Below are positions 1 to 64,000 of a stretch of 64,000 nt of DNA, piece after piece. The notes under the pieces are model-generated. The model was not told the origin of the DNA, made no database searches, and worked only from the letters and a program-made list of their open reading frames with translations. The stretch is taken from NCBI RefSeq assembly GCF_032854445.1, contig NC_088295.1, forward strand, positions 50,207,385-50,271,384, given 5' to 3'. Every line of letters begins with the position of its first letter. Position 1 is the first letter of the stretch. This DNA comes from Liolophura sinensis. Lineage: Eukaryota; Mollusca; Polyplacophora; Chitonida; Chitonidae. The position numbers and the translations under genes were made by a program.

Positions 1-304
1 AGGCTTGAGGGACATGTATGTGTGCAAGATTTGCCTCCCTTTGTGGACAGCAAGTGATTTGTAATGTTTTATCAGAGAGTGTTATTTTAATCAAGACAAA
101 AATTTGTTTTTAAAGATATAATGTTTTCTGAGCAAATAAAAAAAATTGAATAATATTTGTTTAATATTGTGTTTAAGAAAACTTTTTTTTTCTCCTTTTT
201 TTGTTAACAGACCCTTCCGAGAGAAAAACCTACACATTTTAGACAGGAATCTTGCTGTCAGTCTTCATCCTGGATGCTTTGAGACATATCTTGTGATCAG
301 TTAA
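1..304 (+). CDS. Last two coding exons of an unidentified gene (partial)
   Basis: Two pieces join cleanly. Bases 1-53 are open in frame 1 and end at a possible donor (AA|GTGATT). A strong polypyrimidine tract and acceptor (TTAACAG) precede 211. Joining 53 to 211 keeps one frame and gives a C-terminus of about 48 residues containing VCVQDLPPFVDSK, then PFREKNLHILDRNLAVS, ending HPGCFETYLVIS before TAA at 302-304. The flow across the junction and the good acceptor are the evidence. I do not recognise the family, and the 5' part lies outside the window. The 53|54 donor is weak, so 211-304 could belong to a different transcript. Confidence 0.4.
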
Positions 305-2513
305 AAGAAATTGCTATTATGTTGGCAGCTAGCTAAATGATTTTAGTGAATGAATTGCATGATTTACAAATATTTTCTCATTTAAAGTATTAATTTCTGC
401 ACGGAAAAACTTGCATCCAACTAGTCACCACAGTATTAAGTGGTCTGTAATTTGAAACTGATAATACCGGCTATATATTGACATACACAACATGCTTCTT
501 TCCTTTGGTATTAAAGGAAAGAAGATAAAACAGAATTATTTACATGTACATACATTGCCAGAGAAGCATGCAAATGCATGTGAATTGCAATAAATCACCC
601 ACAAAGGTATACTTTTGTCTTTTTGTGGCAAAGCCACAATGGCATAAAACCTGTTTTTGTGTTAACATGCTGATAGTATACTCCAAATTAGGTGAGAAAA
701 ATCATCATACTCAGAGAAAGTTGGTGTCTTATAGAGCCTAGGCTACATGAGAAATTAAATATTTCTGGTAAAACAGAAGTCCACGAGACATTACGTGCAA
801 AGCTATAAATTTACCAATTTGCTGTAACAATTTAATTTGGGTTTGTTGTAGGAGGTATTTTAACATCCAGTATTATCCTTCTTTCCAGAGCACATTTTGT
901 GATCTTCCAAAGTGTCTTGAATCTAAAATAATGATAATAAAGTCTGTTTTATGTAATATGATAAAATAAATATCTATATACATGCACTGGTATGCTTCAA
1001 AGCTCTGTTTGTGCATTGTCATTGTGTTGTCAATGTGTTGTCAGTATCAATTGACAATGCATAAGTCTATTTTGGGACGTTGAATTTTATGAGTTTTAAA
1101 TTGGAATACATATCATGCTGTGTAGTTTTGATGGAAAAAAAATATGTAACACCAAAGCATGAATTTCTTTATGAATCATAAAGTAAAGGGCATTATGCAA
1201 ATCAAGTGCTTTTCATGTTTTGTCAGTTAAGCCCATTTACAGTTTTTCTACATATACAATGTATGTATTCCAGAATATATTTTATCAAATTGTGGTGAAT
1301 TGGTTTTGGTGCTTTGTGTGAAATGAAATTTTGATTTTGTGTTGAGTGGTGAGAGGGTGATACTATGCAATATTCAGGTGCTGCCAGAGCTCGTACTGTA
1401 TTCATTTCTAGCAAAGTAGCCAGCTTTCCTGGCAAATTATTAGGCTCCATTAGGTCTATGTCAATAAATACAAAAGTGTAAAGAAGGAGGGCTGATGCAT
1501 AGACTGTTCCACTTGTAAAATTTAACGATTACATGTATGTTAGACTACTGGAATTCTTCCAACTTTTTACAGGTGTGCTAGAGTTTTTTTTAAGCATATT
1601 GTGAGGGCATTATTCTGATCAAACCTTCACGATCAAATTTGGTATCAAACATGAATAATAAAAAAATATTAGGTGTTGTTACTTCAGCCAAGAAGACTAT
1701 ATCATTTCACAGCTGTATGACGATTACAAAGATATATTGATATTTTGTAGTGAATTCTAAATTAAAACCTCTTACCATACCGTAACGTTTTTAACAACAA
1801 TATAAGCATATGCTAATGCTTTACATTGTTGGCTGGTTATTTAAAATTTGCAATAATATTTGACCAAAATTTTACCGGGCAACCCTGACTGCAATGGTTC
1901 AGTTACTGTCCAATTAAACCTATCACATTTGACTCCTTAATTGTTTCCCTTGGCAGCCAGCATTTCATCCTCGGCACCCCAACTATGGAACTCGTTATTT
2001 CATTGTTATGTAAAAACTTTCACGAAAGGTGACACAACCTAATGATCCTGAAAAAATTGCTCTTAGATTCCAGCATCAATGTCCCAAAATATTGAAACAG
2101 GAATCATGTATCTTCAGTCTTGTCATGATGTCATAGTGACAGGAGGCTAGTATTTGGGGACTTACTGATGTCAGCCAAGTGAAATTGTTTTGTGTTATTT
2201 GTGTTGGTCGAGGCCAAGGTCCTAATGTATGTGTACATTCATGTGGGAAATCTTTGGGATTGTGTATAGATTTGTTTAGAAACACAAACAAAGGGAGTTA
2301 ACCAGTGCTTGGCATTGACCACTGGGTCGATGCAAACTTTGAGTGGTCTTCTTCTGTAGATCTGTTCAAGCTGCTACATCATTTAGAAGGTATGAAATTT
2401 ACTCTATCATAATTATGTTCTCATTTTTTTCATAGTTATCATAAAGGATATACTTATTGTATATATAAGTATGTTCATGCTGTCATTCATGCTTGCTGTG
2501 ATTTATACCCCAG
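305..2513. other. 3' UTR and intergenic AT-rich DNA
   Basis: No supported coding exon was found. The first part is probably 3' UTR of the left-edge gene. Short open frames here have no recognisable domains and no convincing splice context. Confidence 0.5.
936..941 (+). terminator. Candidate poly(A) signal of the left-edge gene
   Basis: AATAAA lies about 630 bases after the TAA at 302-304 and is followed by a T/G-rich stretch, as expected for a 3' end. Other AATAAA-like hexamers occur nearby, so the exact site is uncertain. Confidence 0.35.
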
Positions 2514-2631
2514 GGGCCCCCTTTCACAAAACTTCCTAGTCATATTTCTCGTAACATTTTTCAGACGTTGTCTAGGTTACCGTGCTATAAGGCGATGTCG
2601 TTTACAAGAAAAGTTTTGTGAAAGAAGGCCC
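2514..2631. mobile_element. Short MITE-like element with terminal inverted repeats
   Basis: The ends are imperfect inverted repeats of about 21 bases. The left end (2514-2534) begins GGGCCCCCTTTCACAAAAC, and the right end (2611-2631) reads as its complement with about three mismatches. The total is about 118 bases with no coding capacity. A related element of similar length is at 10375-10504. I did not identify a clear target-site duplication. Confidence 0.5.
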
Positions 2632-3487
2632 AGAAGCTTATTTGAAGAACGGTTAATTTTGTTCTGGGCACTGACACTGATGTGTTTGTCAAAACTTTAA
2701 GAACATTGTGTAAATCTGCTATCAACCAGAAGGCTATGTGATATCAGTAATAATCAGAGTATGTATGCCTGTGTTAAGTGAACACAAAAATAAGGTAAAA
2801 TACATTCTGAAAAGTATTGTAAGCTGTGTATGTGGTGAAAGGGTTTTTTTTCCCATTGCAATATATAAATTGGATTTTTAAAAGAAGATAATATATATTT
2901 TGCAATATGCGTCCAAGATCTGATCTGCCATTATTTGTTATGTAAATTAGTTTCTGCCCAAAAAACATTTATGTAACAAATGTAAGTTATTCAGATGGGG
3001 TAATTCCAACTTGAATAATGGTAACAATTACTAAGATGTGTTTTTTAAGAAATTTGTTTTGGGCATTTCTCACGGTGAGTAAATACAAGCTTACTATATA
3101 TATATCTCAGTGTTAATTGACTATAAGTGCTTGGTTACAGGTGTCTAGCTATTTGGAATTGGTGTACTGTATTTTGTTATTCTTGTGAAGACCCACATGC
3201 CTTGTAAGCTAATGTTAAGAATGGATAATCCGTCTGAAGTTGAAGTTTTTCAATAAATCTTGAATGTGGTAAAGAACAATGATTTTGCTTTGTATTTTGC
3301 AATCAATGAATTAATTTTCAAATGATTTTCAGGTAACGGGTACATATGTAGCAGTGATATGCATTTATTTTCGTTCTCCTGTCTTAAGAAGAGTCGTAGT
3401 ATGTGATGAGTTCAGGTCTTTGCTTTTGGTGCAATGCTGCACAGGAGAGTTTTTCCTATTTTTGGTACCATCATGATGTTGGTCTAT
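2632..3487. other. Intergenic, nothing recognised
   Basis: AT-rich sequence with only short, featureless open frames. No exon, RNA gene or repeat could be supported. Confidence 0.4.
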
Positions 3488-3604
3488 GCTCGGGTCTTCA
3501 CCGGGTGTCGGAAACCAGGGTGCCCAGCTCGGGTCTTCACCGGGTGTCGGAAACCAGGGTGCCCAGCTCGGGTCATCAGTGGGTGTCGGGAACCAGGGTG
3601 CCCA
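3488..3604. repeat. 39-bp tandem repeat, three copies
   Basis: Copies start at 3488, 3527 and 3566. The first two are almost identical; the third differs at a few positions. The unit is GC-richer than its surroundings and carries CCGGGTGTCGGAAACCAGGG. Because 39 is a multiple of three, frames stay open on both strands. The predicted peptides there are repeat by-products, not a gene. Confidence 0.85.
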
Positions 3605-4616
3605 GCTAGAGTAAACCACCAAATTACCCAACATGTATAGATGTCTGTGCAAACATAAAACCCACTGAAGCCAACACAACCTCCATGTATATTCTCCGGA
3701 TGGATACCCTTTTAATTACAAGAATGGAATTTATTTTGATGGTGACTTTATCAGGATGAATGTTCATAAACACCGATTATTATTAACAGCTGACACACAG
3801 TCTCTTCTAAGTTCGGAACCAGTGGTTCCCATAAGTAATAGTGAACTCCATGTAGTTTGTCAGTTACTTGCTTGAGGTCAGGGGTTTTCTTTGGGTGTCC
3901 TGCTATCCTCTACCTGTAAGCCTAAGTCATCACCATCACATAAGTTTAAAATTCTTGATTGCGGGGCGTGAAGCACCAATCAGATGAATAAATAAACCTA
4001 TATTCCCTTTTATCTTGACCACACAATCTGCAAAACGTAGGCAAGAGAGTGTGATTACCAAAATTATAACATAATTTTTTACTAGAAGCCAGTATCAGTT
4101 TTTCCAGTATGTTCATTTTGGTCAGTATGGGTGGATATTCTCAAACTCACTGGCAGAGTTCCAGTACCCTATTTTTTTATAATTTGGTATTATCTATTAT
4201 CTATTCCTTTTTTCTTTTTGGATATTGCAATATTATCTACCCAATAATTATATTACTGAATCATATAAAAGCTTACTGGACTGACTTTTTTGTGAAAATA
4301 CACTAAGAAAAAAATCATATATTAGGGCCTACGTGGGATTAAGATAGGTTCTCCTAATCCCCTGGCCTACACATACCTTACAATTACATTCTTGAGCTAT
4401 AATACTGAAGGAACTGTCGTTTCAATCTGCAGAAGTGTTTTTCGTGTTGTGTTTTTGTTTGTTTTTTTTGGTGGTAATTTTGCCTTTGAGACTTTGACAA
4501 CAGTTTCAAGTTCAAGTTAAGTGTTGATCAATATACACACTATACAACGTTTGTAAGGGCAAACAGCTGTGTCATTCTGCAGAGTTGTTCCCCTTTACGA
4601 GGAAGTCAGCAGCATG
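3605..4616. other. TOLLIP upstream region with a decayed SINE tail
   Basis: About 3880-3997 holds a diverged fragment of the main SINE family: a TTCTTGATTGCGGGGCG-like body end, ACCAATCA and an ATAAATAAA tail on the + strand. The rest is non-coding and probably contains the TOLLIP promoter. No TATA box was seen near the start codon. Confidence 0.4.
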
Positions 4617-4624
4617 TGACGTCA
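4617..4624. promoter_or_regulatory. Perfect CRE palindrome upstream of TOLLIP
   Basis: TGACGTCA, the full CREB/ATF consensus, lies 35 bases upstream of the TOLLIP start codon, in the probable 5' UTR or core promoter. The sequence is exact; its function is inferred from position only. The same octamer also occurs near 21.1 kb and 50.2 kb away from any gene, so chance is possible. Confidence 0.4.
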
Positions 4625-4658
4625 AGTCACACAACTCACAGGTGCACGTACAGTAAAA

Positions 4659-4712
4659 ATGGCTTCGACGCAACCAGGTCATGATAGCTCGTCAGGATCC
4701 AGAAGAGATCGG
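4659..4712 (+). CDS. TOLLIP: TOLLIP coding exon 1
   Basis: Encodes [18 protein letters not shown] (residues 1-18), a polar Ser-rich N-terminus. It ends in phase 0 at CGG|GTATTT. The start is the first ATG before an open frame that reaches a donor in phase with exon 2; the context AAAAATGG is good for initiation. The stretch is not conserved with vertebrates, so this exon rests on splice fit alone. Confidence 0.8.
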
Positions 4713-7700
4713 GTATTTATTGTTTTATTCGTTCTTTTTGAGATGCTAGACAATGTGTGGAAGGTTTCTCTTCAGTGACGTCGATTTAAAGATCCAATTG
4801 CTCATTATCTTGGAGGCAATCTCCATTTTATGCATTGTGATCTTTCAACTGTCACTGATCGAGTGTGACTTAGGTTAAGGTTGAGATTTCATTGCATAGA
4901 TCTGATGCATGTATGCTCTTTGAGCCACAGTCTTAATAATTGAGACCAAGGACTGATGACATGAAAGCAGTATGGTGTGTTACAGTCGTGAATCTCCTGT
5001 CCTGTCACTTCACTTTAGACAGTTGAAGAATCGGCTACATGATATAGTTGATAATTTGTCGTCGTCATGTCACAATAATTTATATTGTAGTATCATATAT
5101 TCTGCATCATGCGCAAATTATGGCGTTTTACATTATAATTTACATTAAATGTTAACGATACTTTTAAAATTACGCTCTACATTTGTGAACTTCTGTTATT
5201 GTAATGTCCTTTTCGTCACTAAGTCCCTATAAAGTCCATGTCCGTGGCTGATAGTGTTTTAAAACTTTTTTAACCATGCTAATTAAACAGTGTCTCTTCC
5301 TAATGTAATGGTGGTGATATACACAAATGCACATGTCTCATCTGGTAGTACAGTAAACTTGTCCAGTATGCAGGGTAAAAAAAACCACCACACTTACCTT
5401 GTACTACATCTGGATCCATGCTCTTGTATTGGTATAGCTTTGGCAGACCACCTCTCCTATGCTAAGGTTTGATTTGTTTGGCAAAGTTCAGAATGTCTAT
5501 ATGTCCACCAGACTTCATAAGTCACATATGTAAAGTACATGTATATTCTCAAATATGTCTACATGAATTGCATATTAACCCTCTATTGAAACTCCATAAT
5601 GAGCTATGTCATCTTAGTAGGAATCAAGGATTATCAATTCCTGTATTGTATAAGTTATTTTCCTGTAACTGCCCATTACTCATCTATCAGACGAGACAAT
5701 ATTATCAGAAATTACATTTTGGGAGGTGATAACTGTGATCATCATGAATTTAGATGACTTGTTCCTGTTAACCATGAAACAGAGTTGATCATATATGGTA
5801 TTATATCAGTGGATCTGGTTTCTTATCTTCCTGGTTTTAAAAGTAAAGACAACTCTAGACCAAGTGCAAATATGCATCAATACAGTACCCCACATACAGT
5901 TTAAAAAGCAAACATTTCATTTCTTTTTCTCTTTTTTTTTCTTATTGCATAAATCATGCACAATGAGAAAATCAAAACAGCTGCCATGTTGCCAGTTTTA
6001 AACTAATTTCACTGATGTCACCCAAACTTTGTTTTGCTGTTTAGACACATGAGCGTGGGGCACACAACATCATAATTCTGGTTTCACTGACGAAGTCTCT
6101 GCCTTCGTAAGAAGTCCAGCGTAAAAGTTGATTAACAGAGTTACCAATTTCATCAGAGAAAAATTGCTGCAACCATTTAGATCTATTTCCACCTCTCTTC
6201 TTGAATAACTAAGGTTAAATTATTTGTTGTCTTTTCCTTTAATAACTGGAGAAAAGTCAGACTGCTGAATAAAAACTGTACTTAGCCTTGCCTTTGCCTG
6301 GGGAAGTGAAGAAAATAGGAGATGCACAGATCAGAGCTTCATTGGTGTATGAAGAGATCATTTGCTTGATGATTCTTTGACTTCTTTTGACTTTGTTACA
6401 GATAATTCTAGATGATTTACGTGATGTATTTCTTTGTTACATGTAACATAGTGTGGATTAGCAAATGACTTTCCATCTTTGTTGTAGGTAATTCTGTGTG
6501 ATTTAGCTGATTCTCTGTATTTGTATTTGTTACAGATAATTCTAGATGATTTACTTGATGTATTTCTTTGTTACATGTAACATAGTGTGGATTAGCAAAT
6601 GACTTTCCATCTTTGTTGTAGGTAATTCTGTGTGATTTAGCTGATTCTCTGTATTTGTATTTGTTACGGATAAGCTAGGCGATTTGTTTGATGATTTTCT
6701 ACCTGCGTTTATTACAGGTAGTGCTGGGTGATTTGTTTGATGATTTTCTACCTGTGTTTAATACAGGTAGTGCAGGGTGATTTACACACTTTTCTGTCTA
6801 TGTTACAGGTAATGCTGGGTGATTTGCCTGATGACTTTCTTAGAGTACAGACAAACCCACAGCAGCAGCAAATGGCAGAAGATGCGCGGATAGCTCAAAT
6901 TTTACAAGCTCAGCAGCAAGCTGGCTATGTCTGCCAACCTTCAAATATCACAGGAAAACTGTCCATCACTGTTGTTCAGGTGGGTATATCACATGGCTTG
7001 ATTTGTTTTCCTGTGCCAGTTACATTCTTCACTTTTATTTAAGTTTGAAGCTCATCATCAGAAATGTTTATGTGATGTTTAACATTAAAAGTCATTCTAA
7101 ATGCGCTTTGAAGTTGTTTTGTCCCCCATTATGGACTTGCGGAAGACACATTAACTGGAAAAGATATGCGAACAATATCTCGTGAACACTTTCAAGCTAT
7201 TCTGGGACATGACATCAATAAGTTAATCACTGGGATTGGTTTTAAGCTAAGAAGATGCTTCAACCATCCTGCTCGCCACGATATGGCTGAAATATTGCCG
7301 ATGTGGTGTTAAGCCATAATCATTCATTCAACCATCCTGGCTTCCTTGTTGTTTGTCAACAAGAAAATTTGAGTGAAAACTGTGAGTTTGACTTATTGCC
7401 TTCAGTAGGGGAGTCTCAAGTTCGACTCTTTTGTCGTTAAATGTAAAAACAGTCCTCTTGTATCAAGTGACTTGTGGAAAATGTTAGGCAACCTTTGCAG
7501 ATGTTAATGTCCCCATCACTTGTTTCACTGTGGCTCAGAGGCTCAAACAACACCTCTTTCCTTTGGAAGCTTCTCAAGTTCTAGAACGTTCTGCTCCACA
7601 AATTTCTCCATCTCTATACAACTTTTTGTGAAACCTGATTATCAGATGCCCATGCTGTAGTAAAATGTGATCCTGCAGTAGTGGCCTAACATTTTTGATG

Positions 7701-10700
7701 GGTAACATGATACAGTAGAACTTTTTTTTACCTCTAGCGATAAAAACTCAAAGACATCAAAACAAAGGCCTGTATGTTATTGATAATTTAATTCCTTTCT
7801 TCCTCATATCTGGAATAACTATAAAAGCAGTGTGCACGTAGAATATAATACAGGTAGTGAGAAGATTTACATGTTATGCTATTGTTGGTTGGGGGACATG
7901 GGCCTCAATGATCTGTTTTCAGGGTTAAATTAGACTCTCAAATATGTGTCATGCTGACGTTTTTACAGTAATAATCTTTGCATGTAGGTCCGAGAGTATG
8001 GATCATGAATGGATAGCGTATGGTTTGATACCGAATGGTGTAGCAATGGAGCGTAGCAGTGTGAATTAAGTACATGGATGACACTAGTGTTGTTTTTGTG
8101 AATGGCTTACGATGAAAGGCTTCCTTGAATGTGTTTTTCTGCCTTTAAACACTGTTGCCAGGAAGATAAATAGTTTGTCCTTTCTTCTCACTTGGTTGTG
8201 TTCAGATAGTGGCACAAAGCACATGCAAAGTACATGCACCCAAGTGGGATTATGGAGAGTGCACTGCGATATTACAACGCATCATCACGCCACATGATTC
8301 AATAGGGTGTGGTTGTAAATATGTCCGCTAAGTAATTTACAGTGTTGCAAACCACGAGAGTTTGTGTCTTATTTAGACCATGCAACTGTCAGGACCTTGA
8401 CAAATGGGGTCTTGTGCGAATGCGTCCCGCTGTTTCAGCTTCTACCTAAAGTCAGAAGCTGTGTCAGGTGCCTGGAGGGTTTGCTCCAGACACTCTGGTT
8501 CTCCTATCTATAAATTCTTGATTACCACCAATCAAACACTGATGCAGTAGGTCAATCAGCAGCCAATGCCACTGATAGCCAGACTTACAACCGATTTGTC
8601 TCATAACAAGATTTGTGTAGTGAGGAAGTGATTTGCTTCCATGCGTGGACTGGTTAGCCTACACCCCCTCACTGTAATCACCTCCTAGGCTGGATAAGGT
8701 GCCCTAATTCCTCAACCTTTTCGCTCATGAAAGAACTTTCAGTGCAATTTATGCAGCTTTTTAATTTGATTTTGGAGACAGAACTACATTGATGGGATTA
8801 GCCAAGTTTACGGTTTCACAAAGAGTGTAATTTTGGCAGTGTACAACCAGTATTGCCTTAGAGTATGCTGGAATAAACACCTTCAAACATGCGGAAAAGT
8901 TGAAGAATTCACTAAATACATATAGCGGTTTTACAGCTACATGTGGGACATTGTGTCTGGCAGTATAGCATAGATGTTGTGAAAATCCTGCAATGATATA
9001 AGTGCTTGTTGTCATTATTACATCAAGGTCAAACTGTGTAGTAAATAGACGTGATAGAGGTCACATGTACTGTATAACACCTTAAGTGGGTAAATAAACA
9101 AGCACTTTCAGAAGCACACAAAGGCCTGAAAATAACACTTTTGACGCCAACACTCAAAAGGTGTCACTTGAAAAATGTTAAAGCCTAATGGGAGAAATGC
9201 AGTATCTGCCTCTGTATTTGTCTGCGTCAGTTGTTTACGTGTACCTGTGACATGGCTTTGTAGCTACACAGTGTATTAACAGATACTGTAGATTTTAAAT
9301 AATGTGCTTCGGAATTATAGTGTCAGCTCTATCATACTAGTAGTTGATTATCACAGTGATGCCCTTTTTAGTCAAAGTGATATCATAAACAAGTGAGACA
9401 CAGTACGTCTAACTCATCAAAGGGATTAATGACATGTACTGGACACTCAACAGTCCTTGACCTATTGACACAGATTTGGAGCCACTACTTGCAACTACAA
9501 CAGAGGATACATGGTATATATAGGGCTACCATTATCAAAATATGCTTGTTGGGGGTCGGTGGGGGGGACCCAACCTTCTATAAAGGCCCCTGCTCTAAAA
9601 ATTTTATTGGGATTTAGATAGAATTTCGTTTTGGTTATTTTCTCTCAGTATGAATTTCTTTGAAATCCCCATCTTTTTCATTTGCTAGAAGAAAAAAAAA
9701 TTCCCCACTGACTGACTCTGGGTTCTGGAACAGTTCTTTAGTAAATTTAATTAATCAACCATTCTGATAGGTACCACTTTTGCTTAACAGGCAAGGCTTG
9801 CCAAGAATTATGGCATCACAAAGATGGATCCGTACTGTCGCATCCGAGTGGGTCATGCTGTCTTCGAGACACCTACTGCTGTCAATGGCGCCAAGAACCC
9901 GAGATGGGCCAAATCTATACAGTGGTAAGAAATACTAGCAGTATTTGTCTGTCTTCTTGTACACATCAATGGATCATGGATTGTTACTACTGTTTTCGTG
10001 AGTGACAGGTCAGAATTTAATCTTGAAAGACACAGATATGTTTTTATAAGATTTTGAAATCATTTCAGTTAAATTGAGAGGAATTATGATATTTGAAGAT
10101 TGGAATCTTTTTTTTCTTACTCCAATTTTGTTCTGTTTTCAACAGTTACATGGCCCCTGGTGTGGATACCATGTATGTTGAAATCTTTGATGAGGTGGGT
10201 ATTGTTTAATTATTTGGCCGATAAACATGACAAAAGTTGATCAAATCTGTATCTTAAGTTTTTGATTGGTTTAATGTGAATTTGTTGCAGTAAGCTGTTA
10301 CCATTAGCTTGCCTTTGGAGTAAAATAAGTATGCCATGATAATAATTTGAAAAATATTGCAGGGTTATTGCCTTGGGCCCACTTGTGTGAAGCCATCTTT
10401 ACATAACGAGCACATAACTACCATGGCAACCGGGAATGTAGGCATTACATCGCCATGGCAGCTGTGTACTCATAGTGTTAAGTGGGCTTCATATAAGTGG
10501 ACCCAAATTAAAGGTGACTGTACCATTTAGATAATAACTGTATTGTCAATGAATTAAGCTGAAGATCGGATGGTTACAGCTATGAATTTGTTTGTTTTTT
10601 GTCTCCAGCGGGCCTTCTCCATGGATGACCGTGTAGCCTGGGCTCACATCAAGCTGCCAGAGTCTGTGTTCAATGGGGAGACAGTAGATGATTGGTTTTC

Positions 10701-12618
10701 ACTGAGCGGTCGTCAAGGAGATGATAAAGAGGGAATGATCAATCTTGTCATGTCTTTCATTGTGAGTATGATTGTGCTGGTCAGATTTTCTCAAAACTTG
10801 GTAAATTTCCTTTTTGTGTTTCCACATACTTGCAGTTATATTTTCCATTTACTTGTTGTGAGGATAGAAATCATATTGGAAGCTCACTGTTGTCATAGGA
10901 ACAAAATAATGTTGATTGCATGAAGCCTCAACAACAACAACAACAATACAACAACAATCTAACCATAAACTTTTGTTATTTTGTCAAGAATAAGAGTGGC
11001 TTCTTTGACATTCAGTACACACTTGTGTCTTAGTGATGGTAGCCATTGCTATCTGTGTGTTCCAGCCGGTGCAGAACTTGCCACCTTCTACCGGATTTAT
11101 GTACCCAGCTGCCCCACAGATGATGGTCCCCATGATGGCCCCAGGGGTGACATATTACCCCACACAGCCCATGAGTATGTATTATATGGTTGAATTTTAT
11201 ATATTATTTTTATATATATATTTATTACTATATTTCTACTCCTTGTGTTTTTTTTTTTTGTGGGGGGGGGGGGACTTTCAAGTGACACACTTTGAAGTTG
11301 TAGTACTTCTGCTTAAACTGACATGTTCTCTGGCCGTGACGTATTGGATTGTCCTGAAGGATGAATAGCCTGTATACAATGAGTTCAAACCCACCTATTC
11401 TGCTGATTCGGCTTTGGCTTTACGACACTCAAAAATACTAACTGCTGTCATATAATTAAAATATTTTTCCTGTGCCGTTCAAAGTGCCAATAAATCAGCA
11501 TGTGCTAAGACTTTGGTGAAAATCATAAGTGTGAATGTTCCTGGTAAATACTCCCACACATTGTGTTTGAGGAATTTGGGGGAAGACACCATTCAAGGAG
11601 CAAGATACTGTGATTCATTTTCTTCCAAAAAACTTATGTTGAGGGAGCCTGGTGTTTTGTGACTTCCGCTTGTCTGCAAGATATCTTTGAAACTCTCTAT
11701 CTAATCCGAGTTTCAAGCTGTCTTATGAGGACCTTAATAACTGATTAGATTTTGGTGCCTGTGTCTTTACCCGTTTGACTCTTTGTTGGTTTCCAGTAAT
11801 TCTCTTTGGCTACTTTTGTCTGCTTGATACATGTATCGTCTGGACTAACTGAATGATTTAATGAAACTTAGTTTCGGTTTGATTTAATTTAATCAGGGGC
11901 CCTCCGTGGCTCAGTTGGTAAGGGCTAGCGCAGCATAATGACCCAGGAGTCTCTCACCAATGTGGTCGCTCTGAGTTCAAATCCAGCTCATGCTGGCTTC
12001 CTCTCCAGGCGTACGTGGGAAGGTTTTCCAGCAACCTGCAGATGGTCATGGGTTTCCCACGGGCTGTGCCCGGTTTCCTCCCGCCATAATGCTCTCCGCC
12101 GTCGTATAAGTGAAATGTTCTTGATTGTGGCGTAAAACACCGATCAAATAAATAAATAAATAAATTTAATCAGCTTTTGGTTTCCCACTGGTGGCTGTCC
12201 ATCTGATCATCTTTGAACCATTCTGATATTTTGCAAGATTGCACCACTGTTAAATAGCTGTTAGGATGGAGGAGATATTTGTTTTGGTTGCAAAATGTTC
12301 TAGTTTCTGTTTGATATGATATCAGTCTCATGAAGGACCTACATGATCACGGTACATAATAAACAAATTTGAATGAGGGGAGATAACTGCTGTTAGGCCT
12401 GTCATTTATCTCCCCTTTATTTTTTGTCTTCAGTGTACACTCAGCCAGTGGGTAATGTTATGCCTCAGCAGCCCATGTTTACAGAAGAGGACCTCAAACA
12501 GGCCAAGGACATGTTTCCTAATATGGAGGAAGATGTGATCAAATCAGTGTTTGAGGCTAACCGGGGAAATAAGGATGCCTCCATCAATGCCCTGTTGTCC
12601 ATGAACTCTGATAACTGA
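4659..12618 (+). CDS. TOLLIP: Toll-interacting protein (TOLLIP), complete, seven coding exons
   Basis: TOLLIP is an endosomal adaptor that links ubiquitinated cargo, Tom1 and phosphoinositides, and restrains Toll/IL-1 receptor signalling through IRAK (known from vertebrates). Coding exons are 4659-4712, 6809-6979, 9791-9924, 10146-10194, 10609-10761, 11066-11174 and 12434-12618. All have GT-AG borders and join in phase to 284 residues, against 274 in human. Visible parts are the Tom1-binding motif GDLPDDFLR (22-30); a Gln-rich linker; a C2 domain from about 66 to 175 with [31 protein letters not shown] and [18 protein letters not shown]; a Met/Pro-rich linker; and a C-terminal CUE domain (about 241-281) with the ubiquitin-binding MFP (250-252) and di-Leu (277-278). 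No breaks were seen. Intron 1 carries an odd tandem array of acceptor copies. Confidence 0.96.
6361..6808 (+). repeat. Tandem degenerate copies of the TOLLIP exon 2 acceptor plus exon start
   Basis: About seven copies of a motif made of a pyrimidine tract, ACAG or GTAG, then a GTARTNCTNGGTGATTT-like start and TGATGATTTTCT precede the true exon 2. Junctions fall after 6401, 6487, 6535, 6621, 6668, 6717 and 6766, and the true one after 6808. The first four form two copies of a 134-bp unit (6401 to 6535, 6487 to 6621). The next are spaced 49, 49 and 42 bases. The repeated block spans an intron-exon boundary, which is unusual. Confidence 0.85.
6809..6979 (+). CDS. TOLLIP: TOLLIP coding exon 2 (Tom1-binding motif, start of C2)
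   Basis: Residues 19-75, phase 0 at both ends. It starts [13 protein letters not shown], matching the conserved ELPQDFLRI region of vertebrate TOLLIP, followed by a Gln/Ala-rich stretch and GKLSITVVQ, the first strand of the C2 domain. The donor is CAG|GTGGGT. An upstream in-frame acceptor after 6766 could extend the exon by 14 codons. Confidence 0.93.
7259..7339 (+). mobile_element. Very short SINE-like insertion with target-site duplication
   Basis: A 55-base insert (7272-7326) starting CTCGCCACGATATGGCTG and ending in a CATT-repeat tail is flanked by identical 13-base copies of TTCAACCATCCTG (7259-7271 and 7327-7339). It sits in TOLLIP intron 2. The element matches the end of longer molluscan SINEs as I remember them. 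The same insert with the same start is at 49190-49250. Confidence 0.7.
9791..9924 (+). CDS. TOLLIP: TOLLIP coding exon 3 (C2 domain)
   Basis: Residues 76-119 plus two bases of codon 120. It carries the C2 core with [19 protein letters not shown] and NGAKNPRW, nearly identical to vertebrate TOLLIP. The acceptor is TTAACAG and the donor TG|GTAAGA, phase 2. Confidence 0.95.
10146..10194 (+). CDS. TOLLIP: TOLLIP coding exon 4 (C2 domain, 49 nt)
   Basis: A short exon completing Cys120 and encoding [16 protein letters not shown], the beta strand and loop of the C2 domain. It returns the frame to phase 0 at GAG|GTGGGT. It is too short to stand out as an open frame and is supported by homology and phase. 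Confidence 0.94.
10375..10504. mobile_element. MITE-like hairpin element in TOLLIP intron 4
   Basis: The left end (10375-10394) begins GGGCCCACTTGTGTGAAGCC; the right end (10485-10504) is its complement with three mismatches. The interior also has partial dyad symmetry around CCATGGCA. Its inside resembles the complement of the inside of 2514-2631, which suggests one family in opposite orientations. Confidence 0.5.
10609..10761 (+). CDS. TOLLIP: TOLLIP coding exon 5 (end of C2 domain)
   Basis: Residues 137-187, phase 0 at both ends. It encodes [19 protein letters not shown], then the strongly conserved [19 protein letters not shown]. The acceptor is CTCCAG and the donor ATT|GTGAGT. Confidence 0.96.
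11066..11174 (+). CDS. TOLLIP: TOLLIP coding exon 6 (Met/Pro-rich linker)
   Basis: Residues 188-223 plus one base. It encodes a low-complexity Pro/Met/Tyr linker, as in vertebrate TOLLIP. The donor GA|GTATGT splits a Met codon that is completed by exon 7. Reading through this donor stays open for a further 60 residues, but these are intronic. Confidence 0.88.
11886..12173 (+). mobile_element. Full-length tRNA-derived SINE, main family, in TOLLIP intron 6
   Basis: The best copy of the main family (body 11897-12162). It starts GGGCCCTCCGTGGCTCAG with an A-box-like TGGCTCAGTTGG, has a B-box-like GAGTTCAAATCC, a conserved body with GCTGTGCCCGGTTTCCTCC and GGCGTAAAACACCGATCAAA, and ends in (AAAT)n. 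An 11-base target-site duplication AATTTAATCAG flanks it (11886-11896, 12163-12173). The sense strand matches the gene. It is mobilised by a LINE in trans, as is general for such SINEs. Confidence 0.9.
12434..12618 (+). CDS. TOLLIP: TOLLIP coding exon 7 (CUE domain and stop)
   Basis: Completes Met224 and encodes residues to 284. It contains [19 protein letters not shown] and [14 protein letters not shown], the CUE ubiquitin-binding domain, before TGA at 12616-12618. The acceptor is TCTTCAG. Confidence 0.96.
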
Positions 12619-13491
12619 ACCTTATTTCCTGCCGCATTGGATGTAACTACTGCTTTATAGCCACCTGCAAAACAGTAACAAATATGAAAAATTAAAAAAG
12701 AAAAAAAAAAAAACAGAAAGAAAAACACCAACCAGGAAAAGAAATACTGTTCTGTGTAATAGATGTTTGACATTACTCTAATTGCTGATGCTCACCGAAA
12801 CTCTGCCGAAAACTTTTGAAGTAAGCATTTTTTTTCTACGTATTTCTTTCTGAACTTTTGCACCCGAACAGTTCATTGCTCATTTTCAGAATATTGAAGC
12901 TCCTTGTTTAGTTCACTTTTGTACTTATTGATAAAAAACACAGGTTATTCACAACATAGCAACTGTGTTCAGTTTGAAATGCTAACAATGTATGTTTATA
13001 GTTTAATTTAGGTCAAGGTGTACACATATTTTGTTGATGGCAGTATTGACACTTTTTCACAGATCAGTAAGTGCTCCTGTTATTGGTTTGCAATACTGAA
13101 ATTCTAAGGAAGTTACTCTGGAGTTAGGTCACAATCTAACTTAAGGAGGAGAGTGAATGTGGCCAAAACTGTTTGAAACTTACAGCTTATTAATTGTCCT
13201 TTAATAATCTTTGTGATGCTCAGGTGTGATAAATCATTTTTAAGATGTAGAATGAAGGTTTGTTAGGTAGTGCAAGCTAGATTTATCATCAGGCTGTAGA
13301 TACCTTGTATTCAGAAACGGGAGAATAAAACTTCACTCTTCTTGCAAGTATCATGAATTTCATGAAAACTCCCCTGTTCTAAGTAAAGACAGTGTTGTGC
13401 ACACCACTGAACAATTCAATCTGTAAATGTTGTATTATAATTTAATGGTTGTGTATATTTGCTGTAGCTGTGTATATTAATTGTATTACAT

Positions 13492-13497
13492 ATTAAA
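13492..13497 (+). terminator. Probable TOLLIP poly(A) signal
   Basis: ATTAAA about 870 bases past the TOLLIP stop is followed by a T/C-rich then a TG-rich stretch. An alternative AATAAA lies at 13324-13329. Bases 12619 to about 13520 are taken as 3' UTR. Confidence 0.4.
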
Positions 13498-13520
13498 CTT
13501 GTGCTCTTCTCTTCTCTGAG

Positions 13521-15321
13521 CATTCCCCTGGTTTATGTTCGCTGCGTGTGTTATGTGCTCAGTTCTTCGTGACCTGTGTGACCTCCATGTGATCATGAAT
13601 TGTGTAAAATGGGTGCTTTGATTTGTTTTAAATGGACCAAGTTTTTTTTGGGAGTTTGTGTGAATAGGTTATTTTCATAGCTGATATTAGACTACAAATA
13701 GCAAATTATTAAGGCCATATGCTATAAAGCTCTCAGTACTTTTGTACAAGCATAATTTGCACATGTTATTAAGGAACTATATAAAGTGCTAAAGAATTTA
13801 TTTGTCTTTTCTCCTGCATTTTGAAAAACTAATTTAAAACTCAAAGGATTGTTTGGATTGATACATCAAGTTCTTAATTTATTTTTTAAATACTGCACAT
13901 GGATTATTCTATAACAGGACTGCCCAGTGCACAAGGACAATATTTGTCACAGAAATCAGAATTTCTTAATCTTGGCAACAAAATTCTTTAAAATTCACTC
14001 CTATGTGGGTAACCAGGAATTTGGGAAGCTAGATCCAAAGATTCAGTGACAGAAAGGTCAGAAATCCAGTGACAGAAAGGTCAGAAACATATCAGCCAAT
14101 CACAGATTTGTGTCAGTGTGCGCGTGACCTGAATCTTGTGAGATCAACCAGTCAGAGTTTATGGAATTGTACTATAGTGTATACAAATGACATCTGTTAC
14201 CCATGTGACACTACATGTAGTTTTTGTGTTCACATGACCTTGAACGTATCAAATGTTGCTTCTCTGTGGGTAATCGATATTCCTTATCATGACACTGGGA
14301 GCTGAAAATCCCATTTTGGACAACAAATTTTTTTTTTCATGCGAGGGTTTAATTAAAGAAGATGGCTTCCTTTACCTTGTTGGCTGTTTGTGAATCTTTA
14401 GCAAGAAGCGCTGATTGTTAGAAAGAATTAGGATTGGTAAAAAGTTATGAGTATTTATTATGTAGACTGATATCATTTTAGGCATCATAAAGAATCTGAT
14501 ATATTAGTCCGAGGGAACATCTGTGAGTTGAGCTAAAAATAGCCTGATCAGCAAACTGCGTGTGTTGTTTCTTTTTACATGAGCATGTGGCTTGGAAAAA
14601 TATCAGCCAACTGTGGCACCACTACTTGTAACTTGATCACATTTTTATGACCTAAATGCTTAGTTTAAATTTTTACTTACATTACATTAATATAACATAC
14701 ATTAATATAACATCAACAGACCCTTGATCTCAGCTAAGATCTTTATACTTACTTGTAGGAAACAACTATAAAGCACAATGAAGTGTTGTCAGAATAATCA
14801 CACACTATGATTGAATTTACTAAAAAAAATATGAGGAGTGAGATGTTTTGGTTGGATTTCTAAGGCTTCACCAGCTTATCTGACTCCATTGGTAAAGGCT
14901 TTATACTAACAGCTCTTGGCATATATGATCTTGAAATTAATTCAAGCTCTTTGTGCACAGGTTGTGAATGGGTCATGTGACCCAGTACTATCAGGATTTG
15001 GCCATGGATCTATTATTGTAAGTCATCCTTCAATCTGATTCTCTGTGAAATTATTATTTTTATATTTCATCTGTGACAAGGCTCCTGGTAAATTGCCAAT
15101 GTCATTTTGTAACACAGTGATATAATTGGTTGATTTAATTAGGTCACTGCTTATGTATCAGCAGTAATACATTTCCATATCTTGCCTTGTTTGTGTGAGA
15201 TGAGTACTTGTTTATATACAAGGACACAGTTATTTAAAGTCGGGCATACAAACTTTCTGTGCTCATTTGTTTGATCATGCACAGTATGTACATAATTCAT
15301 TTGAATAAAAAGTTTGAACTG
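13521..15321. other. Intergenic AT-rich DNA
   Basis: No exon or repeat was recognised apart from a short direct repeat near 14045-14090. Small open frames here have no domain features. Confidence 0.45.
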
Positions 15322-15618
15322 TAAACTGAAATTTATTTATTTGTTTATTTGATTGGTGTTTTACGCGGTACTCAAGAATATTTCACTTATACGACGGCGG
15401 CCCCAGCATTATGATGGGAGGAAACCGGGCAGAGCCCAGAGGAAACCCACAACAAATCCACAGATTGCTGGCAGATCTTCCCACATACGGGCCTGGAGAG
15501 GAAGCCAGCATGAGCTGGACTTGAACTCACAGCAACCGCATTGGTGAGGACTTCTGGGTTATTACGCTGTGCTAGCGCGCTAACCAACTGAGCTACGGAG
15601 GCCCCCATAAACTGAAAT
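15322..15618 (-). mobile_element. Full-length tRNA-derived SINE, main family
   Basis: Minus-strand copy, body 15333-15607. The complement of the tRNA-like head ends at the right edge, and the AT-rich tail with TTTATTTATT is at the left. An 11-base duplication TAAACTGAAAT flanks it (15322-15332, 15608-15618). Confidence 0.88.
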
Positions 15619-15629
15619 GATCTTGTGTC

Positions 15630-16770
15630 TCAGTGTTAGAAGCTGATCAGAACATGAGGGGAAAGATTGTGGCCAGGTGTATGAGTGTTTGAAGCTGATC
15701 AGAGCTTGAGAGGAAACACTGTGGTCAGGTGGATGAAGCTTATCAGAGCACAAGAGGAAAATTGTGGCCAGGTGTATGAGTGTTTGAAGCTGATCAGAAC
15801 ATGAGAGGAAAGATTGTGGCTAGGTGTATGAGTGTTTGAAGTTGATCAGAGCACGAGAGGAAACACTGTGATGAACCGTATGAGTGGAAGAAGCTGATCA
15901 ACAAAAACACACATCGATACTGAGGTAAACACATACACATAAATGTCATCTCATAATATGTGTCGGAGCACAAGACAGAAGAGAAATCAGAACATGAGAG
16001 GAAACATTGTGATCAAGTGTATTAGTGAATGAAGCTGATCAGAGCAAGAGAAAACGTTGTGATAGAAAGCGCCAGAGGAAAATTGTAATCAGGTGTACAA
16101 GTGGATGAAGCTATTCAAAGCATGAGAGGAAACACTGTGATCAGGTGTATGAGTGGATGAAACTTATTTATTTATTTATTTATTTGATTGGTGTTTTGCG
16201 CCGTACTCAAGAATATTTCACTTATACGACGACGGCCAGCATTATGGTGGGTGGAAACCGGGCACAGCCCGGGGAAACCCACGACCATCCGCAGGTTGCT
16301 GGCAGACCTTCCCACATACGGCCGGAGAGGAGGATGAAACTTATCACAGGATGAGAGGAAACTGTAGTCAGGTGGATGAAGCTGATCAGAGCAAGAGGAA
16401 ACACTTATCAGGTGTATGAGGGGATGAAACTTCAGAGCACGAGAGGAAACACTGTGGTCAGGTGGATGAAGCTGATCAGAGCAAGAGGAAACACTTATCA
16501 GGTGTATGAGGGGATGAAACTTCAGAGCACGAGAGGAAACACTGGTCAGGTGGATGAAGCTGATCAGAGCAAGAGGAAACACTTATCAGGTGTATGTGTG
16601 GATGAAACTTATCAGAGCATGAGAGGAAACACTGTGGTCAGGTGGATGAAGCTGATTAGAGCGAGGGGAAACACTGTGATAAGCTGTATGAGTGTAAGAA
16701 GCTGATGAACAAAAACACAAATCGATACTGAAGTACACACACATATACACAAATGTTATCTCATAACGTA
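15630..16770. repeat. Degenerate ~44-bp minisatellite with higher-order duplication
   Basis: Units of about 42-47 bases carry GAAGCTGATCAGAGC, GAGAGGAAACACTGTG and TCAGGTGTATGAGTG. A distinct non-repeat segment with AACAAAAACACA and ATCGATACTGA appears twice, near 15900 and 16705, about 805 bases apart. This shows that a block of units plus unique DNA was duplicated as one. A SINE interrupts the array at 16168-16331. Predicted peptides here are repeat by-products. Confidence 0.8.
16155..16344 (-). mobile_element. 5'-truncated SINE nested in the 44-bp minisatellite
   Basis: Minus-strand main-family copy (16168-16331) that lacks the tRNA head. A 13-base GGATGAAACTTAT flanks both sides (16155-16167, 16332-16344). 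The same string occurs elsewhere in the array, but its exact placement at both edges fits a target-site duplication. The insertion is younger than the array. Confidence 0.85.
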
Positions 16771-18209
16771 TAAGCCGGAAGAGAAATAAATAATAACCTA
16801 GACAAGGCTACGAAATAGCTCACCTGTAGGAACACTTCAGTTCAACACATTAAGTCCTCAAACATTTACCTTACCATAGATTCTGTCACAGAAAAGATGT
16901 GGTCATGAATTTTGTAATTTAAGGTAATTAATACACTAGCAGGGCATCCATGGAACATCCTGTACCAGTCAATGTGCTTTACACACATGCACAATTGTTT
17001 GAGTTACTTTGACATTCATTCTAATACAAAAAAAACCCTTAAAAGTCAAGATTTTTGTATTTTACGGTAATTAATACGCACACTGGGCATCAAGGAAGAA
17101 CAAATAAATTAATCAAATTTATAACTTTTGAACGCTAATTTATTTCCCGAATTTCCAATGATTTGTGAGATTGACGTGTATTTGATATACGTGTAAGCTA
17201 CCTTCATATCGTATGGTAGTTTCCATGGCGTTTATGCTAATATTGACTTAATAGATAGTTTAATGTAATCATCAGACGAGTGCGAAACGTCAGTATACTT
17301 TATAAGCCTTTTTTCAAAATCATTACACATGAACGTTGCATAAAATAATCCCCAGTCATATATACACTTAAGACTAGTTACTTGGACATCCTACGATCAA
17401 AAACTAATCGTATATCTTGAACGTAGATTATATGATAAGTCGTAGGGCATTTTTGCGAATGTTGGTGAATCTGACGATATCGCTAGGTATCGCAACACGA
17501 TTGGAATAGTGTCCATGCACAAAAACCTCCGACGGTCAGCTACGATCTACATAAACTCTGACTAGTCTTAATCCGCCGGAACTTGATCATACCAGCTATA
17601 TGCGTTTGTCAAAAGCGATCCTCATTAATCGTATGCACGTTTTTGTCACAGAGTGCTTTAATTTCTAGCAAATTTCTATTTCTGTATATAATTTCTTGGA
17701 CTTTAGTTTGGTTAAATCGGTCGCCACTGACCACGGTCAAGAGACCGATCGCGGGTGTCGTATGCTCCTAGTCATAGCTATCTGTGACTGAGCCTTAAAC
17801 GGCCAAGCCGCATTCCACTGCTGATGACACACTTGTTGAACAACACCAGAGGGTATACATAGCATTAACGTCCCAGATATACTGTATGAATCATCGAGGT
17901 GACCCATCCAACGGTGACACCTGCTTAATCCGATGCTTTTGTTTTCGCACCACGGAGCTGTGGGCCCTATATTTATTGTCGTTGACTAGCCTGTATCCAG
18001 CTTATCTTTACAATTTATAGGTGACAAACGCAAATAAATGTGACATGTGTTGCCGTGATATATACCAACTAGTAGATACCTGCCATACATCAGGTCAACC
18101 TGATCAGGTCAACCAGGTCAACCTGTACGTAAACCTGCACGAACCAGTGACCATGATACAGTCGTGTATCACTGGGCATGCACAAAGGTTAGACGCGGCT
18201 TAAAATATA
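16771..18209. other. Intergenic, nothing coding recognised
   Basis: A weak direct repeat of about 145 bases around GGTAATTAATAC lies at 16920-17110. The rest has no supported exon. A cluster of AGGTCA half-sites is noted separately. Confidence 0.4.
18092..18120. promoter_or_regulatory. Three AGGTCA half-sites including a perfect DR3
   Basis: AGGTCA occurs at 18092-18097, 18106-18111 and 18115-18120. The last two form AGGTCAACCAGGTCA, a direct repeat with a 3-base spacer, the arrangement bound by VDR-type nuclear receptors. No gene lies close, so a role is only a guess. Confidence 0.3.
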
Positions 18210-18412
18210 ATGATTTATTTATTTATTTGATTGATGTTTTACGCCGTACTCAAGAATATTTCACTCATACGACGGCGGCAAGCATTATGGTGGGCGGAAA
18301 CCGGGCACAGCTGGAAAACCTTCGCGCTTAAGGCCAGAGAGGAAGCCAGCATGAGCTGGACTTAAAGTTGCAGAGATCGCATTGGTGAGAGGCTGGGTCA
18401 TTACGAGTTAAG
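18210..18412 (-). mobile_element. SINE, main family, with internal deletion
   Basis: The minus-strand copy starts with the TTTATTTATTTATTTGATTG tail complement and includes TACGCCGTACTCAAG and GCCAGCATGAGCTGGACTT. Part of the body is missing and the head is degraded. No clear duplication was seen. Confidence 0.8.
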
Positions 18413-18744
18413 GTTTTATTCTAACTGTTCCTGTGAATGCTTAAACAGTATAGCAATTTACACGCCACCAAGCACCATGGCTTGAACAGAGAGTTATCAG
18501 GCCTCGTAGGTCTAGAATTAGTCAACATGCTGCGTTGTCGTCACATTTAACATACAATAACAATAACACAATGTAAAGGGATTGATCACAGGCATTAATT
18601 GATCACAGGCATTATAGAGTGCAGCTGATACAGATAAGTGGACATGCGTTGTATTATCCTTTATGAAGACAGAAAAACCCAATCTGACGTATGTTATAAA
18701 CTGATCCAGCTGATCGTTAGGGATGGAGCGTAGGATTAGAAGGT

Positions 18745-19640
18745 GGTTAAGTACTGGTAGAGGCTACGGAAGGGTTGGGATGGAGAGAGAGGGACTAAAG
18801 GGTGGTTAAGTGCTGGTAAAGACTACGGAAGGGTTAGGATGAAGAGAGAGAGTTAAAAGGGTGGTTACGTGCTGGTAGAGGCTACGGAAGGGTTGGGATG
18901 GAGAGAGAGGGGTAAAAGGGTGGTTACGTGCTGGTAGAGGCTACGGAAGGATTGGGATGGAGAGAGAGGGATGAAAGGGTGGTTAAGTGCTGGTAAAGAC
19001 TACGGAAGGATTGGGAGGGAGAGAGAGAGATAAAAGGGTGGTTACGTGCTGGTAGAGGCTACGGAAGGGTTGGGATGGAGAGAGAGGGATGAAAGGGTGG
19101 TTAAGTGCTGGTAGAGGCTACGGAAGGGTTGGGATGGAGAGAGAGGGATAAACGGGTGGTTAAGTGCTGGTAAAGGCTACTGAAGGGTTAGGATGAAGAG
19201 AGAGAGAGATAAAAGGGTGGTTAAGTGCTGGTAGAGGCTACGGAAGGATTGGGATGGAGAGAGAGGGATAAAAGGGTGGTTACGTGCTGGTAGAGGCTAC
19301 AGAAGGATTGGGATGGAGGGAGAGGGATAAGAGGGTGGTTAAGTGCTGGTAGAGGCTACGGAAGGATTGGGATGGAGAGGGGGGACAAGAGGGTACGGAA
19401 GGGTTGAGATGGAGAGAGGGGGATAAGAGGGTGGCTAAGTACTGGTAGTCGCTACGGAGGAGTTGGGATGAAGAGAGAGTGATAAGATGGGTGATTAAAT
19501 GTTGGTAGAGAGTGGAGAAGAGTTGGGATGGAAAGAGAGGGATAAGAAGTACTGGTAGAGGTTAGGGAAGGGTTGGGGTGGAGTGGGGTGGGGTATGATA
19601 TAATAGGGTGGTTAAGTGGTGATAGAGGGTAGGAAAGGAT
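18745..19640. repeat. 59-bp purine-rich minisatellite
   Basis: Around 14 copies of a 59-base unit with GGTGGTTAAGTGCTGGTAGA, GGCTACGGAAGGGTTGGGAT and GGAGAGAGAGGGATAAAAG. Copies are close to each other up to about 19440, then decay. The + strand is almost entirely purine plus T, with repeated GGG/GG runs. Confidence 0.88.
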
Positions 19641-19829
19641 AAGGGTTGGGATAAGATATTAGGTTAGGTGTTGGTTGGTAAAGGTAAGGGAAGGGAGATG
19701 GAGAGTGAGGCATAAGAGTGTGGTTATGTGTTGGTTGAGGGTAAGGGGAGGTTGGAAAAGAAAGAGATATATGTGGAAGAGGGTGGTTACAGAAGCTAAG
19801 AAAGGGGTGGGATGGAGTGAGACGGAGGT

Positions 19830-19851
19830 GGGGGGGGGGGGGGGGGGGGGG
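19830..19851. repeat. Run of 22 G
   Basis: A homopolymer of 22 G lies at the end of the purine-rich tract that follows the 59-bp array. The length may be affected by sequencing or assembly error. Confidence 0.9.
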
Positions 19852-19974
19852 CGTTACGAGAATGGCTATTAAAGTGCTGCTAGTGCTAGTATCACCTGAA
19901 GCGTATTAAGTTTATATATAGGTCTAGCAAATATATGTGCATACGTGGGTGGCTGAATGCGGTTAGATTCATGG

Positions 19975-19976
<2 letters not shown>

Positions 19977-20045
<69 letters not shown>
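19977..20045. repeat. (AT)n microsatellite, about 69 bases
   Basis: Uninterrupted alternating A and T. The IYIY-type open frames on both strands come from the repeat. Confidence 0.95.
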
Positions 20046-20048
<3 letters not shown>

Positions 20049-21813
20049 TTCATGTTCCATGAGTGGGCAACACAACATCTATTTTACATAATTTCAAGTA
20101 GTATACCTCAGGCATGTTTGTGCGCATGTACAACATTTTGAACGGCTGACATGACATGAATCACGTTGGCGTGTGGTAAAACCCTATATTTATACAAAAG
20201 TTCTAAACAAATACATACATTTGTGGTAAGATAGTAAGGTAAAAGTATATATGATCCTTGTCTATATTGTACATGTACCACAAACACCGCATACACCCAT
20301 ACAGTGATCTGCCAGTTTTTTTTTTCTTTTTTTTTGGGGGGGGGCGCATAATTTTTAAACCATGAGTCACAAACTCTCCTTCGAGCATCTTTAAGCAGAG
20401 ATATGAGTTTGATTTGAAGTTACAAGACGGTAAGTTAAATTATGTATTCGAACTTTACATGTTCAAGCGAGTGAGTGTCTATCCTACGAGATTTCCAGTG
20501 TTCCATAAAATACAATGACTTCACAACAGGTGGTAACGGTGTTCGACTTTCGCACCCAGTCTCGCCAGAGACATTAGAATTTGGACGGAGGGGTAACAGA
20601 ATGCGGGAAGGGAAGGTACCACTTCATACTCGCTTTGTATTGACCTATTTGGTTATTATTTATATTTTAACACTTATATAGGTATTCCAATTTAAAAATC
20701 CATCGAGCATCAAGAGTTAAGTGAGAGACCTTCCGCAATCTGTTACTTTGTACTCCCGTGACTTTCGCGAGATTCTGTAAAAGTTGAATACTGCTTAGTT
20801 AGATCGCAATCGATCCATGAGCTGACCCCTCGAGACTTAAAGCAAAGAAACCCCTGTCTATAAAAATAGTTCGATTTATTTATTTTTTTAAAGAATTTTG
20901 GGTAAAATGCATTTGAAACTTTTTTTTTATTCCACGATGGCTTTTCCTGACGACGTTAGGACCAATGACGTCACGTTAGGTTTTGGCCACTTGACTCACA
21001 AATACAGCTAGATTGCTTCATTCAAAATGCATATAAATATACATCTATGAATTCATTCCCCAGGTAGACCTTGAAATGAGCTATTTCAGTCAATAAGTAT
21101 GGATGTGACGTCAATCATACCCTCTTGGTCACTACAGAGCCCACTGAAATGTGTTTTGTTGAAAACTATTTATTCGATTGAAAAATCAAAAAAAAAAAAT
21201 CTTTTATCAGATATCTTTCCTCTGATAAATACTTCAATTTAATGTTTTCTAAGCTGTTAATGTGTGCAAAGCGAATCCATTGTGACTGACACAGCAAGCC
21301 ATGCATATTGCACAGTTATTTAATTATTGCATTATACGCCTATTCGAATTGTTCCACGATTAGGATTCCCTTAAACTTGACAAATTGATATACGGTACGA
21401 TGAAGTATATTTACGGACATGGCTGTAGCTTTAAGGGATTCTGTCAAGCGATTATGCCAATTTTGAACAAATTCGTGTCTAGGCTTCTATTTGAACAGAG
21501 ACAAAAATACAGTCACATTTCCTAATAGATAATCAGAAAGCATAGTAAAACCGATTGAGATTGGCCGGAAGAGATCTCTTAGCCTCTAGTCACACAATTA
21601 GGTTTCGTACAATGGACAGAGTCTTCCAGAAGCTGTCTGCAAACCTTTTTTTTGTGTGTACTTGCTAATTAGACAGTGCCATTGTACCAAAATATTTTAC
21701 GATTAAATAATTAAATACGAGAAGATGTGAGGACCAGTTCGCCGCATGTATACAGTCGTTTTGACAACTTTGATATACACCATTAATGTGCTTACAAAAT
21801 TAGAGGAGTATCC
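20046..21813. other. Intergenic, nothing recognised
   Basis: Includes a T-rich and G-rich run near 20317-20343 and a TGACGTCA near 21.1 kb. No exon could be supported. Confidence 0.4.
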
Positions 21814-22036
21814 GCTAGTTTTGATTTATTTTATTTATTTGATTGGTGTTTTACGCCGTACTCAAGAATATTTCACTTATACGACGGCGGCCAGCATTAT
21901 GGTGGGTGGAAACCGGGCACAGCCCGGGGGAAACCCACGACCATCCGCAGGTTGCTGCAGACCTTCCCACTTACGGCCGGAGAGGAAGCCAGCATGAGCT
22001 GGACTTGAACTCACAGCGACCGCATGCTAGTTTTGA
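21814..22036 (-). mobile_element. SINE, main family, 5'-truncated, with target-site duplication
   Basis: Minus-strand body 21825-22025 with ACGCCGTACTCAAGAATATT and GCCAGCATGAGCTGGACTT, cut before the tRNA head. GCTAGTTTTGA is repeated at 21814-21824 and 22026-22036. Confidence 0.9.
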
Positions 22037-22195
22037 AATCTCATACTTCACTTCCGTAGTTCAGTATTAGTGCAACCAGATTGTCCAAAAGATCGACACA
22101 ACCTGAGTGCTTGGGTACGTATTGCTATATGTAAAAAAGGCATGGTATTGTTATCATGTAGATGTATGTATATATGTATACCTCCATGATATTAT

Positions 22196-22710
22196 CAAGG
22201 ATAGTACCAAGACACGGTATGAATGCGCAACATCGTATCGTACTTAATACAGCTGTGAGTAGCTACATATTGCCATGGATGGTGCCGAGACATGGTATGA
22301 ATGCGCAACATCGTATCGTACTTAATACAGCTGTGAGTAGCTACATATTGCCATGGATGGTGCCAAGACACGGTGTGAATGCGCAACATCGTATCGTACT
22401 TAATACAGCTGTGAGTAGCTACATATTGCCATGGATGGTGCCGAGACATGGTAATAATGTGCCTCATCGTATCGTACACTAATACAGCTGTGAATAGCTA
22501 TATATTGTCTTGGGCAATATATAAAACACGGTATAAAATGCGCAACATCAAAGTACTTTACAACTGTTAATAGATCTGTGTTATAATGGGTGCTTCCGAA
22601 ACGCAGAATCAGTATAACTTAATTCAGCTATAGATAAGTTATTGTGGATGGTTTCAGAACGCTGTATCTTTGTATACCTTAATTCATGGATATCCGTATG
22701 TTTCTACGGA
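22196..22710. repeat. 78-bp tandem repeat that decays at one end
   Basis: Copies starting near 22201, 22279, 22357 and 22435 are nearly identical and carry TGAATGCGCAACATCGTATC and CAGCTGTGAGTAGCTACATA. From 22490 to 22710 about three more copies are strongly diverged. As 78 is a multiple of three, both strands stay open for about 100 residues; this is not evidence of coding. Confidence 0.85.
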
Positions 22711-23226
22711 GGTAAATGTGTGAATAGGCTTTTTTAATTTGGTAAGCAGTAGTCTGATATAGTATAATACAACAATATACCCGACTAGCCATAAGTGGTA
22801 GCTGGCTGTTTGGGACTGTCAGATTATAGTCGCGTTGTTTTGAGACTGGCTTCAGTTATGAAGGATATACAAAGGTGACTTATCTCAAAACCAAAGCTGT
22901 ATTAAACACTGCATACATTGGCAATGGCCTCGCAGCCAACTACACTCGTGGGTCACTTGTGGGAGACGCCTGAACGCTCTGTACATAGAGGTTAAATGAC
23001 TGGAGGCATTGTATTTGCTGTACGGACCTATATAGGTGATGATATAGCTAACTGGCAGTCCTAACCACACAAACACACATCGATACACGGCTACTTCTCC
23101 AACTTCAAAGAAGTTAACTGGACAGAGAGATACACAGGTAAGGTTAGATTTACTGCCAAAGGTATGGTGGTTAACTTTAATTTTGATAGAAAATGTAAAG
23201 GATTAAAGGAGAAGAAATGCTAGATG

Positions 23227-23228
<2 letters not shown>
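22711..23228. other. Intergenic, nothing recognised
   Basis: No exon or repeat family could be supported in this stretch. Confidence 0.4.

Positions 23229-23286
<58 letters not shown>
23229..23286. repeat. (AT)n microsatellite, about 58 bases
   Basis: Uninterrupted alternating A and T. Confidence 0.95.
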
Positions 23287-23289
<3 letters not shown>

Positions 23290-23520
23290 TAAATTTATTC
23301 ATAAGTCTGGTGGTAAGGTTATGTCACAGTTTGTCCCACTTAGTACATTCATCGCGTATAATAAAAGGGTTAAGCTATAGCGAGGCTTACACATAAAACC
23401 AGTGAACCAGTGTCAAGGTTGGATCCTCGTGTTTATACATGACATAACCAAGAAAAGCAAAATGGTGTTTTGTCGTTTGTTTGAGAGTGTCAGATATAGT
23501 AAGTTAGTATATATGGTACC

Positions 23521-23660
23521 CACTGGCCTAGTGGTCTAGACATCTGACCCTTGACTATTGAGGTTATGTGTTCAAATACAGCTCCAGGCATTTATATAAG
23601 TGTAGGTTTACCCGACCCCATATATCGGGTGTTTCTAGGGCATAACAAACACTAATAAGT
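23521..23660 (+). mobile_element. tRNA-like SINE, second type (partial)
   Basis: An A-box-like TGGCCTAGTGGTCTAGA is followed about 45 bases later by a B-box-like GTGTTCAAATAC. The sequence after it is unlike the main SINE family. It does not fold into an intact tRNA by eye, so I call it a SINE remnant rather than a tRNA gene. Confidence 0.45.
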
Positions 23661-25440
23661 AAGAGGTGAAACAACAACCTGTACAACGTGCTACAGGCAA
23701 ATACACTCGTATGCTGAGGAGAAAACCTTGTATAAATGCTTGAAATTCCCCCGACATGCGCTCATAACATCAGCGTATGTGTATCTCATCATTCTCCGCG
23801 GGCACGGCCCTTATCGACCGGGTCCTTGGTGATGATAAGCAAACTACTGAATGCTGGTTTATGTGATTTTACATGAAGTTCAACAATTGTATCGGCCTAT
23901 ATCATTTGCCTTCCATCGACATGACATGCACATCGAACTCGCGTTGTTTCGCGGGTGGTCCTTGAACCATACCGGTAGGCTATGTGAGAATGTCCGCCAT
24001 GGCTATACTTGCAAGAACGAGGGCAAGCGATTTACTTTTATTTCCTCTTTCCATAAAGCCGCATTCAGTTTCGCAAAAATGAAATTTCCTTGATTTTTTA
24101 AATTTTATTTTAAGCGTTAAAAACTAAATAAATCTGGATATACCATCAGTGGACAAGACAACATGACATGTAGGCTTGTTATATGCATTAAGTATTATTG
24201 ATACGATAAAAGCTATAATATGATTAAATCATTCAGTCCATCCATCAGCCGATAACTTAACCTATAAACAAATCAGACGTTCCATCGGTCCATCTGAATT
24301 AATTGCAGCCAGTCAACAGCTTTAGGTGGTAGGCTCATCTATATGCGCTAAAGGCCATTGATTTATCTGAGTGGTGAGTGACTGAAGGTATATATTACCT
24401 ATCATTTACTCAGTCAGAAGTTTTGCCTTTGTAGTCTAGAGTTGGGAATGAATATTTGCGTCATTGATCGAAATATGAATAAACTGACATATTAACTTCA
24501 ATCGATTCATTTTACTCCTTGAATAAATACACAATCATATATGATAATGCGAAAATAAGAAACGTCAGAGTGGGGATAGAGAAAGGTGGGGGAGGGGGCT
24601 CATAAACGGTGGCCGAAATAAAGTCATGCAGGGCCGGTGTAACTTGGTCGTTCTACATATGTAGACCCTCTAGGAGATTCATAATTCATAGATATAACAG
24701 AATTCCCGGAAAGCTTCCCATATGTATGCTGGGAATTGCTCTGTGTACAACCACTCCTCTAATAGGCGCTCACCACAACCCGGTTTATATGGGCATACGT
24801 GTGCTATCAAACAGTTCCTGTAAGCTCGTGTTAATAACAGCAACACCAGTGTCCGCATCGGTACGTATTGAGACGGATGTTGATTGACTAGATTTGTCCT
24901 GTAGGTAGTGGATATTCAGTTTATTTAAAATTTAAACCGGCAAACAGTGTGGCATTCATAGATCTTCAGCCAGCTTGTGTACTATGGTGCCGTTAACTGT
25001 TGAATACATCAAACCATTATGCTGTATATGCCTCTAACACGGAGACCTCTATAGATGTAAAGAAGGTAAATTTCTTACGTTATGTAGATACCATGTATCT
25101 TTTCATTTTATACATAACATGTGTAAATAATCATAATTTTATACATTTTATGATATATAAATATACATGATATATAGTATAATTATGTGTAGGCCTACAT
25201 AAACTTACACATTTGACTTCCACGGTTACACGTGCCGTTGTGTTCATAGGCCGTTGACTGTAGGTAATAAAGTCGCCTAATAAAGTCGCCTGCTTCAGCC
25301 TAAAACGTCAAGGGAAGAATTCTTCCTCATTATGTATATTTTCCGTGCGACAGGACTAAACCGTTGTTTAATTACGCTACCGGTATTTATCGTGTAACAT
25401 TGCCTATCCATGCACCATATATTTTTGTATATAGCCTGTT
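23661..25440. other. Intergenic, nothing recognised
   Basis: Only short open frames without domain features. No splice pattern or repeat family was recognised. Confidence 0.4.
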
Positions 25441-25525
25441 TGATTTATTTATGTATTTGATTGGTGTTTTACGCTGTACTCAAGAATATACCACTTATGG
25501 GACGGCGGCCAACATTATGGTGAGA
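25441..25525 (-). mobile_element. SINE fragment, main family (3' end only)
   Basis: About 85 bases with TATTTGATTGGTGTTTTACG, CTCAAGAATAT and GACGGCGGCCA. Minus strand; the head and most of the body are absent. Confidence 0.7.
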
Positions 25526-26289
25526 TAACCGGTTTGAACTGGTTTGAGGCAAGCCTTTGAATACACAACCATTATTGTATTTTATTACCGTAATATCGCC
25601 ATTGTTAATACAGTATGGGTTAAAGTAGGCCCATACTGAAGGGAGACGTTAAAATATATCCATTAATAAAAGCGACACTAATATGTGTATATCTAGTCAT
25701 CACATGATGACGTACGTGTCAAACGGCATCCACTGTAGATGGGAACTGCAGTAAGGTTTACATCATGAATCTGGGTGTGTATATGTAGGTTTCTTTGCTT
25801 CCGGTAATGACAGTGCCTCTAAAAATACCGATCCATCCACCTACTGACTTTATAGGGGCTATTTGTACCTTTTTAAGTTTCGTTCCGTATGCTGCACGGT
25901 AAAGCCTCATCAGGATTTTGTTCTATTTTTAGACGTGGCAATCGGGAGTTTCCCTTTTATCACTGCATGCTCGCTGTTATGAAAACCACGCTTTGTATCT
26001 TAGTCAGAAGGATTTCTCGGTGTTTCGACGTAAACCTATAAATTTGATCGGGCTTGTATTGAGGTTTGTGGTAGCCGGATGAGGACTTCTCCCCCCGCGC
26101 CTCCCCTCGGGTCGAGGCCAGCGGGACGAAATGTCTTCATTCAGCGTCTATAGAGTTCTGTTAAACTCTTACTTTTTGTATGTACAATGAAACAAACTTG
26201 ACCAACTCATAACAGCTTACATCTGTAATACTCCTCTTCCAAACAATGTTTAATTTTCTGGTTTCGTTTCAATTTATTTTTTTATGTAG
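25526..26289. other. Region upstream of the SH3-like gene
   Basis: No exon recognised. A T-rich tract ending TTTTTTATGTAG at 26289 is a good acceptor, so an upstream exon of the next gene probably exists, but I could not place it. Confidence 0.4.
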
Positions 26290-26353
26290 AAACCGATTTG
26301 ACCAGAGAACCTATCAAGCTACACGACAGGTAATCACCACCCGCTGTATAGCA

Positions 26354-26519
26354 ATGGAGGGGAAAGTGAGAGTAAATGGTAAAGCGCTGTCTGTTTCTGA
26401 AAGGGACAACCAATCAGATTATGACTCGGACGAAGAAGTGTTTGACATGACCAACGTGAAAGTACGAGTTATCCGTTCATACAAGGCTAAAAATCCCGGA
26501 GAACTGTCCATATCTAAAG
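26354..26519 (+). CDS. SH3-like gene, exon with start codon
   Basis: Residues 1-55 plus one base. The exon itself probably begins at 26290 after an AG acceptor. 26290-26353 is either 5' UTR or codes NRFDQRTYQATRQVITTRC onto an upstream exon. Confidence 0.6.
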
Positions 26520-29416
26520 GTAAGCAAAAACACAGAAACGAATGTCGTGTCATCCATCATACGGTTATGTCCTCAAGCTTTTACTGCATGGTATTTAGCA
26601 GATTAAGCAATTAAAATAGGTTTCTGCTAGTTCTATATGGGATTTAGATAGACGTGTATCTTAATCCCATGTTCTGTATATGTGAGCTGTCCCTTTAATG
26701 CAGATCGTCATGTCTCCCCATTGTTACACTTCTTCACACCTGTTCATCCTCACAAAGGTGTGTCACGTGTGCCTTGTACATGCATGATTGCCAGCTTTAA
26801 TTGCTTTAAAGCCATGTTTTACAGGAATGCTGTGGGGTTTTTTTATAATACACATACGGATGAATAAAAAAAATATTAACGATGACAAACCATCATGTTA
26901 GCCAACTAATCTATGATGAAGTACAAGACTTTCGCTTAATCCCTGGTTCTGAAATGAGCATTAAGACGTCATCCCAGGACAGAAGCAGTCAGAATACATG
27001 TAACTCTGCATATGAAACTCCTGCATAATGGGTATACGGGTCATGATTCCATGCAAGGATAGCTTGAGCATATAAGTCTGTTGTTTTATCGTAACTCTTA
27101 ACGTACGTTGAAGGTATACATTTAAACATCTTGCTGATCCTCATGTTACATACAATTAAGGAGTTATCTATTCATGAAGGTCTATTGTTAAAGGTCGTTC
27201 AACCCTTGCGGTGCATCAATCTGTTCATTCAAGTATAGGTTATTAGATTACCCCCAAAAGACTGCGAACGACTCACAGATGGGAGAAGAAGGCCCAGGGA
27301 CTGTGTAACAAAAACTAATATTTAGTACAATTCAGTCTTAGGTCGTCCTTGCGGGGTCTTTGACCTGGCTAATGTCAAAGTCATTTGGACCTGTCTGCCC
27401 TCAGGATACGTGTGCACTTTGAAGTTTGCTTGAAGAGATACAGAATCGATTTTGATTGGTTGGTGGGAGAGATAGGAAAGCCCAGAATACATCTCTTCAC
27501 ACAGGAAACCACATCCCCACTGTCAGCCAATCGGCGATTCTGTATCCCTTTAAAGAATTGCGGCCCGAATCTTTAAGGACAGTTAACTTCAGGGGGCTCT
27601 TAGGTCGATGATCTACACGACACATGCATGATGTGCTCCAGACAGATGAAAGCAAACATTCTTGACCCGAAAATGTTTATTTAGTGTTTATTTTTTATTG
27701 CCCACTGTTCGTTCTTATCCAAACGCTCACTCATGTAAATTACGGAAGTGATGGGTAGCATAAGAGATACAGAATGACTAGAGGCAATGCCTTTTCTCCA
27801 TCCTGTTATTTACTGCATGTATTCTTCCGCACAACGAAAAGCTTGCACTATTATACTAAAATGCGGTATATCACCTAAAGGTTAGCCCTTTTCAATGATA
27901 CATCCTGCTGGATTCAGCCATCCTATTTATGCTCACTTAAGAGTTTATATGAAGTTTGAATAATTTCCTAAACTTAAGTGTCGGCAATAAAAGTATCTTT
28001 TTAAGTCATTTATATATGTGCTTCTGACAGCGCCTTTTTACAGGTCAAACACTTCTTATGCTGTATATTCAGCCCTCATTCTCCAGTGAGTGTACGTCTA
28101 ATCAATGCAGGGCGACGGGCTTTGGTGACAGCTATGAAGGAGTTGTGGCTGTTGGTGTGTTCTATGAAATAGCGTGTTTCCGGAGCTTCTGCTGGAACCC
28201 CCATGCGTATTTCTCTTTTAGAACATCAAACCCCATGCACTTGAGCCCCAGATCCCTATCCCAGATTGTTGCCAATATGTATGTCATATCACAGGCGAAT
28301 TCTAATCATTAAATCACATCGTTCTAAGTTTTTTCCGTTACCAAACCGTACCTCGACGAGCAGTGAAAACTGTATACAAGCTATATGTTCATTTGTATAG
28401 TGATTGTACGCATCACTATACAAAGCGTTTCACCACACAAATGTTATTCATTTGCTCCAAAAAAAGTTAGTTTGTGGACATCGAAAGCTTATGTTGGCCT
28501 GCAGAAATATACGATTGTAGGAATACAAAAGGAAATTGATCTCGGAAAAAGACTGAATGACAGTGGAATATGTGTGTAAGTTTGTTGGGATCAAACCTGG
28601 GTCGGGTCATACCAAAAATGGTACTTAATCGTTGCTGCCTCGCTTGGCGTTCAACACTGAGAGGTTAGAGCAAAGAAACAGGACCGGTTGGCCCGGAGTA
28701 TGATGTTGATGTGTGGGATGTCATGCCTGGTGTCTTCACTACGATACTTAATTCAGTGGCAGATCCACTTTGGCGACATTGACTCGCCTCGCCATGCCAC
28801 AAAAAGACACAGTATATGTATACACACTTAATGACTTCTCGTCGTTATATGACTGAAAAATTATTGTTTTCGACATGAAACATGTACATACGTACAATCA
28901 TGTGTAGTTTAAGGGGATACCTGCGAGCAGATATAGACACCTTGGCTTGAACATATATACTCTCGATATTAATCGTAATAGATCTATATGCTTTAGTAAC
29001 ACATATATACATACATGTATATGGCGATCATAACTGACAAGGTCACGTTTGAATTGTGATTAGAATCGGGAACTGTCGGGAACAACAAGGCGTAATGATG
29101 AACGAAAAACATTTTTTTTTATTGAAGAATTAAACGCTTCAGGAATATCTCTGTAAGGGCAGACTTGGTCGATTTTTATATACATTCTTAATTGTATAAA
29201 ACCAATCTTATCTAAATTTCTAATAAACGTTTTACTGTGATTTACATTTACTTTCTGCTTTTAATTTCAGGCGATGTCTTAAAGCAACTCAAACCTGCCA
29301 ACAACGACAAGATGGCGTACGGCTGCCTGAACAAGTTTGTATTTTGCCGGAACTATGGTTACTATCCCGCCAGTTGTGTCGTCCTAAAGTCCAGGAAAAG
29401 CTGGAATAACCTTTGA
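26354..29416 (+). CDS. Small protein with a divergent SH3 domain, two exons
   Basis: Exons 26354-26519 and 29271-29416 join in phase (AAAG|GTAAGC donor, TTAATTTCAG acceptor) to 103 residues ending TGA. The N-terminus is polar with an acidic patch (YDSDEEVFD, 23-31). Residues about 35-96 fit an SH3 domain: VRVIRSYKAKNPGELSISKG stands for the ALYDY and ELSF.KGD region, then DVLKQL, and YGYYPASCVVL (84-94) matches the usual GxFPxxYV end. The central Trp of the SH3 peptide groove is replaced by the segment MAYGCLN, and the final Tyr is Cys, so normal Pro-rich ligand binding may be lost. The ATG at 26354 has G at -3 and +4. The frame is open upstream to an acceptor at 26289, so a longer N-terminus from an earlier exon is possible. 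Family not identified. Confidence 0.65.
27437..27546. repeat. Inverted repeat in the intron of the SH3-like gene
   Basis: The left arm 27437-27462 has GATACAGAATCG and ATTGGTTG. The right arm 27524-27546 is the complement with a short indel. The arms flank about 60 bases. It may be a small MITE or a chance hairpin; no target-site duplication was identified. Confidence 0.45.
28588..28860. mobile_element. SINE-like repeat in the intron of the SH3-like gene
   Basis: Carries GGATCAAACCTGGGTCGGG, AGAGGTTAGAGCAA, TTGGCCCGGAGTATGATG, CATTGACTCGCC and a TATGACTGAAAAATTATTG end. I recall this as a dispersed molluscan repeat from other genomes; that is memory, not a search. The edges are approximate. 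Confidence 0.45.
29271..29416 (+). CDS. SH3-like gene, last coding exon
   Basis: Completes Gly56 and encodes DVLKQLKPANNDKMAYGCLN through YPASCVVLKSRKSWNNL, then TGA at 29414-29416. The acceptor has a good pyrimidine tract. Confidence 0.65.
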
Positions 29417-30247
29417 CCCCATTACAAGACTCATTTCTTTGGTTACTTTGGGGATTATTTTCCTGTTATGGGGGTAAGGTTAATCGTGAACCATGTACGA
29501 TCCATGAATCTATTGCACATGGTCAAGCCGTCCAGGTAACAGAACAGGTAGGGCCCGTCGGCATGATTTGTCCAGTGTTTGCTTGAAATTAATCCATTAG
29601 AAAAAAAAACAACAAGGGAGAAGAACTTAGAACGCCGCCTGATTTCTGTACTCTTTGTAATACCGAGTTTGTAATCTGGAAAAAAAAGGCAAGACATATA
29701 AAGTATATGAAGTTCACATGAAGTTCAGTTCATGTATGTTCAGCGAAATTCAGTGATATTCACACTAAGGAATGGTCAAGTCTGTGCATTCCCTTTTGAA
29801 TATGTCGGTCTGTTTGACAACACGAAAGCTTTTGGGCACAAATCTACAGATAACAGTTAATATAACAGTTAATACGTCTCGACGGCATGCAGTTATATGA
29901 TTTTGGATATCGCTGTCTCAAGAATTTTTTAGTCCAATGACAGAAGAGATCAACACGGAATTAAGTGTGAAAAGAGAGGCAGTCAGTATAAACATAGTTG
30001 GTACATGTGCACTGACTTTAGACTAACAGTCTCAAAATGTTCAAAATTTTCATTTTCACTACCTCAAAGGTGTACACACTGTAAGTATATCTTTGTTTCG
30101 AAATGCTGCGTCTCATCGCACGGCCTCATCATAAAAACACTACAGAAATGTACAGGAAATGCTCTTGTTTGTTAATTTGCTGATAATGCGCTTTATACAT
30201 ATACTTAGCTGATTATTTCATCCTGACTGTATATGGAGGGAGCAGGA
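29417..30247. other. 3' UTR and intergenic DNA
   Basis: Probable 3' UTR of the SH3-like gene, then non-coding sequence. No clear poly(A) site was picked and nothing else was recognised. Confidence 0.35.
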
Positions 30248-30530
30248 TTTGGCCAAATGGTTGGTTCAGATGTTTGCCGAATTTCTTTCGTTCAAGGACT
30301 CATGGGTTCAAACCCAACCTTGGACACTGAACTTGTACATTCCCCCACTTTGTTGAAGTTCTCTTGACTAATTCCAACAGTATATATTGTGTTTATGTAT
30401 CTGTACGTCAAACATAGGAAACGTTCGTCAGCAACTTGCCAAAAGTCAGTGGTTTACCCTCGTTATTCGGATTTCCTCCTTCCGCTGTAGTGTAAGCGAG
30501 CATTTCTTGAGAGTGGCTTTAAATAACTAT
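30248..30530 (+). mobile_element. tRNA-like SINE, third type
   Basis: An A-box-like region near TTTGGCCAAATGG and a strong B box GGGTTCAAACCC are followed by a body with AACTTGCCAAAAGTCAGTGG and TCGGATTTCCTCC. The same body occurs at 32560-32800, so the two copies define a family distinct from the main one. Confidence 0.6.
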
Positions 30531-31264
30531 TGAAAACAAATATATACAAATATATCAGGTGTAAGTGAAAACGAACCGTGCTGTTCCAGATACAGAATGC
30601 CTATTTCCACATAAAACAGGTTGTGTTGAATAGGCTGTGTCGACGAACTAGTTAATGTTCTGTGAATTCTACTTTTCCATTGGATGCTATATTGTCTGTA
30701 TTGTGCCTGTATAGAGTATACATGACCCTGCATGCGTGAATGATAAAATGCTGACTGACTCATCCATAGGAATGAATTCATTTAGGTTACCTGTAAAATA
30801 CACGCGTATGTTGTCTCCATCACCTGTGACCTGTTTCGATTTATCTTTTTTTATCCGGTTTATGATTGTAAATAATTTTTTGCCAAACCTACAGGTACTT
30901 TAGCATTATTATTTTATGCATATACAGTAGGTAGACATACCTTTAAATATGCGTATCCGTTTTCACATTCACAGCCTATGTGTACCTAAGTATTTCCAAC
31001 GTTTTATTTATATACGAAAGCCAGGTGAAAGTCTTTGCATCTCGTTCCATGTGAAGCTGCAGAGGGCTGTTCCTGCCGCCACTGATTCGGCATGTAGGAG
31101 GGCTTAACCGTTTTGCAAACTTGGGTGTCTTCACTTGAATGTGTATATATGCTCAGGTATGATGTCGTCGTGAACAACAGCTGCTTTGCCTTCCAGCTAT
31201 TTGTAGATAGCCTATGCAATATGTATATGTAATGTATATGTAATGTGTATTTCACCTTATATAG

Positions 31265-31349
31265 CACACACACACTCACGCACCCGCGCACACACACACA
31301 CCCGCACAAACACCCCCCCCCCGCACAAACACCCCCCCCCCCCAGCACG

Positions 31350-31408
<59 letters not shown>

Positions 31409-31410
31409 GC
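31265..31410. repeat. (CA)n microsatellite with C runs
   Basis: CA dinucleotides interrupted by two runs of 11-12 C and by CGCA variants. Long Thr-His or Cys-Val open frames across it are artefacts of the repeat. Confidence 0.93.
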
Positions 31411-31462
31411 ACACACATACATATATGTATATACATATACATTTATACATATACTTCACCAG

Positions 31463-31790
31463 AAGACATGGCTTTGCCCTGACCAAAAGCGTGTTTTCAC
31501 GTGTTCTGGTGTTTTGGCCGATATTGTGGGTATAAACGGTCCTCTCATTTGACTCCATCATTCGGTGACTGGGTTTGCGTACATAGTGCACAGTTCTCCA
31601 ATCCTATACACCTTCATCTACACGCATGGCATTGCCGTGACCAAAAGCGTGTTTTCACGTGCTCTGTTTGTTTTGGCCTATATTGTGTGTCAAAACCACC
31701 CTGTCATTTGACTCCATCATTCGGTAACTGGCTTTGCCTGCATTTGTCTCTAATCATGTATACCTTCATCTACACGCATGACATAGACGT
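31463..31790. repeat. 158-bp tandem duplication, two copies
   Basis: GACCAAAAGCGTGTTTTCAC starts at 31481 and again at 31639. TTTGACTCCATCATTCGGT and CTTCATCTACACGCATG are shared too. The copies differ by roughly 15 percent by eye. Confidence 0.75.
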
Positions 31791-32559
31791 GGCCAAACTC
31801 TCCACACACTTGTAAAGTTTAAAGTACAGCGAAGAAAACAATTACTCAACAAAACCGCATATCGCTATATATCAAGCCACGCAGTATAACTGTTATACAT
31901 GTATAATATTTTTATTTCATTGAAGATGTGAAAGAAAAGAGTTAGACATAGAATGAATTATAAATATGATTTTAATTTCACGAGCAATTTTTGTTGTTGT
32001 TGTTGTTAATTTGAGAATTATATAACTAATTATATATGCCAAAAGGATGCAAAAAGGTAACCTCTGATGTATTCATAAATATTTTTTGTCATTATGACGT
32101 GGATGGAAGGAATAACAGAGTCAAAAAAGTTTTAGAAGGTTTCAAGACACATGTGAAAAAAGAAAACGGAATCAAACGCAGTTCGATGCACTTTGTGTAT
32201 ATTCTGGTAAATGCATGAAGGCCTTTATCAGTTGTAGGCCATATAATGGCGAAATGTATATGCATTATAAATGTATTGTCTGTTATGTTTATATATACAC
32301 ATATGTGGAGATATTTTGTAATAAACGTGTAATAATGCAACAAACAAAACCATATTAAACTTATGACTTTAAACGGAAAAACCTCGGAAAACGAGAGTCT
32401 TGGCCTTTGAGTGAGCAGAGCTGTTATATCTTGGGACAGAAGTGACTTGTTTGTTTTACTTTTTTATGGTATATTCAGTACTGCATGAATATACACATTC
32501 TGGATATGACATAGGAACAAACATAGTAGTTCTAACTTCACAAATGCCAGTGTTTAAAG

Positions 32560-32800
32560 GATGCCTGCCTTTCAATCACCAGGACACACGAGGTTTAGGT
32601 TCAGACCCGATTGTGCACAGGGTATTTTATAGAATTCTCGCTCTCCCTGCTTCTGGAACATTGGTGGCAATGAAGATCATTTGTCGTTCAGCACTGTGGT
32701 ATGCATATCTGTACGTAACATGTGGGAAAGTTCTACAGTAACTTGCCAAAGGTCCGTGGTTTATCCCGGACACTCCGGTTTCTGTCAAAACAAGAGCATT
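32560..32800 (+). mobile_element. tRNA-like SINE, third type
   Basis: A B-box-like GGTTCAGACCC near 32600, then AACATGTGGGAAAGTTC, AACTTGCCAAAGGTC and CCGGACACTCCGGTTTCTG, in common with 30248-30530. The tail is degraded. Confidence 0.55.
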
Positions 32801-35074
32801 TCAGCAGAAAGCCTTGTCATTATCATCACATTGTGACTTTCCCTTTGACCTTAGCAAGTCACTTTATAGCAAACGTTTCCGTCTTCTTCGTAAACGTTTT
32901 CCCAAGAAGGTTCCATTCGTTCATTTCATAACAGTGGTATTACTTAAAGGTAATTGTTAGGGCTTTTGAACACAATATGGCAACTCTAATATTTTCCTTT
33001 GAAGAAGCATGTTCCGAAATCAAATCACCGTGGCAGATTCACACGATATGGACTCGTTCCTCCACCATGCATTATCGTGTTTTGGCAAGAAAAATACATT
33101 TCTCTCTCAGTTATTTCGGAAAAGTAAAGATATATATATGGATATGTCGTTTACTAAATGGATTAACCATGTGAGAATGGCGGAACTGTGCCTTTGTGTT
33201 ACAGTTAAAGGTATACATGGTTACGAAGGACAGATTAGATGTCCTAAAAATTAGAGGAATTTGGACTTGTGACAGCCGATTAAGTACTGTTCTGTGACAG
33301 ATACACAATCAAGGTACATACAAAGTTTCCTCACAAATGTGCTTCTAGCTCACCGGGGATTCCTCGCTCAACTGAATTTTCAAATAAATTCGTGGACACT
33401 TGGAAAAGGATCCAGTGCGAAGTAACTACGCTCGATTTTCACCCGTGCATTGTTACACATTGTTTTCCTGTGAAAACAATCATTGGTTTCAGTCGTTATA
33501 GTCTATGTCGCAATATGCAGTTCTAATGCCAGTCCGAAGCCTTCAGATGCTCTGGGTGTTCATGTGGCTAATTTCAACGGGACAGCATATTTCAGCTCTT
33601 GAATGAAGAGATGTAGAAGCCTGAAAGTGACCGTCGTATTTCAGACATATACGTTTTAAACATGACTTCTAGGATTAAACCGAGGGGAAAATATGCCAGA
33701 TTACAAGGCGTATGGGTTCACCCTCAGTGAATCGGTTGTCTGTGTATTCGTTGTTAAGCTAAAAGTCCTTGAAATATGGCTGTAACTTTATTTGATGTAC
33801 AGCACGAGCAGTATTCTATGTGATCAAGTGCGTTGAAATGGCTTACTAGTATTTAGTCTAACCGAGTAAAGAACGAAATGACAAAACAAGGCAAGTCATA
33901 TATGAAAACTCCAATTGCTTTATTAAATCATCACTGTGATGATAACATTTGAAGCAATCCAATGACCGAAAGAAAATGTTGAACTGCGATGATCTGTGTT
34001 GACGTTTGGTCATCTTCAAGGTATTCTACAGTGTGGACAGTTGCCTAGAGTTTTGCTGGATCGTGGCTTTGTCCGTACTGGTGGCTTGCTTTTGCTTTCA
34101 AGCTGATCCTGTTCATGAGGCCTGGCATCCATCAACTGACTGGTATTCTTCAAGTAGGACGTCTCAGAGAAGGAGTTTACGTCAGTTTTGAAGAAGACAA
34201 CCCACAAAGGCTGTATTGACAGTTCTTTTATATATTGGACTTGATGTAAAGTAATTCTGTCGTTGAGAGTTTGGTCGAGTTGAGTTGGGTTGTTTCTGTT
34301 GTCAGGGACATCATCAAGTGGAAGAACGCTATGCAAGGGTTGAAGTGACTTTCTCGAAGATTGTCAAAATGTTTCTGTGGGTTAGACTTACTGAGAGAAT
34401 AAGCCAGATATATATGAACGAGTCGAGGGGCATGCGAATTGTCGATTTCAGTAGTGAATTGTTTAGCCACATATGACCGACGAGGTATGTGCCTATTGTT
34501 TGTGTCATAATTGATCTTTGAATGCATGTATGGACTATTGTTGCCATATAAAAGAAACTGATTCCTTTCCGTTATTGTCCTAGTACATTTTGTGGCCTTT
34601 TGTTGAAACAGTTTGGCAAGAATTGTCTCCTTAACGGACGGACGATGGGCCAGTGTCTCTGTATTCGACTGTTAGGAGAGTTTGGTGTCTGAACGGATAC
34701 TGACTTCTCCGGGGCTGTCTGGTCGAAATGTTAGCCGTAAGACTGAACATTGTGGTATATTATGCGAACATCTGCTGTATCCCACGCTATATATTAATTG
34801 TTCTATTGCCGGAACTTAGATTGGACATTGTGGTCATTTTGAAGCAAAATACGCTCTTTTCTGGAGTTTGGTATATAAAGCTAGCACTAGCAAGATGCTT
34901 TGTCCTATGGAAGGTTAGCTTCCAACTGACTATGTTATTTTAGAAGATAATTCCATTCAATATTTCTTGTTATACGTATTCCTATTGATAATCGACTTGT
35001 TGAAAGGTGGTGAAGTGCTTCCAAGTCTCAATGTCACTTTCATAACAAGGGCATGTCTGAATAAGTTAGTTACA
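32801..35074. other. Intergenic, possible old repeat
   Basis: A dyad ATCATCACTGTGATGAT lies near 33928. On the minus strand, 34336-34016 is open for 106 residues and is followed by an AATAAA-like end near 33925. This may be an old transposon remnant, but no domain is recognisable. No gene is called. Confidence 0.3.
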
Positions 35075-35420
35075 TCACGGGCTCGTATCGACTCTCAGGG
35101 TCTTAATCGGTGAGGTCGCGTGTTCGAATCCTGCTTTCGCTGTTTTTAATATTATTTTAAGTCGGATGGTTTGTTGAGTACCTGAGAGTTTATGGTTTAC
35201 TCCGGATATTCCCGTTTTCTCCACCCATAAACATGACCACTGTCACAAAAGTGAAAATTCTTGAGCACCACGTTAGACACCATTCAAATAAAAAATAAGA
35301 CCATTTGAAATCTGATTTAAGTTTAATATCCCGGTCACAAAAGTGAACATGTCTTTAGTACCGCTTTAGAAACCTTTCAAATAAAAGATAAGAACATTTG
35401 AAATCTATTGCAAGTTTGAA
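35075..35420 (+). mobile_element. tRNA-like SINE with its tail duplicated in tandem
   Basis: GCGTGTTCGAATCC near 35112 is a near-perfect B box. The body has GGTTTACTCCGGATATTCCC and GTGAAAATTCTTGAGC, ending TTCAAATAAAAAATAAG. A second copy of the tail (CGGTCACAAAAGTGAACATG to ATTTGAAATCT) follows about 100 bases on. Confidence 0.55.
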
Positions 35421-35758
35421 CTACCAGAACTCAATTAAGAATTCAATTAAGACTCAGTTCGAGAATCACTTCTGACCATATTCGGCATTCGTCTACTCGA
35501 TGGTGTTCCTGGCAAACAGCAACGACTGAACTCGACTTTCAAGTATCATGTAATATCATGAGGTAACACAAAGAACTTCTGTAAAGTTCGTCACCACAAG
35601 GTAAAGGTCACAAGAATCACAATGAGTCGTGTATATATCAGACGTGGTGCAGCGACTAGAAATCAAGTGATATTTCACGTATTGCAATTGTTAGAATCAT
35701 TATTGCTCACTAATTTCAAGATTCAAAATCTCTATAACTGCAGTAGAGAAACCAAACA

Positions 35759-35875
35759 GCAGTAATGATATTTATTTATTAATTTGATTGTTGTTTTACG
35801 CCGTACTCAAGAATATTTCACTTAGACGACTGCGGCCAGCATTATTGTGGGAGGAAACCTGGCAGTAATGATATT
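35759..35875 (-). mobile_element. Truncated SINE, main family, with target-site duplication
   Basis: Only 89 bases of SINE (35773-35861), carrying TACGCCGTACTCAAGAATAT and GGGAGGAAACCTG. A 14-base duplication GCAGTAATGATATT is at 35759-35772 and 35862-35875. It is a recently readable 5'-truncated insertion. Confidence 0.9.
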
Positions 35876-37649
35876 GAACACGTGGCATAACTTTTGCAAA
35901 CTAATGCTGTAATTTTGAATTGTATAGATAATTGTTTTGTTTTATTCTACACATTTTTGAGTGATGTAATCTTTGACTTGTAGGGTGAGATACTTATACA
36001 TGGAAATGACACAGTACAGCATGCCCTCTCCCTTTCAATTAACATGGGGTCTTCACTTCCATCACGGAACAAATTTGCAGTAATGTATCATATCTGTGCA
36101 CTATCTGACTATCAGTAGTAAATCTGACATAACCTACGTTACAATAGCGCCTTCATCTGAAAACAATGTATTCTTTCTTTTCACTGATTTAGTATCACCT
36201 AGCAGTCTCGGGTTCAAGTCTAGTGTATTCCCTGTTCATTCTATTTGTCGTTCTTTTCTCTTCATTGTCATGAACGCAATGACTATATCACTCTACCAGA
36301 TGTGGTAACAAGCTAATAGAGTGGACTCCAGCAAAACTGTTGGCTGACAGCTACACTTTAGATTATTAAGCTGCTATAATGAAATGGTTACCATATCGCA
36401 CTTGGCTGTCGGCAAGCCACAAATCTTGCCGTGCTATCTTGATACGGCAGACAACGAAACATAGACGTACAAATACAATCTAACGTAACACAATCTAGTG
36501 ATAAAATTCATGCGGTGTCACATGAAGGCTTAACCAGTCATACAATCAGTGTTCAACCCGTATTCCTTGTGCTTACAAGATGAAAATAAACTTGCTCAAG
36601 CACTGGTTTTAATTGCCAGGAATGATTAATTACGAGGGCTTCTTTTCTACGTATTATATTCAAGGGCAAACGGAATAGGGGACACAACTCCTACCTACTT
36701 CATGCTGAACTGGAGCTTCGCCCTCGCAATTCCTAAGACCATAGACTGTAGAGACAGAGTAAAGCCTTTCTCACTTCGTGAAAATTAGCCGTTGCCAACT
36801 AGAATATATCATGTTTCATGTATTTGAACTTATTTCTTCAACAGATAAGATACAAAACAGCTGAAACAAACACAATTCACAAAACCAAGGTTACCAGTAG
36901 GCCTACTAACACTTTTTATTTCATTTTTAAAAACAACAAAAGATAAATTTCTCACCACTCATCTAATGAACGTAACTACACAAGCTGGGCCCTGTTCCAC
37001 AAACTAATCATAGTTATAATGACAACATATATAAAATTAGAAAATCGCCTTGATAAAACTGTGGGATATTTTACATAAATTTATTTCACAATCCAAATCT
37101 GCAAATAAACTCATTAATACACACTAAATTTGCGGATTTGGTGTCTATGTTAAAGAAGCATTGCGGATCAGGGCTCAAGCTTACCAAGAATTACGTGTCT
37201 AATCTGTAGATGGGAATACTAATTCAACTGGGACTAACATCACAACAATATTAAACCAAGACTAAATATATAACAACATCAAATATTTGATAATGTACTT
37301 GGGTATGAATACTGATATGTCATAACTTTAAGAGAAAACATGTTGCACGTAAATGACAAAGGCACTAAGGTTGGTGTACATTCATGTATGTAATAAACAG
37401 GAATCTTACACTTGTGAATCACCCGAAGAAAAAACTTACTCCGTGTTTAAAGCTTACAAGGTGACTGTAGTAAAAAAGCTTCTTGGAGGTATGTCTTGGG
37501 GAAATATCACCCTAAAGTATTCAATAGTATTTTAAATCCATTGCTCATAAGTCATAAAGGCTTAGAATGACTTTGGAATGTTAGCGAAAGTGATATAATT
37601 TATAAAGTGTTAAGTATTAATACAGCCAATCCAAAAAGTCTCAATGTTT
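35876..37649. other. Intergenic or 3' side of RIIAD1
   Basis: GGGCCCTGTTCCACAAACTA at about 36986 resembles one end of the MITE family at 2514, but the other end is not visible. No exon was recognised. Confidence 0.35.
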
Positions 37650-37885
37650 ATACACTTTTGTATTTATCTATTTGATTGGTGTTTTATGCCATACTCAGCA
37701 ACGTTTCATTTATACTAGGGTTAAAAATACAGTGGGAGGAAACTGGGTTGAGGGAAACACATGACCATATACAGGTAGCTGTCAGATCTCCCCATGTAAG
37801 ACTAAAAAGGAAGCCAACAAAGTGACCATACTGATGAGAAGCTCCTGTGTCATTGTGCGACGCTAGCATGCTAACCTTTGGTTAT
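37650..37885 (-). mobile_element. Diverged SINE, main family
   Basis: Minus-strand copy with TATTTGATTGGTGTTTTATG and GTGGGAGGAAACTGGG. The head is eroded. A TACACTTTT repeat on both sides may be the decayed target-site duplication. Confidence 0.65.
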
Positions 37886-38306
37886 GTACACTTTTTTAAG
37901 TCTCTCATCTATTTACAAACAACAATTTGGATAATGATAACACTGCGTATATTTTAGAATGTAAGTTTAGCAGATTTTTTTGTACACTTAAACAATAAAT
38001 GGCAACAGTCTGGGACAATACAGATTTTCAAATGTTAAATATCAAGAAAAAACGATTAAAAAAAGACAAGTGTTCCTGAGACAGTATACTTTGATGTGCT
38101 GGTGAAACAGAAATATCAATTTCTCACAATGAGGATCTTTGTCAAATTTCATAGGACATAGTGTACATCTTTCATTGCAAAAAGCAAGGTACCTGTTACA
38201 GACATTCAACACACAATGGACTCTGTATATACTGAAAATGGACTGTCAGATGTTAATGGAATCTGACAGCCTGATATACCCCCACCCCCACCCTCCCTGT
38301 AACCCA

Positions 38307-38563
38307 TAACAGCCCCCCTCATAGTTACAGGTAGGATGCGGATAGCATGACATTCCCACAGACGTCCCACTTGTACCTCACAACAGCCCCACTCATAACT
38401 ACAGGCAGGGGGCTGATGGCATGACATTCCACAGACGTCCCACTTGTACCTCACAACAGCCCCACTCATAACTACAGGCAGGGGGCCAATGGTATGACAT
38501 TCCCACAGACATCCCACATGTACCTCACAGCAGGACCACTCTCAGTTACAGGCAGGGTGCTGA
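38307..38563. repeat. ~74-bp tandem repeat just past the RIIAD1 stop
   Basis: About 3.5 copies with CCACAGACGTCCCACTTGTA, CCTCACAACAGCCCCACTCA and TAACTACAGGCAGGG. The ATGACATTCC anchors are at 38347, 38421 and 38494. It lies 120 bases beyond the RIIAD1 stop codon and may be in its 3' UTR. Confidence 0.8.
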
Positions 38564-38682
38564 TGGGGAATGGGTTCTTCAAAGTACACACTTTAACCCC
38601 AGTTCACCTTTAAACAATACAATTAGACATTAGAGGAACTTGATATCACAATGATGTTATTACACTTTATCATCTAGCCAAG

Positions 38683-38780
38683 CTAAATTTCCTTTAAAAT
38701 ATTGTTCTGTTTGAGTTTCATCTGTCTCTCCTCCAATTGTTTTTCCACAACAGATGGGAGGTCTGGGCTGGTGAAGTAGT
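38683..38780 (-). CDS. RIIAD1: RIIAD1 coding exon 4
   Basis: Encodes DYFTSPDLPSVVEKQLEERQ and a basic tail ending KEI before TAG (38685-38683). The acceptor is TACTTTCAG on the minus strand. Confidence 0.92.
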
Positions 38781-40515
38781 CTGAAAGTACACACCAATAA
38801 ACTGGTCAGCAGCAGTGTCGTGTGCAGCTCGTTGGAAGATCTTTTAAGCAACAACTTAGTCTTTCTATGCTATCCTTAATACATTCTTTTTTCGGGTATA
38901 ACCTTCAGTACTAGAAAAAAAAGGCGTTTTTTTTTACTTTGACAAAGCAAAAAAACAGGCATTTTATAGTAAATAGCATTAAGATAAATTCAATAAAAAG
39001 CCCCATAAATACTTCAGAGCAGGGCTTTGTTTGGAGAATTAGTCAGGTTATGCCCAAGAAAAATGGCCCCACCGGGCTACCTTATGAATATGCATTGGTA
39101 CCCAGCAATTTGCACTTCAGAAAAAATCTGGGAGCAGTATAAATTCACATCATCACAGACCTTGGCTCATTGGTACCGATATAGTATTCTTCTGTTTTAT
39201 TTTAGCTTTGCAATGCCACAGTGATGTAAAATCTCAGTGTTGCGACATCACAGCCACTCTTTTATATGACATATTTTAATGCAAGGATTTTCCAAGCTGC
39301 GATGGGTACTTGATATATATTTACGGACAATCTTAAGACAGATAGCTTTGTCACGTACCTAACATCACTTTCATGGCATGATGAATGTGTAAGGTTACCC
39401 ATCAACTAGCAAATATAGTTCTGTAGTTCTATGTAAAATACAAAGGAGAACTGTATCAAGTATTTGTTTACATCAATCAGTAACAAAACACAACAGATCT
39501 ATGAGCCTAACATACCTGCAGCAAACTCTCTGATGTCTTCTGGACGCTTCATCAGAACTTGTCTAAAGAACAAGAAAAATAATTTAAAATGTCTTGACAT
39601 AATTTATTGCCAGTATTTAAGAATTAAGAATGATAATTTTTATATTAATAAATGGGTGCACTCTTTTTAGTCAAATATAAAGCCTGCATGTGTGATTACA
39701 ATGACCATACATTACCAAATTCATCACCTTCACACTGCTTGTGCATATTAGAACCCATGCAAAGGAAAATATTTATGTCCTGCATATACTGAGCGGAAGT
39801 TTTACGTTCATTTGTCTCCCACAGACGAGAGCTTGTACCCTGTAGCTCTCTGTCCATCAGCACACCATCAGTAGGAGAACTACAGTGCAGTATCTAGTTT
39901 TGCCTCTGTGGCTGTTCTTTACCATTGCCCTTTTACTTATCTTACCCTAATAATATTATTATTTGTAACGCTTCCTTTACCCTCTTTTCAACATATGGTA
40001 CAGTCATGATATACTGCATCTTAAAAATGCAAAAGGCTGAAGACACCATCCAACCTTGAATAGCATATTTTATTTTGATCAAATTATCTGCTGATAAGAT
40101 AAACACCTTTAATATCACCAGATGATCAACTGTGAAGAATGTAAAGTGGTCTTACCCCAAGAATCCAGCCAGAAGACACTCCACTTCTGGATGGTCTCTT
40201 AAGAATTTTTCATTGTCTACTCTAGTTTTAATCTGAAAAAAAAAACACGATTTTATGAACTTATTTACAAATTATTTCGGTACCACAGACTATGATTGAG
40301 CAGTAACAGTACATATATCGAATACTGGTCACTCGGTAAAACATTTGCCATGCAATAAAATATTTGACATTGCTTGAAAACGTAATAATATCGTTCACCT
40401 TGAAATTGTTCAGTTTTTCTTGCTGTTCTTTGCTAAGGGCACCTAAATCCCCAGGGCCCCCTAAATCATAAGGCTCCATTCCTTCTGGTGCATTGTGTCG
40501 TGGTTGATTCGCCAT
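38683..40515 (-). CDS. RIIAD1: RIIa domain-containing protein 1 (RIIAD1), complete, four coding exons
   Basis: Exons on the minus strand are 40515-40399, 40232-40156, 39562-39516 and 38780-38683. All have GT-AG borders and phases 0, 2 and 1, giving 112 residues. The family has about 92 residues in human. The protein has an acidic Gly/Pro N-terminal extension (GMEPYDLGGPGDLGALS), then the RIIa dimerisation/docking fold with LNNFKIKTRVDNEKFLRDHP, EVECLLAGFLGQVLMKRPED, IREFAADYFTSPDL (about 35-90), and a charged helical tail. RIIa domains form an X-type helical bundle that dimerises and can hold AKAP-type helices. Proteins of this group sit in cilia and sperm flagella (known for relatives). An X-box-like site lies upstream, which fits ciliary control. 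Confidence 0.93.
39516..39562 (-). CDS. RIIAD1: RIIAD1 coding exon 3 (47 nt)
   Basis: Encodes GQVLMKRPEDIREFAA plus one base, the second RIIa helix; human has a closely similar KRPDNILEFAADYF. The acceptor is CTTTAG and the donor CAG|GTATGT. It was found by homology and phase, being too short to stand out. Confidence 0.92.
40156..40232 (-). CDS. RIIAD1: RIIAD1 coding exon 2
   Basis: Encodes IKTRVDNEKFLRDHPEVECL and LAGFL plus two bases. The acceptor is TTTTTTTCAG and the donor GG|GTAAGA. Confidence 0.94.
40399..40515 (-). CDS. RIIAD1: RIIAD1 coding exon 1
   Basis: 39 codons, MANQPRHNAPEGM to LSKEQQEKLNNFK, phase 0, donor AAG|GTGAAC. The ATG is preceded on the minus strand by AAAATGG-type context and is the first in this frame. 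Confidence 0.92.
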
Positions 40516-40594
40516 TTTCGTTGTTTATAAGAAAAATCCCTGACGACAACATATATACCAGGGGCAATAACTCTTCTGATAGTGCGCAGTTGCG

Positions 40595-40607
40595 GTTACC
40601 TGGGAAC
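40595..40607. promoter_or_regulatory. RFX X-box-like site upstream of RIIAD1
   Basis: GTTACCTGGGAAC lies 80 bases upstream of the RIIAD1 ATG. The X-box consensus is GTNRCC, 0-3 bases, RGYAAC. The left half matches fully and the right half differs at one base. RFX factors drive ciliary genes, so the position suits this gene. The assignment is inferred. Confidence 0.5.
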
Positions 40608-41559
40608 AACCAGCTTGCGTTCACATGAACATAGCCAGGCGCAAAGGACTCTGGGATACGGAGGCTTATTGGCGCCACATCAGAGAAGTGTATCGGCTTT
40701 ATTCATTAAAATTTCAAGGAATTATCCATTAGTTGTAACAGTCAGTCAACAAGTGGTTTTAAAAGAGGCCTAGGACCTATTTTCCTATTCGTGAAAACGG
40801 ATTACTATAGGCCTAATCCGGTAAATTATATTCGTTTAAAGAAGTTTTAATTTCAGTTACCGTAATTAACTCTTACAATGCTGTTATATGACAATATACA
40901 ATATAAAGCCGGCAACGAAAGCATTTCCGATTAGCGTAAAACATGTAAGTCGCACAAGTAAGTCGGCACCAGCGACCAATCTCAAAAACAGAAGTTTATA
41001 GGCCTGCATGTATGTATGTGGCGTTGAAAGTATGTGGGCCCAACATGTTTGTTGGTCGAGTGGAGTGGTGTGGGTACTATATAAGGGATAAGAGGAGGGG
41101 GTGGGTGGGGATTGGCCCCATATGTCCGGCCTCCACCCTCAACTTTTCAAGCCAATCTTACAAAAAACTAAAGCACACATAATATTCAATGCTCGCCTCA
41201 CTGTTGTTAATTTCATCAGTATCAACTGTTCAAAATATTTTGTGACAACTTGTTCTAAGCGATCACCGAACTGCAATATCATTGGTCAGATATGAATGTC
41301 GAGAAAAGCGATGAAGTTGTAAATGAAATTTGGTATCTATAATTTGCAATATCGTGCAAACTACAAAAGCACACATGCAAACGGCATTTCACTGTAAAAC
41401 GTCCATGGACAGGGAATATTGTAGAGTTCCGCCTTTCTCACTACTTGTGGAGTTTTAATTGGTGACACAATCCAAAACCAAACATGACGCGCATGTCTAT
41501 AAACTGGTACGTCACATGTTGTGAAGTTCGTCAGTAAGACTTTCGGGTACGTGGTTTAC
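40608..41559. other. RIIAD1 upstream and intergenic DNA
   Basis: No exon was recognised on either strand. A G-rich stretch lies near 41090-41110. Confidence 0.35.
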
Positions 41560-41631
41560 GCCATCGTATCGTGCTGAAATATTCTTGAGTATATGGTGTT
41601 AAACAACAACAACAACAACAAAATTAAAATT
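41560..41631 (+). mobile_element. SINE tail fragment ending in (CAA)n
   Basis: TTTACGCCATCGTATCGTGC, then GAAATATTCTTGAGTATATG, GTGTTAAAC and a CAACAACAAC tail. It looks like the 3' end of a SINE related to the main family but with a different tail. Confidence 0.45.
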
Positions 41632-42978
41632 TAGTTAGTTAAATTACCACCGCGTGATAAAATTGGATATTTCAATATGAAGTCCAGTTAAAAGAAGAAG
41701 ATGTGACAAAATAACTAAATAATTAAAAGGCTTTTTGAACAATCTGACCTCTAATTGGTGAGCCAAAAAGACTTCAAATATTAAGGCCTACGTTATTCTG
41801 AACAGTTGTATATTAAGATTTTCAATAGATCCATTATCTTGTTGAGTTTTCAATCATGTCCTGGTCTTTGTGTTCGTTCTTTATTGATTTTTTTGGTACA
41901 ATCGTTAACGGACATACATATATGTTATTAACTCAAGCTAATTATGCCCTAGTTAAGCGTGTTCCTCAAAGATCAACTCTAATAAATATGGTTAAACCAT
42001 AATGGCCGATATCTCCAATACAAATCCCTAGTTGCCAGATATAAATTCCAACAAATGCAAAATATTTCATGATCAATTAATAACACAGGATTACATGCAC
42101 AATGCTATTATGACGAGTCTTCGTGAATTCGCGTTATTCTGTCGCATTTTCAGACTGTAATATATGGACTTCCTGTTTGAGGCGAAAATGCTTCCGCGCT
42201 ATAGTCAGACTCACTCTTGGCCAAATATAAGAATTCCCATTATGAAGATTAATGATTCTGTCCCGCATCCATTAATCATTATGTAAAGAAGACAGAAATT
42301 CGCGGAAAACATAAATCAGGCTTTAATTACAATCGTTCGTAGACACGAGCAGATATCGTCGATATTTCCCGACCATCTCTGGACTGACCGTGGATTTCAC
42401 GCCCAGTTATATACAAGTAGCACATCAGTCTACATAAAATATTATAGGGCGCCTTAAATAAAATATTATTTCATCACAAGGAATTAGTTCTTTTACTGGA
42501 AGTGTCAAATTCCTCAGTGAGTCATTATCTCTGGATATACGTCAGTGCTGGGTGACATCAAGGTGTTCTTGTATTTGACAAGAAAGAAATATTTTGTGTA
42601 TACAAAGATACAAACCTAGAAATAAGCAGCAGGACCAGGGCAATGTCCTATACAAATGCTATTTTGACAGAGGCCGACTGGTTCCTATAGGACAAAACTT
42701 TGACTTGACTTGACTTTTCGCCAATGTGAATTAAAAAGGTGATTTCCGGTATGTTCTGCATCAACATAAACTTTATTTCCAGGCTTGATATATACATACC
42801 ATCCTGTTCAAGACGCGCGAACTATAGGCATTGATGCCCTTGTAATGAACTGGTCACAATTTAGGAGCGCAATTTAAATTAGACCCCATGGCCTTTCATT
42901 TAACATTTCATTTACAAATCAAAGGCTTTGTAGCTGCATATAGGGTAGCACTTACATTTAAACGACCAATCTGTCTTT
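41632..42978. other. Intergenic, nothing recognised
   Basis: AT-rich sequence with no supported exon or repeat family. Confidence 0.4.
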
Positions 42979-43254
42979 AAGTCATTAGAGGAACCTCCGT
43001 AGTGTATAGTTAGCGCTATAGCGCATCGCACTGATCCGGGAGCCTTTTACCAATGCGATCAATGTGAGTTCAAGCACAGCTCATGTTGGTCGTGGGAAGG
43101 TCTTCCATCAAACTTCGGATGGGTCGAGGATTTCCTCCGAACCCTGCCTTGTTTCCTCTCACCACAATGCTGGCCGCCGTGGTATAAGTGAAACATTCTT
43201 GAGTACGGCGTAAAACACCAATCAATGAATGAATAAATAATAAATCAAGTCATT
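42979..43254 (+). mobile_element. Full-length SINE, main family, diverged
   Basis: Body 42987-43246 with a mutated tRNA-like head, a B-box-like GTGAGTTCAAGC, GAGTACGGCGTAAAACACCA and an AATAAATAATAAAT tail. AAGTCATT is repeated at 42979-42986 and 43247-43254. Confidence 0.85.
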
Positions 43255-43350
43255 CTTGATCAATGTAGGTCTATATTTAGAACCGGGCTTCTTGTTGTCT
43301 AAACATGGTGGTGATGATGGTGGTGATGGTAGGAACACCTCATCTGCACT

Positions 43351-46300
43351 ACATGCACTATAGACAAGGAGAAATCCTCCGTGGGTTGTTCTTTATATTG
43401 ATGATTGTTGAAACTTCTCACCATGCTCACCTGGCATACATGGTACCTGTGCTGGATGTTTTGTACCATGCACTATAGACATGGAGAAATCCACCGTGGG
43501 TTGTTCTTTATATTGGTGATTGTTAAAACTTCTCACCTTGCTCACCTGGCATACATGGTGCCTGTTCTGAATGTTTTGTAACGTTAACTATAGACAAGGA
43601 GAAATCCTCCGTGGGTTGTTCTTTATATTGGTGATTGTTAAAACTTCTCACCTTGCTCACCTGGCATACATGGTGCCTGTTCTGAATGTTTTGTAACGTT
43701 AACTATAGACAAGGAGAAATCCTCCGTGGGTTGTTCTTTATATTGGTGATTGTTGAAACTTCTCACCATGCTCTCGTGGCATACATGGTACCTGTGCTGG
43801 ATGTTTTGTACCATGCACTATAGACAAGAAGAAATCCTCCCTGGGTTGTTCTTTATATTGGTGATTGTTGAAACTTCTCACCATGCTCTCTTGGCATACA
43901 TGGTACCTGTTCTGGATGTTTTGTACCATGCACTATAGACAAGGAGAAATCCACCGTGGGTTGTTCTTTATATTGGTGATTGTTGAAACTTCTCACCTTG
44001 CTCACCTGACATACATGGTACCTGTGCTGGATGTTTTGTAACATGCACTACAGACAAGGAGAAATCCTCCGTGGGTTGTTCTTTATATTGGTGATTGTTG
44101 AAACTTCTCACCTTGCTCTCTTGGCATACATGGTACCTGTTCTGGATGTTTTGTAACATGCACTATAGACAAGGAGAAATCCTCCCTGGGTTGTTCTTTA
44201 TATTGGTGATTGTTAAAACTTCTCACCATGCTCTCTTGGCATACATGGTACCTATTCTGTATGTTTTGTAACATGCACTATAGACAAGGAGAAATCCTCC
44301 GTGGGTTGTTCTTTATATTGGTGATTGTTAAAACTTCTCACCTTGCTCTCTTGGCATACATGGTACCTGTTCTGGATGTTTTGTAACATGCACTATAGAC
44401 AAGGAGAAATCCACCGTGGGTTGTTCTTTATATTGGTGATTGTTGAAACTTCTCACCAGGCTCTCTTGGCATACATGGTACCTGTTCTGGATGTTTTGTA
44501 ACATGCACTATAGACAAGAAGAAATCATCCGTGGGTTGTTCTTTATATTGGTGATTGTTAAAACTTCTCACCATGCTCACCTGGCATACATGGTGCCTGT
44601 TCTGGATGTTTTGTAACATGCACTATAGACAAGAAGAAATCATCCGTGGGTTGTTCTTTATATTGGTGATTGTTAAAACTTCTCACCAGGCTCTCTTGGC
44701 ATACATGGTGCCTGTGTTCTGGATGTTTTGTAACGTTAACTACAGACAAGGAGAAATCCTCCGTGGGTTGTTCTTTATATTGGTGATTGTTGAAACTTCT
44801 CACCATGCTCTCTTGGCATACATGGTACCTGTGCTGGATGTTTTGTACCATGCACTATAGACAAGATGAAATCCTCCGTGAGTTGTTCTTTATATTGGTG
44901 ATTGTTGAAACATCTCACCATGCTCTCTTGGCATACATGGTACCTGTTCTGGATGTTTTGTACCATGCACTATAGACAAGATGAAATCCTCCGTGAGTTG
45001 TTCTTTATATTGGTGATTGTTAAAACATCTCACCATGCTCTCTTGGCATACATGGTACCTGTGCTGGATGTTTTGTAACATGCACTACAGACAAGATGAA
45101 ATCCTCCGTGGGTTGTTCTTTATATTGGTGTTTGTTAAAACTTCTCACCATGCTGTCTTGGCATACATGGTACCTGTGCTGGATGTTTTGTACCATGCAC
45201 TACAGACAAGATGAAATCCTCCGTGGGTTGTTCTTTATATTGGTGATTGTTAAAACTTCTCACCATGCTCTCGTGGCATACATGGTACCTGTTCTGGATG
45301 TTTTGTACCATGCACTATAGACAAGGAGAAATCCTCCGTGGATTGTTCTTTATATTGGTGATTGTTAAAACATTCTCAAAACTTCTCACCTTGCTCTCTT
45401 GGCATACATGGTACCTGTGCTGGATGTTTTGTAACATGCACTACAGACAAGATGAAATCCTCCGTGGGTTGTTCTTTATATTGGTGATTGTTGAAACTTC
45501 TCACCATGCTAACCGGGCATACATGGTACCTGTGCTGGATGTTTTGTAACGTTAACTATAGACAAGGAGAAATCCTCCCTGGGTTGTTCTTTATATTGGT
45601 GATTGTTAAAACTTCTCACCATGCTCACCTGGCATACATGGTACCTGTTCTGGATGTTTTGTAACGTTAACTATAGACAAGGAGAAATCCTCCGTGGGTT
45701 GTTCTTTATATTGGTGATTGTTAAAACTTCTCACCATGCTCTCTTGGCATACATGGTGCCTGTTCTGGATGTTTTGTACCATGCACTACAGACAAGGAGA
45801 AATCCTCCGTGGATTGTTCTTTATATTGGTGATTGTTAAAACATTCTCAAAACTTCTCACCTTGCTCTCTTGGCATACATGGTGCCTGTTCTGGATGTTT
45901 TGTACCATGCACTATAGACAAGGAGAAATCCTCCGTGGATTGTTCTTTATATTGGTGATTGTTAAAACATTCTCAAAACTTCTCACCTTGCTCTCTTGGC
46001 ATACATGGTACCTGTGCTGGATGTTTTGTAACATGCACTACAGACAAGATGAAATCCTCCGTGGGTTGTTCTTTATATTGGTGATTGTTAAAACTTCTCA
46101 CCATGCTAACCGGGCATACATGGTGCCTGTTCTGGATGTTTTGTACCATGCACTACAGACAAGATGAAATCCTCTGTGGGTTGTTCTTTATATTGGTGAT
46201 TGTTAAAACTTCTCACCATGCTCTCTTGGCATACATGGTGCCTGTGCTGGATGTTTTGTAACATGCACTACAGACAAGGAGAAATCCTCCGTGGGTTGTT

Positions 46301-46365
46301 CTTCATATTTGTGATGGTTGAAACTTCTCACCATGCTAACCGTGCACTACAGACAAGGAGAAATC
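43351..46365. repeat. 115-bp satellite array, 26 copies
   Basis: The string GTGGGTTGTT is at 43381 in the first copy and 46291 in the last, 2910 bases apart. This equals 25 x 115 plus three 11-base inserts and one 2-base insert, so 26 copies are counted. The unit carries GGAGAAATCCTCCGTGGGTT, ATATTGGTGATTGTT, CTTGGCATACATGGT and TGGATGTTTTGTAACATGCA. Three copies (45361, 45835, 45961) carry an extra ATTCTCAAAAC. Variant letters recur in groups, which indicates higher-order units. Open frames of 63-149 residues on both strands are by-products. Confidence 0.95.
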
Positions 46366-48949
46366 TAAAGCGAAAATTTGTTATTATGATTCATATCATG
46401 TTGACGTGTTTGAGTCAACGTGATGAGTGCTATATTGATGCCGCCATGATTAATGGAGCAATCTAAGGCACCACTTATTTCGGTACGGATAATACGCACG
46501 CGAAGGTCGAAAGATTTTGTAATGTCACCGTAGAGTGGTTCTGGTTTTGACCGGAATCGCCATAGCGGCCAAATGGTAAGTGCAATAAATAGCCATTTTA
46601 TATAACACATCAGCATTCTGGACTTTTACTACATTTTACTAGCTGACTTTCACCATGGACCAACTTTTGACACTGAGCGTTCATTGGTTTGGGTGCAGGT
46701 TGTGCAGACAAGGGCTCTGCCGGGATTACCTAAGCCATCTTCGTAGGTTTAAGTCCAACCGAAGTTTTTAACATGGTAGGCCTAAGCGTTGTTTCTTCTT
46801 TGGCCTCTCAGAACTCTTTAGGCCTGGGTTAGACAACCACGTGTCAGTATGTACGCTGCTGTTTTGGGCCCATTGGGGCTATGTGTCTTTTGTCTTTCTG
46901 AACCATACCTATATAGCTCGGCATCTCTCTATTTTCTTAAAGCACGCAGGTGTGAATAAAAACAACAAAGCGATATTTTACACGGAGTAAAATGTCCAGC
47001 GAGTGTTTTTCTGTGCCGCTGATCTCAGCCTGCCGGTTGCAACGGCTATGCTCTTCCATAGGCCGGTTTCATCCCACCACAATGCTGTCCGCCGTCCTTT
47101 AAGTGAAATTTCCTTGAGTATTGAAGTGAAATTTCTTTGAGTATTGAAAGCTATCCTTGCGTTTACGCTTAGTAAAGAGCCGGATCAGCGTGCAAGAAAG
47201 GTTCTCTGTGCACATGTCCTGGACTACATATACAACACCATATTCCTTACAGCGCATGCGTCGCTCCCTACGTTGCATGACTTTACATCATTGCCACCAC
47301 TAGCAGGAACAATGCCAAGGTCATTGGGGTCACGGTGATGACAGAGAGCTCAGCATCTGCGTCAACTTCTATTAACACGTGCATTCTCTTTATCTAAAGT
47401 ATGTTCAGCATGATTCTGACAATCAGCTAACACAGTTTTATTGTCGAATGTTGATTAATAATCCGCACAAGGACACCAGTGGTCATTGAGGCTAATCCTA
47501 AACCAGCCCACGCGTCGCACAGCCTGTCAAGGTCTATAGCGATGGCAGTGAGCTCAGAGAGTGGCACATGCGCTATACAACACAACAGATTATAAGTACA
47601 CACGTGGTTGCGACAAATTACCTTATCAGTAAAGCCATTTGCCAGGAGGGTTTTCGTGTTTACAAGATGTATGTTGTTGTCTGGAAAAGTGTGAGTTGAT
47701 ACGATATATCCATGCAGACTTCTAAGTCCGTCTGATGTTAACTGTTAACGAGGTTAACTGATAATATATTTACCTTAGTGCTAAGAGTAAGGCTTCCTCG
47801 TCTGTTTACACATGGGTAAACATGTGTGCAAGTATATACGTGTGATACCGTTAATCATAAGTAATGCGTTCACGCTGGGGTATGTTAGAACTGTTTGTTT
47901 ATCTGATACAAATCCTAGACACTCGGGTAATAAACATGGCCATGGTGCATCCCCGACCTTCATGTTAGCTTCCTACAAGCTTCCCCGTCCCTCATTCTGC
48001 TGAATTCCCTGTCCCTCTACTCTGTGAATATTCTTCTTCTTACATTCAGTCAGCTTTTCCTCTTCTTTTTTTATTCTTATTTCCCATCTCCACTTAACTT
48101 GCACTATTCCTTGTACTTATTAAGATTTTAGTTTTACGGTACGTAAGCCTTGAAGTTTTTATCTAGGTATAAGATACATTGTCCTTTTTCACTGAGGTAT
48201 GGTAGCCCATAGCGTTCACTCGCCTTACCCTTATCTCCACCGTATAAAAATATCATAAACAGGTGAGCTTTTTACATGTGTATCCATCCAAACGGACACA
48301 ACAACCGCACAGGGGCGAACTGCAAACAAAAATGACATGTGCCGAGCAATTGCAAGTGCACGCGAGAAAATAAAAAAATCCAAAGAGAGCGCGCGAACGG
48401 CACATACCTGTGCGAGTCTTTTTTTTTTTTTTTTTTGCGTTCAGCGGAAACTTCGGGACTTGTCGGAACAAGTTTTCTCGCGCGTAAGAAACTCGTGCGA
48501 GATAGCGAGTGGATGATATCGGCTTCCATAATGACCTATTACTTATTCACCCATCAGCAGAACAATGGCCGCCTGTATGCTCTCGCCACTTATTTTTTTT
48601 GCCACAGAAAGCCAGGGTTCTCGTTGAAAGCGTGTGACTAAAGGCTGTTGTCATAAACTAAAAGAAAATAGTTAACAACCTATTCATCGGGTGATCAATT
48701 ATTAATAAAAGTCATGTACAAAACTATTCTGACTTCTCTAGTATTTGCCCGATTAAGCGTTTCGATTGTTTTATCAGTTTGTTTTCATTCATTATACATT
48801 CTGTGTCTGTAGTACGACGTGTGATTTATCATCAGTTCCCAGGGCTGTAAACTTAAGTGCAGACATCTTGTCAGAGACTCACTCTCGCTAATTAAAAACC
48901 TATATATATATATATAATTTTGGGTTCTTGTGGCATGGAAAGTATGTAC
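46366..48949. other. Intergenic with SINE scraps
   Basis: 47060-47150 is a + strand end of the main SINE (CCACAATGCTGTCCGCCGTC), with its last ~25 bases duplicated. A T run of about 18 lies at 48420. No exon was recognised. Confidence 0.45.
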
Positions 48950-49290
48950 CATCCTATCTAAATAGGCGAAGGGCCAGGGGTCTTCTAAGCCCCGGAAGTT
49001 TTGATCTTTCAGATGGCTGAAGACGCATTTTAGACGATTTTTGATAACTAAAATGGTTTAAAAGAAAAACGTTTTAAACGGGTCTTTCAGGTCATATAGT
49101 TTTGGAGTTTCGAGACAGCGAAACTATACCATCCCATCCAAATAGGCGAGGGTCATGGAAGCTCTGGCCTTACAGGTATTAGCCGGAGGTCGCCACGATA
49201 TGGGTGAAATATTGCCGTTGTGGCGTTAAGCCATAATCATTCATCCATTCATTAGCCGGAGGCGCGTTTCAGACGATTTTTGGTAACCGA
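48950..49290. repeat. Diverged tandem duplication, about 180 bp
   Basis: Copy one (from 48950) and copy two (from 49130) share ACCATCCTATCTAAATAGGC-like starts and the ACGATTTTTGATAACTAAAA-like end. The second copy is interrupted by a short SINE-like insert at 49190-49250. Confidence 0.6.
49178..49262 (+). mobile_element. Very short SINE-like insertion with target-site duplication
   Basis: A 61-base insert (49190-49250), TCGCCACGATATGGGTGAAA to a CATTC-type tail, is flanked by ATTAGCCGGAGG at 49178-49189 and 49251-49262. The uninterrupted first copy of the surrounding duplication confirms that it is an insertion. It starts at the same base as the one at 7272. Confidence 0.75.
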
Positions 49291-49496
49291 AACAGGGAAT
49301 TTGGCTGCTCGCCATACGTGTAGCTGCATAGACGCGCGTTTTTAGGCCTTTTTTTTTTGGTTCCTAATGTATGCGTCTAAGCAGACACTCGTTTATCACT
49401 GGTCAGCCATAATTTACGTCCAGGTTTAATAATTTCCAACGAAACGTTCAACACAATCCACCAAAGAACTAACAATCAGATACTAACATATACGGC

Positions 49497-49847
49497 ATGT
49501 TGCAAATGAGTCATGCTTCAACTTTGCTTCAACATTGCAACAACGCAGTAACAATATTTACTGAAGTTGTTTCAGGTTTCACAAATGCATGTCGGGATAA
49601 AACAGCTTATCTAGTCTTGATTGTTTGCTTTCTGAGCCTCAGTCACATTTTCGGTTTGCTTTGCGGACTTCCAGATGAAGAAAGAAAACGATGTCCGTAT
49701 TTGAGGGGCCTTCTGCCTTGGACAACGCCCACCCAACGCCCTCCCCCCGCCGGGTACCGCCACCTGTGCATGAAATCATCTTGCTCAGACTGTTATAAAC
49801 TAGGATTTACAAATTTCTCTCTATTTATCGTACACTGTCAACAATGA
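49497..49847 (+). CDS. Possible Cys-rich secreted peptide (weak candidate)
   Basis: An open frame of 116 residues. A hydrophobic segment TAYLVLIVCFLSLSHIFGLL is followed by DEERKR, a dibasic cleavage-like site, then a Pro-rich part and CMKSSCSDC. This layout resembles a secreted prepropeptide. The hydrophobic part starts about 36 residues in, which is late for a signal peptide; an acceptor-like TTTCAG at 49577 suggests the true start could be in another exon. There is no family match in memory. It may be a chance frame. Confidence 0.2.
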   Translation: MLQMSHASTLLQHCNNAVTIFTEVVSGFTNACRDKTAYLVLIVCFLSLSHIFGLLCGLPDEERKRCPYLRGLLPWTTPTQRPPPAGYRHLCMKSSCSDCYKLGFTNFSLFIVHCQQ

Positions 49848-50435
49848 TGGTGAAATTTTACAGCAAAAGACTACTGGCAATTTTGTGATCAAAACTTTTC
49901 TATTCAAATTTACTACTTTGCATATTTTTGTGCCATGCGAATTTTCTGTAATAATACAGGACGGAAGTACGTTAGGATGTGTGTCATTTACATCTATAGA
50001 ATCAACTGAAACATCTGGTATCGCAGGCCTATCATACAAAGCTTGTTGTGTGCATGTGTGCTTTTTTTATAATGTATAACGTGAACATACGATGTGTCAG
50101 AACGATAACATTTTGTTAATCTATATACCGTTAGGATATCAGTAAATCACGAATGTTTTTCCGTTACGTCAGCATTTATAATCACTGACGTCAGTTTCAT
50201 ATCACCCTGTGCTGTGTAGGCCCTTATACGCATATATACAGCACAGAATTATACGTGCATTCATACATTGTTAATGTATATTCTACAACGCATGGCTACT
50301 ACAAATTTAATGGTAACGAGCAGACCGATATATTTGTACTGTACATTTATATCTCTTCGGTTTTGATTCCTTTTTAATCCCCAGGTTTGGAAGCGATTTT
50401 CTAAAATGGTTACACACGCATAACGCATATATATG
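49848..50435. other. Intergenic, nothing recognised
   Basis: Contains a TGACGTCA near 50186. No exon was recognised. Confidence 0.35.
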
Positions 50436-50595
50436 TTTTTTATTTATTTGTTTGGTTGATGTTTTACGCCAAGGAAACCGGACAGAGTCCTGGGATACCC
50501 ACAATCATCCGCAGGTTACTGACAGACTTTCCCACGCATGACTGGAGAGGAAACCAGCATGAGGTGGACTTGAACTCATAGGGACCGCATTGGTA
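50436..50595 (-). mobile_element. SINE fragment, main family, internal deletion
   Basis: TTATTTGTTTGGTTGATGTT, then a jump to GGAAACCGGACAGAG and CCAGCATGAGGTGGACTTGA. Minus strand; the segment with the TCAAGAATATTT motif is deleted and the head is missing. Confidence 0.75.
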
Positions 50596-51956
50596 AAATA
50601 CTGTATATACTATATAAAATATATCTATATATAGTAACCATGCCATTGTCCATATGGGCTTGTGGACATCTCCTCTCATTATTTGCCAGTATGGCAATTC
50701 ACACCTGCCAACTAGTCCCCTCAGACACGACAAATGTGACTAACACTTGCGGCTATCTTCGATCTCTTACAAAAGCATTTCTTGGTCCAGTCCAATGCAT
50801 TCAGTGACACTAAATGTCAAGTCCGGCATTCGTTTACCAATCGCGGACCACGAAGGTGGATTCCAAGATGATGGTCACAGATTCATCTCCAAAAGTCACA
50901 TTCCATTAAAAAGCATGAAATTCTTTTGTTGGTGGTTCAATATGGCTGCGATAGCAAGTCACCAATAGCTTTATCAATGAGATTCTTTTGCACCTATGTT
51001 AAGTACGTACAACGTTGACGTATACATTGCTGTTGTAACAGTTTAACAACCTGCTTTGTTAGTATGTCACATATCTTATTACTTTATCTATGAACAAAAC
51101 TATAAGTATGTACTGATCAGGTTTAGTGAGAGCTGGGACGAAGATAACTGTTATATAAGTCTCTGGTGAGAGACAGGATTTTCTGTGTTCACTTGAAAAT
51201 CATGTGAAAAAAAGTCAAATTATAGCGTTAAGTATTTGGCAATGACGTGATATTTGTCTACTTGTTTGTCTTTCAAATTTAGTGGCGATCTGTATCTGGA
51301 GTCAGGAATTTCTTAAACGATTCGTTACCATTTTGCCCCATTGCCTGTAGTGAGGCATTTGTACCTATAGCAGTGGCGGACATTTTCTCCCTCTGAGTGG
51401 CAGTGTCATTTAACAGTGCACTTTAAGCACTATATAAATTCAGGTTTATACCAATGGCACAAAGTCTGTTATATACTGTACGGCCTAAAGTTTAAACAAA
51501 AAGCAACAAGCAGATATAATTTCCACTATTTGTGCTCTTGTCGAGCTTTACTGTGAGAGCGTGAATATTTACACGTCCGCCAAATGTCCAAATATAGCTG
51601 AAAAGAATAATAATAACCCGAAGTGTGCTCACAAGATCAAAATGAGGACGAAGAACTTTATCCCAACTGCGACATTTCAATATTAAAGAAGGGACCACTT
51701 TTTCTTTTTTGGTTTGTTGGTGAAATAAAGGCTTAATTATAAATGAGAAGGGTGTGTTGCTTGTCATTACGCTGGGTTTGCATGTTCAGATTCAAATATC
51801 TAGAAAACACGTACTCCCTGTTTGCCTTACTCCAATATACTGTGAAATCTTGTTTCATTATTAATGCATGTTATACAAGCCATGATCGCGAACATCATTA
51901 AAATTTGAATGATACGCTGAGCATAAGTAGTCATTTCTTCATCACTCCTAACTGAA
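50596..51956. other. Intergenic, nothing recognised
   Basis: Small open frames only. No splice-consistent exon or repeat was found. Confidence 0.35.
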
Positions 51957-52012
51957 TCGCCACGATATGGCTGCAATCATACCGGCGTGGCATTGAGCCG
52001 TAATAATCCATG
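51957..52012 (+). mobile_element. Diverged copy of the very short SINE-like element
   Basis: TCGCCACGATATGGCTGCAA, then GGCGTGGCATTGAGCCGTAA. It starts at the same base as the copies at 7272 and 49190. No duplication is readable, so it is probably older. Confidence 0.5.
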
Positions 52013-52035
52013 CTCTCATACTAATTTGCCTTTAG

Positions 52036-52258
52036 TGGCCCTCCGTGGTCGAGTGGTTTGCGTGCCAGCGCGGCACAATGACCCAGGAGGCTCTCGCCAA
52101 TCCGGTCACTGTGAGTTCATGTCTAGCTCGTGCTGGCTGCCTCTGCGGCCGTAAGTGGGAAGGTCCATCAGCAACCTGCGAATGGTCGTGGGTTTCCCGC
52201 CATAATGCTGGCCGCCGGTAAAATGTTCTTGAGTGCGTCGTAATCAAATAAATAAATA
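52036..52258 (+). mobile_element. SINE, main family, near full length
   Basis: Head GGCCCTCCGTGGTCGAGTGG, body ATGACCCAGGAGGCTCTCGC and CCGCCATAATGCTGGCCGCC, tail CAAATAAATAAATAG. There are small internal deletions. Confidence 0.85.
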
Positions 52259-52324
52259 GATCGTCACTACAGGGCTACGGTACACGGCCGGAGTGGCGTT
52301 ATACACAGTCATCAACTCTCTCTC

Positions 52325-52535
52325 CTTACCACAGTTTATTCTCCTCAACCATCCATATGGCGGCAGCCAATGAGCGCTTAACCACTGAGGTCACGTGCTC
52401 GAGTCCATCTCGGAAAGGTTTGGCTGCGGCTTTCAGTAAGGATGTTTATCAGATATATGGCATTGTCCGGTCTTAAATCTGACTGCCTTTAAGTTACACA
52501 TATTTGAGTACAGCGTTAAAAGCTATAAAACAAAA
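52325..52535 (+). mobile_element. tRNA-like SINE, other type (diverged)
   Basis: A B-box-like ACGTGCTCGAGTCC near 52392, then a body ending TTGAGTACAGCGTTAAAAGC. The overall plan is SINE-like; the A-box region is degraded. The edges are approximate. Confidence 0.4.
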
Positions 52536-53743
52536 GACACAAATGTATACACCTCTCATGTTGACATTTGCAGGCATGCACTAGGTTTGCACGGAGGACG
52601 GTTTTCCCATGCAGCCGTACATTTGTCTGTATACATTCAAAGCAGAGCCTTTTTCAACAGGCCCATCAATAAAGGCTGTATACATATTCGTGAGTGCGTT
52701 ATGCTAGCCTGAGATATATTGAAGTTTGACAGCCTCCCCTCTCTTTAGGGAATGTTTTGAAAACATCGTAGCAAACTTTCTCACGATAATTTTGAAGCAT
52801 TCTTTGGTGTTTTGACAAATGATTACTTGCTATTTTTAGTGTATGCCATGTAGCGGAGCTAGCTAATATTTCCTAGTTTGCTTCCATGGAAAACTGCCAT
52901 TCTCTTAACATGTCGATGAAGGTAACGGGCAAAATTTTTCAGAAGTCAATCTCACCAACCCAACAACAATACCAGTAAACATTTACAACAGATGAAATTG
53001 TTGTTTTGTTTTGTATCTGGAGAATTCTATTTTGAGTGGCTTTGAACAAATATACGTTACGCATGCGGTCTTGTTAATTGTGAAGTTGAGGGCGCGGATC
53101 AATGCATTAAGTCGTAACCAAAAATACCCACGTCCAGATGTAACTTAAGCCTGAACAAAAGAACACACTGATCTATTGTTATACTTACATGCTTTAATTA
53201 ACATATTTAACATACTTTGGAGTGTACAGATGCAAAAGTTCGTGCTAACGTATTCGGGCATTACGGTTAATTGATTCTCCTACATGAAGATCGAGCACAA
53301 CATAAATCAATGGCTGGATCTAAGAAAGGATACAATACCAAGTCATGAAAGCAAAGATACAGTGACGTTTTATCGAGTTTTGTCGCCGATCGATGCCCTT
53401 TACACTCATACCTGGATTGTCATAGATGTGGACGTAGGACTATTCTCTTTCCTGCTGAGAAAAAAAATCAATTTTGCCACAGGTTTCTGAATTGCGGATA
53501 TTTATTTGACATGCGACGTCCCCTCTTCTGGAGCCACCTCAGCTTAACCACAAAACGAAAACAGTGCTGTTCAAAGGTGTAGGAGATTTGCGCCCACTGA
53601 TTTGCCCCGAAGTCGTGCACATCTACTCGACTACCTGTACACCCACTGATGTATATCAAAAGCTCGTTAGGGCGTCTGCAAGATGTTAATGTTGTCTTAT
53701 AGCGGAGAGAGATACCTGTGCGGCACCAGACCACAGTAGTCGC
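52536..53743. other. Intergenic, nothing coding recognised
   Basis: No exon supported. The minus-strand frame at 53842-53468 is open for 124 residues, has no domain features and overlaps a promoter-like sequence on the other strand. Confidence 0.35.
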
Positions 53744-53905
53744 TATAAATAGCCCTGATTTGCTTTTGATTCGTCCGCCGCGATATATCTCCATTACAAG
53801 TCGCACTTCGGAGTTTACCTGAGAGACAGCTGGACCGGGCAATCTTTCTGGGTGTACATCTGTTCTTTAGGAGAGGAGAATCGAGGCGTTTGCACCTGTA
53901 AACAG
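53744..53905 (+). promoter_or_regulatory. Promoter-like TATA box with a following donor
   Basis: TATAAATA at 53744-53751 in a GC-richer patch, with a predicted start about 30 bases on and a donor-like AACAG|GTAATA at 53905. This is the layout of a short non-coding first exon. No coding exon downstream could be linked to it. Confidence 0.2.
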
Positions 53906-56255
53906 GTAATATATTTTACATTGATGGTCTACATAAAAGCGTGTGAATTCACCTGTGTTATAGGAGATCCCCGGATTTACACGTAACCGGTTTCTTGCCT
54001 ATACATTATTATCTGATCGAGACCCTCAGTGGCCAGCGAGCGGAACGTTGACGCGAAATCTTCATATATTCAACCAGGTACCCACTATACAATAAAGACG
54101 TGCACCTCTGTGCGTAATGGCCCAGTCGAACACCTTGGCTTCTCGAGCGGACAATGCAGTGTTGTTGCCTGTTAGTTCTTTGTCCATGGAATATGAGGGT
54201 CTCAGATTTTAACATTGTGAATTATGACTTGAACAACAGTGAAGACTCGAGTATGAGCCTGAAACAAGTCAATCGGTGTGTAGAGTTGAAGATCTAGTTG
54301 TAAACACATCAGCGAAAACACCACGTTTTAACTAAGATGAACGAGGCATATTTTACATTCGTGTGCAGAGGACATCTCATGACCACACAACCTGAACATT
54401 GCGTTGTATTATCTGCAAAAGTCGTTGCTAGGCGTGTATACTCAGGTATGAACATTTAAACTAAAGAAAGAAAGAGGCCATGGAAACGGAAGACATTTCG
54501 GGAGACATTTTAATAGATTAAATGACCCAGAAGAAATAAATCTTCATATATTTATAAACAAGTACAAATACATACTGGTGTGTAATTATATAGGCGCCTA
54601 CAGGATTGCACTGACACAATGCGGCTAACAGACGGTGTTAAGTAAAACCGTGAGAACATTTATGGTGACCTCACAGCAACATTTTTTTTCGCACTATATA
54701 TTCTTATGTAGTTGCTTGGAGTTGTCGTCTGAACCACATTGCAAAAACATCCTAAACGATGGCTAAATTTCAGCGATTTTAACGTGCAGAAATAGTAAAG
54801 GAAACGTAACAAAAACTGCGCAAACATATTGGGACGCCAAAGTTTTGGAATAAATAAGGCTATAAATAGGTCCCTCTGCACAGTTGTTTATAATTGGTTG
54901 AATTTTGTGCGACTTAAGGGCTATCAGGATAAATGTTTACGTGTTATTTGAGGAAAGAGAAATATCGACGTTGAAAGGGTACGAGTTAGTTTAAGACATG
55001 GGGAAATTGAGACTGAATGCGTCCGATGCGCCATTTAACGTCTGAAATGAAAAGGTATTGGTACGTACTAGTTACAAATTTTGTGGATATCTCCACACAT
55101 GGATTGATTTCAACGCTGCATTGCCCAAATACCAATACATCTGTCTATATTAAAAGAGTAGGTTAAGCATGGTTGAGATTCATGTGTGCCCATGGCTCAG
55201 GGGTCAGCGGTACTGAAGGATGCAGCCTGAAATAAGTAAGGTTAAAACATGCCAGTGGTGCGTGATTAGGCATAATTATAAAACGTTATGTATATAACTG
55301 CATATATAGAACGGTAATAGTGACATACAACAAGACATGCAACAAATGAACGATAAAAAAATGTCGCTTTGTGAAACTCGTCCCTGGCTTCCATACCTGC
55401 ATATGACATGGGGATATCCGTCACAAGATGACAATATACTTCATAATATTCATAATATGTAAGGCGATGTTCATTGGGTGCTCAATGACAGTAAAGGAGC
55501 CTACTAGCTAATGGAAACTCCTGACCCCTACACTGAGTTTAACCATAATGGACAGCTGAGTGATAACAGTTTTATATATCAATTACATGTATGTGTTTTG
55601 TGGTCATCACACATTCTGATACTAGAGCCGCTTTCAAAATTAAAATCTGTCGCCATTCACAATTTTTTGATCAGCAATCAGCACAATGCCTATTAGCTAT
55701 ATACTTTTATTCTGTTCTTAATTATGTCATTGGTTCGCATCAACAGCTGTATATATATACATGAAATTACTCAATTATTACCATAAGCAATATCCTGTAT
55801 ATATATATCTCCCATTTCTGCCTATATACTATCAAGCCATCTCGTCGCAATTTGGGCCGATGTTTCGCAGGTAAAATCACTTTCCTCCGTAAAATCGATG
55901 CATCACGATTTCTCATTGTTCCGTTTGTAATATGAATATGTATTTATTATTAATAAATGCTTATATTATATACGGCTTTATTCCATGCCATCTGGTATTG
56001 ATGCTGTTAATTATATGCTCAGTTCACACAATCTCGGAAATATGTGAACAGAATGACGTTCAGTTAGATAATTATAAATGGCCGTGTGACACTCCACACA
56101 TGTTATTATTAAGAGAGATTAGACAGGTTATAGCCGCGCTATGAATGCTGGGATACACTGGGTGTTAACAGGTTGACGGTCATCACGTGCTGTCGATTCG
56201 CGCGCTACCAGACATTCAGATTAAATACATTTTCCAGGTCATTTGTTGCCGAAAG
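53906..56255. other. Intergenic, nothing recognised
   Basis: No exon, repeat family or RNA gene could be supported. AT-rich patches occur near 55750 and 55800. Confidence 0.35.
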
Positions 56256-56269
56256 GTTGTCATGGCAAC
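56256..56269. promoter_or_regulatory. RFX X-box-like palindrome
   Basis: GTTGTCATGGCAAC matches the RFX palindrome GTTGCCATGGCAAC at 13 of 14 bases. It lies in non-coding DNA with a CACGTG near 56185 and a TATA-like TTTATATACTC about 20 bases downstream. No gene is attached. Confidence 0.3.
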
Positions 56270-57662
56270 TTGACATTTACGGCTTCTTTATATACTCAAG
56301 ATTTATTTCACTGTTCAGCTTGACGTCACCATGCACGTCAGGTCTTGATTCAGATAGGTTCTTTTTAGATGCAGACATTCCAACACGTTCGTGGACGGTA
56401 CTGATGTTTAATACATGTACTAGCATTACTCCATACATACGCTGAAACACTTGGAAAACGCGCACATGACAAATAACCTGTGGAACGGAATGGTGTTTAT
56501 TATGAAAGAAATATGGGTTTATCAGCCGAAAGCCACAGACGAATATTGCCCAGACAAGAGTACGTCTTTATCAGTCGAACGTTAAGTATGTCTTAATATT
56601 TTGACAATGGTCTGAAGTATATAAAAATTTCCACAACTTCCGTATTATGCGTTTTCAAGGTGCGACGGTATACATAATATCAGTAACGAATGGATCTTAT
56701 GAAAACCATTCAGACGACATGCGCTGTATTATGTAATGCGTGATTGGTACGTGTTTCTTTCAGTCGTAGAATACAAACTTAGCATCATTCAGTCAGAGAA
56801 GTTCGTGAAGCAGTTCCTGTGTTTCGTTTTATGGCCAGCACGATGACCGGGGCTAAAGACCTCTGTATGTAGATATAGAAACCAAGGGCTGTTTACATAC
56901 ATATGCACAGCTTTTAAGACTTATCCCCTTGTCCAGGTGCACGTTTTTGGCGGAGCTCAATATTTCATATGTGTTGAAATTAGCATGTTATATCAGAGAT
57001 GGAATCCTTTTCTAGCGGTATGTTGATAAGTGCTTTTGGTGAATAAAACAAATGGTATATACAAGATTGTTCAGGGAGTAAATGCATGTGGTGTAACACA
57101 AACGTGCTTTGGTGGATAAAATTGTGCAATAACTGGACAACATCATGCAGATGTTGGATAGACATATGCACTCCAGTTTCAATATTTAACGTTTGCTCGA
57201 CTCGGTAGTGTTTATCCACGCTAGTACGAGGCTAGCGCAAACATTTGGTGCGTTTAGGTTTTGTTTCCATCAATTGTACCTATAAAACCCCATGACTGTT
57301 CAGAAAAATGTAGCTGAAAAGTGCCGAACGATCCAATGACTTCAGCCTAAAAAATACGTTTGACCTTAAATGTCCCGTGCTCCAGATGGCCCGTCATTGT
57401 TGACGCTTATCCGCTAACAAAGCGCCCCGGCCTCATCAACAATAGTGCGGGAAAATGGGCAGTGGGCCATGACAAGTAGCACGTGGCTGAGAATAGAGCT
57501 ACTGATGACTCAAGGACAACATCAGGTCAACATCAAAAGGCATACAGTCCCACTGTAAATCCTGCTGTTTGCCGTTTTACAGTGCCCGAGCAACCGTGCA
57601 GTGTGTCACCATGTACCATGAGGACAACTAATTTAAAAATAAAAACACGACAGCCCGTTAGT
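56270..57662. other. Intergenic, nothing recognised
   Basis: No exon or repeat family supported. Confidence 0.35.
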
Positions 57663-58408
57663 TCCTATAACCAATGAGGCCCCAATAACCAGAGCTCCCT
57701 GTAACCAGTGATGATGGGCATGTAAACCACGAGGTCCATATAATAAATGAAGTCCCTATAACCAGTGATGATGGGCATATAAACCATGAGGTCCATATAA
57801 TAAATGAGGTCCCTATAACTAGTGATGATAGGCATATAAACCATGAGGTCCATATAATAAATGAGGTCCCTATAACCAGTGATGATGGGCATATAAACCA
57901 TGAGGTCCATATAATAAATGAGGTCCCCATAACCAGTGATGATGGGCATATAAACCATGAGGTCCATATAATAAATGAGGTCCCTATAACCAGTGATGAT
58001 GGGCATATAAACCATGAGGTCCATATAATAAATGAGGTCCCCATAACCAGTGATGATGGGCATATAAACCATGAGGTCCATATAATAAATGAGGTCCCTA
58101 TAACCAGTGATGATGGGCATATAAACCATGAGGTCCATATAATAAATGAGGTCCCTATAACTAGTGATGATGGGCATATAAACCATGAGGTCCATATAAT
58201 AAATGAGGTCCCTATAACTAGTGATGATGGGCATATAAACCATGAGGTCCATATAATAAATGAGGTCCCTATAACCAGTGATGGTGGGCATATAAACCAT
58301 GAGGTCCATATAATAAATGAGGCCCCTATAACTAGTGATGATGGGCATATAAACAGTGAGGTCCATATAATAAATGAGGTCCCCAGTGAGGTCCCCAGTG
58401 AGGTCCCT
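57663..58408. repeat. 57-bp minisatellite, about 13 copies
   Basis: The unit carries GAGGTCCCTATAACCAGTGA, TGATGGGCATATAAACCATG and AGGTCCATATAATAAAT. Inner copies are nearly identical and the ends are degenerate. As 57 is a multiple of three, two minus-strand frames stay open for 256 and 233 residues as 19-residue repeats. Having two open frames at once argues against coding. Confidence 0.93.
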
Positions 58409-59936
58409 AGATCGAAACCAGATCTCACTGGTTCACTTACGGCTTTGAGTCGTGAGGTTTGTTAACTCCCTGCCAAGGGGCGGTGGTTCACTTCGCCCAG
58501 CTATTCGTGTAATTGACGCCAGTGTAGCTTTATGACGTCTGAATGTATACACATACGTTCCCTCTGGTTGATGTATTTGGTATACAAGTCTAGTCTATTT
58601 CAAGTCTTATCTTATTGTTTTTTAACATCCATCGGTGCGTGTTTATTTTCTGCTGCATTTGCCCGCTGGACACGCTGTTGTACATCCCCTATACTAGTAT
58701 CTCACCACATTGCCTTGTTTCACCTCGCAACTTTACATCAAACTGATTTTAGTTAAATGTGCTTACATCATAATACACATAATTTGTGCATGCATCCTGC
58801 CCAACGTAGGATTTTGATTTTATGCTTAATGATCTTATGTTTTTGTTAAATATACCACGCACTGGATTATATTTTTCTGTTTCTTGATGCAAGAAAACAA
58901 ATATTTAAATTTACAAAAAAGCATCAGGACACAAAAAGTAATTCCGTGTCAGCTGAGTTGACGGTTAGGCACTAAGCCGTGTTTTGGAGAAATATATCCT
59001 TACATTCAAGTATTGTTTTGGAATTTAGAGTGTTGGGTAAAGACAGGCAGACACTACCGATAGATAAGATAAGATAAAGTTTCTGGATGAGGTTAGGTAC
59101 ATATACTCCCACAGCGCTTTGTGTTCCCCTTTGCATCATGTGTGCATGATGGCAAATGCCATCCACTGTTTTAGATGACCATTGGACTCCATGTCACCTG
59201 GAAGTACCACTAACGCCCTTTCTTCCAGTGATTTATGCCTTTCATGTTTGCGTATTCAATAGAATCTGTCAGTGACTGGCCCTTAATGTTATTTGTTCTG
59301 CAAGCAGAGTTGATGTTGGAAGTGTGCGGGTTGTGAGAGCATCAAGCCCTCTCAGCAGGAATGGAGTGCCATAATACCCGAGTTTCTCTAGGAATGTCTG
59401 CTTGGCGGCTCCCTCCTAGTGTCCATAACGCTGTACAAATACACAAGAATCCAGAATTACCTCTGTGGCAGTTGTCTCTGTTAACGTGTCGATTTTGTGC
59501 TTGTATTATTGTACCTTATATGGCCTTCATCGATCTGGGGATTTCGAATAAATGAATGATTAGGGCTTAACCCTCAACCACATTGGCAGTACTTCATTCT
59601 TATGGATCTTGACAGAATATCGATGTATACATGCTGAATACCTTTACCTTCACTGAACCGTTTATATCAGACATATGTTTGTAAGGGCTTTTTTTAAGCC
59701 GTGTATAAGTGTAGAATCAGAGTTGGCACGTGTATCATGATTGATCTAGGCCCCTTTGCATTAAATATATAGAATTCCACTCCTAGATTGATTGCAGCAG
59801 AATTATCATTATTCGAGATGTCACTTTCAGAATTACTTTCTTAAGTGTGTCCGGAAGAGGATTTCTTCATTGTACATTTAAGAATATCTTCATTTTGTTT
59901 GGAAGAAGAATTTTTTAACCATGTCTGGCGTGAGTG
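58409..59936. other. Intergenic, nothing recognised
   Basis: No exon or repeat family supported. Confidence 0.35.
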
Positions 59937-60190
59937 AGTGCTTGGAGTTTAACGTCGTAAGTAATTTTTCAGTCAAATGACGACGAAGGAATCCTTAGCG
60001 TGCATGTAATGTGCCTTCCTGTCGCAGGACGCATTTCCACCTCTCTTGTATCTTGTACTCCTTCACTGAGACGCCTTACCGAAAGCAAGTAAGTTGCCCC
60101 ACCCGAGCCACTATACTGATACGGGTCAACCAGTCGTTACACTATCCCCTTCAAGCTGAACGCTAAGAGAGGAAGTTACAACTTCCTATA
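59937..60190 (+). mobile_element. Dispersed SINE-like repeat fragment
   Basis: Starts GCTTGGAGTTTAACGTCGTA, with CAGTCAAATGACGACGAAGG, CCTTACCGAAAGCAAGTAAG and GATACGGGTCAACCAGTCG. I recall a common molluscan repeat with this sequence; that is memory, not a search. The far end, which usually carries a tRNA-like part on the other strand, is missing. Confidence 0.5.
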
Positions 60191-61664
60191 CCCTTATAGC
60201 TTTCCGTGGAAAAACAAGTTTTTAACTGTCTGAAAGAAGAACCTCTTCACTGTGCTACATGTATACAAACGACGAACCCATTCACTCTATCTGCAAGGGG
60301 ACGTCTGCTTTTTTCAAAAAGTCCACATCATCACTGTGTCTAGGAGAAGGCATTTCCACTATTTCTACGATCTTTTTTCGAGTTCTACTCGCAAGCCTTC
60401 CTGGTCATGTTGAGAACAGGTGTTTGACTCTATACCACTCTATACTAGGAATAGAACACCACCCAGTGCACTAGAAAGGGCACTTCTAAGCTGTCTTTAT
60501 ATCTTCAGTTGGTGTGAAATCGTGCCACTGTTCTTAGAATCAAAAGTCTTTTTTATGGTAGACTTGGAATCTCGTCGTTTTATTCTGCATGCATATCGGC
60601 ATGGAATAAAATTCTTTTTGCATTTGAAAAACAATTTTTTACATGAGCTGGATTTATTACTGACTAAAATTTTCACATCAGTTTTGTCTTTGGTTGATCA
60701 GAGAATTATTGCCATCGAACAGGTTGTATATATATTTACATTTTGGTGCGTTATCTGTAGAATTACCCTTACTGTATAGAGATCGGTCTCAATGCATTGG
60801 GTGGCCATAACATTGCGTAAGTCAGAACAACAATTCTATATTTAGGGACATTATATTTGACAATACCATGAATTAACTCCAACTATATGCCATTCTCATA
60901 TGTCATTTAACCTCGTCAGCTCTTCCACCACCACTTAGCCACACCCAGTCACCCATGTCCCCCGAGGAATCATGCTGATAATTGAACTATTCGTAACACA
61001 AACATATACTTATACCATCCCTTGAAAACTGGGCTGAACAAACGTGTAGATACAGAAATGTATATATTTGCTCAATATCCTTTTTGAGGGGATCTCTATT
61101 GTTGCAAAGTCCTTACACTGGTGTGTTTACCTATGTTCATACTATCCCCTCACCCACCTATCCTGTCTCTTCCTTTCTCTTTTTCTCTGTCTATATATCC
61201 AGCTAGGGGTCCGGGTGACCTGGACTCGCCCAATCCTGGCTATACAGACGTGTACCAATACCAGTGGACGTCGTATTTATTTTTTCTCTAACATGAAACC
61301 GCATTTTTTCGCACCATTAGTCCGCCCACGGCGAAGTCTTGCTGAGAGCCTGGATGGCGAACTTTAGGGTCACACTAAACTATATAATCAAACAGACATG
61401 GCTGAGGTTGCTTACATTGGGGACGCGGTCTACAACTCATTGTGTAGACACCCGTGGGGCCTTTAGGCGTGAAAAGAATACATAGTATCTCAATTCTCTT
61501 GTCAAACTTGGAGTATTAGCTGGAGTAAACTATATGTAATGCGACTTTAGAATTTTAAATGATTGAGTGAAGGTTTTAAAAGCGTCTTTTCTTTGTTTGT
61601 TTCTGACGGTTTTTCATTTTCATGTAGAAATCTAGAACGTTTTCCTTGTTTTAGCATGGTGTCT
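60191..61664. other. Intergenic, nothing recognised
   Basis: Small open frames only, with no domain or splice support. Confidence 0.35.
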
Positions 61665-61740
61665 CCATGCATAATATGGCCGAAGTGAAGCCAGTCTGGC
61701 GTTAAACCTTAACCATTCTTTCATCCATTATTTATTCATT
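61665..61740 (+). mobile_element. Possible diverged short SINE-like tail
   Basis: ATAATATGGCCGAAGTGAAG, then CTGGCGTTAAACCTTAACCA and a CATTCTTTCATCCATT tail. Resembles the short element at 7272 and 49190 but is diverged. Confidence 0.35.
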
Positions 61741-62020
61741 CTTTTTCATATATAAAAGTGGGTTTAGTGCCTGTAGACTACTAGTTTCTAGTTGATGAAA
61801 TCAAACTGCCTAGAGTAAACCACCGCTCTTTGCCAGGTACAAAATGCCTAATGACGTCATGCCTCATCTGAACCAGCGAGGACTGAATTCGAGCATGTGG
61901 CCTTATTATAGTGAGGCCATCCGAGCTATCGGCAGTGACGAGGCCAACGCTTTAGCGAATGGGCCATCGAGGACAAGACTCTGATGCCATGCTGCATATA
62001 CAGGTGGTGAAGATGGAGGT

Positions 62021-62023
<3 letters not shown>

Positions 62024-62089
<66 letters not shown>
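62024..62089. repeat. (AT)n microsatellite, about 66 bases
   Basis: Uninterrupted alternating A and T. Confidence 0.95.
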
Positions 62090-62092
<3 letters not shown>

Positions 62093-62979
62093 TCAAGAAG
62101 ACACATTCGTGCATTTCTATATAATGGTACATAGAATGCTGTCATGCGTTTAAAAATCCATGCACTCAAACTGTTACACTATAGACTTACGGGTTTGTGT
62201 GAAGAGTTATTGCATATGGAGAAAATGTCAATTTGTATTTGTTGAAGGGGCTATATAGTTATAAACCATTAGTATTTCCACGTCCTTCTCTAACACTATA
62301 CGTGCACAGACAAGCCTATAATTAGTGTATATAAAGTATACGCTATACATCCACAAATCCACGTGGTAGATTTTACATTACCACAAAACGATAGACTCAC
62401 CTCACTCCATTCATATTTCTGATTGCGGTCAACTGGAAACCATTTAATTCACCAGCCTGATTGTTTTATCATTCTACACGGTACTTTTTTATGATTGTTT
62501 CCGGGCTAAAATAACTGTATGACACAGCTCCTCGTGCAAGTCACCGGTTAACGTCCGTTCATTCTTACCCACACTATGGTGAACTCCACGCTTAACGCAT
62601 CTTTACATGTGCTATAACCCAGCGCCTTGTATTATCCAACCTTTGAGGCCTCCATCCCATGGCGTGACAAAGGCATGGCTTTATACGCTACACGGCAGAT
62701 AATTTGACGATGAAATACCTGGCTCTTGAGATAACAGTTCATATTTATACGGTCATGAGACACTGAGTTTGTGCTATATGCATGTGTACACGTATTTATA
62801 TACGAGCGTATACAGATTTCGCATTGATTTACCCTAAACTGCTCAGTCATATACTACATTGTGGGTAAGCATATATATATTTATATTGTTGTTATTCCAG
62901 CGGGAGGCGTGTTATATAGGCCTATGCCACGTACGAGGAGATTTTGGTGCACGCGAATCTGACTACCCACACCTTTACC

Positions 62980-62983
<4 letters not shown>
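62090..62983. other. Intergenic, nothing recognised
   Basis: No exon or repeat family supported between the two AT tracts. Confidence 0.35.

Positions 62984-63058
<75 letters not shown>
62984..63058. repeat. (AT)n microsatellite, about 75 bases
   Basis: The longest AT tract in the window, uninterrupted. Confidence 0.95.
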
Positions 63059-63060
<2 letters not shown>

Positions 63061-63083
63061 GGTTGTGTACAACAGAGTGACTG

Positions 63084-63450
63084 TCGGACCGAGCTACGGA
63101 TTTAAGTCACGTAATTTTACTGTCGTTTGTCATAGGTTTTGGAGTTGCGTAATTTGACGCGGGTTATTAAGTCAACTGACCTGATTGTCGTTTTTTCACA
63201 GGCTGTTGATTTACCTACCCTTATTATCGCTTTTCACACCTGTGTCATGGATATATATCCTATAACTATTGTTTTTCACGGTACCCTGATCCAGGTACCC
63301 TGATTGTCGTTTTTCAAGCTAGCTCAGTACTGAGTCACGTAACGGGTCTGTCGTTTTTTACATGCTAAACTGAGTTCTTAATCTCACTGTCGTTTATCAT
63401 GCGGGCTGCTGAGTCACCTGACCTGACTTGTTTTTCGCAGATTAATGGGT
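63084..63450. repeat. Strongly decayed tandem array, about 45-55 bp units
   Basis: A motif of GAGTCACGTAA or GAGTCACCTGACCTGA followed by TTGTCGTTTTTCA recurs about seven times with many changes and variable spacing. No two copies are identical, so the array looks old. Confidence 0.55.
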
Positions 63451-64000
63451 CCCATACACTTCGCAGGCTACATGTACATTTCTGATTATTTTTTTTTTTA
63501 TTCCGGGCCAAGTTGAATTCCGCACCTCCAAGCTTTATTCCTATTTACACATGCAGCATGATAGATAAAGTTTCTGATTTTTATCAAAACAATACAGACA
63601 GAAACTGCGCTAAAACACAATGGATAGTAAATGTAATGAATTACTGCATATGGTCCAGTATAGGTCATTTTAGCAACGGTTGTTGCTTACCCCAGGCTGT
63701 TTGTCAGGTTCTCGATGAGGTGTTAGGCCCTGGTTTTCTTCAGACCCATGACCATCCGCAGGTTGTTACCAGGCCTTCGTACATAGTATATGTACATAGT
63801 CGGCCTATAGTATCAGGTTTTGAAGTCTACCTGCACAAATTTACAGGTGTAAATATTATACGTTTGTCCCGCAGGTTAATAACACAAAGTGTGCTAGGAC
63901 GATTTTAAAACAACCGAAACAAGCAGAAAATGTTTGCATGACAGTGCTTTGTGAATGATCGGTCTGTATAATGTAGGTCACAATTCATGGCCACTGTGCT
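63451..64000. other. Intergenic with a scrap of the main SINE
   Basis: 63745-63792 has CCATGACCATCCGCAGGTTG and AGGCCTTCGTACATA, matching the minus-strand body of the main SINE. The rest holds no supported exon. Confidence 0.4.

Follow-up and report, generated by a model that had tools for sequence, protein, structure and literature searches.

A tandem array of acceptor-like units at the end of intron 1 in a predicted TOLLIP gene of Liolophura sinensis

Within a 64,000-nucleotide stretch of the Liolophura sinensis genome (the window, to which all positions refer), we found nine tandem units of 41–49 bases upstream of the inferred acceptor of TOLLIP exon 2 at 6809. They form an array at approximately 6388–6808, in which each unit repeats a pyrimidine tract, the acceptor position and the start of exon 2. 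The reading that we favour, and consider probable, is that a minisatellite-like tandem duplication across the intron–exon boundary made decoy acceptors, with 6809 remaining predominant and the array being largely tolerated, not selected. The locus would be one gene showing how repeat growth over an intron–exon boundary can multiply acceptors, and would allow spliceosomal choice between similar acceptors 42–96 bases apart to be tested in a natural setting.

Host gene and layout of the array

The host gene was assigned to TOLLIP on the + strand, with a predicted open frame of 284 codons. Exon junctions, including 4712/6809, were placed by homology, GT-AG borders and the open frame, and the joined inferred exons hold the N-terminal Tollip region, C2 and CUE within one reading frame. 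In the 284-residue protein, Pfam located the C2 domain at residues 67–168 (E 3.6e-13) and the CUE domain at residues 241–281 (E 1e-10); five separate peptides and the raw ORFs returned no Pfam family. The exon 1–2 peptide matched a solved fragment, 2n31 (Toll interacting protein variant, E 1.4e-5), and tblastn with human TOLLIP matched the window's gene. Viral contigs, scanned once with a peptide of TOLLIP, yielded three pattern matches but no relative. We take the N-terminal part of TOLLIP, exon 2 included, to be Tom1-binding. Passages of a published study, in contrast, assign Tom1 binding to the CUE domain of Tollip, and describe alternative splicing of Tollip as known in mouse and human (PMC1431733). 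The gene features are as follows, a slash marking the splice junction:

4659..4712, + strand: exon 1, coding part; inferred donor CGG/GTATTT at 4713, U1 duplex −6.6 kcal/mol
6809..6979, + strand: exon 2 (171 bases, 57 codons), its acceptor TTACAG/GTAATG inferred to be the true one from homology and the full reading frame
6980, + strand: inferred exon 2 donor, CAG/GTGGGT
9791-9924, + strand: inferred exon (homology, GT-AG borders)
10146-10194, + strand: inferred exon (homology, GT-AG borders)
10609-10761, + strand: inferred exon (homology, GT-AG borders)
11066-11174, + strand: inferred exon (homology, GT-AG borders)
from 12434, + strand: inferred exon (homology, GT-AG borders)

The array and the duplications within it, the latter from sequence comparison, are laid out below:

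6360..6381, + strand: possible partial leftmost exon-like copy, weak (local alignment score 26, within the shuffle range, maximum 34)
6402..6442, + strand: unit 1, 41 bases; acceptor TTACAG/ATAATT
6443..6487, + strand: unit 2, 45 bases; AG lost, TTACAT/GTAACA
6488..6535, + strand: unit 3, 48 bases; acceptor TTGTAG/GTAATT
6536..6576, + strand: unit 4, 41 bases, copy of unit 1; TTACAG/ATAATT
6577..6621, + strand: unit 5, 45 bases, copy of unit 2; AG lost (ACAT)
6622..6669, + strand: unit 6, 48 bases, copy of unit 3; TTGTAG/GTAATT
6670..6717, + strand: unit 7, 48 bases; AG lost, TTACGG/ATAAGC
6718..6766, + strand: unit 8, 49 bases; acceptor TTACAG/GTAGTG
6767..6808, + strand: unit 9, 42 bases, with an open frame that continues into exon 2; acceptor ATACAG/GTAGTG
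6386-6519 and 6520-6653, + strand: three-unit block of 134 bases, present twice with 3 differences
6674-6722 and 6723-6771, + strand: two copies of a 49-base unit, 4 differences between them

The AG is kept in six of the nine units, those at 6443 and 6577 reading ACAT and that at 6670 reading ACGG, and the retained AGs, with 6809 counted, are spaced 42–96 bases apart. Six of the units are distinct and well diverged; the few differences within the 134-base and 49-base duplications suggest that part of the array's growth was recent.

When the acceptor and exon start (query 6789–6845) were aligned locally with the intron (4713–6788), seven separate places scored 40–62, as compared with a mean of 21.7 and a maximum of 34 in 500 dinucleotide shuffles of the intron, and with at most 26 in 26 other blocks of the window. 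As controls, the five other TOLLIP acceptors scored 16–26 against the introns upstream of them (at most 2100 bases each), all six acceptors scored 16–28 against the 2 kb downstream, and the six donors scored 14–20 against up to 2100 bases of their own introns. The array thus consists of direct repeats that hold an intron end together with an exon start, bearing out an earlier note on this DNA, in which a block of pyrimidine tract, AG and exon start had been described as copied in tandem. That note had begun the array at 6361, which held for approximately 6388–6808 but not for the leftmost 6360–6381, whose score lies within chance, and its count of about seven copies has to be raised to nine units before 6809.

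Acceptor quality and predicted products

Using a simple acceptor matrix built from approximate frequencies, the six decoy acceptors scored 3.93–6.91, as compared with 4.07–8.34 for TOLLIP's six true acceptors, and five of the six decoy AGs outscored the weakest of these; 6809, at 8.34, ranked highest both in the array and among the true acceptors. Depending on the decoy, only 8 to 62 of the 3491 AGs in the window scored higher, and every decoy exceeded the best (2.50) of the 88 intron 1 AGs upstream of 6380, while out-of-register AGs within the array scored −6.87 to −1.69. Judged by these scores, the decoys are good enough for use in splicing, in support of the decoy function suggested earlier, and since they score like true acceptors the upstream sites might see more use than supposed. 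Within exon 2, TCTTAG at 6843 scored 1.54, with 5.6 % of AGs higher, and a TACAG lies at 6846–6850, 42 bases past the acceptor at 6809 and in the register of the array units. The match is weak, being equalled by 3 of 130 exon 2 9-mers and by 2.35 % of 20000 window 9-mers; it makes a unit of wholly exonic origin conceivable, which counts against a block that spans the boundary.

Joining exon 1 to 6402, 6488, 6536, 6622 or 6718 is predicted to give a protein that stops after 32–48 residues, and 6767 is the only one of the six decoys with an open in-frame product, of 298 residues, which exceeds the normal length by 14. The frame also stays open from two out-of-register AGs, with exon starts at 6722 (313 residues) and 6776 (295 residues), but their scores are poor, at −1.69 and −1.92. 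As exon 2 is 171 bases long, its skipping would keep the frame. Under tolerated duplication, the reading preferred here, the array would act as a row of competing acceptors in which 6809 is most likely the predominant one and 6767 is used at a low level, adding 14 residues; the other decoys would lead to early stops and loss of the message by nonsense-mediated decay, and the array as a whole would be largely tolerated rather than selected.

Alternatively, the array could be an acceptor rheostat, in which copy number, possibly different from one individual to the next, determines how much of the TOLLIP message is productive and how much encodes the form with 14 extra residues. We regard this as unlikely, although the decoys score like true sites, the 6767 frame is open and divergence within the 134- and 49-base duplications is low; in ABCA7, moreover, the length of an intronic repeat correlates with exon skipping (PMC5954066). 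That VNTR shares with the array an intronic tandem repeat and a possible effect on splicing but, in contrast to TOLLIP, no acceptor array is described in the abstract (PMC5954066). Conservation of the splice core (−6 to +4) was 0.78, as compared with 0.60 elsewhere in the units (permutation P=0.031, range picked post hoc), in a column test on six of the ten units that left out 6536, 6577 and 6622 as duplicates and 6670 for a gap. This conservation could mean selection for acceptor function, but the signal is weak and post hoc, which counts against the rheostat. Less probable again is a version in which variable copy number would balance the normal protein, the form with 14 extra residues, stop-containing messages and in-frame skipping of exon 2 through its donor-like start.

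AG/GT junctions and recursive splicing

Five of the ten sites, 6809 and the four upstream units at 6488, 6622, 6718 and 6767, carry AG/GT after a pyrimidine tract (pyrimidine fraction 0.69–0.81), while 6402 and 6536 have no GT, both reading AG/ATAATT. The junction AG/GTARTG, which the earlier note had listed for all five, is present only at 6718, 6767 and 6809; 6488 and 6622 read AG/GTAATT. Pyrimidine tract and AG/GT are shared with recursive sites and RS-exons as these appear in parts of four published accounts, and TOLLIP exon 2, beginning with GTAATG, resembles an RS-exon in regenerating a donor-like junction (PMC6224609, PMC6110457, PMC8605326, PMC10156609). U1 duplex energies were −6.5 kcal/mol at 6488 and 6622, −8.5 kcal/mol at 6718 and 6767, and −8.1 kcal/mol at 6809, those of the copies being no more extreme than the energies of the six real donors in this gene (−5.1 to −13.3 kcal/mol, the strongest being that of exon 2). 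Among the 264 AGGT sites of the window, only 6718 itself attained the level of 6718 on both scores. Once exons 1 and 2 are joined, their junction reads CGG/GTAATG, a donor-like sequence of −7.4 kcal/mol, as compared with −6.6 kcal/mol for the native exon 1 donor, and the AG/GT sites regenerate donors of −7.4 to −7.8 kcal/mol; joining to 6402 regenerates one of only −1.7 kcal/mol.

The array could, on these grounds, serve recursive splicing, with exon 1 joined to an upstream AG/GT copy and the regenerated donor, stronger than the native one, then joined to a later acceptor. We consider this quite improbable. The nearest hops, of 42, 48 and 49 bases, are near or below the usual animal minimal intron length and look too short; hops of 91–321 bases from AG/GT copies to later acceptors also exist, which weakens the argument from spacing. 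Judged by U1 duplex energies only, the regenerated donor would not outcompete the far stronger exon 2 donor, and competition between regenerated and downstream donors decides the recursive outcome in the portions of PMC6224609 and PMC8605326 that deal with it. Intron 1 is only 2096 bases long, while in flies recursive splicing is apparently confined to very long introns, as stated in part of PMC6110457; a long host intron is not an absolute criterion according to a passage of PMC10156609. In comparison with the recursive systems as those excerpts present them (PMC6224609, PMC6110457, PMC8605326, PMC10156609), TOLLIP has a short intron, closely spaced sites and a stronger downstream donor. The missing GT at 6402 and 6536 also speaks against this mechanism. 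The form of recursive ratchet points noted earlier is therefore real in the four upstream AG/GT units, but intron length and donor competition speak against recursive splicing itself, as does the spacing in the case of the shortest hops.

Origin of the array

The structure of the array supports well an origin by tandem duplication, and with it the earlier suggestion of a relic of slippage. Replication slippage or unequal exchange would have duplicated the end of intron 1 together with approximately the first 33 bases of exon 2, and the duplication would then have been repeated, including later rounds of the 134-base three-unit block and the 49-base unit. We infer that copying ran from exon to intron, the exon being taken as the source and the intronic units as copies because the start of exon 2 encodes conserved TOLLIP sequence, as supported by the matches to 2n31 and to human TOLLIP. 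The exon start stretch CCTGATGACTTTCTTAG, encoding LPDDFLR, looks by eye like a branch point followed by a pyrimidine tract; after duplication, the exon start of one copy could therefore provide these elements for the acceptor of the copy after it. The resemblance of this conserved stretch to branch point, pyrimidine tract and AG, again by eye, is a suggested reason why repeat growth at this boundary could multiply acceptors.

The nearest published case that we found is a boundary duplication in a potato RdRp gene (PMC4974935), in which, as in the array, the block reaches from the last part of intron 1 into exon 2 and carries pyrimidine tract and AG; the potato block also has a putative branch site. 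There, one duplication gave rise to a new RNA-supported intron, whereas TOLLIP has nine short units (PMC4974935). In the system of Hellsten et al. 2011, as far as its citation in PMC4974935 describes it, repeated AG/GT could likewise supply donor and acceptor; the TOLLIP unit differs from what is described there in that it seems to include an intronic acceptor, at 41–49 bases. Among the matches listed in a narrowly worded search of open-access literature, none dealt with duplicated acceptors in an array, which is a weak negative.

Very improbable, in our view, is an origin of the copies as exonic repeats that kept the frame, each having 42 bases or 14 codons with TACAG at its end, and that turned intronic as the acceptor moved downstream. 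The unit at 6767 is 42 bases long, open and in frame, and the weakly matching TACAG of exon 2 lies at the same distance, but this tail similarity is weak and human TOLLIP, inspected by eye, is without such a repeat. Differences between copies and exon fell on codon positions as 8, 6 and 10 in total for 33 bases from each of 6402, 6488 and 6718, with no clear excess at the third position. These three belong to seven copies that were compared; the total omits two duplicates (6536 and 6622) and two copies that are gapped or shifted (6443 and 6767), and units 6577 and 6670 lay outside the comparison. The counts show no clear coding constraint on the copies, and the idea was rejected. A peptide reading of 6402, 6488 and 6718 may hint at past coding use. 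An assembly artefact, at least of copy number, is extremely improbable, since the six well-diverged distinct units are not a product of misassembly, even though no more than 3 differences separate the 134-base blocks.

RNA structure prediction for the array gave a z score of −1.72, with equally good folding in 6 of 100 shuffles. Arrays with a period of at least 30 bases form 10 clusters in the window, the acceptor array included, and cover 9.9 % of it, so that, as an informal argument, it is no great surprise for one of them to coincide with an exon boundary. Approximately 12 copies of a 57-base unit lie at 57692–58383 (TRF 96 % matches), where both strands contain long open frames, and approximately 26 copies of a 115-base unit at 43351–46337 make up the longest array of the window.
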